From: Planctomycetaceae bacterium
GTDB lineage: Bacteria > Planctomycetota > Planctomycetia > Planctomycetales > Planctomycetaceae
Direction of reading: 5' to 3'
Length of the DNA: 48,323 nucleotides
Assembly: GCA_900299185.1 (NCBI GenBank)
Contig: OMIV01000217.1
Location: forward strand, 1-48,323
Shown: piece by piece, positions 1-48,323 of the stretch
How the letters are laid out: every line of letters begins with the position of its first letter
Position numbering within the stretch: the stretch's first letter is position 1
The notes under the pieces: generated by a model
What the model saw: the letters and a program-made list of their open reading frames with translations, nothing else
The model's database searches: none
What the model was told of the DNA's origin: nothing
Program-made: the position numbers and the translations under genes

Positions 1-45
1 ACACCTAAGCCTTCGTCGGCAGCGTCAGATGTGTATAAGAGACAG
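1..45 (+). other. Illumina Nextera adapter (synthetic, not genomic)
   Basis: Positions 13-45 match the Nextera Read 1 transposase adapter, which ends in the 19-base mosaic end (27-45). Positions 5-12 (ctaagcct) match, from memory, a standard Nextera i5 index (S508/N508), and 1-4 (acac) match the end of the P5 primer. The order P5 tail, index, Read 1 adapter is that of a sequencing library molecule. Any protein read through it gains the well-known artefact tail SYTHLTLPTKA on the minus strand, or MCIRDR / MYKRQ starts on the plus strand. Annotation should begin at 46. Confidence 0.98.
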
Positions 46-457
46 GATCAACAAAGACCAGCTCGCGCGATGCGGCAGCGGTGTCAGATGGCACCGCCGA
101 AGAAACTGTCGGCGCAACTTCCACGGGCGTCTGGCTATTCCCGACCAGCACCGCATCCACTTCGCTCAGCAAGTCATCAAGCTGCTGCAAGACCGCAGCT
201 TCGACAGTGGTCGTTGTCTGCGATGCTGAAGAATCAATCGTCGGAGAAGTAGCTGGCGCCTGCGGATCCAATGGCTGAGCCTCGACCGCGACAACGGCCA
301 CAGGCGCGGCGCTCATCAAGATCCGCTCTTCCAATTCAGAAACCTGCAGCGAGCGTTGGCTCGGCAGCGAGGCATCCGAATTCAAAGCCGACAAGACGCG
401 ATCGATCCATTCTTCCGCCGCCAGCTCAGCGCGGCGTCGAAACTCTGTGAGGTTCAT
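46..457 (-). CDS. N-terminus of a large LEPR-XLL-type surface protein (truncated)
   Basis: This is the first 137 or so residues of a protein whose remainder is lost at the contig end. The ATG at 455-457 follows a GGAG about ten bases upstream. Near residue 40 lies the motif LEERILMSAAP, which resembles the LEPR-XLL motif found near the N-terminus of very large planctomycete surface proteins. A low-complexity Ala/Thr/Val/Gln stretch follows, then RELVFVDP, which looks like the first strand of a DUF4347 domain. In homologues that domain precedes long cadherin-like or Calx-beta repeats, so the intact protein was probably a giant exported or cell-surface protein; that is inference from family habit. 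The apparent continuation to position 5 is adapter sequence. Confidence 0.7.
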
Positions 458-923
458 CTCAGGTGCTCCACTGGTCGGAGCTCGAAGTTGCGAGCTGTTC
501 TGCGAATGTCGCCGCGTTGGCAAGCAACGATCACACCATTTGCAGCGACCATGCCGATCGTGCGAACGATGCCAACAACAACAAGCTGCAACGTCGACTT
601 TGTTGCCGCGCAAGGGCATCCCTCGGCGGCACAGACTCCGTCACCTTCGCACTCGACAGAACCAGCAAGCTGCCAAGAGCCGGAGCGGCGAACGGTCACG
701 CGATGCGGGAAAGCACGAGCGAATGAGCAATCACTGCGGATGACTCGCGGCATATCGATCGCGACTGCAACTCATCCGACGCGGATGCTGAGGATCTTCC
801 CGACGGTTGCATTCGTAACAACGATGCCGATGACAACAGCATGAGTCAGTGACGTCGCAAGCTCGGTCTTTGCACCGCAGAGAAACAGCAAGCACCGGGA
901 CATTGAGCTTCGTTGGGCCTTGA
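458..923. other. Gap without a supported gene
   Basis: Several overlapping open frames of 70-160 codons exist on both strands here. They are rich in Arg, Cys and His, match no family I recognise, and lack convincing ribosome-binding sites. The gap lies upstream of the truncated surface-protein gene and downstream of the EF-hand gene, so it probably holds the promoter of the former. I see no clear hairpin or repeat. Confidence 0.4.
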
Positions 924-2864
924 TCAATTCACGCCAGCCGAGACGAGCAGTTTGGAGCCATCCGGGAACCACGTGCAGGCTTTGCAATCCAGCTTGGGAT
1001 TCTGGCCAGGCATCAGCTTCGGAGCGTCGTCGCTCTCGGGATTGAGTTCGTACAACTGAATGCGACCTCGTTCAAGACACGACATCGGAAACACGATGCG
1101 ATCGCCGCGCGGATTCCAAGCGATCGCTGCAGCGCTCAACTCTCCCGTGAATCGAACCTTGAAGCCCAGCTCGGCCCCCGCAGCATTCACAATGACCAGG
1201 TCTCTGCGTCGATCAGGTCGTACGCCTTTGAAGCAGATCTGCGTGCTGTCCGGCGACCAAGACGCCGTCCACATCACTTGGTGATAAGGATTATTCTCGG
1301 CTGGCATCACTTCGCTGATACGTTGCGTCTCGATGTCATAGACCTTGATGACGGCCGACTTCACCGACTTATCAACGAAGACGATCTTCTTGCCATCGGG
1401 AGACCATTGAGCCCCCCAACCTACTGCGATTTGTTTCTCGCGAGTGCCATCAGACTTCAGCAGCCACACGCCAAACGGATTCGCAGTCTGCAACGTTGCC
1501 GTGATCATCATCCCGTCCGGCGACCAGTTGGGCATCAGGCCCTTGCCCAGGTCTTTCAAGTTCGAGCCATCAAGGTCGACAACCACCATTTCGCTTTCGG
1601 CGAACCGATCGCCAAAAGCTTCAAACAGCAAGCGTTTGCCATCGGGCGAGACTGACGGCAATCCCACGTACTTCAAATGGGGCATTCGATTGAGGAACCG
1701 CCATTCCGTGCCGTCTGCGCTCAGCGAGTAAAACGCATGAGGCACTGCCGCTCTGAAAGTGAATTCTTCGTCGTCGAGCACTTCATCGTGGTTGCGATCT
1801 AACCGACGGAAGAACTCCCACCTCAGTAACGGGAAGTCCGAACGATTATCGAAACGAAAATCTTGGAAACGCAGTTTCTGGTCGTCGTTGTTGATCGAGA
1901 TGATCTCGTGCCAGTTGCAGACCGGCATCCCGAGGAAGCTCATTTGAAACTCGGCAAAGCTCAGTTTGCCGTCCGAGTTCCCATCGAACGCCGAGAAGAA
2001 GTAGTGCGTGTAAATCTTCTGCCACACAGGCAGACCGGCGACGAATTCGTTGTGTCCGACGACTCCATCCAAGTCGGTGTCGAACTTTCGAAAGTCACCC
2101 AGCACATCTTGGATGAACCGGGTTGTCTTGATGGCTTCCTCAAAAGGAATTTGAGTGTCGCCATCGAGATCGAGCGACTTGAAGATCTCGATGAACTCAT
2201 CTCCCGCCCCACCGCGCGACTTGAACTCGGCCAGCTTGATGCGGTCATCTTGATTCAGATCCACGTAAGAAAAGTGACCGAAGTTCGCGACGACTCCGTG
2301 AGGATGAACTAGCAATCGCCCATCGCTGCGACGGACTCCCAGCAAGATCTCGACATAGCGACGAGCCTCCGTCTCGGTGATCGCGCCGTTGCCATCGGCA
2401 TCGACATCGATTGTCGGCGAGGGAACCGTCGGAACTTCGAATGCTCGAGCAGCCCCGCCGAGGAACTCATCACGCGGCACCGAACCCGCTTCAGGCTTCC
2501 CCAACACGGGCCAGCGTTTCACGAGCAAATCAAAGTAGCGCGCAACAATCTTCGCGATGGGATGCGGCACAGGTCCGCGTTGTTCCCAGGTGGTGACAAG
2601 TGGCACCGTCCAAAACTCGTTCAGACTTAGCTTGCCGTCGGCGTCCCAATCACACAGATGAAAGTCGCGTGTAGCCAACTTCTTGTCGGCGAATCCCACG
2701 ACGAATTCGGCTTGGTCCAACGCGCGATCTTGGCTCTTATCGAGCTGCTGAAAGAGATCCGTGACCTGCTTGGCCGGCGACGCAGGAAGACTTTGGGCCA
2801 TGACCGTCGCACCAATCATGCTCCAGCACATGGCGACAACAATCGACATCCAGCGCGACATCAT
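924..2864 (-). CDS. Secreted EF-hand / TolB-like beta-propeller protein
   Basis: The protein has 646 residues and an N-terminal signal peptide (about 1-23, ending VMAQ). Residues 40-370 hold about eight EF-hand calcium-binding loops, for example near 42, 72, 153, 202, 232, 262, 294 and 356 (DWDADGKLSLNEF and DGNSDGKLSFAEF are typical), plus a degenerate one near 324. Residues 395-640 hold at least five PD40/WD40-like blades marked by WSPDG or SPDGK turns (MPNWSPDG, AQWSPDGKK, ASWSPDS). The likely role is a calcium-stabilised extracytoplasmic protein; substrate and partner are unknown. GGAGG lies five bases before the ATG at 2862-2864; a second ATG follows directly, so the start could be one codon later. 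It is flanked by intergenic DNA and is probably its own transcription unit. Confidence 0.85.
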   Translation of the reverse strand: MMSRWMSIVVAMCWSMIGATVMAQSLPASPAKQVTDLFQQLDKSQDRALDQAEFVVGFADKKLATRDFHLCDWDADGKLSLNEFWTVPLVTTWEQRGPVPHPIAKIVARYFDLLVKRWPVLGKPEAGSVPRDEFLGGAARAFEVPTVPSPTIDVDADGNGAITETEARRYVEILLGVRRSDGRLLVHPHGVVANFGHFSYVDLNQDDRIKLAEFKSRGGAGDEFIEIFKSLDLDGDTQIPFEEAIKTTRFIQDVLGDFRKFDTDLDGVVGHNEFVAGLPVWQKIYTHYFFSAFDGNSDGKLSFAEFQMSFLGMPVCNWHEIISINNDDQKLRFQDFRFDNRSDFPLLRWEFFRRLDRNHDEVLDDEEFTFRAAVPHAFYSLSADGTEWRFLNRMPHLKYVGLPSVSPDGKRLLFEAFGDRFAESEMVVVDLDGSNLKDLGKGLMPNWSPDGMMITATLQTANPFGVWLLKSDGTREKQIAVGWGAQWSPDGKKIVFVDKSVKSAVIKVYDIETQRISEVMPAENNPYHQVMWTASWSPDSTQICFKGVRPDRRRDLVIVNAAGAELGFKVRFTGELSAAAIAWNPRGDRIVFPMSCLERGRIQLYELNPESDDAPKLMPGQNPKLDCKACTWFPDGSKLLVSAGVN

Positions 2865-3004
2865 TTCGGCCTCCGACCAGACGAAGAGAGAACACGAACC
2901 GGAGTGTTCTTCTCCTGCGCCCTGATCCGCAACCGAGCGATCCGCGCCCCGTCATCAAGCTCAAGCGCAGAGTGTGGAGCAGGTCTTGCGATTCCGGTCT
3001 TGAG

Positions 3005-3140
3005 TAGGGTGGGACAAGCGAGCGACTCGACTGGTGGGCCGGCGCTCGCCATTCCACTTTGATCGTCATTCTGGCTGCCATCGCAATTTGGCTTTGCTCG
3101 CGCCGGCCCACCGATCCGCGCGAGCTGGTCCGCACCCTAC
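3005..3140. repeat. Long inverted repeat (GGTGGGCCGGCG type)
   Basis: The left arm begins gtagggtgggacaagcgagc (3005) and continues through ggtgggccggcgctcg. The right arm, read in reverse complement from 3140, begins gtagggtgcggaccagctcg and also reaches ggtgggccggcgcgag. The arms are about 44 bases each with scattered mismatches and enclose a spacer of about 45 bases. The element fills most of the gap between two minus-strand genes. It resembles short dispersed palindromes I know from planctomycete genomes; mobility is not shown. Confidence 0.75.
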
Positions 3141-3182
3141 AAATCATAAACGCCGTCCGCTGACGGCGTGCGATCGCCGAGG

Positions 3183-4787
3183 TCACTTTGCCTTTTCGAC
3201 ACGCACATCCCACAGATGAAACAGATGGGCCGGGCGTCGAATCGTCTCCCACGGAAACAACCCCGTCTGAATCGCAGGCGCATTGGCCAGGCGATGATCG
3301 TAGCGCAGCAAGCCCAATGTCATGCCGTGGATGCTCCAACCAGCTGCCATGAATTGGCCGTCGAAGCGAGCCGTCGAGATTCGCTTCCGCGACTCGACCT
3401 GCCACAACGAAAGCACCGTGGCGATCTTCTGATTGTCGGGCTTATCCGCCAGGGAGTACTCAGTATTGAGAGTCAGTAGCGCGTCACTGTCGCGATGAAA
3501 CGAGAGCGCTTGCACCAACGTTGAAGGCCCTGGTTTCGGGAATTGAATCGTTCCCGTCAGTTCCCGAGTCATGAGCGATCCCAGCTGCACTCCAGAGAAG
3601 CTCTTCGCGATGGCGAACGGTCGACCCGTGAAGCGAAAGAAATTGCCATAGTCAGGTCGCGTCCAATGCGAACCTCCAGAACTCTCCATAAGCGGCAGTG
3701 CGATCGTTCCTCCCACGTCATCCAACTTCTGTCGCCACACTTCAGCGAGCGTTCCAACATCGGAAACCACAACGTCGGAAACGAGTTCATTGGATCTCAC
3801 CGGCATCGCGTGTGTTCCCGGCAGACCTTCGACCGTTACTGCTGGCTCATACGCCGTCAGTTTGTGACCACCAACCGTCATTAACTTAAGGCCGCCTTCG
3901 CAAAACTTGAGATCGACGACTTCGCCCTCATGCGCCTTCTTTCGCGCCAGCAGGCCGTACTTGCGTGAGGCGACGGGCACTCTTGCCCCTTCCGAATGCT
4001 CCTTAATCGCAATCACTTCTTCCGGTGAGTAACCAGACCCTTTCTCATCGACGTGTGGAATGCCAAATACATCTCGTCTCAGCCATTCCGGCCGCTCTAG
4101 GTATTTCAAATCACCCCACAGTTCGACGGTGCCATCCATCTTGCCGATTGCAAATAAGCACGACCGAGGCGACGCCGTAATCCGCCGCGCTCCGGTGTCC
4201 GAATACCGTAAGCCGCTGACATGCTGCTTCGATGACTCTTTCGAAATCGGCTGCGCGGCAATCGTCGGATGCTGATCGTCGATCGTCTCAATGAGCCTCC
4301 CGTTCTTGAGATCCCAAAACTGGACGACGGGAAACTCGCCGACTGTCGCAATCACTCCACCGCAGAACGCGGACCAAGCCACGTCGCCGCTATACATCAT
4401 GCCGGCGTCGTCCTTGCGCTGAGGGAACTCCAACTCGCGCCGATCTTCTTTGAACTGCGGGTTCTGCAACTGAAAGACGCGCCCCTGCTGAAAGATACTC
4501 AGCAGCTTATCGGGCACATTGAACGACATCGTCATCCAGGGAATCGTGCCATCATCCAGACCTTGGAGCGCTCGACCGCTCAGCGACAACGTCAAATCGG
4601 GACGAGGTGAATCGACGTCATTCGCAATACGCGGATCAGTCGGGGTCTGCGCCTCAAGTGCCACGTCTGCAAACTTCTGAGAGTCCGCGTGATAGCGAGA
4701 GTAGATCCGCCCGAATTCTCCGACGATCAAGGCGATCGACAGAGTGATCAACATGACCAACACGAACCGAAATGGTTTCGGCAACAT
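3183..4787 (-). CDS. Membrane-anchored WD40-like protein of an ABC transporter cassette
   Basis: The protein has 534 residues. One transmembrane helix lies at about residues 7-28 (FVLVMLITLSIALIVGEF), followed by a large extracytoplasmic part. Degenerate WD40-type signatures include VQFWDLKNGRLIET, a VELWGDL-type blade, VLSLWQVESRKRIS and the C-terminal HLFHLWDV, so a beta-propeller is likely. The ATG at 4785-4787 is chosen because AGGAG lies six bases upstream; an in-frame TTG at 4800-4802 overlaps that site and is less likely. It lies 75 bases downstream of the permease gene on the same strand and is probably the last gene of the GntR-ABC cassette. Its role, perhaps sensing or scaffolding for the transporter, is inferred. 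Confidence 0.75.
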   Translation of the reverse strand: MLPKPFRFVLVMLITLSIALIVGEFGRIYSRYHADSQKFADVALEAQTPTDPRIANDVDSPRPDLTLSLSGRALQGLDDGTIPWMTMSFNVPDKLLSIFQQGRVFQLQNPQFKEDRRELEFPQRKDDAGMMYSGDVAWSAFCGGVIATVGEFPVVQFWDLKNGRLIETIDDQHPTIAAQPISKESSKQHVSGLRYSDTGARRITASPRSCLFAIGKMDGTVELWGDLKYLERPEWLRRDVFGIPHVDEKGSGYSPEEVIAIKEHSEGARVPVASRKYGLLARKKAHEGEVVDLKFCEGGLKLMTVGGHKLTAYEPAVTVEGLPGTHAMPVRSNELVSDVVVSDVGTLAEVWRQKLDDVGGTIALPLMESSGGSHWTRPDYGNFFRFTGRPFAIAKSFSGVQLGSLMTRELTGTIQFPKPGPSTLVQALSFHRDSDALLTLNTEYSLADKPDNQKIATVLSLWQVESRKRISTARFDGQFMAAGWSIHGMTLGLLRYDHRLANAPAIQTGLFPWETIRRPAHLFHLWDVRVEKAK

Positions 4788-4862
4788 GAGTAACTCCTGC
4801 AAACAGAGTTCACGCTCTTCTTTGACACGGATGACTTCTCGCAGCAGCTCAAGAGGAAACCG

Positions 4863-6260
4863 CTAAGGCAAATCGACACGGCACCAACGTCGAAACGCAA
4901 TGCACGTGATGACCACACCGACCGCGGCGCCGAGCGCCGTAATCCCGAGTATCAACTCGACGTCTAGTCCGTTCTCACCCGGCATGAACGCCCCTGGAAT
5001 CATCAAGCACGTGCTGAGCGTGCCCATCACCATGCCCATCAGAATCACAGAGCCGTAGGAAGACACGAGAGCGAAGATGCCAAAGGCCAAGACTTGCAGG
5101 CCGGTCGACCATAGCAACACCAACCACACGCTTCGTTCATGTAGGAATTCTGGCAGTACGATCCCGACGATGACCAACTGCAAAACTGCTGCGATCGAGT
5201 GATTCAGCGCGATGTTCTTGAAGATCGCCACGCCGTTTTCCCACACCCACTCGCGACGACTGACGGGCCGCAGCGACTCATAACCCAGTCGCGACCAGCG
5301 CTGCACCCACATGAACCAGAAGCCCCACACAAAGGCCATAATGGCGACCAAGAAAATCCGCATAAGCAGCGACAGCTCATGTGCCGTGCGAATCGAACTT
5401 CTGCCACCGATGAGCACCAGGAAAAGAATGGCAATCCCGGCCACGGCTACTTGATTGACGATGATCGAAGACGGCCAGTTGTCTCCCAGATCAAACAGCG
5501 CCACACGCTGAGCTGACGTCGTTGCCGGACAAGATGTCGCACGGTCCAGACGTCGGTGACTCGCCCAACTGATTAATCGTAAGTAACCACTATCACGTTG
5601 GGACATGTTGCGAATGAGATTGCGTTGAGCCGGCGCCCGCATGTCCCAGGCATTGAAGTTGACCACGATCTGATAGCTCGGCGAGTCCTCATCCAACTTC
5701 ATCATGTCATCCATCAACAACAACAAGCCGCAGACATGACTGACCAAGATCGCGATCGCCAATGTTGGTTCATGTCCCATTCCAATTTCGACGACGAAGC
5801 CCCTCCCAACCGGGGTCGTCATGCCAATCACTGAAGCCGCGAAGACCCACGCAGCGGAGTTGGTCGGACTACTGCCAAGTCGATGGGCCATGAAGTTCAC
5901 ATGCACCGCAATCGCCATGACACCCAGCCAATGTGCTTCTCTGTGACGTGACGCAGCCCAGATGGTGATCGACGTCGCGACCGATGTGATTGCGATCGAC
6001 ACCAACAAGTGCGGAGCGGAAAACGTCGGCAGCAACTTGGCTCGAGGATTCGCAAACTGCTGCTTGAGATGCACGCCCAAAATGAAACACAGGTAGGCAC
6101 CAAAGAAAAGCGCCTGAAACGACATCCCCAGGCTCGCCGCGTCGCCGCGCTCTCTCACCGAAAACCACATGGCGGGTAGCCCAACGTAGCCTGCTGCGAA
6201 AACCCAGAACAGCTTCCGCGAGAAGTACGTCATCGCCACAGCTTGCAGGCGGTTCCACAT
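4863..6260 (-). CDS. Polytopic membrane protein, probable ABC transporter permease
   Basis: The 465-residue protein is strongly hydrophobic, with roughly ten or more membrane segments (for example LFWVFAAGYVGLPAMW near the N-terminus and a final helix near the C-terminus). No soluble enzymatic domain is visible. The ATG at 6258-6260 has AAGGAG six bases upstream, which is preferred over an upstream in-frame start that would overlap the ATPase gene. It lies 50 bases downstream of the ABC ATPase on the same strand, which strongly suggests it is that ATPase's membrane partner, as in YtrBCDEF-like or ABC-2 type exporters. Substrate is unknown. Confidence 0.75.
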   Translation of the reverse strand: MWNRLQAVAMTYFSRKLFWVFAAGYVGLPAMWFSVRERGDAASLGMSFQALFFGAYLCFILGVHLKQQFANPRAKLLPTFSAPHLLVSIAITSVATSITIWAASRHREAHWLGVMAIAVHVNFMAHRLGSSPTNSAAWVFAASVIGMTTPVGRGFVVEIGMGHEPTLAIAILVSHVCGLLLLMDDMMKLDEDSPSYQIVVNFNAWDMRAPAQRNLIRNMSQRDSGYLRLISWASHRRLDRATSCPATTSAQRVALFDLGDNWPSSIIVNQVAVAGIAILFLVLIGGRSSIRTAHELSLLMRIFLVAIMAFVWGFWFMWVQRWSRLGYESLRPVSRREWVWENGVAIFKNIALNHSIAAVLQLVIVGIVLPEFLHERSVWLVLLWSTGLQVLAFGIFALVSSYGSVILMGMVMGTLSTCLMIPGAFMPGENGLDVELILGITALGAAVGVVITCIAFRRWCRVDLP

Positions 6261-6310
6261 ATCGAACTCCTTGAAGTTCTTCGTCGAATTGAAGGACTCC
6301 GCGCGAGGGA

Positions 6311-7195
6311 CTAGTCGGCATACATCTCTAAGAAGATCTCTTCGAGGTTGAGGTCTTCGACACTGATCTCGGCGTTCCAATCCCGAGCCAACCGAGCTGG
6401 GAGATCCGGTTCAAAACCGCGCAGACTCAGGACCGCCGTCTTGCCATCGGCTTCGCACTTCACGATTCCCGGCAAGGACTTCAGGTTGCTCGGCAATCCC
6501 GACGGAGCATTGATCCGCAGGCGCTTCACCGAGTCTTTCAATGCTGCCAGTTCGTCGGTGTAATCGATCTTCCCGTTCCTCAAGATCGCGACTCGATCGG
6601 CCACTCGTTCGAGATCCGATGTGATATGAGTCGATAGCAGCACAGTCCGATCGCCAGTCAGTGCGATCTCCAGCAACGTCGCCAGGAACTGCCGCCGCGC
6701 TGCCGGATCAAGGCTCGCGACAGGTTCGTCGAGAACTAGAAGCTCGGGTTCATGCCCTAGCGCCAACAGAATGCCGAGCTTTTGCAACTGCCCCGTCGAC
6801 AGCGGGCCGATTTTGTCATCGGGATTGATCTCCCAGTCTTTCATGACTCGCTCAATCAGCACCGCATTCCAGCGCGGATAAAAAGCCGCCGTGTAAGCGA
6901 CGACCTGCCGGATTCGCATCCACGGATAAAGGCTGACTTCTTGCGGCACATACGCGAGCCGTGCTTTCGCGGTACCGCTTAGCGTGCGCGAGTCTTCTCC
7001 CAGCACGGTGATGGTCCCTGACTGCGGAGTCTGCAAACCGAGCACGCACTTCAGCAGCGTCGTCTTCCCAGTCCCGTTCTTGCCGAGCAATCCCGTGACT
7101 GATCCGCGCTGCAACGAGAAGTCGAGCTGATCAAGCACCGTCTTGTCCTTGAACCGCTTCGTAACTCCGCGAGCTTCTACGACAGTTTCACTCAT
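6311..7195 (-). CDS. ABC transporter ATP-binding protein (YtrB-like)
   Basis: The 294-residue protein is a single ABC ATPase. Walker A is GKNGTGKT (38-45), the Q-loop is YVPQEV (82-87), the signature is LSTGQLQ (132-138) and Walker B is LLVLDEP (152-158), with the switch histidine in LLSTHIT. The signature has T where LSGGQ is commoner; LSTGQ-like variants occur in the YtrB group. About 80 extra residues at the C-terminus form an accessory domain. The gene lies between a GntR regulator (102 bases upstream) and a membrane protein (50 bases downstream), which is the layout of GntR/YtrA-controlled ABC exporters linked to cell-envelope stress. It should power the adjacent permease in the inner membrane. 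Confidence 0.93.
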   Translation of the reverse strand: MSETVVEARGVTKRFKDKTVLDQLDFSLQRGSVTGLLGKNGTGKTTLLKCVLGLQTPQSGTITVLGEDSRTLSGTAKARLAYVPQEVSLYPWMRIRQVVAYTAAFYPRWNAVLIERVMKDWEINPDDKIGPLSTGQLQKLGILLALGHEPELLVLDEPVASLDPAARRQFLATLLEIALTGDRTVLLSTHITSDLERVADRVAILRNGKIDYTDELAALKDSVKRLRINAPSGLPSNLKSLPGIVKCEADGKTAVLSLRGFEPDLPARLARDWNAEISVEDLNLEEIFLEMYAD

Positions 7196-7297
7196 GACTT
7201 TGCTTTCCGATTCTGAAGATCTGCCATCTCCTCGATCGCGCGATGAGTCGCGAATCCGATGGCAAGAACCGACTACATACGTCTGGCTGCGACAGCG

Positions 7298-7696
7298 TCA
7301 GTCAGCGCCTCGTTCTTTGAACAACGGGGTCAATGCGGCGATGACTTGGTCGCGAGTCAGCCCCAGTTGAAAGGCCTTGGCGGCGACTTGTTCCAACAGC
7401 GGAAGAATCTTTTCGCGGCGATCTTTCACCGGCAGCAGCCCCTTAGGTGCAGCTTTCACGCGCATGCCTTGCCCACGCACGCGTTCGATCAAGCCATCTC
7501 GTTCTAGCAGTGAATATGCCTTCGAGACGGTCATCGGATTGATTTGCAGCTCTTCGGCAATCTGTCGCACCGAAGGCAACATCTCATCCAACGGCAGCCG
7601 CCCCGCGTGAACGTGAGCCTGCACCTGATCCATCAGTTGCCGATAGATCGGCACGCCCGATGTTGGGTGAATCCGAAAGAGAAAGTTTGAAGGCAT
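7298..7696 (-). CDS. GntR-family transcriptional regulator, YtrA subfamily
   Basis: The 132-residue protein has an N-terminal winged helix (about 10-75: PIYRQLMDQVQAHV, LPSVRQIAEELQINP, YSLLERDGLIE) and only a short helical C-terminal tail (about 80-132). That small size without a large ligand domain is the hallmark of the YtrA subfamily, which usually represses an adjacent ABC transporter operon. The ATG at 7694-7696 begins the recognisable domain and has a weak GGTGAG upstream. It is the first gene of the cassette, and a palindrome in its promoter (7719-7741) is a candidate operator, so autoregulation is likely. The inducer is unknown. Confidence 0.9.
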   Translation of the reverse strand: MPSNFLFRIHPTSGVPIYRQLMDQVQAHVHAGRLPLDEMLPSVRQIAEELQINPMTVSKAYSLLERDGLIERVRGQGMRVKAAPKGLLPVKDRREKILPLLEQVAAKAFQLGLTRDQVIAALTPLFKERGAD

Positions 7697-7718
7697 TGGT
7701 CTCACCACTCCCGATTGC

Positions 7719-7756
7719 AGTGTATTAAGACTATAAGACACCGATGCGCATCGCAA
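7719..7756 (-). promoter_or_regulatory. Candidate promoter and GntR operator
   Basis: Positions 7719-7741 hold the imperfect palindrome agtgtattaag / cttataagacac, with outer halves GTGT and ACAC. This is close to the AGTGTA-spacer-TACACT form described for YtrA-type GntR sites. On the minus strand a TATAGT (7730-7735) lies inside it and a TTGCGA (7751-7756) lies 15 bases upstream, giving a possible -10 and -35 with a short spacer. A repressor bound there would cover the -10 region. The operator is seen; the promoter assignment is inference. Confidence 0.45.
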
Positions 7757-8102
7757 GAGGATTCTGGAAAGTTTCTCAATCAATCATGGAGCGAGGACAG
7801 GGCTTCCAAATCACGCTGCTCTGAAGCAGACGCAGCGAGTGGGCCCTGTCGGTCTGACGAGGATCCTCAAACGCCAACCTCGATCGCGAGGAATCTCTCT
7901 GACAACGTCGCGGCTCACACGGATGTTTCACACACGGATCAGAAGCCGAATGGACTCAACATCGTGAATTGCCGAGTTCATTTCCGACGGTGATTCGCTC
8001 GATGAAACTTCTCAGTAATTTGAGACCACGCGGCATCCAGGTCGTCTCGAAATACGCAGACCGATACCGTCGCCATCCGGCTAAATTTCAGTCAGCCACG
8101 TT
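7757..8102. other. Gap without a supported gene
   Basis: No open frame here has family resemblance. Around 7915-7941 the sequence reads ctcacacggatgtttcacac followed by acggat, which resembles a stretch near 45332-45357 (ctcacacggatatgtctcac then gcggat). The two may be degenerate copies of one dispersed repeat. The gap separates the divergent control region of the GntR cassette from the 3' end of the leucine-rich-repeat gene. Confidence 0.35.
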
Positions 8103-10388
8103 TCATCGTGAGACTTGGATCTTCGGATTGGCAGTCTTGAAGTCGTCGACTGCTTTCTGGCTGATGTTGTTGTTGTAAACGGACAAGTACTGGAGCGTTC
8201 GGTTACTCGAGAAATGCTTTAGGTCGTCGTCAGTCAGACCAACGCTGTTTAAGTCTGCCATGTTTAACGGCAACTTGCCGATGTCATTGATGGCACCTTC
8301 ATGGAGCTTAATTTGGCCCAGACGTAATGTTTGAAGTACTGGCAGTCCTTTGAAACTCGTCCCGTCTGCCAAATCGACCCCGGAAATCTCCAGATTCCGA
8401 AGCACAGGGCTGGACTTCAATCGCTTCAAATCGAGCAACACCCTGGGACGATACAACGACAGAAGCGTCAGGCTCTGCATGCCGTAAATGGCATCAACTC
8501 CTTTCGCATCAAGAGACTGGCAGTCCGAAAGTCTCAGCGAACTAAGAGGAACTCGCTGCCACGCCAACAATCCCGAGCCGGTAACGCCTTTCACGCGTCT
8601 CAGCGTCAACTCCGTCAATTGCGGTGACGCCAGCTTTGCGAGCAAGTCATCGGTCAGTTCGGATTCTTCAATCGTCAACTGCGTGATGGTTCGTGACCCA
8701 GCGATAGCGGCGAGTTGCTTACTGTCAGCCCCAATTAAACTCAGGCTGCTGACTTTCGAGTTTCGAAACGGTTCGAAATCTCGAGCCTCCACATCGGGGC
8801 TGACCATGACCGTCACCGTCCGCAGATCGGGAAGTGACGCCAATGCCTTAAGAGCTTTGGGACCAAGCGGGGTCGAGCCGCGATAGAAGAAAATCTGGAG
8901 CGATTTGAACTTCGCCAGATCAGGCGCGTACTCCTCGCTAAGACTGGTTTGGTTCATCACGTAAAGACTTTGGATGTTGGTCGAGGCGGCCAACGCGCGC
9001 AGGGCGACACCATCACTGCCACCACCAGAGACGGAACACGATTCCAACGTCGTTAAACCGTCTAGAAGTTTGAAATCTTCCACCATCGGATCATTGAAGC
9101 TCACGGAAATCATGCGGAACGGTTCAGTCGGAATCTTCCCATTCCTGTTGATGCTTAACGTGGAGTTGTTGGCGGTGCGGTACATGCCCATTGAACTCTT
9201 GGACTGCACGAGCCACTCGGCGAGCGCCATCGTCAACTTGATCTGATCCTTGCCCATCGCAGCATTCTTGGGACCACCGGCATTATTGACGGTGCCGGGC
9301 CGCACGGCGGTGCCATTTGGCACCGTGACTGGTTCGGGATCCTTCTTGGCAACTCGCACAACCGGCGCGCCCCGTTTCAGATCGAGTTCACCGATCTCCT
9401 TCAGCTTCTTTTCGACCTTGGTCTTATCCAGTCCGCTGACTTCCGACGCCACTTGTTCGTAGCGATACCTGGCTAGCGCTTTGCTCCAAAGAGGCTTGGT
9501 CTTCTTCATCGGCAGCGTCCAATCGAACCAGCCTTCTGCCAGTTCTAGACGCACCTTGGTCGACTGTGGATTTTCAAGTTCGAGCTTGCTGAGGGCTCGC
9601 AGTTCTGCGTCACTGCTCTTGGCCAAATGCTGGAGCCCGGCTTCCCACTCTTGTTTGCGAGTTAGCAAATAGACGCCGCGATCAAAGTTCGCCGTGGGAT
9701 CATCTGGCTTTGTCGCCAGGATTTCTTTGGCCCGTTCAGCGGCTTCAAATTCCTTCTGGTGGGCAGCAATCGCCGTCTTGGTTTCGAGGTACCGTTTGCG
9801 TTCTGTCAGATCCTTGGCCGCCAACGAGAGCTTGTCTCCAATCAAACAAAACTTCGTCGCCAACACGAACTTGTCTGCTGCCACGGCTCGATCAATTGCA
9901 GCCTTGTTGGTCTCGTTGAGTACCTTCAATGCCTGAGACGTCTTCGCCTTCTTGCTGAGATCATCCAACGTGTCATGCAACAGCGCGATGTCATCAAGCT
10001 GAAACTCCTTGCCAAGTTGCTCAATACAGGCGAACGAGGTCTCGGCATCGCCACCGTCCATCGCCAGCCGTTGAGCTTCCTTCCGCAACACATACCGCGC
10101 GATCTCGTCGTCCTTCTGATCGTCGACTTGCTTTAGCAGAGTACGTGCAAGTGCAACTTTATCGTCGGGCTTTTTGGCCTTCGCGTAGTCGTCGGCGAAG
10201 ATGCTTTTGATCTCGCCCAACGTCTTTTGCTGATCCGCTGCCATCGGCACCGGCGCCCGAGAATCGGCCGCAATTTCAGAGTTAGTCTGTGCCCAAAGCA
10301 ACGAGCTACTGCTCATCAAAACAAGAGTCAGCACAGCGCAGCGACTGCGATTAGCCAGCCTGGAAAGCTTGAAACTCAGCACGGCCAT
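8103..10388 (-). CDS. Secreted leucine-rich-repeat protein with helical N-terminal half
   Basis: The protein is 761 residues long from the chosen ATG (10386-10388), which starts a signal peptide ending near LLWAQ. Residues about 30-330 are charged and helical with TPR-like spacing, followed by a Gly/Pro/Asn linker. The last 300 residues show leucine-rich repeats of the irregular planctomycete type (LTTLESCSVSG, LPDLRTVTVMV, LTELTLRRVKGV, MQSLTLLSLYR, LPVLQTLRLGQIKL, RTLQYLSVYNN). LRR arrays normally bind proteins, so an extracytoplasmic binding role is likely; the partner is unknown. An earlier in-frame ATG would add 23 residues before the signal peptide and is less likely. The Shine-Dalgarno is poorly spaced (GGGGGA close to the ATG), so the start is uncertain. 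Confidence 0.75.
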   Translation of the reverse strand: MAVLSFKLSRLANRSRCAVLTLVLMSSSSLLWAQTNSEIAADSRAPVPMAADQQKTLGEIKSIFADDYAKAKKPDDKVALARTLLKQVDDQKDDEIARYVLRKEAQRLAMDGGDAETSFACIEQLGKEFQLDDIALLHDTLDDLSKKAKTSQALKVLNETNKAAIDRAVAADKFVLATKFCLIGDKLSLAAKDLTERKRYLETKTAIAAHQKEFEAAERAKEILATKPDDPTANFDRGVYLLTRKQEWEAGLQHLAKSSDAELRALSKLELENPQSTKVRLELAEGWFDWTLPMKKTKPLWSKALARYRYEQVASEVSGLDKTKVEKKLKEIGELDLKRGAPVVRVAKKDPEPVTVPNGTAVRPGTVNNAGGPKNAAMGKDQIKLTMALAEWLVQSKSSMGMYRTANNSTLSINRNGKIPTEPFRMISVSFNDPMVEDFKLLDGLTTLESCSVSGGGSDGVALRALAASTNIQSLYVMNQTSLSEEYAPDLAKFKSLQIFFYRGSTPLGPKALKALASLPDLRTVTVMVSPDVEARDFEPFRNSKVSSLSLIGADSKQLAAIAGSRTITQLTIEESELTDDLLAKLASPQLTELTLRRVKGVTGSGLLAWQRVPLSSLRLSDCQSLDAKGVDAIYGMQSLTLLSLYRPRVLLDLKRLKSSPVLRNLEISGVDLADGTSFKGLPVLQTLRLGQIKLHEGAINDIGKLPLNMADLNSVGLTDDDLKHFSSNRTLQYLSVYNNNISQKAVDDFKTANPKIQVSR

Positions 10389-10478
10389 TCTCCCCCAAAC
10401 GCCAACCAGAATTCGATCATTGGGGAGTTTTGTAGTAGCCAGAATCACTCGCGTCACGAGCGTCCATATCTCTCAACT

Positions 10479-11462
10479 TCAAGTCGTTGGGAGTGGTGTG
10501 ACTTCCATCGGCGGGAGGTGAGGCTGACGTTTCGAAGACGCATTCAAGACTGTCTTCAGATTCGTCACGGCGGTTCGCACGACGTGCGGCGGGATGAACG
10601 TGAAGTTCGCGAGCAGCATCGCGCAACCGAAGGTCAGCATTCCAAAGCACGCTCCGATGCCCAGATGCACGGCGACGGCTAAAGCCAACATCACCGGTCG
10701 CGTATGGCGGTTCCAGACGAGTGCCGGGTAACTCACTTCCCACCAAACCGAGACTTGAGTCATGAGGTTGATGATGATCGGCCAGCTCGCCAGCCATGTG
10801 AGGTCGACAGTTTGGTACTCCTGATTAGCGATCGCTCCCCAAATCGCGAAGCCATTCCACCAGGTGACGCCTTTCAATTTCGACACACCGGCAAAGAAGT
10901 AGAGCACACACAGATGCAACTGCATCAGCCGAGTCGCGACGTTGGCTCCGATGCTCGATCGAACTCGATGCCGCGTCGGCGTCAGGTACTCATCCAGCGA
11001 GAACGTGGAACCGCTCGGTCCAATCGCCAGATAGAGCGTCATGAAGCCGATCACTTGATCGAAGCCGTAAAGCGCGGCGGGGTTGCGATGGGCATAAGCC
11101 AGGACGAAGCAGAACGAGACAATGGCTGCGGCTCGCGTCAGCAGACCGATCGCCAAACAGATGGCGGTCACGAACGCGGCCATGTGAGTGAGCCCCAGCA
11201 GCGCCGGTGATTCTTGTAACCACCACAACGGGCTTGTGGACCAGCTCCCGTTGCCGATGGCCGTAACCGCCGAGGCATTGAGCCAGCTTTGTGATCCGAA
11301 GAACGCATCGCTGCCAATGGCCCAGACCAAGTGCGAATAGGCCAACATGCACCCGATTCCAATCCTCACCACGCCCAACGTCGCCGGATCTATCGGAGTG
11401 AACCAGAACTGGTTCCATTGCTCGATCAACGTCGGCTGGGCAGAAGATGAAGACGGAGTCAT
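10479..11462 (-). CDS. HTTM-domain membrane protein
   Basis: The 327-residue protein has about eight hydrophobic segments and matches the HTTM (horizontally transferred transmembrane) family, related to vitamin K-dependent gamma-carboxylase. The N-terminal WFTPIDPATLGVVRIGIG and the segment LHLCVLYFFAGVSKLKG with WWNGFAIW are typical. It lacks the large luminal domain of true carboxylases, so carboxylation is not implied. The ATG at 11460-11462 is preferred to an in-frame TTG eight codons earlier; AAGG lies nine bases upstream. It follows a minus-strand partner gene by 124 bases and is probably co-transcribed with it. The function of short HTTM proteins in planctomycetes is unknown. Confidence 0.85.
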   Translation of the reverse strand: MTPSSSSAQPTLIEQWNQFWFTPIDPATLGVVRIGIGCMLAYSHLVWAIGSDAFFGSQSWLNASAVTAIGNGSWSTSPLWWLQESPALLGLTHMAAFVTAICLAIGLLTRAAAIVSFCFVLAYAHRNPAALYGFDQVIGFMTLYLAIGPSGSTFSLDEYLTPTRHRVRSSIGANVATRLMQLHLCVLYFFAGVSKLKGVTWWNGFAIWGAIANQEYQTVDLTWLASWPIIINLMTQVSVWWEVSYPALVWNRHTRPVMLALAVAVHLGIGACFGMLTFGCAMLLANFTFIPPHVVRTAVTNLKTVLNASSKRQPHLPPMEVTPLPTT

Positions 11463-11586
11463 GAGAGGCCTTAGAAGTAATCCCAAGCGGCGTTGAAGAG
11501 CGTTTTGGTGTCAGGTCGGATGAAGTCAGAATGAATGCCATCGGGTACTCGCGAGAGACCCGATCGAGCTACCTACCGAGTCACCT

Positions 11587-12276
11587 TCACCGCACGACCA
11601 ACTGCGGTGGGATGTCATCAGCCGGCTCGAACGCCAACCCGTCCAAAGACTGTTCTGTGATGGGAGCTGATGGCGATTCATTCTCAGCAGGAGCCGTTAC
11701 TACACCGTTCGCAGCAAAGGTGCCTAAGGGGCGTTCGTGAATGAACTGGGGATCGTCGAGCGCCAGTCCCGACAAGACATGCTCGGGAGTTGGGATGTAG
11801 TGACGTCGCAAATGCAGGGTTACTCGCGCGGCGTTATGAGCCGTCAGCAGGTACTCTCCGAACGACTTCGTCAGCGCATCAAGGTCGGCCTTGCGACTCT
11901 CGTCGACGGCCAACCGATTGGCGTATTCGCTCAACATGAAGTGGCGGTGATAGAGCAAACGCGGCGAGTGTTCGCGCGGATTCGGAAAGAGTCCCTCCGA
12001 CTTCGAGCCGTCGGCAAACTCCAGCTCATAACGAATGAGATGGCTGGGGCCTGGATCGGGCGCGAAGAAGTGGAAGCCGTGATTGAGATAGAACGCATCG
12101 AGGTACGGTCGAAAGCAACTCCAGATCGACACCATCAACGGTGACGCTGGAGACATTGCCAATGGCGCGACCACGATGGCCATCAAATGCAACGCGATCA
12201 AAACTGAAGCCGCAGTTCGCACTCCTGGTCGAGTCCAAACTTCTGATTGAGCTGCTGTCGGTGAAGCGAGCGTCAT
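11587..12276 (-). CDS. Conserved membrane-anchored protein paired with HTTM
   Basis: The 229-residue protein has one hydrophobic segment (about residues 22-50) and then a soluble part with the striking block GFHFFAPDPGPSHLIRYEL and NPREHSPRLLYHRHFMLSEY. I know similar proteins only as hypothetical partners of HTTM genes in planctomycetes. AGGAA lies about seven bases before the ATG at 12274-12276. It sits directly upstream of the HTTM gene on the same strand, so a two-gene operon is likely and the proteins may form a membrane complex. The last 40 residues (rich in Pro, Glu and Ala) look disordered. Confidence 0.75.
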   Translation of the reverse strand: MTLASPTAAQSEVWTRPGVRTAASVLIALHLMAIVVAPLAMSPASPLMVSIWSCFRPYLDAFYLNHGFHFFAPDPGPSHLIRYELEFADGSKSEGLFPNPREHSPRLLYHRHFMLSEYANRLAVDESRKADLDALTKSFGEYLLTAHNAARVTLHLRRHYIPTPEHVLSGLALDDPQFIHERPLGTFAANGVVTAPAENESPSAPITEQSLDGLAFEPADDIPPQLVVR

Positions 12277-12348
12277 GATGGATTCCTGGAAGCCCTCTGG
12301 CGTGACAGAGAACTCAAACTGGTGGCGTGCGGCTGATCTCGATGAGCC

Positions 12349-14454
12349 TTACTTCGAACTCTGTAAGGTCATGTTTGAGAGATAACCGCGTTGCGTGGAA
12401 CGACAGAGTTCGATCAGTTCGTACGCAGATTCCAAGACGTCAACAGCGTCCGACGAATCGCTGACGGACGCTTCCAGCGCGGCGGCTTGATTCGTGATTT
12501 GATCAATTCCGTGCTGAGACGCCGTGGATTTCAAACGCGCCGCTAGAGCCTTCAGCAAGTCGACATCCTGCTTATCGATCGCGTTGACGAGACGTTCAAT
12601 CTGCGAGCCAATGTCGCACGCAACGTCGCGAGAAACTCGCAGTTCCAGGCTGTCATCCGAACTGCGACGACGTGCTGATACCGCTTGAATGAAGCGTTCA
12701 ACAACTTGCGGATCGAATTGCGATCCGGCGCACTTACGCAGTTCCTCAAATGCTTCGGTATCACTTCGGGCCGAGCGATAGACACTGTCGTGAGTCATCG
12801 AGTCGAAGGCATCGGCAACAGCGAGGATCCTCGCGCCCATGGGAATGTTTTCGGCGGTCGGCAAGTGTGGCTTCTGCGGATTGCCCGCGAAGAATGCTTG
12901 TCGGTTTTCAACGATGGCTTGAAGCGTGTCGTTAGCAAACGACGCACTGAGAATCTCTGCTCCAATCGCTTCGTGCTGCCGCATCATCTCCCACTCGACG
13001 ATCGAAAGCTGACCGCGTTTGAGCAAGATCGAATCGGGAATGCCGACCTTCCCGATGTCATGCAACAGAGCCGCCATTTCGAGTAAGTAGCATTCGCGCA
13101 TCGACATCACGGACTCAGCGGCAATCACGCATAGATCGGCCACTCGGCGACAGTGAGCTGCCGTCGGATAGTGCCGACAAGCGAGTGCTCCCAGGAGCGC
13201 GTTGACGGCTCGGTACGGAATCGAATCTTCCTTTTCGGAAGTCTTCTTGGCGGCGTTCTCGGTGGGCTTAGTGCGCGAGATCTTGGACTCATCCACGATG
13301 AGATCTTCCGGCACGTTATCGAACCGAACCACTTGATTTCGGCCATTTCGCTTCGCGACGTACAAGCACTTATCAGCTTGATCAAGCATCGCCTGGGCAT
13401 CATTTGCCCCCAACGATTTGGACGACACGCCGATACTGGCGGTGATAGAGAGACTCGGAAACTGGAGCGCGGCGATGGCGACTCGAAGTCGCTCGCCGGT
13501 AACGGCTGCTTCATCGATATTGGTATGAGGCAAGAGGACGGCGAACTCTTCACCACCGAAGCGGCAAACCAGGTCGCCCAGTCGCACCGTTTGACGGAGC
13601 GACGCAGCCACGCCCTTCAACACTTCATCTCCCATCGCGTGGCCGTGCGTGTCATTGATCGACTTGAAGAAGTCGATGTCGACCATCAAGCACGCCAACG
13701 GATGCTCGTGCCGATTGCATTGCTTCCAATTGGCTTCGAACTGATTGAAGAACGAGCGGCGGTTCAAACACTCGGTCAGAGGGTCCGTCGTTGCCAAGCG
13801 TTCGAGTTCCAAGTTTTGATGTCGAATGGCATCACTGGTCTCGCGGAGCTGCTCCAGCGCGTAATGCAGCTCCTTCTTCTTTTGCTCGAGTGGCGTGACG
13901 TCTTCCAAACTGGTCAGCACACCTTGGCAACGATTCTTGTCATTGAAGACCGGGGCCGAGTTCACGACGAACGTGCGACGGATGTCGTCGCTGACTTGCA
14001 AATCAATCAGCACACCCAGCTTGGCCTGTTTGTCTTGGTAGGCTTCTCGCCACGGTGACGAGTCCAACTTGCGAGCCGTCATGTCATCTTTATTACGCCA
14101 CGGCAAGTCTTCGATGTATTGGCCCATCAAGGCATCTGACGTTCTGCCGATGTGCCGCGTAAAAGCTTCATTAGCCAACACGATGCGTTGCTTGTCGTCC
14201 AAGATCAACAAGCCTTCGGTCAGTGCATCGAGCGCGGAACGCACGCGAGTCGGCACGACCTTCGAGGGATCAAGCTGCCTCAACACACGCTTGAGGAAGA
14301 GGTAGTACCCAATCGATCCAACGCAGCCCATGTAAGCCACCAGGCGGATCAGCGGATCTTCCAACCAACCCCAGATGCCCGGTGAAACCACTGGTTTGAA
14401 GTAGACCTCAACCGTGCCCCACGGCTGATTGCCCGCCGCGATCGGCACGAACAT
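12349..14454 (-). CDS. PAS-GGDEF-degenerate HD-GYP-HPt-like signalling protein (C-terminal part of a split gene)
   Basis: This 701-residue frame is the downstream part of a sensor gene broken by an in-frame TAA at 14479-14481. Visible modules: end of a periplasmic sensor (1-21), a membrane helix (about 36-57), PAS (about 70-190), a short coiled coil (190-218) and GGDEF (220-380) with an intact GGEEF (300-304) and inhibitory-site RxxD (RLGD, 291-294). HD-GYP-like follows (415-590) with HDIGK (465-469) and QHEAIGAEIL (493-502), but the HHExxDGxGYP motif is replaced by VENRQAFFAGNPQ (515-527). The C-terminal helical domain (613-690) resembles HPt, with Ala where the phosphorylatable His should be (AARLKSTA, 638-645). 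A diguanylate cyclase output is plausible; phosphodiesterase activity is unlikely. No good ribosome-binding site precedes this ATG. Confidence 0.8.
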   Translation of the reverse strand: MFVPIAAGNQPWGTVEVYFKPVVSPGIWGWLEDPLIRLVAYMGCVGSIGYYLFLKRVLRQLDPSKVVPTRVRSALDALTEGLLILDDKQRIVLANEAFTRHIGRTSDALMGQYIEDLPWRNKDDMTARKLDSSPWREAYQDKQAKLGVLIDLQVSDDIRRTFVVNSAPVFNDKNRCQGVLTSLEDVTPLEQKKKELHYALEQLRETSDAIRHQNLELERLATTDPLTECLNRRSFFNQFEANWKQCNRHEHPLACLMVDIDFFKSINDTHGHAMGDEVLKGVAASLRQTVRLGDLVCRFGGEEFAVLLPHTNIDEAAVTGERLRVAIAALQFPSLSITASIGVSSKSLGANDAQAMLDQADKCLYVAKRNGRNQVVRFDNVPEDLIVDESKISRTKPTENAAKKTSEKEDSIPYRAVNALLGALACRHYPTAAHCRRVADLCVIAAESVMSMRECYLLEMAALLHDIGKVGIPDSILLKRGQLSIVEWEMMRQHEAIGAEILSASFANDTLQAIVENRQAFFAGNPQKPHLPTAENIPMGARILAVADAFDSMTHDSVYRSARSDTEAFEELRKCAGSQFDPQVVERFIQAVSARRRSSDDSLELRVSRDVACDIGSQIERLVNAIDKQDVDLLKALAARLKSTASQHGIDQITNQAAALEASVSDSSDAVDVLESAYELIELCRSTQRGYLSNMTLQSSK

Positions 14455-14478
14455 ATGAGTCTCGGTGGACTTGCCATC

Positions 14479-14796
14479 TTACGGCGGATGCCACAGCGCG
14501 TGATGGTCACCGACTTCCAGCTTCAGTTGGCCAGCGACGGTGCGCACGCCGATGGATCGGATGTCGGAATTCCGCGAGGCGACGGCTTTCAGTCCGGCTT
14601 CCAGCGTCTTCGCATCGTCCTTCATGACCAGCAACGAGAAGTTGATGGCGATGGACTCGCACAACTTCGCTCGTTCGGACATCACGATATTGCGAGGGTC
14701 GACGATAATGCCGAACGCGCGGGCCACCAGCAGACTGCTGACGGTCAGACTGACCAGGCACAGAACGACTCGGACGGTTGTTGAAATGCGTTTCAT
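14479..14796 (-). CDS. N-terminal fragment of the split GGDEF sensor
   Basis: The 105-residue fragment begins at the ATG at 14794-14796, with GGAG seven bases upstream. It contains a membrane helix (about 8-30: VVLCLVSLTVSSLLVARAFG) and most of a periplasmic domain ending VGDHHALWHPP, then TAA. It is in exactly the same frame as the GGDEF gene downstream. Eight codons separate the TAA from that gene's ATG, and they read DGKSTETH, continuing naturally into MFVPIAAGNQPWGTVEVYF. The periplasmic sensor therefore spans the stop. Alone the fragment would be a membrane stub. The full gene (12349-14796) would encode about 815 residues. Confidence 0.75.
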   Translation of the reverse strand: MKRISTTVRVVLCLVSLTVSSLLVARAFGIIVDPRNIVMSERAKLCESIAINFSLLVMKDDAKTLEAGLKAVASRNSDIRSIGVRTVAGQLKLEVGDHHALWHPP

Positions 14797-14964
14797 GATA
14801 AGGCTCCAACCTTGTCTATAGGTCGGAACCGACATGAAGGACCGAGAAGTCAGCTCGTCAGGGCCGAAGGTGCCGCGAGTTGCTGAGAGCTTGTGACGGT
14901 TGTGTGGATTGCAAGCACAGCAATGACTGAGTCAGCTGAGAGCGTTCTCACTCTGAATGACGTC

Positions 14965-15030
14965 TCACGCCGAGGCGCAGAGAAGAACGAGACGACTCGC
15001 ATTCTCTGCGTTCTCCGCGCCTCGGCGTGA
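14965..15030. repeat. Inverted repeat (CTCTGCGTTCTC type)
   Basis: The left arm tcacgccgaggcgcagagaa and the right arm (reverse complement tcacgccgaggcgcggagaa, then cgcagagaa) pair over about 20 bases with an internal offset, enclosing about 20 bases. It belongs to the same family as the element at 17412-17476: both contain TTCTCTGCGTTCTC-like cores. It lies between the split sensor gene and the 3' end of the uxaA-type gene, where it may also act as a transcription terminator for neither or both; that is inference. Confidence 0.7.
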
Positions 15031-15056
15031 TGCTCGCTGACTTCCCTCGTCGCGGC

Positions 15057-16610
15057 TTAGGTCATCGGGCCGATCCTCCACGGAGCGAACTCTTCGTCGC
15101 CGATTCCCTGAGCTTCGCTCTTGGTCTTCTCTCCACCCGCGACACTCACGATCTTGTCGAAGATCTCCTTGCCAACTTCTTCGACCGAGGCGCCGTCCAA
15201 GATCTTGCCCGCGTTGATGTCCATGTCATCGATCATGCGGTCATACATCACGGTGTTGGTCGCGACCTTGATGGTCGGCACAGGCTTGATGCCCAAGCAG
15301 CTTCCTCGACCCGTTGTAAAGACAATGACATTCGAGCCGCCGGCCACCAGACCCGTCACGCTGACGGCATCAAAGCCGGGAGTGTCCATGAACACGAAGC
15401 CCTTTTGCTTCACGATTTCGGCATAGTTCACGACGCCCTTCAGCGCCGTGCTGCCGCCCTTGGCCACCGCTCCCAGAGACTTCTCATAGATCGTCGTCAA
15501 GCCGCCCTTCTTGTTGCCGACGGACGGGTTGTTATCGACGGTCGCTCCGAACTTGCCGCAGTAGTCCTTCCACCAATCGATAAGGTCCACAATCTTCTGT
15601 CCGACCTCTTTCGAAACCGCGCGGCGCGTCAGCAGATGCTCGGCGCCGCAGATCTCAGGCGTCTCGGCCAAGATCGAAGTGCCGCCGTGCGCGACCAACA
15701 AGTCACTCGCAATGCCCAACGCCGGATTCGCAGTGATGCCGCTGTTACCGTCGCTGCCGCCGCAGTTCGTGCCCAGCATGATTTCCGAAACTGGCACCGG
15801 CACGCGACGCACGTTGTTGACCTCGGGGAGCATGTCACGAATCACCGCCGTGGCTTTGTCGACGGTCTTGCGCACTCCACCCACGTCTTGAATATTCATG
15901 ACGAGCGGCTGAGCGGGCTCACCTTCGCCCGGCATCCTCAACTGAGCGAGCCCGTAGTTCTCGGCCAAGAACGATGCTTGCCCGGACTCGCAGCCCAAGC
16001 CCAGCACCACATACGCCGAGATGTTGGGATGCTTCGCAAAGCCCGCGAGCGTTCTCGACAGCAGCAGATGCTCTGGCCCACCGACATCGAAAGCACATCC
16101 GCCTTTGTGAGTCAGCGCGATCACGCCGTCGATGTTGGGGTACTGTTCGAGCAACTTCTTTTCGAAGTTCGCCACGACGTACTTGGAAGTCGTCGCCGAG
16201 CAATTCACGGTGCTGATCACGCCGATGTAGTTGCGAGTCGCCACTCGGCCATCGGGTCGCCGGTAGCCCATGAAGGTCCGACCCGTGATTGGTGTTGGAT
16301 CAGGCGGCACTGCGGTACTGAAAGCGTAGTCGAGCGTCAGTTCGCCCAGCGTCACGTTATGAGTATGCACCCAACGTCCCGGCTCGATCGTGCCCTTCGC
16401 ATAACCAATGACCTGACCAAACTTGCGAATCGGCTGCCCGTCCTCGATACGGATCGTCGAGATCTTGTGACCTTGCTCAATCGCTTCGCGAGCCACGAAC
16501 GATCGCCCATTGGAAGTCAGCTCGACACCTTCCGGGACTCGACGCTTCGCGACGGCAATGTTGTCAGTGGCATGCAGAGTCAAAATCAAATCAGCGGTCG
16601 CAGTAGTCAC
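15057..16610 (-). CDS. uxaA: UxaA-family altronate/galactarate-type dehydratase
   Basis: The 517-residue protein has an N-terminal SAF domain (about 1-90, with HKISTIRI and HTHNV) and a large UxaA catalytic region (about 110-510). Family blocks include GYRRPDGRVATRNYIGV, ALTHKGGCAF, LGLGCES, LGTNCGGSDGNSGITANPA and FTTGRGSCLG. These enzymes use iron to dehydrate sugar acids such as D-altronate or galactarate in the cytoplasm. Length is close to UxaA (about 495) and GarD (about 523), so the substrate cannot be fixed. The start is a GTG (16608-16610) with AAGGA seven bases upstream. It lies 54 bases downstream of the small SmpA-like gene. No other sugar-acid genes are nearby. Confidence 0.88.
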   Translation of the reverse strand: MTTATADLILTLHATDNIAVAKRRVPEGVELTSNGRSFVAREAIEQGHKISTIRIEDGQPIRKFGQVIGYAKGTIEPGRWVHTHNVTLGELTLDYAFSTAVPPDPTPITGRTFMGYRRPDGRVATRNYIGVISTVNCSATTSKYVVANFEKKLLEQYPNIDGVIALTHKGGCAFDVGGPEHLLLSRTLAGFAKHPNISAYVVLGLGCESGQASFLAENYGLAQLRMPGEGEPAQPLVMNIQDVGGVRKTVDKATAVIRDMLPEVNNVRRVPVPVSEIMLGTNCGGSDGNSGITANPALGIASDLLVAHGGTSILAETPEICGAEHLLTRRAVSKEVGQKIVDLIDWWKDYCGKFGATVDNNPSVGNKKGGLTTIYEKSLGAVAKGGSTALKGVVNYAEIVKQKGFVFMDTPGFDAVSVTGLVAGGSNVIVFTTGRGSCLGIKPVPTIKVATNTVMYDRMIDDMDINAGKILDGASVEEVGKEIFDKIVSVAGGEKTKSEAQGIGDEEFAPWRIGPMT

Positions 16611-16664
16611 AGTGAGTCCTTTTGGGGTGATGTCAGAGAAAATACTCAGGCTTTGAAACGATCG

Positions 16665-17066
16665 TTAACGAATGGCTGCGGAGGACGCGGCTCCGCGATT
16701 CACCGGATGGTCGTCCTTGCCCTTGTAGCGGTTACTAAGCGATACGAGGTGATCTCCTTGGAAGACGAGTTCGGGAAGATCTTCTTTCGCGTACCTCCAA
16801 AGCTCGCGATCGGCCGCGTCCTTTGGTGAGAGGGCATCGACTCGATAGGGCTGCCCCATAATCGTGAGCACTTCGTTCTTCGTCATATTCCATCGAAGCT
16901 GATACGACCTTGGCGCGGGGTTATCGAGACGCAGGTAGATCCAAATGCAGAACAATCCGACGATGACACCCGTCGGTATCCGCAAGAGAACTCGCAGTGA
17001 AGACAGCCAAGGCACTTCAACTCGGGGAATATGGCTCGCGGGAGTCTTTCGATTGAGCAGAGACAT
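16665..17066 (-). CDS. Small membrane protein with SmpA/BamE-like domain
   Basis: The 133-residue protein has one membrane helix (about 27-45: RIPTGVIVGLFCIWIYL) and then a domain with MTKNEVLTIMGQP, ELWRYAKE and LVFQGDHLVSL. That is the pattern of SmpA/OmlA/BamE-like domains (MTxxEVxxxxGxP ... WxY ... VxFxxxxV). There is no lipobox, so it is not a lipoprotein like true BamE. The ATG at 17064-17066 has no strong ribosome-binding site. It lies immediately upstream of the uxaA-type gene and may be transcribed with it, but no functional link is obvious. Confidence 0.65.
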   Translation of the reverse strand: MSLLNRKTPASHIPRVEVPWLSSLRVLLRIPTGVIVGLFCIWIYLRLDNPAPRSYQLRWNMTKNEVLTIMGQPYRVDALSPKDAADRELWRYAKEDLPELVFQGDHLVSLSNRYKGKDDHPVNRGAASSAAIR

Positions 17067-17411
17067 AACGATTGCTTCGAAAGTTTGGGCATTCAGTAAC
17101 CAACAAGGCGGAGTCGCTCGGCGACGAATTGCCGAGTCACTCACCAACAAAGGATGAAATAACAGGGAGCGTCACCTCGCACGTCATCGCATCCTGAAGC
17201 TCGCAGTTCAGATCGGCAATCTCACCTTTCGGCGGCAACTAATTGCTCGTTGGTGAAGCCGTCTCCTGGATGTCGTCAGCACGAACCAACTCGGTCGCTC
17301 ACGTTCGAAGACCTCTAGGGTTTGGGAAGAAGACGCCCCTCCCTCGGAATCGACAACGAATGGAGGAGAGCCGGTTCTGGCAGCGGGTTGCGGCGAGTAT
17401 TGATGAAAGGT

Positions 17412-17476
17412 CTCAGCGTTCTCTGCTGCTCTGCGGTGAGGAATTCTTTCACCACAGAGCAGCAGAGAACGCAGAG
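17412..17476. repeat. Near-perfect inverted repeat (CTCTGCGTTCTC type)
   Basis: The left arm ctcagcgttctctgctgctc tgcggtgag (17412-17440) pairs with the right arm at 17446-17476, whose reverse complement reads ctctgcgttctctgctgctc tgtggtgaaag. The stem is about 29 bases with few mismatches and a loop of about five. Similar CTCTGCGTTCTC ... CTCTGCGGTGA elements are common in planctomycete intergenic DNA. It lies in the 642-base gap between two divergent genes; the rest of the gap (17067-17708) shows no gene I can support. Confidence 0.8.
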
Positions 17477-17708
17477 TAAAATGACTGCCACCGCAATCGA
17501 CATACGGCTTGTCTTGGCAGTTGCCTCTCTCGCCCAAGAATCAACTTGAATGGCGGAGAACCCAAAGAATTCCGTGTCGCTCCAGAATCAATCAACAAGC
17601 TTTCAAGCAACCAGTCCTTGCTCGCTGCTTAATGGGGCGGGATGCTCTGCAACCCACTTCCTCAAGGCATTCTGCCTTGGTACACAAACTCATTTCGCAC
17701 CAACCGAT

Positions 17709-19118
17709 ATGGCCATCCAAACCAAATGCCCGCATTGCGACAAAGTCTTCACCGTCAAAGCAGCAGATGCGATCGGCAAGAAGTGTCGCTGCCCGAAGTG
17801 CTCTGAGCCGTTCGTGGTTAAGAAGTACAAGGCTCCGCAGCCCAAAGAAGAAGAGGCTCCGGCGGACGAGTACGACTACAGCTATGACGACGATGAAGAG
17901 TACGACAACGGGGCTGACGACTATGAGGAAGTTGAAGAGGCGCCGCGTCGCAAGTCGTCCGGTGGTTCGCGCTCTAAGGGTAAGAAGTCTTCCAAGAAGG
18001 GCGGCGGTGCTCCGAAGTGGATCTTGCCACTGTTGGTGGGCGTGGTTGGAGTCCTGGGATTAGGCGGCCTGGGTTACGGCGGCTTCGTGCTGATTTCGAA
18101 GTTCGCGGGAGGCAACATCGTCGACATGAAATACTTCCCGGAAGAAACCGAGATGATCTTCCACGTCAAACCCGGCCAAATCTGGAACGCTCCGCTGCTC
18201 GCCGACTTGAAGAACAATCCCGTCATCGCAGCTCAGATGAAGCAGCAACAACAGGGCCTCGATTTGGAACCAACCGACATCGAGAGCGTGACAGTCGGAG
18301 TGACCAACATCTCCGAACGCCGCATGTTTAATCGCTTCAGCGGTGTCGCCATGGGACCGGCGATGAGCCAAGGACCTCAGCAGAGTTTGATCGTTATGCG
18401 TCTAAAAAAAGACATTTCAGATGCCGATCTCACCAAGCAGCCCAACTTTTCATCGAAGTTCCATAAGGAACAGAAAATCGTTGAGCGGTGGGAAGCTGGA
18501 AGGCAGATCTGTCAATGGTTGGCAAGTCCTCGACTCGTCGTGTTGGGGGACGAAGCTGCGGTCAAAGCCGCTATTGATCGAGGCCCCAAAGAGTTCCGGT
18601 TTAAGCATTTCGACATTGGCAACACCAAGCATCAAATCGTGATGGTCGTCGGAACTCGTGGTGAAGCGAAGCCCGGTACAGCGACTGGCAGGTCGGGCAT
18701 CGATGCCGCCATGGATAAACACTCCAAAGGCATGTACTTCGGCGTGTCGTTGAACTCTGACGTGACGTTCGATGCCAAGATCTCTTGCTTCGACAGCACC
18801 GGTGCGACCTCTATCAAAACCGAACTCGACAAAGGACTGGCTGCCGCCAAGAACGGGCTCGCGTCGCTCAATCCGCTGATCGCGAACCAAGTGCAAGCCA
18901 TACTGCCGGTAGCCAAAGAGACGCTGGACTCGGTGAAGATCGATGCCAGCGGCTCGAACGTCAAAATCGACGGTCGCATCTCGAACAAGATCTCGGATGC
19001 GTTTAAGCAGCTCGCCAGCAATCCGTTGTTCTCAGGCGCGTTTGGCGGAGCCGCAAATCAACAACCGATGCAAGTTCCACAGCAACCAATGCCGACTTCG
19101 CCCGGCGCGACCAATTGA
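17709..19118 (+). CDS. MJ0042-type zinc-ribbon membrane protein
   Basis: The 469-residue protein starts at the ATG of MAIQTKCPHC (17709). The zinc ribbon occupies about residues 6-37 with CPHC and CPKC pairs. A low-complexity linker follows: acidic Tyr/Asp/Glu-rich (about 45-80), then Ser/Lys/Gly-rich. The membrane helix lies at about 102-126 (WILPLLVGVVGVLGLGGLGY), and a 340-residue soluble domain follows, probably outside the cytoplasm, ending in a Gln/Pro-rich tail. Zinc-ribbon plus linker plus helix is a recurrent planctomycete architecture of unknown function. An upstream in-frame ATG at 17550 would add 53 residues without family resemblance and is rejected. No clear Shine-Dalgarno is visible. 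Confidence 0.8.
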   Translation: MAIQTKCPHCDKVFTVKAADAIGKKCRCPKCSEPFVVKKYKAPQPKEEEAPADEYDYSYDDDEEYDNGADDYEEVEEAPRRKSSGGSRSKGKKSSKKGGGAPKWILPLLVGVVGVLGLGGLGYGGFVLISKFAGGNIVDMKYFPEETEMIFHVKPGQIWNAPLLADLKNNPVIAAQMKQQQQGLDLEPTDIESVTVGVTNISERRMFNRFSGVAMGPAMSQGPQQSLIVMRLKKDISDADLTKQPNFSSKFHKEQKIVERWEAGRQICQWLASPRLVVLGDEAAVKAAIDRGPKEFRFKHFDIGNTKHQIVMVVGTRGEAKPGTATGRSGIDAAMDKHSKGMYFGVSLNSDVTFDAKISCFDSTGATSIKTELDKGLAAAKNGLASLNPLIANQVQAILPVAKETLDSVKIDASGSNVKIDGRISNKISDAFKQLASNPLFSGAFGGAANQQPMQVPQQPMPTSPGATN

Positions 19119-19164
19119 GGTCGCGCCAGCAAGATGCTGTCTCAGGATATCGTTGTCTGAGTTC

Positions 19165-19908
19165 TTACAGATTCATGCCGCCGTCGACGGACAGCAATTG
19201 CCCGGTCGTGAGCGTTGTGCCGCAAGCGAGATAAAAGACAGAGTCGGCGATGTCGTCCGGCGTCGCGGCTTTGGGGATCGGTAGCTTGGCCACCATGCCG
19301 GCAATTTGTTCGTCGGTCATAAAGCTGTGCAGCCACCGCGTGTCGATAGGGCCGGGGCAGACGGCGTTCACTCGGATGGGAGCCAGCACGCGCGCCAGCG
19401 ACTTCGTCATCGTGTTTACGGCGCCTTTGCTGGCACAGTACGCGATCGACGAACCAGTCCCGGCAATGCCCGCGATCGAACTCACATTCACGACAGCGGC
19501 ATCATCGGACTTTCTAAGTAGCGGAGTGGCCGCGCGAGTCACGAAGAACGTGCCTTTTACATTCACATCCAGAATGCGATCCCACTTGTCCTCGGTCATG
19601 CCGTCGAGGTTCTTGTGCTCGACCGGGAACGTGCAGGCGGCATTGTTGACCAACACATCCAACCGCCCGAACTCCGTTTCGATCTTGGCCAGCATTGCCT
19701 TCACGCCTTCGTCATCGCTGATGTCGCACGCAATCAGCAACGCCTTCGCGCCTGCCGCTTCAACTTGAGCAACGGTCTCACGAGCTTCGGCTTCGCTGCG
19801 TGAGTAATTCACGACCACGTCGAAGCCATGCTTCGCGAAGCGGATTGCGCAAGCGCGACCGACTCCAGTTGCAGATCCAGTAACAAGGGCGACTCGGCGT
19901 TGTGACAT
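19165..19908 (-). CDS. Short-chain dehydrogenase/reductase (FabG-like)
   Basis: The 247-residue protein is a classical SDR. The nucleotide-binding motif is TGSATGVG (about 9-16), followed by the NNA motif, the catalytic Ser in VNVSSIAG and YCASKG supplying the Tyr and Lys, and the late motif VNAVCPGPIDT. The C-terminus LLSVDGGMNL is typical of 3-oxoacyl-ACP reductase-like enzymes. It should reduce a carbonyl with NAD(P)H in the cytoplasm; the substrate cannot be told, and it is not in a fatty-acid gene cluster, so FabG identity is unproven. The ATG at 19906-19908 begins the canonical N-terminus; an earlier in-frame start would add 16 hydrophobic residues. Confidence 0.9.
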   Translation of the reverse strand: MSQRRVALVTGSATGVGRACAIRFAKHGFDVVVNYSRSEAEARETVAQVEAAGAKALLIACDISDDEGVKAMLAKIETEFGRLDVLVNNAACTFPVEHKNLDGMTEDKWDRILDVNVKGTFFVTRAATPLLRKSDDAAVVNVSSIAGIAGTGSSIAYCASKGAVNTMTKSLARVLAPIRVNAVCPGPIDTRWLHSFMTDEQIAGMVAKLPIPKAATPDDIADSVFYLACGTTLTTGQLLSVDGGMNL

Positions 19909-20165
19909 CTTGATGCTCACGAAGAAGAAGACAGCGAAAAGAAACGGCTCGGGCACTCGGCCCCAGCTTCATCATCAAGGACTGAGTAGCGCTTTGCTCG
20001 CCACCATTCAAGCCGCTCCCACGCGCGGCCCTGCGAATGGTCAGTCCTCAAAATGGGAATCACCCATGCGTTGCCGAGTGAAACTTGCGAATCACCGAGT
20101 CAGCCAACAGCATCTCGCTCAATGACCTGCGACATGCAGGCGCTTTGAGGCTGTGAAGAATTCAC

Positions 20166-20225
20166 GTGGAGCATGTTTCCAACGTGCTGTCCCTTCTCGA
20201 ATTGAGGCACATTGAAAACGTGCCC
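20166..20225. repeat. Two adjacent AACGTGC-type hairpins forming a larger palindrome
   Basis: The first hairpin is agcatgtt-tcc-aacgtgct (20170-20188). The second is ggcacatt-gaa-aacgtgcc (20206-20224). Each has an eight-base stem and a three-base loop, and the two are imperfect inverted copies of each other across about 15 bases. The pair lies just upstream of the SCO gene, in a 378-base gap (19909-20286) with no supported gene. It may be a dispersed repeat or affect the leader of the SCO transcript. Confidence 0.65.
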
Positions 20226-20286
20226 CACGAGGACAACTCAGCCACTTCATCACAACATCGGTTTCGATCTTTTTAGAGGCAGCAGC

Positions 20287-21111
20287 ATGGCAGTTCGGCG
20301 ATCCATCAATCTTGCTGTGGGATCAGCCTTGTGGGCGTTGGTTTCCGTCGCGGTGTGGTATTCGTGGCGTCACTCCGGCGAGACCGTCGTGGCTGAAAAC
20401 TCGGGCGACTCGACCAACTCAACTGCGACCGAAGAAGAGGACGACGACAACGGGCGCGTGACTCAGAAAATGGTGTTAGCCAGTTGGAGCCCTGATGGAC
20501 TGCCGGACTTCGAGTGCTTGAACCAAGCCAATGAGAAGGTCACGAAGAAAGACTTCCTCGGTCAGCCGTGGGTCGCGTCCTTCATCTTCACGCGTTGTGC
20601 CGGGACATGCCCGCGCGTCACGACTCAATTGAAGGTGCTGCAAGATCGGCTGAAGAGTGTTCCCGTTCGGTTGGTCTCCTTCAGCGTGCAGCCCGACAAA
20701 GACACTCCCGAAGTGCTGGCTCGATACGCCGAGAACGTGAAGGCCGATACGACGAAGTGGAGCTTTCTGACCGGCGACATCGATGTCATTCATCGCGTGG
20801 TCGCGGAAGGTTTCCGTCAGTATGTCGCACCGGCGAGGTCTCCGAATCCTGAGCCCGGTTGGGAAGTCGAACACTCCAACAACGTCTGCTTGGTGAATGC
20901 CGAAGGCGTGGTGATCGCGAAGTACAACTCACTCAACGACGGCGAGATGGCCATGCTTCGCAAGGACATCAACAAGCTGATCGCTAACGGCGGTTTGGAG
21001 TTGAAGAAGGACGGTGCAGCCGACGATTCGACCTCTGACGAACCAAAGTCCGAGACTCCGGCGACTGAAGAACCGAAGTCGGCGGAACCCGAATCGAAGT
21101 CCGACAAGTAA
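20287..21111 (+). CDS. SCO1/SenC-family copper protein
   Basis: The 274-residue protein has an N-terminal membrane anchor (about 6-27), an acidic linker (about 36-56) and a thioredoxin-like SCO domain. The copper ligands are the CxxxC motif (CAGTC, 104-108) and the conserved His (H196 in VEHSN). SCO proteins deliver copper to, or reduce, the CuA site of cytochrome c oxidase outside the cytoplasmic membrane. The ATG at 20287 has AGAGG about seven bases upstream, so the longer in-frame start at 20212 is rejected. The C-terminal 35 residues are a Glu/Pro/Ser-rich disordered tail. A DUF420 gene follows on the same strand, in line with an oxidase-assembly role, although no oxidase subunits are in the window. 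Confidence 0.9.
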   Translation: MAVRRSINLAVGSALWALVSVAVWYSWRHSGETVVAENSGDSTNSTATEEEDDDNGRVTQKMVLASWSPDGLPDFECLNQANEKVTKKDFLGQPWVASFIFTRCAGTCPRVTTQLKVLQDRLKSVPVRLVSFSVQPDKDTPEVLARYAENVKADTTKWSFLTGDIDVIHRVVAEGFRQYVAPARSPNPEPGWEVEHSNNVCLVNAEGVVIAKYNSLNDGEMAMLRKDINKLIANGGLELKKDGAADDSTSDEPKSETPATEEPKSAEPESKSDK

Positions 21112-21143
21112 CGCTCGAACACAGCGCGACCGCATTTAGATAA

Positions 21144-21262
21144 GTAGCCATCATCGCTCCGCGTGATGAGCCTTCCTCCCAGCGCCTTCACCTGCCAACG
21201 AAGATCGCCACTTGTTCGAACTCAAACCTGGAAGGCACGTCACGCGGAGCGATGACGGCTAC
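21144..21262. repeat. Inverted repeat with 23-base arms (CATCGCTCCGCGTGA type)
   Basis: The left arm at 21144-21166 (gtagccatcatcgctccgcg tga) pairs with the right arm at 21240-21262, whose reverse complement is gtagccgtcatcgctccgcg tga: one mismatch in 23. Pairing continues inwards through tgagccttcc versus cgtgccttcc, for arms of about 34 bases. The element fills the gap between the SCO and DUF420 genes. Related CGCTCCGCGTGA palindromes recur in planctomycete intergenic regions; it could also attenuate transcription into DUF420. Confidence 0.8.
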
Positions 21263-21355
21263 TTTGACCGAGGCAAAACTTGACTCACCTGTGAAGTGTT
21301 TCATTTCTGAAGTATCGAACGACCGCGTCTTGTTCCTCTTAATGGTTACGTCCTG

Positions 21356-21847
21356 ATGAATGCTTTGATTGCTTGGCCGGGATTCGCAGGCTTATTGGGG
21401 GCGACGGAGATTCCCGATTGGTATCTCAAGCTGCCCGCTGTGAACGCCGGTTTGAATGCTTTGGCTGGCCTGATGCTGATCGTCGGCTTGGTGTTGGTGA
21501 AGCGGCGGCAAGTCGATTGGCATCGCCGCATCATGGTCGCGGCCTTCTTCGTGTCGGTGATCTTCCTGGCGTGCTACTTGGTCTATCACGCAGGTCTTTC
21601 GCATTACACCGGCAGCCACGGCAAAGCCTTCGGCGGAGTCGGAGCGATTCGCTATGTCTACTTCGCCATCTTAATCAGCCATGTCCTGCTGGCCGTCGCG
21701 GTGCCAGTGCTCGCGATCATCACGCTGCGACGAGGCTTCAAAGCTGATTGGGTCGGCCATCGTAAGATCGCCAAGATCACGTTCCCCATTTGGCTATATG
21801 TGTCGATCACCGGAGTCGTGATCTATTTCATGCTCTATCACCTGTAG
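21356..21847 (+). CDS. DUF420 (CtaM/YozB-like) membrane protein
   Basis: The 163-residue protein has four to five membrane segments and the DUF420 layout: LPAVNAGLNALAGLMLIVG, then KRRQVDWHRRIMVAAF, then HVLLAVAVPVLAII, then VGHRKIAKITFPIWLYVSITG and a final VIYFMLYHL. The conserved histidines (HRRIM, YHAGLSHY, GHRKIAK, YHL) fit a metal or haem assembly role. CtaM, a DUF420 protein, is needed for haem-copper oxidase maturation in Gram-positive bacteria. Position after SCO supports a similar role. The ATG at 21356 lacks a clear ribosome-binding site, and 244 bases with a palindrome separate it from SCO. Confidence 0.85.
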   Translation: MNALIAWPGFAGLLGATEIPDWYLKLPAVNAGLNALAGLMLIVGLVLVKRRQVDWHRRIMVAAFFVSVIFLACYLVYHAGLSHYTGSHGKAFGGVGAIRYVYFAILISHVLLAVAVPVLAIITLRRGFKADWVGHRKIAKITFPIWLYVSITGVVIYFMLYHL

Positions 21848-21894
21848 TCCACGGGCTCTGTTGGCTGTTGTCAGCAACTCGTTGAGATCTGTGG

Positions 21895-22260
21895 CTATTC
21901 GCCGTCTAAGAACTCATCAGCTGGATCGAACTTGGGGATCACGATGTTGATGATCTTCATGCTGCCGATGGCTCGATGACGAACGCCTGGAGGAATTAGC
22001 ACACACATCCCGGGCTTCAAGGCGATGAACTCTTCGTCGAGCTGCATCTGGGCGTCGGCATCGCATTCCAAGATGAAGTAGGTCTCGGTTTGCCGCTTGT
22101 GATAGTGCAGCTTGGCGTCTGTCGCGATCTGAGTGACATGCACAGTCGCGGGATAGTCGGGCACGTCGGCAAACGCACGCTTCGCTGTCCCACACGGACA
22201 GGGAACTCCGGGGATCGCGTCGAAATCAACAACCTTCCAAGGACGAATCGCTGCGGTCAT
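21895..22260 (-). CDS. Cupin-domain protein
   Basis: The 121-residue protein is a single cupin barrel. The first motif is HYHKRQTETYFILE, with His, His and Glu metal ligands, and the second is PPGVRHRAIG with the last His. Such small cupins bind a metal and either isomerise or dioxygenate small molecules, or simply bind sugars; nothing here fixes the substrate. AGGAGG lies 11 bases before the ATG (22258-22260), which is farther than usual but strong. The gene is 63 bases downstream of the YhaO-like gene on the same strand, so co-transcription is possible. Confidence 0.85.
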   Translation of the reverse strand: MTAAIRPWKVVDFDAIPGVPCPCGTAKRAFADVPDYPATVHVTQIATDAKLHYHKRQTETYFILECDADAQMQLDEEFIALKPGMCVLIPPGVRHRAIGSMKIINIVIPKFDPADEFLDGE

Positions 22261-22323
22261 GTCGTGTGCTTCCTCCTACATCAAGAGCCACCGTCGGCAG
22301 AGTTCACTCGGGAAACTGATCGC

Positions 22324-23592
22324 TTACGAGACAGCTTCTACCAAACGATTCACGAGCAGGGACTCGGCTTCCTTCAGCCAACTCGCCAACTGCTCGGGAC
22401 TTTCGAAATCGAGCGACTCGCCGCGCGGCGCGTCTCTCAAATCTCCCGACACTTTGGTCACGAGCGGTTTGAGTTCATCGGCCAACGACTTCAATCGCTC
22501 GGGGTCGCGTGCAATCTCAGAGATCAACCGCAGCAATTCGCCGACGTGATCGTTCCGCAGCCGCAGTTGCTCGACATCCAGCGGCGATTGAGTGCGAAAC
22601 TTGATCTTCTCAATCCACACATCGTCGCCGACTTCGCCGGCTAACGCTCGAATGTCATTCATCGTCTGCTGACGAGCGGCATCACTGACTAGCTCGGCAT
22701 GCAACTGGCAGCGGCCAGCGATCTCCAATCTCACCGCAGCCAGTCGTCCGTCGGCAGCGGTTTGAGCATCGGTCAGGCACTGGCGAATCGATTGCAGCAT
22801 GTCATCGCGCGAATCTTGAGGCTGCAGAGTGACGGTCTCGTGAAACCAACGCAGTACGTCGGTGGATCGAAACTCGATACCGGTCACTTCCGAGTCCTCG
22901 AACTCGACCAACACGCAACCCTTCGGTCCAAGCTCTCGGACATGCCGACCTTGCAGGTTGCCGGAATAGACCACATGCGGCCGCTCGTTAAGCACAGCGA
23001 TGTCATGCACATGCCCCAGCGCCCAATACGAGTACCCCTTGGCCGCTAGCTCGTTGACCGAGCACGGGGCATAGCTGTCGTGATTGGGGCTGCCATCGGC
23101 GTTCGTATGCAGCAGCCCCAGGTTGAACCAACCCGGAACGGGACTGGGATAATCAGGCACCCAATTCTCCAAGACTTCGCGTCGAGGAAAACTGCGACCG
23201 TGAATTGCAACGCGAACCGAATCGAGTTTCATCGTCTCGGGGCGTTTGTGATCGAAGACTCTGACGTTGCTGGGCCACGGAGTCTTCTTGCTCATGCCTT
23301 CGACGGAATCGTGATTGCCGAAGATCAAGAAGACGGGGATCTCGGCTCGCTCAAGTCGTCGTAACTCGCGTGTCACAAAAAGTGCAGTTTGGAAGTCCTT
23401 CCAGTCTGCATCGAACACGTCGCCCGCAATAACCAGGAAATTGACACGCTCAGACAAGCACAGATCGACCAGCTTCGTTAAGGCTTGGCGAGTGGCACCG
23501 CGCAGTCGTTCGATCGGCGCACCTTCGTAGGCTTCGAGTCCTCGCAGCGGGCTATCAAGATGGATGTCAGCAGCATGAATGAATCGAGGCAC
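22324..23592 (-). CDS. yhaO: YhaO-like DNA repair nuclease (SbcD/Mre11-type phosphoesterase)
   Basis: The 422-residue protein opens VPRFIHAADIHLDSPLRGL, the characteristic YhaO start. The metallophosphoesterase motifs follow: ADIHLD, AGDVFD, FGNHDS, GLLHTN and GHVHD. The second half is the family's capping region with a helical tail. The expected activity is Mn-dependent nuclease in DNA repair, working with an SbcC-like ATPase (YhaN). A GTG at 23590-23592 begins the conserved N-terminus; a longer in-frame reading to 23736 has no family resemblance. Oddly, no YhaN/SbcC gene is adjacent: the cupin lies downstream and nrdR is divergent upstream. Confidence 0.85.
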   Translation of the reverse strand: MPRFIHAADIHLDSPLRGLEAYEGAPIERLRGATRQALTKLVDLCLSERVNFLVIAGDVFDADWKDFQTALFVTRELRRLERAEIPVFLIFGNHDSVEGMSKKTPWPSNVRVFDHKRPETMKLDSVRVAIHGRSFPRREVLENWVPDYPSPVPGWFNLGLLHTNADGSPNHDSYAPCSVNELAAKGYSYWALGHVHDIAVLNERPHVVYSGNLQGRHVRELGPKGCVLVEFEDSEVTGIEFRSTDVLRWFHETVTLQPQDSRDDMLQSIRQCLTDAQTAADGRLAAVRLEIAGRCQLHAELVSDAARQQTMNDIRALAGEVGDDVWIEKIKFRTQSPLDVEQLRLRNDHVGELLRLISEIARDPERLKSLADELKPLVTKVSGDLRDAPRGESLDFESPEQLASWLKEAESLLVNRLVEAVS

Positions 23593-23797
23593 GAGCAGTT
23601 CTCGGATGAGTTCAAGGCGAATGAAGCACAAGGTGCGGCGCAGCTTCGCGGCGAGTTTCGTGAAGTTCCAGCGTCGGATTTGATGAGTTCTCACAAGGGC
23701 TTCATCAACGAGGTCGCGAGCCCACATTGAACTCAAGGCCCATGACCTTATCCTTCCTCACCGCCGCAACGGTTTGCTTGCGCGAGGAGGAGCCTCA

Positions 23798-24259
23798 ATG
23801 AATTGCATCTACTGTCGCCACGACGAAACGAAAGTGATCGACTCGCGTTTGGCCGATTCCTTTCTAATCCGCCGTCGACGCGAGTGTCTCCGCTGTGGCC
23901 GCCGCTTCACGACTCACGAGACCGTCGAGCAAGGCTCGTTAAAAGTCATCAAGAAGGACGGGACTCGCGTGCCATTTGACCGCGAGCGCATTCGCGCGGG
24001 TCTCGAAAAGGCTTGCTGGAAGCGTCCCGTCTCCGACGATCAGATCGACTCGATCATCAACGCCGTCGAAGCCGACATTCACGACAACTACGACCGTGAA
24101 GTTCCCTCGCGATACATCGGCGAGAAGGTCTTCAACATGCTGCGCGATATCGACCAAGTGGCCTTCGTGCGCTTTGCGTCGGTCTATCGCGAGTTCAAAG
24201 ACGTGAACGACTTCGTGGAAGAACTCGGCCCAATGCTCACGCGACCGAAGACGTCTTAA
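23798..24259 (+). CDS. nrdR: Transcriptional repressor NrdR
   Basis: The 153-residue protein starts [18 protein letters not shown] zinc ribbon (C3, C6, C31, C34: CIYC and CLRC) with the RRRECLRC and RFTTHE blocks is followed by an ATP-cone (about 49-139, [18 protein letters not shown]). NrdR senses ATP/dATP and represses ribonucleotide reductase genes by binding NrdR boxes. AGGAGG lies eight bases upstream of the ATG at 23798, so the earlier in-frame ATG is rejected. Its last bases overlap the last bases of the convergent DUF1080 gene: the two stop codons share 24257-24258. No nrd genes are in the window. Confidence 0.96.
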
Positions 24260-25062
24260 TCACCAAGCGGCTGCACTTCGAACTTCCTCACGAACAGCTC
24301 GAAGCCTTCGCTCTGCAGCAAGATGCGACCCGCCGCCGGAAAAACTTCCGAGCATCGATTCACGATTTCGCCATTCACCTTGATGACCAGCGTCGAACCG
24401 CGACACAAACATTCGACTTTGGTCCATTCGCCGAGCGGGCTTTCAACATCATCCTTGCCGCGCGTGTCGAGCAACTCTGCGAAGTCCCATTGATGCTTGG
24501 ACCACCACAATTGGCCGCGAGCTGGTGGGAAGGTCTTTAGCTCGCCACCCGCCTTCCAACGATGTCGCTTTTTGTCGGGACTAAGTTCCGTTTCGGTGGT
24601 GACTCGAACCGGGATCACTTCACCGCGTTCGTCCTGACCACGAATGACGATCAGATCTCCAACACATCCCTGAGCCAACTGGCATTCGATCGACGCTGCC
24701 CAAGTCCCACCCGCTCCGCCATCCGGCCCGGTGGAGTGCAACATGATTCCCGAGTTACGGACATACTTGCCGCCGTCGGTCTTCTGTCCCCAGCGATACT
24801 CGACGGTCAGATGAAAGTCGGCATACGGCAGCTCGGTGCCGACATAGCCAAACCCGTCGCCGGTGATATGCAGCAGGCCCTCGGTGACTCGAAAGACGCG
24901 ACGATGGTCCGCGTGCTGAGTGTCCTTCAGCCAAGTCTTCAGACCATCCAGGTCGCGACCGTTGAAGAGCTTCGTGACTTGAGTCGGTCGACGTGGCTCA
25001 ACCGCTTGAGCGCCGCACGCTCCGCAGATGACGAACAAGAGACAGACGACATATCGAGTCAT
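24256..25062 (-). CDS. Secreted DUF1080 (3-keto-disaccharide hydrolase-type) protein
   Basis: The 268-residue protein has a signal peptide (about 1-20) and one DUF1080 domain, a concanavalin-like jelly roll. Characteristic parts are [50 protein letters not shown] and the C-terminal [22 protein letters not shown]. Some members hydrolyse 3-keto-glycosides; others are only assumed to bind sugars. AGGAC lies about six bases before the ATG (25060-25062). The gene overlaps the end of nrdR by four bases, tail to tail. It is a family strongly expanded in planctomycetes and probably acts in extracytoplasmic polysaccharide breakdown. Confidence 0.88.
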
Positions 25063-25150
25063 AAGCAAGTCCTGTCGAAGCCCGCAGGGGCTGTGAATGT
25101 CGCCGCTCGTGTCGTGCAATTTTGTGTTTCGGCGATTACCAGCTGATCTC

Positions 25151-25195
25151 AGTCGCGGAGCGACTGAGCTACGTAGGCGAGTCGCTCCGCGACTC
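25151..25195. repeat. Palindromic repeat, AGTCGCGGAGCGACT family, copy 1
   Basis: Arms agtcgcggagcgact (25151-25165) and agtcgctccgcgact (25180-25194) are exact reverse complements around gagctacgtaggcg. Each arm also carries an inner AGTCGC/GCGACT palindrome. A second copy with the same arms and an almost identical centre lies at 33565-33609. It sits between two minus-strand genes, just upstream of the DUF1080 gene. Confidence 0.9.
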
Positions 25196-25240
25196 GCCAA
25201 ACCAAAAGCCGTAGCAAGACATTCGTGGTTGTCGCTTGGC

Positions 25241-26344
25241 TTACGGCAAGTCGACCGTCTTGAGATTCACCACTCCGCCTTCGCCTTGCAGCAGCACGAC
25301 GGCGTGCGAGTCATTCAACTTGTCGAGCTGCACAACTCCTTGCCATGCGGCAATGGTTTCATACGGCTGACCGGCCAAACCGCCACCGGTCACGGGAGCC
25401 GTAATGCCGTCTGGACGCTGAATGTTTTCCGTGCTGATCTTCATCACGCCGCGAGCGCTATTGGCCATCAACAAGAAGTCCTTGCCGTCCTTCTTGTAAA
25501 CGATCATGTCGAGCGGCTTATTGCGATTGCCCAATTCAGCGACCGTCGTGCCGCGCGTCTTCTGACCTTTCTCCAAGCTGCTCAGCGGGAACTTCACCAG
25601 CGGCGTGCAGGTGAAGCCGGCCAGCAACGAAGGCTCGCCACCAATGGTGAACGGCACAAAGGTTCGAACGACCGCGTTGTCTTCCAGTCGTCCATGAGCC
25701 CCATGATAGATCTCGATCGGCGTGCCTTGATCAGCCTCTTTGAACGGGAAGACAATCTCACGCACCGCTGATGGAGCAGTTCCACCGGTCAGTCCCGACA
25801 CAATCACCTTGCCCTCGACATAAGCCAGATCCGTGATCGACTCATTGCGACGATTGGTCTGACGCGGACCTTCTCCCGTCACCTTGTCTTCCGGTGGATT
25901 GGGCAGCGCCACTTTCGACGAGCGAGCGTTGCTCAAGTCCAACTTGCTCAACGCGCCCTTGGCATCGACGCGCACGATGGCGACATCGTTACCTGCCGAC
26001 ACCGACAGATAGACGTTCCCGCTCTGCGGATTCACGACCATGTCACCGATGCGAATTTCGGCCTTCGTGTTGAGCAACCCAGCGATTTGCTCGTTGAGCT
26101 TGTCGATGTTGATGTTCGTCTTAGCGGGCTCGCCCTTCAGATCGTCTGTCGCCACAGCGACCACCGCAGCCGCCTTCGTATCACCTACCAACAGAATCCC
26201 ATCCGGTCCGAAGGCCATCGGTCCCGCCGACTTCAATTCGACTTTGCCTTGTGCCAGTCCCCATTGATCCGCAGCGCTCACCGTAGCGCCGCTTAGCAAC
26301 ATCGCCACGCTCAATGCCCATCCGAGTCGAGAAATCTTTCGCAT
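25241..26344 (-). CDS. Secreted beta-propeller-like protein
   Basis: The 367-residue protein has a clear signal peptide (about 1-24, ending VSAAD). The rest has repeated beta-rich segments typical of propellers (MAFGPDGILLVGD, DMVVNPQSGNVYLSVS, ITDLAYVEGKVIVSG, LDMIVYKKDGKDFLLMAN) but no standard NHL or WD signature I can name. AAGGAG lies six bases before the ATG, so the start is secure. Similar secreted proteins in planctomycetes are annotated as hypothetical. No operon partner is obvious; the palindrome at 25151 separates it from the DUF1080 gene. Confidence 0.75.
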   Translation of the reverse strand: MRKISRLGWALSVAMLLSGATVSAADQWGLAQGKVELKSAGPMAFGPDGILLVGDTKAAAVVAVATDDLKGEPAKTNINIDKLNEQIAGLLNTKAEIRIGDMVVNPQSGNVYLSVSAGNDVAIVRVDAKGALSKLDLSNARSSKVALPNPPEDKVTGEGPRQTNRRNESITDLAYVEGKVIVSGLTGGTAPSAVREIVFPFKEADQGTPIEIYHGAHGRLEDNAVVRTFVPFTIGGEPSLLAGFTCTPLVKFPLSSLEKGQKTRGTTVAELGNRNKPLDMIVYKKDGKDFLLMANSARGVMKISTENIQRPDGITAPVTGGGLAGQPYETIAAWQGVVQLDKLNDSHAVVLLQGEGGVVNLKTVDLP

Positions 26345-26944
26345 GCCGGTCTCCTTCAGATTGGAAATCCACCGTCGAGGTTTCGCATCGAAGCCTCAGG
26401 TGAAGTCGGTGTCGTTCATTGCCACGAGCCATGCAAGCGAGGCGATCTTTTCTGTGTGCGATTCTGGGCGCGGTGAGCGCGTAGTTTTCTTTCGGAGTGC
26501 TCCGGTTCGACGGAGCCCTCCAGGAAGATTCTCGCGCCGCCCGATCTATGCGACCGAAGCAGTCAGGCATGCTTTGACGTTTGGCTGATTGTGCCTCGTG
26601 TTGGGGCAAGGAAGCTTGCAGGGATCGCATTGCATGAGACGGGTTTGGTTGACGAAATCTGGCCCGACTTAGCCGATGGAAATGCCTTAATCTTCGCGGA
26701 ATTGACACAATTCGCGACGAACACAACGTGCCTGAAGCGTGGTTAATCGGGGTATCCAATCATGTGGCACCGGCATTGCGTAGTAAGAGCGTTTGGGCCG
26801 CGCTTTTCGAGTCGTCGGGAGCGTTCATTGTTGCTTGACGTTCTCGTTTGATGAACGGTTATGCCATCCGTAGATTCGAAGACAGATGTCATCAGACACC
26901 TCTTGTGTCACAGAAAACACACATCAAATTGCGGGGTTAGAGAC
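26345..26944. other. 600-base gap: control region of the DUF1559 gene
   Basis: No gene is supported. A possible promoter for the DUF1559 gene is TTGACG (26835-26840) and TTATGC (26859-26864) with an 18-base spacer. A near-perfect palindrome, cgcggaattgacacaattcg (26695 onward, ending cg at 26716), could be an operator. Both are readings by eye without support from other copies. Confidence 0.35.
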
Positions 26945-27748
26945 ATGGTTTGTAAGCATCACCGGAGACAAGCAGGGTTCACACTCATCGAACTGCTCGT
27001 CGTAATTGCCATCATTGCAGTACTCGTCGCTCTGCTGTTGCCCGCCGTGCAGCAAGCTCGCGAATCAGCTCGTCGCAGTCAGTGCCGCAACAACTTGAAG
27101 CAACTCGGCCTGGCCATCTCCAACTACGAAGCGAGCTTCCGTGTCTATCCCCCGGCTGGTCTGGGATATGGTTGGTGCAATGCGTCTGCCTCGAATCCTG
27201 CCACGCCTCGGATTCAGAACTTGAATGGTTGGACGTTGTTGTTGGCAGACTTTGATCAACAAGCGATCTACGACCAGTTTGACTTCAATCAAGCGGCTCA
27301 AGGTTTGAATACAGGATGTTGCTGCAGCCTCGTCGGAGCAGTGGGCAGCACAGTCGCCGGTAATCCCGCAGTGCATTCCGCAATCCTTAATCAACAGCTT
27401 CCGGCCTTCACTTGTCCTTCGGATCCAGGCAATCCCTTCCAAGGCGTGGGTACTTGCTACGGAACAACAAGTGGCACTGGCGGAGCAAAGACGAATTACG
27501 ACTTCATTACGTCGCGCAGTGACTTCAGTTGCAACAACTGGAGCGTCAACACGGGCACGAGTCGCAGGATGTTCGGTGAGAACAGCAGTTGCCGCTCGTC
27601 GCACGTCACCGACGTTCTTTCGAACACACTGATGGTCGGGGAAACGACGTTCAATGTTTACAACGGGCGCACGGCCTCGTGGGGTTATCGCGGCTGGGTC
27701 ATGACTGGCGTCGATGTTGAAACTTCCGGCATCAACAACTGGTCTTAA
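26945..27748 (+). CDS. DUF1559 pilin-like protein, cut short by an in-frame TAA
   Basis: The 267-residue product starts [18 protein letters not shown]. It has a type IV prepilin-type signal ([20 protein letters not shown], about 11-30) followed by [21 protein letters not shown], the hallmark of DUF1559 (SBP_bac_10-like) proteins, one of the largest planctomycete families. They are thought to be exported through a pilin-type pathway. The expected C-terminal domain is missing: TAA at 27746-27748 follows INNWS, and the conserved end continues in the same frame beyond it (see 27749-27934). The ATG at 26945 is used; an upstream in-frame ATG would place 28 residues before the signal. A lipoprotein gene follows. 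Confidence 0.8.
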
Positions 27749-27934
27749 ACCGGCATTACTCCCATTCCTGGTCGCCTCGGAAGCTGGGGATACGCGGGCA
27801 GCCTGCATGCAGGAGGAGCCCAATTCACGATGGGTGACGGCACCGTCAGATTCATCAGCGAGAACATCAACCTGGCGCTGCTTACTGGTCTCGCCAAAAT
27901 GGGTGATGGCAGCACCGACACGATTCAGGAATAA
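27749..27934 (+). pseudogene. C-terminal domain of the DUF1559 protein, separated by TAA
   Basis: These 61 codons are in the same frame as the DUF1559 gene and end in their own TAA (27932-27934). They read from [15 protein letters not shown] through [18 protein letters not shown] to [19 protein letters not shown], which is the standard DUF1559 C-terminus (HxGGAxFxxxDGSVxFI). Conservation is intact, so the break is recent, a sequencing error, or read through. An AGGAGG happens to lie about 12 bases before an internal ATG, but that peptide would have no signal sequence. Confidence 0.8.
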
Positions 27935-27945
27935 GGGGTGCCTTT

Positions 27946-28392
27946 ATGCGGCGACTGATACTGAGCTTGCTAGGCGCGGCCTTATTGACTGGTTGCGGTT
28001 CGGACAGCGGTCCCCAACTGGAATTCATTCCTGTAAAGGGCGTTGTGACATTTGACGGCAAGGGATTGCCCAATGCCGACGTCACCGCGATCCCTCAAGG
28101 AAAGACGATGGGCCAAGGTGGCTCTGCCCGAACGAACGAAAATGGTGAATTCGAAATCGCCTATGCCCGGGGCGGGAAGGGACTGCCGGAAGGCGAGTAC
28201 TTGGCGACGGTCAGCCGACGACTGAACCCCGACGGAACGTCGCCGCCGCCGAACGATCCGACGCCACCAATGGACTCACCCGCCGTCGAAAAGCTGCCGC
28301 CGAAGTACGTCGATCCCACTCAATCGGCGCTGCGCATCAAGGTGAGCAAGGCCGGCGCTGAAGCCAACCTCACACTCACCAGCGGCAAGTGA
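27946..28392 (+). CDS. Small lipoprotein with carboxypeptidase-regulatory-like domain
   Basis: The 148-residue protein has a lipoprotein signal with lipobox LLTGC (Cys17). The mature part (FIPVKGVVTFDGKGLPNADV, ENGEFEIAY, LPEGEYLATV) fits a transthyretin-like/carboxypeptidase-regulatory beta-sandwich, followed by a Pro-rich segment. In planctomycetes such lipoproteins very often follow a DUF1559 gene; here the gap to the end of that gene's full frame is 11 bases, so they form an operon. AAGGGG lies about seven bases before the ATG at 27946. The partner function is unknown, perhaps outer-surface anchoring of the pilin-like protein. Confidence 0.85.
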   Translation: MRRLILSLLGAALLTGCGSDSGPQLEFIPVKGVVTFDGKGLPNADVTAIPQGKTMGQGGSARTNENGEFEIAYARGGKGLPEGEYLATVSRRLNPDGTSPPPNDPTPPMDSPAVEKLPPKYVDPTQSALRIKVSKAGAEANLTLTSGK

Positions 28393-28508
28393 GCCCGGAC
28401 GAAGAGTCATCGTAGTTCTCTGATCCAGCGACGCCTTTCGTGGCGACAACCAGTCAGACTGCGTCTTCTGACAATCAAGATCTGAAGTCTCCGCTTCGAC
28501 TTCTCAGG

Positions 28509-28566
28509 CAGGCACAACTCACCAGGCTCGTTCGCAGTCGGCGAACGGCCTCGTGAGATGTGCCTG
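28509..28566. repeat. Inverted repeat (CAGGCACA...TGTGCCTG)
   Basis: The left arm at 28509-28535 (caggcacaactcaccaggct then cgttcgc) pairs with the right arm at 28541-28566, whose reverse complement is caggcacatctcacgaggcc then gttcgc. There are a few mismatches and a five-base loop. It lies in the 337-base gap between the lipoprotein and metG, where it could end the DUF1559-lipoprotein transcript. The rest of the gap shows no gene. Confidence 0.7.
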
Positions 28567-28729
28567 TTGCTTTTGGCGGCCTACATTTCGACGTTGTGGC
28601 AGCCTATCGTCCCACTCATTGATCTCCGGTGCTTGCTCTACGAGTGCCGCTTTTCGTTGCGTTTGCGTGGCAGTTTTGACTCAGTCACTAAAGCCAACGC
28701 ACGTTCGTTTCTTCGTCAGCAGGATTCTC

Positions 28730-30778
28730 ATGACAGCACGACGCATCTTGGTCACGGCAGCGTTGCCGTATGCCAACGGTCACATTCATCTCGGACATCT
28801 CGTCGAGTACATCCAAACCGACATTTGGGTTCGCTTCCAGAAGCTGCGCGGCAACAAGTGCGTCTTCGTCTGTGCCGACGACACTCACGGCACGGCGATC
28901 ATGATTCGGGCTCGGCAAGAGGGCCGCAGCGAAGAAGCAGTCATCGCGGATATGCGAGACGCTCACGTTCGCGACTTCGCCGGTTTCGACATCGCCTTCG
29001 ATAACTACGGCTCGACGAACAGCCCCGAGAATCGCGCGCTGTGTCACGAGATCTGGGCCAAGATCCGCGAAGCAGGTCTCGTCAAAGAAGAGGCCGTCGA
29101 GCAGCTCTTTGATCCGAAGGAAGGCACATTCCTCGCGGATCGTTTCGTGAGGGGAACGTGCCCGCGCTGCAAGGCCGAGAATCAGCCGGGCGACAACTGC
29201 TCGAAGTGCGGTGCGACTTATACGCCTGCGGAACTCATCAATCCTAAGAGCACGCTCTCGGGCGCGACTCCTGAAGTCAGGTCGGCTCAGCATCTTTTCA
29301 TCGAGTTGGAAAAACTACATAGCTTCCTCGCTGAGTGGACTCAGTCGGGCGAGCACTTGCAGGACGAAGTGGCGAACTACCTCAAGGGCCACTTCCTCGG
29401 CGACACGTTGCGGAACTGGGACGTCTCGCGACCGGCTCCGTACTTCGGCTTCGAGATCCCCGACGCTCCGGGCAATTACTGGTATGTCTGGTTCGACGCG
29501 CCGATTGGCTACATCGCTTCGACTCACGAGTGGTGCAAGAAGCACGGCGAGCAGCTCGACGATTGGTGGAAGAATCCTGACACCGAAGTGCATCACTTCA
29601 TCGGCAAGGACATTACTTACTTTCACACGCTGTTCTGGCCGGGCATGCTCAAGACGGCGGGATTCAATCTGCCGCACAAGGTTCACATTCACGGCTTCTT
29701 GACGGTCGGCGGCGAGAAGATGTCGAAGTCGCTCGGCACGTTCGTGATGGGTTCGACCTATCTCAAGCACCTCGATCCGGCGTTCATTCGGTACTACTAC
29801 GCCTCGAAGCTCGGGCCGCGATTGGATGACCTCGATCTGAACCTCGACGAGTTCATTGCGAAGGTCAACGCGGACCTCGTCGGCAAGGTTGTGAACATCG
29901 CCAGTCGCGCGGCGAAGTTCGTCGCCGAGCAAACGCTCTGCGAGTCGTACCCGTCCGACGGCGGTCTCTTCGAAGCGGCCGCTGCGAAGGCGGATGTCAT
30001 CGCCGATCTCTATGAACGCTGCGATTACAACAACGCCATGCGCGAGATCATGCTGCTCGCCGACGCGGCCAATAAGTACGTCGACGAGAAGCAACCGTGG
30101 GTGCTCCGCAAAGATCCAAGCAAGGCCGCCGAGGTCCGCGAGATCTGCTCGGTGGCTCTCAATCTCTTCCGGCAGTTGGCGCTCTACTTGAGCCCCGTGT
30201 TGCCGAAGTTGGCTCAGCAAACGGCTGAGCTGCTCAATGTTCCGATTCAACGTTGGGACGACGTTCGCTCGCCGCTGGTCGGCACGCGCGTCAGCCCGTT
30301 CAAACACATGCTGCAACGAGTCTCCGTAGAACAGGTCCAAGCCATGACAGAAGAAAGCAAAGTTGTTGATCCCGCCACTGCCGCTGATGCTCCTGCCGCT
30401 CCGCAATGGAACGACGGACCCGAAGCACTCGCCGCCGAACCGCTCGCGGCTGAATGCACGATCGACGATTTCGTGAAGGTCGACTTGCGAGTCGCCCGCA
30501 TCCTTTCCGCCGAAGACGTTCTCGAAGCGAACAAGCTGCTGAAGCTGACGCTAAGCCTCGGCGGCGATTCCAAGCGACAAGTCTTCGCGGGCATCAAGGC
30601 TGCCTATAAGCCGGAGCAACTTGTCGGTCGGCTCGTGATCTGCGTCGCGAACCTGAAGCCGCGCCAAATGAAGTTCGGTCTGAGCGAAGGCATGATCTGC
30701 GCCTCCGGCCCCGGCGGCAAAGACGTCTTCCTATTGGCCCCCGACTCCGGAGCCGTCCCCGGCCAGCGCGTGCATTAA
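28730..30778 (+). CDS. metG: Methionyl-tRNA synthetase
   Basis: The 682-residue enzyme charges tRNA-Met in the cytoplasm. It has the HIGH-type motif as HIHLGH (about 18-23), a zinc knuckle (CPRC ... CSKC, about 144-164), KMSKS in [10 protein letters not shown], an anticodon-binding helical domain, and a C-terminal EMAP-II/OB-fold tRNA-binding domain (about 575-682: [16 protein letters not shown] and [21 protein letters not shown]), joined by an Ala-rich linker. That domain makes it the dimeric MetG form. The ATG at 28730 is preceded by CAGGA; the longer frame from 28553 has no family resemblance. Its 3' end faces the convergent PSD1 gene. Confidence 0.97.
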
Positions 30779-30818
30779 GACAATGGTCGGCTTTCGCTCC
30801 GAGGCTCTGATGAATTGA

Positions 30819-30890
30819 GTGGGATAGACTTCCAGCCTGTCGTTTCGTGTTCTCATGGAATGAAAATGACAGGCAGGAAGCCTTTCCCAC
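30819..30890. repeat. Inverted repeat (GTGGGATAGACTTCCAGCCTGTC type)
   Basis: The left arm at 30819-30841 (gtgggatagacttccagcct gtc) pairs with the right arm at 30868-30890 (reverse complement gtgggaaaggcttcctgcct gtc), 19 of 23 matching. It lies between convergent metG and PSD1 genes. Elements with the core GGCTTCCAGCCTGTC are familiar from planctomycete intergenic DNA. It may also serve as a two-way terminator. Confidence 0.75.
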
Positions 30891-30975
30891 GAAAAGATCA
30901 CAGACTCTCTGCGAAAGGCGACCACGATCACTCGTTTCCAAGCTCTGCTTGAGACCATTGGCTCAAAAACGCGGG

Positions 30976-33438
30976 CTATCTCACGTACAAGAACTCGTTC
31001 GACGATAGCACCACGTGACACAACGATTGCCATGCGGACTTGCGCTTCGAGGCGGCGTCGGCACTCTCGGCGTTGCTGGCAGTGACGGCGTCGAGATAGC
31101 TCAGCATGCGAGTCTTCTCTTTGTCGGTGATGGGACGACCGTAGGCCATCAAGTTCAGAACTTGCAGGCGCCGTGCGTCGTCGGCATCGGGTAAGCCCAC
31201 GAGCTGGTTCGCCAATGCCGTCGCAGCGTCATGCATCAGATCGGCATTCATCAGGAACAACGACTGAGGAGCCACGGTCGACGAATTGCGGTCTCCGTTC
31301 GAAACAGTCGCGTCCGTCGAATCAAAGAGCTGTAACACGTCGTACAGATGGTTTCGCACGACGGGCAGATAGAGCGTGCGTTTGCGCGAGTCGTACTTCG
31401 TTGTGTCCTTCGATGTATGGTCGAAGAAGAACTCGCGGTTCTTCACGTGCAGCAACGAGCCGCCCATCGTCCGATCCAACAAACCCGAGACGGCCAACAC
31501 GCTGTCTCGCAAGGACTCGGCATCCAACCGCCGCACGTCGATGTGACTGAGCAATCGGTTCTCGGGATCTTTGTCGGTCGCGGGGCCACTGGCTTGCTGA
31601 TAAGTCGCCGACAGCATGATGCGTCGATGCAAAGTCTTCAGAGACCAACCGGACGACATGAAGTCGCTCGCGAGCCAATCCAGCAATTCGGGATGCGACG
31701 GCGCTTCACCCAGGATGCCGAAGTTGTCGACGGATCGCACCAAGCCTTGCCCGAAGTGCCAACGCCACACTCGATTCACAAAGACTCGCGCTGTCAGCGG
31801 GTTGCGAGGGCTCGTCAGCCACTTCGCCAATTCCAATCGACCACTGCGATCCGTGGTGAATTGCGATTGCTCCAAATGAGCCAATAGCTCGGGCGTTCGA
31901 CGCGGGACAAGCTCACCCAACGTTAAGTGCGAGCCTCGAAGGTGAATCGCCAGCTCGGTGACTTTGCCTTCGGTCGCGCCCATCGACATTGGAATCAGCG
32001 ATGCACCTTCGGCTTCGAGTTTCTTCAACTGATCGCGCAGTGAGGCCAGTTCTTTCTTCGTGTATTCAGGCAGTTGCTTTTCAAAGTCTGTCGGCAGTTT
32101 GCTGTCCGCAGGCAGGCTCGCGACGAGCTTCTCTTTCGCTGTCGCCAACACTGAGTCGATCTTCGCTTTATGAGCAGCAACCTTGTCGTCGTGCTGACTT
32201 TTGGCCGAGAGGTCTTGCTCGGTCGGAACAGCGTTCTCGTGCCACTTGGCGATCTTCTTGTAGTGCTCCATCACGCGAGTACTTTTGAAGACACCCGCCA
32301 TGCCGTAATAGTCCGCCATCGAAAAGGGATCGAACTTGTGGTCGTGGCAGCGAGCACACCCAAACGTCATGCCCAGGGCGGCTCGACCGAGCGTGTCGAT
32401 CTGCTCGTCGATGATGTCCATCTCCATTTTGACTTCATCAACTTCCGCGAGAACTTTGGGACCGATCGCCAGAAAGCTCGTCGCGATCAAGTTCTCATTC
32501 CGTCGCTTCCGACCTTCCGACGTGGTGTCATCGAAGGGCAACAAGTCGCCGGCAACCTGAGCCGTCAAGAATTGGTCATACGGCAGGTCTCGATTGACCG
32601 CGCTCACGGCCCAATCTCGATAACGCCAGGCATTTCCATGCGCGATGTTTTCATCGAGCCCATTCGAGTCCGCATACCGCGCCACATCGAGCCAATGTCG
32701 ACCCCAGCGTTCTCCGTAATGCGACGAGTCGAGCAAGCGATCAATCACTTTGGCGAAGGCATTCGGAGAATCATCAGCCACAAAGGCTTCGACTTCCTCA
32801 GCCGTCGGCGGCAGCCCCAATAGGTCCAAACTTGCTCGGCGAATCAACGTGCGTTTGTCGGCTGCAACTGATGGATTGAGTCCCGCAGCTTCCTGTCGAG
32901 CGAGAATGAAATGATCGATCTCGGTCTTCGGCCAAGACCCTGATTTCACACTCGGAACGGTCGGCTTCGTCACCGGCTTGAAGGACCAGAACTGCCGAGC
33001 TTGTTCGAAGTCGATCTTCCCTCTGCGAGGAGTGATCGCACCGCCCTTTTGCATGTCGGGATGAGGTGCTCCCAATTCGATCCAACGCTTGAGGTCCGCG
33101 ATCTCAACGTCACTGAGCTTCGCATCCGGCGGCATCTGCAAGTCGGGGTTGCGATAGCTCACTGCGATCATCAGCAAGCTCTTGTCGGCCTGCTTGCCGA
33201 CATACGCCGGGCCGGACGCGCCGCCTTGTTGCATGGCGTTCCAACTATCCAACCTCAGCTTGCCTTCTTGCTTCTCATCGCCATGACACTTCACGCACTT
33301 GGAGGCGAGCAACGGACGGATGCGCGACTCGAAGAACTTGAGGTCCGCATCGGACGGCTTTGCATCGTCGGCCTTAACAAAAGACGGAGTCAGGCACAGG
33401 GCCGATAGAAAGCTGAGGAGATGAAGTCGCAACGACAT
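30976..33438 (-). CDS. Secreted PSD1/DUF1549/DUF1553 cytochrome-like protein 1
   Basis: The 820-residue protein has a signal peptide (about 1-22), a cytochrome-c-like PSCyt1 domain with CVKCH (about 49-53), then PSCyt2/DUF1549 (about 180-390, with [21 protein letters not shown] and a second CARCHDHKFDP) and C-terminal DUF1553 (PSD1, about 550-800, with RNPLTARVFVNRVWRWHFG and [12 protein letters not shown]). These are hallmark planctomycete proteins of unknown function, thought to be periplasmic haem proteins. GAGGTG lies about seven bases before the ATG (33436-33438). They usually precede a DUF1501 gene; none is present here. Confidence 0.92.
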   Translation of the reverse strand: MSLRLHLLSFLSALCLTPSFVKADDAKPSDADLKFFESRIRPLLASKCVKCHGDEKQEGKLRLDSWNAMQQGGASGPAYVGKQADKSLLMIAVSYRNPDLQMPPDAKLSDVEIADLKRWIELGAPHPDMQKGGAITPRRGKIDFEQARQFWSFKPVTKPTVPSVKSGSWPKTEIDHFILARQEAAGLNPSVAADKRTLIRRASLDLLGLPPTAEEVEAFVADDSPNAFAKVIDRLLDSSHYGERWGRHWLDVARYADSNGLDENIAHGNAWRYRDWAVSAVNRDLPYDQFLTAQVAGDLLPFDDTTSEGRKRRNENLIATSFLAIGPKVLAEVDEVKMEMDIIDEQIDTLGRAALGMTFGCARCHDHKFDPFSMADYYGMAGVFKSTRVMEHYKKIAKWHENAVPTEQDLSAKSQHDDKVAAHKAKIDSVLATAKEKLVASLPADSKLPTDFEKQLPEYTKKELASLRDQLKKLEAEGASLIPMSMGATEGKVTELAIHLRGSHLTLGELVPRRTPELLAHLEQSQFTTDRSGRLELAKWLTSPRNPLTARVFVNRVWRWHFGQGLVRSVDNFGILGEAPSHPELLDWLASDFMSSGWSLKTLHRRIMLSATYQQASGPATDKDPENRLLSHIDVRRLDAESLRDSVLAVSGLLDRTMGGSLLHVKNREFFFDHTSKDTTKYDSRKRTLYLPVVRNHLYDVLQLFDSTDATVSNGDRNSSTVAPQSLFLMNADLMHDAATALANQLVGLPDADDARRLQVLNLMAYGRPITDKEKTRMLSYLDAVTASNAESADAASKRKSAWQSLCHVVLSSNEFLYVR

Positions 33439-33497
33439 GGGACACCTCGGGAAGGAGTGAGTGAGGCAGGCGGGCGAGCTGACGGAGTTCTTGCATA

Positions 33498-33560
33498 TAC
33501 GAGCCCGAAGCGCTCGCGAGTGCCATCTTGGCGGGACTAAGTCACGCACTCGCTGGTGCT
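33498..33560. repeat. Palindromic repeat, ACGAGCCCGAAGCGC family, copy 1
   Basis: The left arm tacgagcccgaagcgctcgc gagtgcc (from 33498) and the right arm gtcacgcactcgctggtgct (to 33560) pair around about 18 bases. The same element lies at 43922-44000, where both arms are better preserved. It lies immediately before the AGTCGCGGAGCGACT palindrome, so two repeat families are side by side upstream of the PSD1 gene. Confidence 0.8.
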
Positions 33561-33564
33561 TTTC

Positions 33565-33609
33565 AGTCGCGGAGCGACTGAGCTACGTAGCCGAGTCGCT
33601 CCGCGACTC
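33565..33609. repeat. Palindromic repeat, AGTCGCGGAGCGACT family, copy 2
   Basis: Arms agtcgcggagcgact (33565-33579) and agtcgctccgcgact (33594-33608) flank gagctacgtagccg. The element differs from copy 1 (25151-25195) by one base in the centre. Two nearly identical copies 8.4 kb apart in unrelated gaps show that this is a dispersed element rather than a gene-specific terminator. Confidence 0.9.
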
Positions 33610-33660
33610 GGACTCGTTCTAGGGCCGGTATTTAGCAAAGCTAGTTCGATCAAGTATTGC

Positions 33661-35742
33661 CTACTTCAGGTACTTATCCAGGAACTCGTAGGCACGCTGT
33701 CGAGCATTCGCCGGAAAGGCATGCGGGCCGGGATAGTAAGACTCTTCGAGCGCTCCGGATTGGCCCAACAGTTCGTAAATCGGTCGAGCAGCTCGCACAC
33801 AATCACGGACGCCGTCGATGCGGAAGTCGTTGTCAGATTCAGCGGCGGATGCCAGAAACGGTCGCGGAGCAAAGCACGCGATGAGTTCCGAAAAGTCGAA
33901 CGGCACCTTCGCCGCGTCTTCATCAAAGACGCTCTTGATGCGCGGCATGTAGCGCGGACCGGTCCAACTGGGGACGTCATCTTTTTGAAAGGTGCAAAAG
34001 CCGCAGTTCGAAACGAGTACCTTCAAGCGCGGCTCGAAGACGGCGGTAAACATCGTGTTGTGACCACCGAGCGAATGTCCGATGCAACCAATGCGTTCGC
34101 CATCCACGCTCGGCAACGACTGCAACAAGTCGACCGCTCGCATGTTGTCCCAAACGGCCTTCATCGAACCGCTGGCATAACCGCTCGCTGGCCCGAAGTT
34201 GAACTTGTATTCGCCAAGCGACGGATAGTCGGGAGCCAACGTCACATAGCCTCGTTCAGCCAAGTGTAAGGCGTATTGCATGTTGGCATCACCCGCGATG
34301 CTAGCCGGTTCGTCCTTCCCCACGTCGGTGGTTTGCTGCAAGCACAACACCGCTGGCAACCTCTTGGTGGCAGCCGCTGCGGGTAAGAAAAGATACGCCG
34401 GAACTCGACTGAGAGAGTCCGACTGATAGGTCAGCTTACGACGAATGATCGTCCCGACTTTGACATCCTCGATCGTCTTCACATCAAGCGGCACTCGTTG
34501 CAGCGGCCCCGGCAACTGGCCCAGCACGGACTCCAAATGCCGCTGAACGTGCCGTCGTCGCGTCACCCAGTCGTTGATGGTCTTCACCGCCTGACGCTGT
34601 CCGTCCGCGTCGATGTAGTAAGTCAGATCGAGATGATCCGAGTATCTCGGCGGAGCAACAGCCGGCTCAAAACGTCCGACCGGATAGCCCTCTTTGTACG
34701 AGACAACGAATGAGCCGTTGCTCGTCGGATAGCGCACGTCGTCTCGACGTTCAAAGTCCGTTGGACCGGGCCGACGCAGCGCGGTTGCTTCGGTCGCAGT
34801 CAGCCATTGTCCCGCGACTTTGAAAACAATCTCGGTGCGATTGCCCAGCGAATGCCCCGTGCTCAAGAAGACCTTGCCATCGAGATCTTCTTTACGAATG
34901 AAGTGCGGCTGAATGTCGAGCCGCGCGGCTCGCGCGTTAGACACAAATTCCTCAGCATCTTCGAAGGGGCACGTGCGATCGTCGACGCCATGCACGCTGA
35001 TGATCTTTGTCGGCGTGCCGAGGTCAGCCATCGCTTTCAGGTGCGCCGGGTTGGCGAGCCAACGCAGCTCTTGATGATCGCGAGTCAGCGCGAAGGGATG
35101 AGCCGGATCGCGATGAAACCGAGCATTCAAATCGCTGCCGCCAGGAACATTAAAAGCGATGTCGTCGCTGAGCTTCTTCATACCGCAAAGATCGACCACC
35201 GCCGTGAAGGTGCGCGGTGCAAGCTTGCAAGCCATCAACGTGACGTTGCCTCCACCGGAACCCCCGGTCGCAAAGATTCGATCCGATGCAAACGGCATCG
35301 ACTTCGCCTTCAGACCCGCGAACAACCAATGCAGAGTTCGCAGCGCGTCGAGCCCTTGTAGATATCCAAAGTCATAAGGCTCGGGTCCTTCGATCGAATC
35401 CTTCGGACCGCTCTGCAAGTAGTTCACGCAAACTGCCACGACATTCAAACGCTGAGCCAAGATATGCGGACTCGCGGTGCCCACGCAGTCGGTGCCACCC
35501 CAGTTATGCAGCGTGAGCATCAGCCCCGTTTGAGCAGTCACGTTGGCCAACTTGCCGCCGGGATAATGCACGAGCACCGCGAACTTGCGCGGTCCCGGTC
35601 GCAACGGCCATTCCTGGCCCGGCAGCTCAACGCGTAGATCATGATCAGGCACGCTAGGCCATTGATCCGCAGCAGCAGCAATCGTCGGCAGTCCCACCAC
35701 CAGCAACCACGCCAACAACGGGCAGATTCTGAGCAGCCTCAT
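33661..35742 (-). CDS. Secreted protein with two alpha/beta-hydrolase domains
   Basis: The 693-residue protein has a signal peptide (about 1-24). The first hydrolase domain (about 50-310) resembles DUF2920-type enzymes: nucleophile Ser162 in GGSGGG, and acid and base likely D254 (HGVDD) and H297 (STGHSLG). The second (about 430-693) resembles dienelactone hydrolase/acetyl-xylan esterase: Ser557 in GHSLGG, the acid in SDNDFRIDG and the His in PGPHAFP. Both triads look complete, so two activities in one chain are possible, perhaps removing acyl groups from polysaccharides. AAAGG lies about seven bases before the ATG (35740-35742). It runs in the same direction as lysS, separated by two hairpins. 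Confidence 0.85.
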   Translation of the reverse strand: MRLLRICPLLAWLLVVGLPTIAAAADQWPSVPDHDLRVELPGQEWPLRPGPRKFAVLVHYPGGKLANVTAQTGLMLTLHNWGGTDCVGTASPHILAQRLNVVAVCVNYLQSGPKDSIEGPEPYDFGYLQGLDALRTLHWLFAGLKAKSMPFASDRIFATGGSGGGNVTLMACKLAPRTFTAVVDLCGMKKLSDDIAFNVPGGSDLNARFHRDPAHPFALTRDHQELRWLANPAHLKAMADLGTPTKIISVHGVDDRTCPFEDAEEFVSNARAARLDIQPHFIRKEDLDGKVFLSTGHSLGNRTEIVFKVAGQWLTATEATALRRPGPTDFERRDDVRYPTSNGSFVVSYKEGYPVGRFEPAVAPPRYSDHLDLTYYIDADGQRQAVKTINDWVTRRRHVQRHLESVLGQLPGPLQRVPLDVKTIEDVKVGTIIRRKLTYQSDSLSRVPAYLFLPAAAATKRLPAVLCLQQTTDVGKDEPASIAGDANMQYALHLAERGYVTLAPDYPSLGEYKFNFGPASGYASGSMKAVWDNMRAVDLLQSLPSVDGERIGCIGHSLGGHNTMFTAVFEPRLKVLVSNCGFCTFQKDDVPSWTGPRYMPRIKSVFDEDAAKVPFDFSELIACFAPRPFLASAAESDNDFRIDGVRDCVRAARPIYELLGQSGALEESYYPGPHAFPANARQRAYEFLDKYLK

Positions 35743-35806
35743 GGGAAACCTTTCCAGCGAAGATGAATGGCCCGCCGGAGAAGACTACGTCGCCATCAGA
35801 AACACC

Positions 35807-35859
35807 AGAAGGCACGAAGAGCAGAGCTCCGTCAGGAGCCATCGCTCTTCGTGCCTTCT
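35807..35859. repeat. Hairpin with perfect 16-base stem
   Basis: agaaggcacgaagagc (35807-35822) pairs perfectly with gctcttcgtgccttct (35844-35859). The 21-base loop holds a further small hairpin (gctcc-gtca-ggagc). It lies between lysS and the hydrolase gene on the minus strand. No T-run follows, so it is a structural repeat rather than a textbook terminator. Confidence 0.75.
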
Positions 35860-35876
35860 TGAGTTCTTCGTGACCG

Positions 35877-35905
35877 CTCGTGTCCAGGCAGAGCCTGGGC
35901 ACGAG
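35877..35905 (-). terminator. Hairpin at the 3' end of lysS
   Basis: ctcgtgtccaggc-aga-gcctgggcacgag forms a 13-base stem with one G-T or mismatch position and a three-base loop, beginning seven bases after the lysS stop. There is no T-tract, so factor-independent termination is uncertain. The sequence belongs to the CCCAGGCAGAGCCTGGG repeat type common in planctomycetes and cyanobacteria. Confidence 0.5.
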
Positions 35906-35911
35906 TGGGAA

Positions 35912-37411
35912 TTATTCCACAGCCGGTTGGGCTTCAGCTTCCGTCGCGCCGCCGGCATGTTCGGGCTTCATCAACGGGAAGTAGATGATGTCGCGAATGC
36001 TGCGGCTGTTCGTGAGCAGCATGATCAGCCGGTCGATACCGATTCCCAAGCCGCCCGCTGCTGGCATACCAACCTTCAAGGCTTGCACGAACTCGTGATC
36101 CATCTTGGCCATCGAGTCCTCTTCCGCGAGACCTGACAACTGCGTGCGGAAGAGTTCTTCCTGCAGGCGCGGATCGTTGAGCTCGGTGTAAGCGTTGGCC
36201 AACTCCATGCCCCACACGAAGCACTCGAAGCGCTCGGCAATATCCGGCTCGCCCCACTTGCGCTTGGTCAGCGGACACATCTTGGCGGGATAGTCAGTCA
36301 CAAAGATCGGGCCGATCAAAGCATCCTCGACCGTCGCTTCAAAGACGTCGTTGATGATGACATCGGGATCTCGACCGGCGACTTCGATGTGCAACTTCTT
36401 GGCGACAGCAGCCACCGCTTCTTGATCGCGCATGTCGCAACCAGCGTGCTCTTTGAAGAGGTCTCCATAGCGAGCTCGCTTCCAAGGTCGCGTGAAGTCG
36501 ATGGCCTTGTCGCCCCACTGCACTTGCAGCGTGCCGTTCGCGACCAGGCAGGCGTCCGTCACGATGGCCTCGGTCAGCTCCATCATGGTCTCGTAGTTGC
36601 CGTAAGCCTGATAGATCTCGGTCATCGTGAACTCGGGATTGTGAGTCGCATCGATGCCCTCGTTACGGAAGACTCGACCGATCTCGTAGACCCGTTCTAC
36701 GCCGCCGACCATCAAGCGCTTCAGATGCAGCTCCAGCGCGATGCGCAGATAAAGCGGAATGCTGAGCGCGTTGTGATGCGTGATAAATGGTCGCGCCGCA
36801 GCACCACCGGCGATGGCATGCAACACGGGCGTTTCAACTTCAACGAAGCCGCGCGAGTTCAACGTGTTGCGTATCGAGCTGATGATCTTGGTGCGGCGCA
36901 GCATGCGATCGAGCACGCCTTCGTTGTAGATCAAGTCGAGATACCGCTGACGCAGCAACATCTCGACGTCTTTGGCTCCGTGGAACTTCTCCGGCGGAGT
37001 CGCCAATGACTTGCCCAGAATGCAAAGTTGCTTCACGAACACCGAGATCTCGCCGGTGCGCGTCTTCTTAACGAGACCTTCGACACCGACTTGATCGCCC
37101 AGATCCAGACAATCAATGAGTGCCCAAGTCTTCTCGTCGACGTCCTTTTGCGAGATCCACAATTGGATGCGACCGCTCCAGTCTTGGATGTGGAAGAACT
37201 TCAGCTTGCCGCGATCGTTCTGCAGCATGATGCGTCCGCAGACGCGAACGGTATCACCATCAACGCCCGACTCTTCCGGGCACTTTTCGCGGGCGGCACC
37301 GATGCCAATGTGGTTGTCAAAACGCTGGCCCCACGGGTCGATGCCCAGGGCCTCAATGCGTTGCAGTTTCTCGATACGAGCGGCTTCGAGACGATCGGGC
37401 TTGTCTTGCAT
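35912..37411 (-). CDS. lysS: Lysyl-tRNA synthetase, class II
   Basis: The 499-residue enzyme charges tRNA-Lys in the cytoplasm. An N-terminal OB-fold anticodon-binding domain (about 55-150: VRVCGRIMLQNDRGKLKFFH) precedes the class II core: motif 1 near RGFVEVETPVLH, motif 2 as FRNEGIDATHNPEFTMTE and motif 3 as GGLGIGIDRLIMLL near the C-terminus. The length is normal for bacterial LysS. The ATG at 37409-37411 is the first of the conserved N-terminus; AGGA is about 15 bases upstream, so translation initiation may be weak. It is divergent from the Nudix gene across 207 bases. Confidence 0.97.
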   Translation of the reverse strand: MQDKPDRLEAARIEKLQRIEALGIDPWGQRFDNHIGIGAAREKCPEESGVDGDTVRVCGRIMLQNDRGKLKFFHIQDWSGRIQLWISQKDVDEKTWALIDCLDLGDQVGVEGLVKKTRTGEISVFVKQLCILGKSLATPPEKFHGAKDVEMLLRQRYLDLIYNEGVLDRMLRRTKIISSIRNTLNSRGFVEVETPVLHAIAGGAAARPFITHHNALSIPLYLRIALELHLKRLMVGGVERVYEIGRVFRNEGIDATHNPEFTMTEIYQAYGNYETMMELTEAIVTDACLVANGTLQVQWGDKAIDFTRPWKRARYGDLFKEHAGCDMRDQEAVAAVAKKLHIEVAGRDPDVIINDVFEATVEDALIGPIFVTDYPAKMCPLTKRKWGEPDIAERFECFVWGMELANAYTELNDPRLQEELFRTQLSGLAEEDSMAKMDHEFVQALKVGMPAAGGLGIGIDRLIMLLTNSRSIRDIIYFPLMKPEHAGGATEAEAQPAVE

Positions 37412-37618
37412 GAGAGTGTTGAAGTCCTGATGAAGTTGAAATCGCAGCTACAAAGAGCTGGCCAGGCGGTGGGAAGCGTCTCGACTCGAATTGTCGTCGA
37501 CGTTGTGATGCAATCCTGGGCACAAGGCGGCGGATCTTGCGGGATGGTCTAGGGACCGTCAACGAACGCCACGAAGGCTAAGAATTCGCACCGCTGTTCG
37601 ATGAAAGGAACTTACGAA

Positions 37619-38140
37619 ATGGCCAAGCAAGTCATCGCGGAAGGCCGCTTCCTGCGCTTCGTCAACGATGGTGGCTGGGAGTATGTCGAACGCTGTCGAG
37701 TCTCCGGCGTCATCGCGATTGTCGCTATCAGTCGCGATCAGAAGATCATTCTCGTCGAGCAATACCGCCCGCCAATTCAGGCTCGCACCATCGAAACTCC
37801 AGCTGGTTTGGCTGGCGACATCGCTGGTCAAGAACACGAAAAACTCATCACGGCTGCCGAACGCGAACTCGACGAAGAGACCGGCTATCGCGGCGGCGAG
37901 TGGCAAGAGATGGGCACGAGCGCGTCGTCCGCGGGACTGACCACCGAGATGATCACGTTCTTCTCAGCCATCAACGTCGAGCGACACGGCACAGGCGGCG
38001 GCGACGAGTCTGAGAACATCGTCGTGCATGAGATCCCGCTGACCGAGCTGCGCAGTTGGTTGGCCACCAAAGCCGCCGCAGGGCTAATCGTTGATCACAA
38101 GATCTACGCGGGTCTGTCGATGGCTGGAATCACTTTCTGA
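37619..38140 (+). CDS. Nudix hydrolase (ADP-ribose pyrophosphatase-like)
   Basis: The 173-residue protein carries a Nudix domain: VIAIVAISRDQKIILVEQYR, ARTIETPAGL, then the Nudix helix AERELDEETGY (REUxEExGU intact). The loop before the helix, GDIAGQEHEK, is two residues longer than the strict GX5E pattern. The QYRPP and ETPAG blocks are typical of ADP-ribose pyrophosphatases, which hydrolyse ADP-ribose and related nucleoside diphosphates. AAGGA lies about nine bases before the ATG at 37619, so that start is chosen over one six codons earlier. The BtpA-like gene begins 13 bases after its stop, so they form an operon. Confidence 0.88.
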   Translation: MAKQVIAEGRFLRFVNDGGWEYVERCRVSGVIAIVAISRDQKIILVEQYRPPIQARTIETPAGLAGDIAGQEHEKLITAAERELDEETGYRGGEWQEMGTSASSAGLTTEMITFFSAINVERHGTGGGDESENIVVHEIPLTELRSWLATKAAAGLIVDHKIYAGLSMAGITF

Positions 38141-38153
38141 GATTGGATTTTCT

Positions 38154-38954
38154 ATGCCTGCCTCGTCTCATTGGTTGGCCGCACGTCCGCTGTTGATCGG
38201 CATGCTGCACGTTCCGCCGCTGCCGGGCAGTGCGCGGTTTGCCGGTTCTCTCGACGCGATCTCCGAGCGAGTGCTTGCCGACGCAGAGGTCTTGGTAAGC
38301 AGCGGCTTTGAATGCCTGATGCTCGAGAACTTTGGCGACTTGCCGTTCTTCCCGGACGTGGTGCCAAACATCACTGTCGCGCACATGACCGCGATCGCGG
38401 AACGAGTCCGAACCAAGTTCTCTCAGGCCCGACTGGGGCTCAACGTGTTGAGGAACGATGGTTGCGCCGCGCTCTCAATTGCTCATGCCGTGCGAGCTGA
38501 CTTCATTCGAGTCAACGTGCTGTGCGGGGCGCGCGTGACCGATCAAGGACTCATCACCGGTATCGCTCACGACTTGCTCCGATTGCGAGCCAACCTGCAT
38601 GCCGAGAACATCGCCATCTTGGCCGACGTGGACGTGAAACATTCCGCGCCGCTGGGAGTCCGCGAGATCGGCGTCGAAGTCCAAGACCTCATCGAACGAG
38701 CTGGAGCTGACGCCGTCATCGTCTCGGGGACAGCGACGGGGCAGCCGGTCGACTTTGCGAAGTTGCAGCGAGTGGCCGAGGTTGCCGGTACAACGCCGGT
38801 GCTAATTGGCAGCGGCGCCACAGCCGACACCATCGCCAACATTCTGAAGCTGGCTTCCGGTGCGATTGTGGGATCGTCACTGAAGGTTGAGGGCTGCGTC
38901 ACCAATCCCGTCGATCTGCACCGCGCTCGTGAGTTTGTGGCAGCCGCTCGATAG
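38154..38954 (+). CDS. BtpA-family TIM-barrel protein
   Basis: The 266-residue protein matches BtpA/SgcQ: PLLIGMLHVPPLPGSARF, GFECLMLENFGDLPFF, ARLGLNVLRNDGCAALSIA, FIRVNVLCGARVTDQGLI, ILADVDVKHSAPLG and IVGSSLKVEG. BtpA is named for a role in photosystem I stability in cyanobacteria, but most members are in non-photosynthetic bacteria and are thought to be TIM-barrel enzymes of unknown reaction. The ATG at 38154 begins the conserved domain. It follows the Nudix gene by 13 bases and precedes PSD1 protein 2 by 70 bases. Confidence 0.88.
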   Translation: MPASSHWLAARPLLIGMLHVPPLPGSARFAGSLDAISERVLADAEVLVSSGFECLMLENFGDLPFFPDVVPNITVAHMTAIAERVRTKFSQARLGLNVLRNDGCAALSIAHAVRADFIRVNVLCGARVTDQGLITGIAHDLLRLRANLHAENIAILADVDVKHSAPLGVREIGVEVQDLIERAGADAVIVSGTATGQPVDFAKLQRVAEVAGTTPVLIGSGATADTIANILKLASGAIVGSSLKVEGCVTNPVDLHRAREFVAAAR

Positions 38955-39024
38955 TAATAGTTCCAACAGCGTGTGCTCCGCGCCTCTTCGGCGACAAGTT
39001 CCAGATCATCCCTGTGAGACCACG

Positions 39025-41520
39025 ATGCGAAGTCTTCTCACGTTGCTGTGTGTTGTGCTCTCGATCGGTCAGACGATCGCCGCGGAACCGCGCATCGACT
39101 TTCGCAAAGATATTTACCCATTGCTCGAGTCCAAGTGCTTTGAATGTCACTCGGGCCGCAATCCCTCTTCGGGCCGCAGGCTTGATGATCGCGAAGAGCT
39201 GCTCGGCACGACCACCGGCGAGCCATTGGTTGATCTCAAGCAGATCGATGCCAGCCGCTTCATGAAAGCCGTGTTGGGGCAGACCAAAGACAAACGCATG
39301 CCGCCTGAAGACGAGCCTCTGTCCGCTTACGAAGTCAGGCAACTCCGCGACTGGATCAGCACTGGACTCGAATGGGACGACAGCTTGCTGCCGCCCGTGA
39401 ATGGTCGCTCGAACCATTGGGCCTTCGTGCCGGTGAAACGACCGGCTCTTCCAACGATTAAGCCAGACGAAAGCCCAGCAAATCCCATCGACGCGTTCAT
39501 TATCGCCAAGCTCGAGGCACACCAACTTCGACTCACTCAACCGGCTTCGCGGGCCAAACTGTTGCGACGTCTGTCGCTCGATCTTCTCGGGCTGCCGCCA
39601 TCGCGCGAACAACTGGCAGATTTCCTCGCGGATGACCGACCGAACGCGGTTGAGTCACTGATTGACGAACTGCTGGCATCGCCTCACTACGGCGAACGTT
39701 GGGGTCGGCATTGGCTCGATGTCGCCCGCTGGGCCGAGTCCGAAGGTTTTGAGAGCAACCATCCGCGACCGTTTGCTTGGCGGTATCGCGACTACGTCAT
39801 CGACAGTTTCAACAGCGATCGGCCTTACGACGAATTCGTGCGGCAACAACTGGCCGGCGACGAACTGACGCCGTACTCGGATGAGAATCTCATCGCGACT
39901 GGATTCCTGGCGGCAGCACGCATCAGCAGCAACGAAGAAGACAAATGGCTGCAACGCAACGACGTGCTGGTCGACATCGTCAACGCCACCAGCAGCGCGT
40001 TCCTCGGTCTGACGATGAATTGTGCTCAATGCCACAATCACAAGTTCGATCCGCTGACGTTGCGAGATTACTACCGCTGGCAAGGCTTCTTTCTCAGCGG
40101 CCAACCTTTGAATGTTGAGCTGCAAGAACCATTACATCGCCGTGACTTCGATCAGCGTCGGTCCGCAGAGTTCGATGACGTTCTGGCTCGGAAGCAGCAG
40201 ATCTTCGAGAACGCGCGGCAACGCATGATCGCTCAGGTGCGCGAGTCGCTGACGACCGCTGAGCGTGCGGTCTACGACATCCCCAGCGACCAACGAACGG
40301 TCGCGCAGGAACTCGAAGCACGGCGCATCGATCTCAAGTTTCAATACACGCAACTGGGCATCGAGAAGTTCATCACTGCCGACGAAAAGGCGACTTTCGA
40401 AGATGCCAAGAAGAAGGCTGCGGACTTCGAGAAGGCCGGTCTAATTAAGCCTCAGACTTTCGGTTTCTATTCGCCCATCACCAGTCCGCATCGGCTCGAA
40501 GTCTTGCCGCAATTGGGCTTCTATCCTCTGCCCTATCAACCCGACGAACTGAAGCGAGCGCGTCCGTACTTGATGATTCGCGGCGAGGTTCATGCGATCG
40601 GACCAACGGTCTCTAACGGCTGGCCAGAGATCCTCGGAGCGTCATTCGACTTCAAGCCGACGAGTTCCGAACCGGCTTCTTCGAGTACAGCCGCGAAGCC
40701 CCTGACTCGGAAAGATCTGGCTCAATGGCTGACCGATGAACGACACCCACTGACGGCTCGCGTGTGGGTCAATCGCATCTGGCAGCAACACTTCGGCAAG
40801 GGGCTTGTCGAAACTGCGGGCGACTTCGGATTGAAAGGGGCAAAGCCAACGCATCCCGAACTGCTCGACTGGCTTGCGGCAGAATTGGTCCGAGCGAACT
40901 GGAGCACGAAGCACATTCAGCGATTGATCCTGACGTCGCGGACTTATCAGCAATCCGCCGAGTGCTTGGCAAAGACGATCGCTGCCGATCCCGACAACGC
41001 TTGGCTGTCTCGCTGGCCTATTCGGCGATTAGAGAACGAACCACTGCGCGACTTCCTGTTAGCTGCTGCCGATCGGCTCGACGTCACAATTGGAGGCCCC
41101 AGCGTGGCGACCGACAAACGCGAAGCCTCAACTCGTCGCAGCATCTATCTCTTTCAGAAACGAGGTCAGCCGCCGGAACTGCAAGCTCTCTTTGACGGAC
41201 CATCCGAAGCGAGCGAAAGCTGTGCTCGACGTGTAAGTTCAACGACATCGCTGCAATCGCTCTTCCTGCTCAACCACGACTTCACGCTGTCCGCCGCGCG
41301 CGATCTAGCTGCAATCGCCAAGCAATCATCGCTGGACCGCCGCCATCAAGTGGCCTTCATCTTCGAACGTGTTCTCGCGCGAGTCCCGACTCCTCAGGAT
41401 CTGTCAGCCGCCGAGTCATTCTTTGAACGACTCACGCAAAGCGGTGCCGACGACGAACGGGCTTTGGTCCAATTCACGCAAGCTGTGCTGAATCTCAACG
41501 AAGCGGTGTTCGTCGAGTAG
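39025..41520 (+). CDS. Secreted PSD1/DUF1549/DUF1553 cytochrome-like protein 2
   Basis: The 831-residue protein has a signal peptide (about 1-20), a PSCyt1 domain with CFECHSG (about 37-43), DUF1549 with [21 protein letters not shown], a second haem-type [11 protein letters not shown], and C-terminal DUF1553 ([45 protein letters not shown]). It is a paralogue of the protein at 30976-33438, with the same domain order but a different middle segment. The ATG at 39025 begins the signal peptide; the earlier in-frame ATG lies inside the BtpA-like gene. There is no DUF1501 gene downstream; the next gene is convergent. Confidence 0.92.
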
Positions 41521-41546
41521 CTCGCCCTTCGCCATCGGCGGGAACG

Positions 41547-43790
41547 TCACTTGCCGTGATAGCTCAAGCGGTAGCCCAAGAGTTGCTCGGCCAGCAGCAA
41601 CAACACTAGCGCGATCAACAACCACTCGCGGACTTCCTGCCCCGCATCGCGCCCAGCGATCCAATTGAATTCGCCGGGCTCTTGAATGGTCACTCGCAGG
41701 TTCTCGCCAAGCTGTTTGCGAACTTGCTCGTTCGTTGCGAGTTCCAATTCGCCTTCGTCGCTGGGAACGTTGAACGTCATCCAACGTTCCACCGGAGATT
41801 GGTTCTGATCCATCAACCGAGCGATGTAGAGACCAGGCTCATCGGTGTCTCGGAAGGTCGCCAGATACTTCGCGACAGTGGATGACTCGTTGTTCGCAGA
41901 AGTCTCGGCGTCTGGCTTGGTCTCTCGTCCAGCCTTCAATCGAGTGACCTTGCCGCTGGTCGATTCCGGGGCAATCACTTCCAACTCTTCAAGGAACTGA
42001 GCAGGTTCGAGCGTCACTTGAATGGGCTCGCCGACCGCCCGCGACTCCAACACACGATCGGGTCGCGCTACGAACTTTTGGAGGTCGAGCATCATGGCCA
42101 CGAAGCTCGGATAGCGTGCCCAGTTATTCCACTTCGGCCCGCAGCTCGTGAGGTACGTGATGACCGAGCCTGCTCCGAACTTCGAGCTGAAGACCAGCGG
42201 TTCTTTGTTGGTCAGCGAGGCCAAGGTCTGCACGCCATCGCCGCGAGCTTGATCGTCGCGAGCCCAATCATCGGACACGGTGAAGTGCTCATAGACGCGG
42301 ATCAACTCGGTGAAGGGATTGTCTTGCCCTTGAAAGACTCCGAAGACCGGATGGTCGGCGAAGTTGGTATCGGGCTCGCTCTCATTCGTGCCTTGCGTCT
42401 TTGTGCTGGTCAGGCCGAGCTTCACTGGGAACAACCCCTGCCCGCCGCGATACAGCTCCTTCAGATAGAACGCCGGTCGAACTTCATTGCCCAGGAACCA
42501 GACCAGCCCGCCCCCCGCTTTGACGTATTGCTCCAGCGGCTCCAAAGCATCCGGCGTCAGATCGGAAACGTTGAGCATGTAAACCGCCTGGAACTCATCC
42601 AGCGGCTTGCGACGCAAGAAGTCGACGGTCTCAATCTGCGGGGCGTAGCCGGTAATGCCCGGATCAGCCGCGAGCGCATCAGCGAGATAGTCGCCGTCAT
42701 CTTGAGAAGGGTTGCCTTCGATGATCAGCACGCGATTGATCGGCGTGACATCGATCGCCATGTGCCGCGAGTTATCCGACTGCAGAGAATCCGGCGGCAG
42801 TTGCAGCTCGATGCGATGCTTGCCCGGCGCGTCGAAGGACAGATCGAACTCCTGCTTCACTTCAATGCCCGCTTCGATCTTGTCGAAGTTCACGGTCAGC
42901 GGCAGCTTCTGCCCGTCTTGCAAGATGGACAGCGCGACGTTGGGAGCGACCTGCTCTCCAAAGTTCTTGATCGTGACCTCTAAGCGAACCGGCACGCCGG
43001 TCGAAGCAATCTGCACGTCGCCGGTTAGCCCGGTGATGCCCAAGTTGCTGTTACGTCGGCCAACGGTCTTCACAAAGTTCAGTGTCACGCCCGCCGCATC
43101 AAGTTCCTTCACCACCTTGCCGAGCGACTGCTGATCCTGCCAATCCTTGATGCGGAAGTCCGAGAGCACATGCACGTGCCGCACGGCGACTCGATCTTCC
43201 AGCAGCATGTTGCGAGCACCCTCAAAGCCACTGACGAGGCTCAGTGATTGATGCGTTGCTTTAAGGTTCCTTAGCTTGGTATCGAGCTCCACGAGGAACT
43301 CGTTGTTGACCTCTTGCTGAGTGAAGAGTGGCTGAGCCGGATTGGACAGCGCGATGAGTGTGAATTTCTGAGTGCCCGGTCGCCGAGCGCCTTCGCTCGC
43401 CAGCTTCTGAATGACTTCCTTCGCCGATTCAAAAGCCGTTCGTTCGCCCAATTGGTCGCGCATCGAACCGCTGTCATCGAGCAGCACGACGTGATGTGAA
43501 CGAGCTCCCTGAAAGAGCTTCAGCTCGGTGGGATCAAGCACGAACCGCGCGATCAAAGCCACCAGTCCCAACACCGCCATGCACCGCAACAGCAGCAGCA
43601 AGAGTTGCTCGATCAGAATCCGTCGGCGGTTACGTTTCTGGCTCTGGAGCAAAAACTCCATCGCCGCAAAGCGAACTCGGCGAAACCTCAAGCGATTGAT
43701 GAGGTGAATGATGATCGGCAAGGAGACCAGCGCAACTCCGCCGAGCACAAAGCCGGGATTCAGGAAGTGTTGGGCGATCCAAGATTCCAT
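41547..43790 (-). CDS. BatA-type membrane protein with VWA domain
   Basis: The 747-residue protein opens with a BatA N-terminal domain: a membrane helix (about 15-32), the cytoplasmic RLRFRRVRFAAMEFLLQSQ block and a second helix (about 60-85). A VWA domain (about 98-290) follows with the metal site DDSGSM. Then come a CARDB-like beta domain (about 245-345), a glutamine amidotransferase-like fold (about 350-560) and a beta domain; the last helix (about 722-742) anchors the C-terminus. This is the planctomycete form of the aerotolerance (Bat) proteins, usually next to MoxR and DUF58 genes; neither is here. No strong ribosome-binding site is visible. It converges with PSD1 protein 2. Confidence 0.88.
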   Translation of the reverse strand: MESWIAQHFLNPGFVLGGVALVSLPIIIHLINRLRFRRVRFAAMEFLLQSQKRNRRRILIEQLLLLLLRCMAVLGLVALIARFVLDPTELKLFQGARSHHVVLLDDSGSMRDQLGERTAFESAKEVIQKLASEGARRPGTQKFTLIALSNPAQPLFTQQEVNNEFLVELDTKLRNLKATHQSLSLVSGFEGARNMLLEDRVAVRHVHVLSDFRIKDWQDQQSLGKVVKELDAAGVTLNFVKTVGRRNSNLGITGLTGDVQIASTGVPVRLEVTIKNFGEQVAPNVALSILQDGQKLPLTVNFDKIEAGIEVKQEFDLSFDAPGKHRIELQLPPDSLQSDNSRHMAIDVTPINRVLIIEGNPSQDDGDYLADALAADPGITGYAPQIETVDFLRRKPLDEFQAVYMLNVSDLTPDALEPLEQYVKAGGGLVWFLGNEVRPAFYLKELYRGGQGLFPVKLGLTSTKTQGTNESEPDTNFADHPVFGVFQGQDNPFTELIRVYEHFTVSDDWARDDQARGDGVQTLASLTNKEPLVFSSKFGAGSVITYLTSCGPKWNNWARYPSFVAMMLDLQKFVARPDRVLESRAVGEPIQVTLEPAQFLEELEVIAPESTSGKVTRLKAGRETKPDAETSANNESSTVAKYLATFRDTDEPGLYIARLMDQNQSPVERWMTFNVPSDEGELELATNEQVRKQLGENLRVTIQEPGEFNWIAGRDAGQEVREWLLIALVLLLLAEQLLGYRLSYHGK

Positions 43791-43921
43791 CTGAGCTGCT
43801 TGCCTGCGGAAGTGAAGCGGGGTTCGAAAGACTGGCGGCGAGTGTAGTCTGAAGCCGATCGAAAGCGACGGACCAACAAGACTTCAGCACGAAGCCCAGC
43901 AACAGAATAGTCCTGCCCCCC

Positions 43922-44000
43922 ACAAGCCCGATGCGCCGGCGAGTGCGTGCCTCTATGACGCAACAAAAGACACGCACTCGCTGGCGCTTCGGGCTCGTAT
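43922..44000. repeat. Palindromic repeat, ACGAGCCCGAAGCGC family, copy 2
   Basis: The left arm acaagcccgatgcgccggcg agtgcgtgcc (from 43922) pairs with the right arm gacacgcactcgctggcgct tcgggctcgta (to 43999), with about 18 bases between. The reverse complement of the right arm matches the left arm of copy 1 (33498) at nearly every position for 26 bases. It lies in the 367-base gap between the HTH-receiver and BatA genes; nothing else is supported there except a weak hairpin (agcccgaag/cttcgggct, 44035-44083). Confidence 0.8.
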
Positions 44001-44157
44001 TCTCAGCCGACTCGGCATCTCCCCAAAAGCCGAAAGCCCGAAGATCACCGCGCGGCGTTTAGACCGCTCGGTTCCTTCGGGCTGTGGCGATGCAATCAAG
44101 CTCTCGTCATTCGGTGCTATCGCGTCTGACCGACACGAGCACGAATCAATCAATTGC

Positions 44158-44733
44158 TTAGGCGTAGCTGGGCTCGAGCAACTGGCTGACCTTGGCAACC
44201 AACTCCTCGCTGGAGAATGGCTTGCGGAGATAATCATCAGCACCCGCGTTGCGAGCACTCTCGCCTTCAACACCGGTCTCAGAGGCCACGAGGACCACCT
44301 TCACACGCTCAGCACCATTGGCCTTGCGAACGAAGCTGACCACGTCGCGAGCACTCAGACCTGGAATCTTCAAATCGAGCAGCATCACCGTGGGCTTGAA
44401 GGTGCCCAACAGCGAGCCGGCATGGAAGCCGTCCGAAGCGACCGAAGTCGCAAAGCCCGACTGCTGTAAGGTGCCTTCCACCTGACGAGCCAACGTCGGA
44501 TCGCTTTCAACGATGAGGACTCGCTTGTCCTTCTGTGAGAAGTCTTCCGGAACCGGTATGTTGTTAATGCGCAGGAACTCCAAGAAGTCCTCTACGCTCA
44601 CTCGGTTATCGCCACGACCGGGAAGCTGGTACGCCTTGAGACGACCACGCTCGATCCAACGGATGACCGTGCGAAAGTTGACTCCACAATACTTGGCAAT
44701 TTCACCTGTCGTAAGAATCTGCTTTGGTTGCAT
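44158..44733 (-). CDS. Excisionase-type HTH fused to a receiver domain
   Basis: The 191-residue protein has an N-terminal helix-turn-helix of the excisionase/MerR-like (HTH_17) type: LTTGEIAKYCGVNFRTVIRWIERGRLKAYQLPG (residues 7-39). A receiver domain occupies about 71-187: acidic residues E76 and D78, phosphoacceptor D120 in VMLLDLKIPG and lysine K171 in LRKPF. The order is reversed compared with most response regulators, where the receiver comes first. It probably binds DNA under control of a kinase; none is adjacent. The ATG at 44731-44733 begins the HTH; AAGG lies nine bases upstream. An earlier in-frame start would add 25 unconserved residues. Confidence 0.85.
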   Translation of the reverse strand: MQPKQILTTGEIAKYCGVNFRTVIRWIERGRLKAYQLPGRGDNRVSVEDFLEFLRINNIPVPEDFSQKDKRVLIVESDPTLARQVEGTLQQSGFATSVASDGFHAGSLLGTFKPTVMLLDLKIPGLSARDVVSFVRKANGAERVKVVLVASETGVEGESARNAGADDYLRKPFSSEELVAKVSQLLEPSYA

Positions 44734-45397
44734 GACGCCGCCTTCGTTGCGAGATGAAGCCACACTTTCCGCGCGTCGGTCTAGCCCAGCAAAAGCGACC
44801 GGACGCATTTACAAATGCGGAGTGCGGGTCATCTCAATGAGATCGAGAAGCCCAGAACGAGTTAGTCCACAGGCAGCAGCCACCAATGCCGGCTGCCAAC
44901 GTCTCGCGAAGTCATCGACGCTACCTAAGCCCAAACCATGTGCGTCGTGAGGAACGGCATCTAGGAAGGGGTTCCAGACGGCCCGCCTAGCCCGCCGAAT
45001 CCCGTCCACTCAGAACTCGCACCTTTAACCTACGTCACACATGAGGGATGTCAAACGGGCTTGTTCCGAGTGTCGTGAAGCAGAGTCGTGGGAGTTGAAC
45101 TCGCACCGAAATGTCGCGTCAGTCAGGCGCCGGTGACTGACAATGTTGCCAAAACGCAACGACACACAGGCTTCTCTGCCATCTCCAGCCAATTCGAACG
45201 CTCTCCTTCAGTTGCTCGGCTCGTTCTAGTGATCAGTTGGCCAATGGCTCTGATGGTCTATCCGTGCGGGAGATGTTCGTGTGAGGACGGATGGGCGAGA
45301 GCCGCGTCTCTTGGTCCGCCCTCTCTCACACGGATATGTCTCACGCGGATGAAATCACTAACCGACAGAGTCGATCTGGGAGTCGAGTCCCGAAGAG
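44734..45397. other. 664-base gap without a supported gene
   Basis: Open frames up to 109 codons exist on the plus strand but have no family resemblance. Structures seen: gcatttacaaatgc (a perfect small palindrome just beyond 44800), a hairpin gtcagtca-ggcgccgg-tgactgac (45118-45141), and a loose inverted repeat gtgtgag ... ctcacac (about 45279-45338). I find no tRNA cloverleaf. It is the upstream region of the HTH-receiver gene and the downstream region of the sulfatase. Confidence 0.4.
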
Positions 45398-46903
45398 CTA
45401 TCGCAGATGCTCAATAAATGTCGCGCCGCTGTGTTTCATCTCGGCCATGAACACTTCACGCAACCGCTTCAACAGCGCGGCATCAGAGCCCACCAAATTC
45501 TTTAGCTCCTCGGGATCAGCCTGCAGGTCATAGATCTCCTCAGGCATGTCCTCGGCCAGGTTGCGGATGTACTTAAAACGACCTTGCCTCACCGCGAACC
45601 ACCACGGCACGTTGCTATGAGTCGCGTCGCCATGCTCAGCCAGCAACTTGGCCACGTCGCTTCCAAAGTGATGACCGGTATGTTCGAAAAGCGCGGCGTG
45701 AGGCCAGTCCGCATGTTCGGGATCTCGCAACAATGGAGTCAGATCGCGACCGTGCATTCTCCACGGCAGATCGAGACGACAGTGCCCGAAGAACGTGGCA
45801 ACTAAGTCCTGACTGGTCACAGCTTGCTGACACACCCGGCCCTGCGGCACATGGCCCGGTCGGCTGATGATGAGCGGCGAGCGGACGTTAGCGTCATACG
45901 GTGCGAGCTTTGTGCGGAAGCCATGCTCACCCATCGAGAAGCCTTGGTCAGCGGTGAAGACCACCAATGTGTTCTCAAGCTGGCCGGTCTCTTTGAGTGT
46001 CGCCAGTACCTGTCCGATGCCTTCATCCAACGACAACACGCACTCATTCACCTGCCGAACAAAGTCCGCATAAGTCTTGGTGCTCTTCCCGCTTTCATCT
46101 CCAAACTTTTCACCGTTCTTGCCCATCAGCGGGATGCCGTTGGGACCAGCCGACCACGCTTGAGTCAGATCGAGATACTTCGGCTTGCCGACTCGCGGAG
46201 GAAAGATGTCCGCTGGAACGGGCACCGGAGCATCGCGGTACGCTCCCAGATGTCGCTTGGCTGGATGAGACGGTCCATGCACTCCGCCGTAGCACAGCCA
46301 CAAGTACCACGGCTTCTGAGGATCGCGCTGCTCGCCCTTGATGTAGTCGCAAGCCCAGCGCGTGTAGTTGTCGGTCGAGTACCCCTTAACCGTCTTCTCT
46401 TCACCGTTCACGGCCAGCAGTTGGTTGTCGTAATAAGCACCGGCGTTCTCAGGATGCTTCGGTCGATTCCACACAATCTGATGGTCCCAATCACGACCGA
46501 ACCCGGCATCGGTCCCTGTATGCCACTTGCCGATCTGAGCCGTGTGGTAACCACGCTCACGAAAAATTTTCGGCCAGAAACGAGCTTGCTGAGGGTCATA
46601 CGTGCTGCCCGGATAAGTCCCTTCCATCCGCATCGATTCAATGCCATGCGGAAGATGACCGGTCAACAACGTCGCTCGTGACGGCATACACCACGCCCCG
46701 AGGTACGCCGCATCAAAGCGGACTCCAGACCGAGCCAGCGCGTCGATGTTGGGAGTCTTCACCCACGGATAGCTCCCCGGAAAACAACCCACCGTCTTGA
46801 ATGATTGATCGTCCGTAAAAATGAAAAGCACATTCGGTCGATCTGCCGCGCTAACAATGGCCCCCGACAGAACAGCGACAAGCAGCAGCAAGTTTCGAAT
46901 CAT
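45398..46903 (-). CDS. Secreted sulfatase (formylglycine type)
   Basis: The 501-residue protein has a signal peptide (about 1-19) and a type I sulfatase domain: metal ligands in FTDDQS (D31, D32), the formylglycine site CMPSR (Cys72, the CxPSR consensus), QIGKWH and the later FTADQGFSMGEHG. The active cysteine must be converted to formylglycine by a maturase not seen here. It should hydrolyse sulfate esters, probably on algal or animal polysaccharides, outside the cytoplasm. GAG lies about six bases before the ATG (46901-46903). It is divergent from the right-edge gene. Confidence 0.95.
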   Translation of the reverse strand: MIRNLLLLVAVLSGAIVSAADRPNVLFIFTDDQSFKTVGCFPGSYPWVKTPNIDALARSGVRFDAAYLGAWCMPSRATLLTGHLPHGIESMRMEGTYPGSTYDPQQARFWPKIFRERGYHTAQIGKWHTGTDAGFGRDWDHQIVWNRPKHPENAGAYYDNQLLAVNGEEKTVKGYSTDNYTRWACDYIKGEQRDPQKPWYLWLCYGGVHGPSHPAKRHLGAYRDAPVPVPADIFPPRVGKPKYLDLTQAWSAGPNGIPLMGKNGEKFGDESGKSTKTYADFVRQVNECVLSLDEGIGQVLATLKETGQLENTLVVFTADQGFSMGEHGFRTKLAPYDANVRSPLIISRPGHVPQGRVCQQAVTSQDLVATFFGHCRLDLPWRMHGRDLTPLLRDPEHADWPHAALFEHTGHHFGSDVAKLLAEHGDATHSNVPWWFAVRQGRFKYIRNLAEDMPEEIYDLQADPEELKNLVGSDAALLKRLREVFMAEMKHSGATFIEHLR

Positions 46904-47127
46904 GGATATCTCAATGATTTAAGGGCGACGGGAAGTTATCTCGACCTCAAACGATACTCGGATGACTTGCCAAATTTGATGTCACAACGCTTCCACTTTT
47001 TATCTCAATAAAAGCGCTGCCCTAGGACTCTGCTCGCGATGTCGTAGCATGAGCAACGCTCTCGCGAGAGACTGACGATTTCAGAGTCTTTCGAATGCAT
47101 CCCGCAACTGTGCTTCATGGAAGCCGC

Positions 47128-48323
47128 ATGAATCGCATCACGCCACTCACCGAAGCAGTCGCTTGGTTCGACGTTTGTCGGAGAGCGAGCACGTTGTGGC
47201 TATGCGGCTTACTCATCACGTTGCCAGTTCACTCACGAGCCGCCGACCCAACAGCATCCAGAATCGGCCCAAGCTTCCAAGCTCGCTTCGCCGATGGTCG
47301 CTCTGAGCCCGTGCATTTCGTCGCATCGAGTGACCGTCAGCGACTCGTACTATCGAACGGCAAGGCTCTGGCAGACGTTGAGCGACTCGATCGACCGAAC
47401 CGCATTCAAGACGCGCTCTCCCCTGCCCCGCTGAGTGTTGTTGAGTTCGCGAACGGCGACCGTCTCACCGGAGCAATCATCCGTGCGGACGAGAAGAAGC
47501 TCGAACTCCAACGTCCCAACGGCGGCTCGTTGTTGCGGCTGGATGTCGGCTCGCTGGCTCAGATCGAACTCACTCCGGGCCTGAGCACGCTCGCTGGTGA
47601 TGAAGACATCGGAACGACTTCGAATCTGTGGCGCGATGCCAATCACAAACCGCTCGCGCGACGAGTCGACTCCGCGCTCGGTCACCTGACACAGCTCGAT
47701 CGAGCCGCGCGATTGAGTTGGGACCAACCGCTCTCGCGCGGGCAAGTCGTTGTCTGGCTAAGCGTGCCAGCAAAGCCTCAAGAAGTTCTGTCCTTGAGCT
47801 TCAACTTCGGAAGCAACGTGCCGCGCTGCGAACTCGAATTGCGTCGAGCTGGGCCGGGCCACGAGCTACTCGTCACAACTCGATCAGCTTCGACATCCGC
47901 AGCGCGAGCCCCCATGAAGCTCGCCGTGCCAGATGCTCGCTTCTGTCTGCGAGCACTCCTGCACGGCGATCAATTTCTAGTGGCGATCAATAGCGATGTC
48001 GTCTCGCACGGATCGCTTTCGCAGGGCTTGCTGGAATTGAACTTACAGCGAGATCTCGGCCGTGAGTCCTCTTACGAATTCGGTCCGACCTTCGTGCAAG
48101 CCGTCGTTCCCAAGCCCGCGCCGCTGCTCGTGACCGAGCGGCAGCATGATGCATTGCGCCGAGGTTCCGACGAACTGCTCTTCGGACGTTTGAAGTCGTT
48201 GACGCCCGGAACGGCGGTCTTCGAAGTGCGACGTTCGGAACTCAGCGTGCCCGTGCGAGAAGTGCCGAGCATTCATTTCAACGACCGACAGCGCGGCAGC
48301 GAGTTCCCCTGGCTCGTGGGCAC
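47128..48323 (+). CDS. Secreted protein of unknown function, partial at right edge
   Basis: The frame is open from 47128 to the window end (398 codons, no stop), so the 3' part is missing. It encodes a signal peptide (STLWLCGLLITLPVHSRAAD, about 20-39). Two copies of a small beta motif are visible: VVEFANGDRLTGAI near residue 105, and LLFGRLKSLTPGTAVFEV with VPVREVPSIHF near 355-390. Such G-D-x-L-x-G modules occur in planctomycete secreted proteins without known function. GGAAG lies five bases before the chosen ATG; an in-frame ATG at 47095 would add 11 residues. The 224-base gap to the divergent sulfatase (46904-47127) should hold both promoters. Confidence 0.75.
   Translation, partial: MNRITPLTEAVAWFDVCRRASTLWLCGLLITLPVHSRAADPTASRIGPSFQARFADGRSEPVHFVASSDRQRLVLSNGKALADVERLDRPNRIQDALSPAPLSVVEFANGDRLTGAIIRADEKKLELQRPNGGSLLRLDVGSLAQIELTPGLSTLAGDEDIGTTSNLWRDANHKPLARRVDSALGHLTQLDRAARLSWDQPLSRGQVVVWLSVPAKPQEVLSLSFNFGSNVPRCELELRRAGPGHELLVTTRSASTSAARAPMKLAVPDARFCLRALLHGDQFLVAINSDVVSHGSLSQGLLELNLQRDLGRESSYEFGPTFVQAVVPKPAPLLVTERQHDALRRGSDELLFGRLKSLTPGTAVFEVRRSELSVPVREVPSIHFNDRQRGSEFPWLVG

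Follow-up and report, generated by a model that had tools for sequence, protein, structure and literature searches.

The locus studied here raises the question why a gene for a conserved signalling protein should be broken by a stop codon, and whether this stop is a mutation, a recoding signal, the border between two genes or an error of the draft sequence. The window (the whole stretch of DNA that was analysed, 48,323 nucleotides) is the complete contig C217 in a Planctomycetaceae draft genome of 383 contigs and 7.87 Mb. On its minus strand a TAA at 14479-14481 interrupts one reading frame, the translation of 14835 to 12349, and is the sole interruption there. Upstream of it lies an ORF of 118 codons at 14482-14835 (14479-14835 if the stop is counted), downstream one of 701 codons at 12349-14454, and the TAA and both ORFs share the same register and strand. 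The original prediction was that an in-frame TAA splits a GGDEF sensor gene of about 815 residues, and our analysis agreed with it on both the split and the length.

The start of this gene is likely the second ATG of the longest ORF, at 14794-14796 and thirteen codons in, which gives 815 codons, since a Shine-Dalgarno-like GGAG (14804-14807, minus strand) is found at a normal distance, 8-11 bases upstream, and the homologues begin at about this ATG. Duplex energies, calculated with an E. coli-like 16S tail, were -5.6 for the ATG at 14796, -2.4 for the one at 14835 and, for the ATG that opens the 701-codon ORF, -3.0. Counted from 14796, the frame begins with a stub of 105 codons (14482-14796, minus strand) that covers the first membrane helix, visible as a hydrophobic stretch, and the first half of a Cache-like sensor, to which the model assigns helices and the first two strands. 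The TAA is codon 106; in the sensor model it sits in a variable loop linking strand 2 to strand 3. From there eight sense codons, DGKSTETH (14455-14478, minus strand), lead to the next in-frame ATG, and the homologues have aligned residues at this bridge. The internal-start ORF (12349-14454, minus strand) then supplies, in 701 amino acids, the rest of the sensor, a second membrane helix, PAS, GGDEF and HD domains and an Hpt-like tail, and it terminates with a TAA of its own.

Pfam domains were called on the read-through frame. The order of the encoded protein is a membrane anchor, a Cache-like periplasmic sensor, the second membrane helix (14275-14355; model helix 148-174), PAS (13897-14247; PF00989, 2.4e-09), GGDEF (13333-13794; PF00990, 1.8e-45), a diverged HD (12703-13128; PF13487, HD_5, 2.4e-23) and the Hpt-like tail (12415-12606; PF01627, 23 bits, below the cut-off of 24.6), all on the minus strand. 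The active site GGEEF and the RxxD inhibitory site (RLGD) are intact, and with its active-site motif and full domain the protein is, by sequence, a predicted GGDEF diguanylate cyclase, a type of enzyme that produces cyclic di-GMP, a messenger molecule of bacteria. The HD domain has HDIGK and is without HHExxDGxGYP, the motif of HD-GYP phosphodiesterases; this motif is absent as well from the aligned orthologues having an HD domain, some of which keep HH. The Hpt-like tail has Ala in the place of the phospho-accepting His. In the region 12415-13128 (minus strand) the loss of HHExxDGxGYP and that of the Hpt His are both seen in aligned orthologues too, as a family-wide change; G044 is an exception in that its Hpt column shows His.

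Taken by itself, the upstream ORF of 118 codons matched no Pfam family. A structural model of the sensor, made with AlphaFold2 together with nine relatives (mean pLDDT 79.2, pTM 0.61), contains the membrane helix, two helices, four strands and the second membrane helix. In this model the stop corresponds to residue 106. Strand 2 (91-95) and a short helix (98-101) precede it, and strand 3 (114-121) follows. The predicted fold resembles Cache or extracytoplasmic PAS sensors, among them WalK and CitA; the compact single-domain matches align 89 to 114 residues at Z scores of about 9 to 11, although the identity in those rows is low (8-19%). In Foldseek no library match reached E <= 0.001, the best E being 1.9e-03. 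A single modelled fold spans the stop, in line with the earlier view that the DGKSTETH bridge completes one sensor domain.

Near-full-length orthologues were found in nine of the 58 other genomes searched, so the gene is patchy, and the holders among the planctomycetes include Rhodopirellula sp. bin.212 and Neorhodopirellula pilleata. A search with the sensor matched 49 of 170 family genomes, a count that takes in the window's own genome and the histidine-kinase paralogues. We aligned 23 orthologues and two histidine-kinase paralogues. At the stop site the frame is open in all 23 aligned orthologues and in two more that were checked separately (G085 and G135), as expected for a gene split by a nonsense change. 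The orthologues carry E, L, S, G, V, D, K, W, T or A in this column, with L in the nearest one, G141, and a gap in G065, while the Trp before the site and VPI...WG after it are largely kept. Even G171, with a shorter frame of 541 amino acids and no HD match, is open across the site. The same-genus genome G001 yielded a histidine-kinase paralogue and no orthologue in the search. When eight neighbouring genes of the window were compared with 20 loci, two of them paralogue loci, no neighbour matched, and orthology therefore rests on the tree and the domain order.

These orthologues bear directly on the reading that two real genes happen to share one frame. It draws on the start codon present in both ORFs, but the parts were separate genes in none of the 25 orthologues checked and one sensor fold spans the stop, and we regard this reading as refuted by the orthologues. 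Since homology continues unbroken over the stop in every one of the 23 aligned orthologues and one predicted fold spans it, the split is not a matter of chance: the two ORFs are one former gene of 815 codons, from 12349 to about 14796. Annotation of this draft genome would give two separate proteins for it. A change from CAA to TAA had been proposed as the origin of the stop. This gained no support, because the site lies in a variable loop and no orthologue row has Gln there; Gln and His occur in the two histidine-kinase rows only, which are irrelevant to this gene. With a variable column and no Gln in the orthologues, the earlier codon cannot be inferred.

A read-through product had also been suggested, and programmed read-through or recoding of UAA would fit with the conservation of both parts. 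The evidence on decoding points the other way. TAA ends this very gene, and it ends 51 of 160 sampled long ORFs, next to 60 with TGA and 49 with TAG, which speaks against reassignment of UAA in this genome. No stop-reading anticodon was found in the 43 typed of 44 tRNA matches; the list is not complete, as scoring covered 150 of 213 candidates and tRNAs for Trp and Tyr are missing from it. The tRNAs were Rfam matches typed by ARAGORN, and one at a contig edge was uncalled. TAA, which ends this gene and many others, is a normal stop here, and termination at it is expected. No examined relative has a stop at the site of 14479-14481. A survey of in-frame stops in prokaryotic genes describes comparable cases, in which a stop likewise stands inside an otherwise conserved frame, and only stops common to at least two genomes were kept in it, a rule that served to exclude sequencing errors (PMC7918605). 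The stop of the window is present in one genome only and would, by that rule, have been left out. Taken together, we consider read-through very improbable, and the earlier suggestion of such a product unsupported.

Lesions in relatives were looked at in the same way. A first search flagged TGA in the matches of G171, G135, G085, G071 and G074. For G171, G135 and G085 no stop was present inside the aligned stretch. At L167 (G071:C19) the frame changes around query residue 133-139, and L168 (G074:C471) has a TGA at query residue 208; both matches are limited to the sensor-PAS part and end at residue 326, like that of the histidine-kinase paralogue. As the lesions of other genomes sit at other places, there is no shared, programmed stop. 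The orthologue in G031, which is not in the alignment, is decayed, with sensor and PAS unmatched, two frame changes and the GGDEF-HD part in three frames. This copy lies at L047:6001-7409 (G031:C457), and its last part is about 80% identical to G096. Four members of the same genus have intact copies (G094, G096, G097, G098). The decay in G031 shows that real loss occurs in this family, or that drafts err there too, and it left the odds of the explanations unchanged.

We then estimated the age of the lesion. In a maximum-likelihood tree of 25 rows, with G171 left out, the window protein groups with G141 as its sister (support 99/98; the two are 59% identical), and the branch lengths are 0.38 for the window and 0.45 for G141. 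After the stop, none of 85 invariant positions, as defined on 22 reference orthologues without G171, was changed in the window protein; the intact controls had 0/85 (G141 and G094), 2/87 (G007 and G015), 3/88 (G018) and 1/86 (G027) changed. In relative-rate comparisons of this part with nine outgroups, window-specific changes were fewer than G141-specific ones in seven of nine (for example 59:70 with G094) and more in two (64:59 with G015, 55:53 with G113). The stub of the window is 47.6% identical to each of G007, G015 and G094, and the corresponding values for G141 are 44.8, 38.1 and 48.6%. The relative-rate counts in the stub went both ways (15:14, 16:11, 11:14, 9:19, 12:14, 12:9, 13:12, 10:10, 9:6). 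At its most lenient, a rough bound puts free evolution below about 9% of the branch, a value that presumes zero selection after the stop and fails if the C-terminal part is still made. By branch length, invariant columns and stub identity, relaxed constraint was thus not detected in either part, and the lesion is young or not real. An old pseudogene was ruled out by the branch length and the invariant columns. The like branches, the unchanged invariant positions and the likeness of the stub mean that selection has maintained the frame until recent times or does so even now, or else that the stop is not real.

We favour a recent point nonsense mutation in a formerly intact PAS-GGDEF-HD gene with a Cache-like sensor and a membrane-bound product, to which we give about two chances in three. 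One frame, intact orthologues, no other lesion and constraint up to recent times are all established by the comparisons above. Two points temper it: the undecayed parts are equally expected from a consensus error, and constraint on the stub is weakly tested, as the stub holds a single invariant column. The mutation may be fixed in the sampled strain, or the consensus may have picked up a polymorphism. The cell can probably do without this gene, which is probably also lost readily, since the same genome has six or more further GGDEF loci (six other GGDEF matches were found), the search of G001 found no orthologue and the copy in G031 is decayed.

The most serious competitor, a possible though clearly less probable one, is an error of consensus or assembly in this metagenome-assembled genome, with an intact gene in the living cell. 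The draft state of the genome, in 383 pieces, and the lack of decay in both parts are in keeping with it. An untrimmed Nextera adaptor at window 13-45 is present in 33 exact copies in the assembly; 18 of these fall within bases 1-64 of their contig, and the remaining 15 are on the opposite strand. The adaptors show incomplete cleaning and are uninformative on a base 14 kb inside; the stop lies that deep within the contig, far from the adaptor, and the surrounding frame is otherwise clean. Single-base substitution errors are also rare in short-read consensus sequences, which weighs against such an error. At window 1-45 the adaptor adds the peptide VSYTHLTLPT to the end of an ORF at 5-619.

Additionally, we searched for further split genes in a sample of 337,238 bases including the window, about 4% of the genome. 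A first scan, in which the frames were not weighed against each other, was replaced by a later one. It was found that 61 same-frame stops had a coding signal on both sides, and in eight of the 61, the stop of the window among them, the signal was also present immediately behind the stop (score at least 0.2). The Pfam scan covered three of the seven others, L106:15320 partly; the remaining four candidates are L100:14657, L098:15900, L105:12514 and L116:14331. No family was found for two of the three scanned candidates. A TPR protein at L116:16168-16989 (plus strand) is cut by an in-frame TAG at 16699. TPR_16 matched weakly across this TAG (22.8 bits, under the cut-off), and a homologue without the stop was found in one other genome, G013, of the 39 searched. 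The likeness of this TPR gene to the cyclase gene counts in favour of a consensus error, and as it looks broken in a like manner, the cyclase gene may not be alone in having such a lesion or error. The locus looks like an ordinary young nonsense mutation or a draft-genome base error, and not like a new way of reading genes. As such it is an ordinary finding of little significance in itself. It cleanly illustrates how a gene looks shortly after a nonsense change, or when such a change is shown in error, with conserved halves and no second lesion.

If the nonsense mutation is real, translation would now halt after 105 residues, half-way through the sensor. Because the stop falls between strands 2 and 3 of the model, the stub would be without half the sheet and, on this model, could not complete it. 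A fraction of the ribosomes may reinitiate 24 bases downstream, at the next ATG, and make a one-helix diguanylate cyclase without the sensor, which by the model would have neither the first membrane helix nor the other half of the sensor sheet. A stub together with an internally started protein had been anticipated, and this is a fair expectation, although the internal-start product is a guess, with a weak GAG upstream of its ATG and a duplex energy well short of that at 14796. Since GGEEF and RxxD are intact, such a protein could act as an unregulated cyclase. Thirteen of the 23 orthologues have the internal Met as an ordinary residue, so it was not made for the split.

Split cyclase genes are known from Shigella flexneri, where dgcM, dgcQ, dgcN and dgcE are nonsense-split. 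In a study of these genes, c-di-GMP rose on expression of dgcE, dgcQ or dgcN and fell on that of dgcM (PMC11327459). For dgcM as well as dgcQ its results report two products, in agreement with a stop and an adjacent Met, whereas its discussion has a full-length protein for dgcQ and dgcN, so that the paper is divided on dgcQ (PMC11327459). As in the window, the stops there lie upstream of an intact GGDEF, and for dgcM and dgcQ the study lists a Met three positions past the stop; however, host and gene are different, and those stops were confirmed by genome sequencing, whereas that of the window is known from one draft assembly (PMC11327459). Short-gap reinitiation is regarded as frequent in prokaryotes, and in E. 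coli transcripts over 75% of the distances between cistrons are below 30 nt (PMC5972666).

With these precedents, an ATG within reach of reinitiation and intact GGEEF and RxxD sites, the split might have been selected, the stop freeing a sensor-less, constitutively active one-helix cyclase by internal initiation or reinitiation. We find this improbable, as the stop is confined to one genome, the internal-start Met occurs also in intact orthologues, the Shine-Dalgarno at the internal ATG is weak, and the gene is patchy across genomes and decayed in G031. Should the stop prove real and the C-terminal part be produced, the gene would be a distant added case for the idea of nonsense mutations freeing cyclases from their sensors.

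The same genome also encodes a hybrid histidine kinase paralogue of 917 amino acids (G000:C325; L095:4388-7138, minus strand), whose frame is intact. It shares the sensor and PAS region of the window gene (37% identity over query 15-345) but carries HisKA, HATPase, receiver and Hpt domains where the window gene has GGDEF-HD, and its nearest row in the tree is the G001 protein at C54. One sensor type is thus connected to two kinds of output, a cyclase gene and a hybrid histidine kinase. Elsewhere in the window, a 600-codon open frame at 15027-16829 (plus strand) runs antisense to an altronate dehydratase-like gene at 15057-16610 (minus strand) and is probably a codon-usage shadow.
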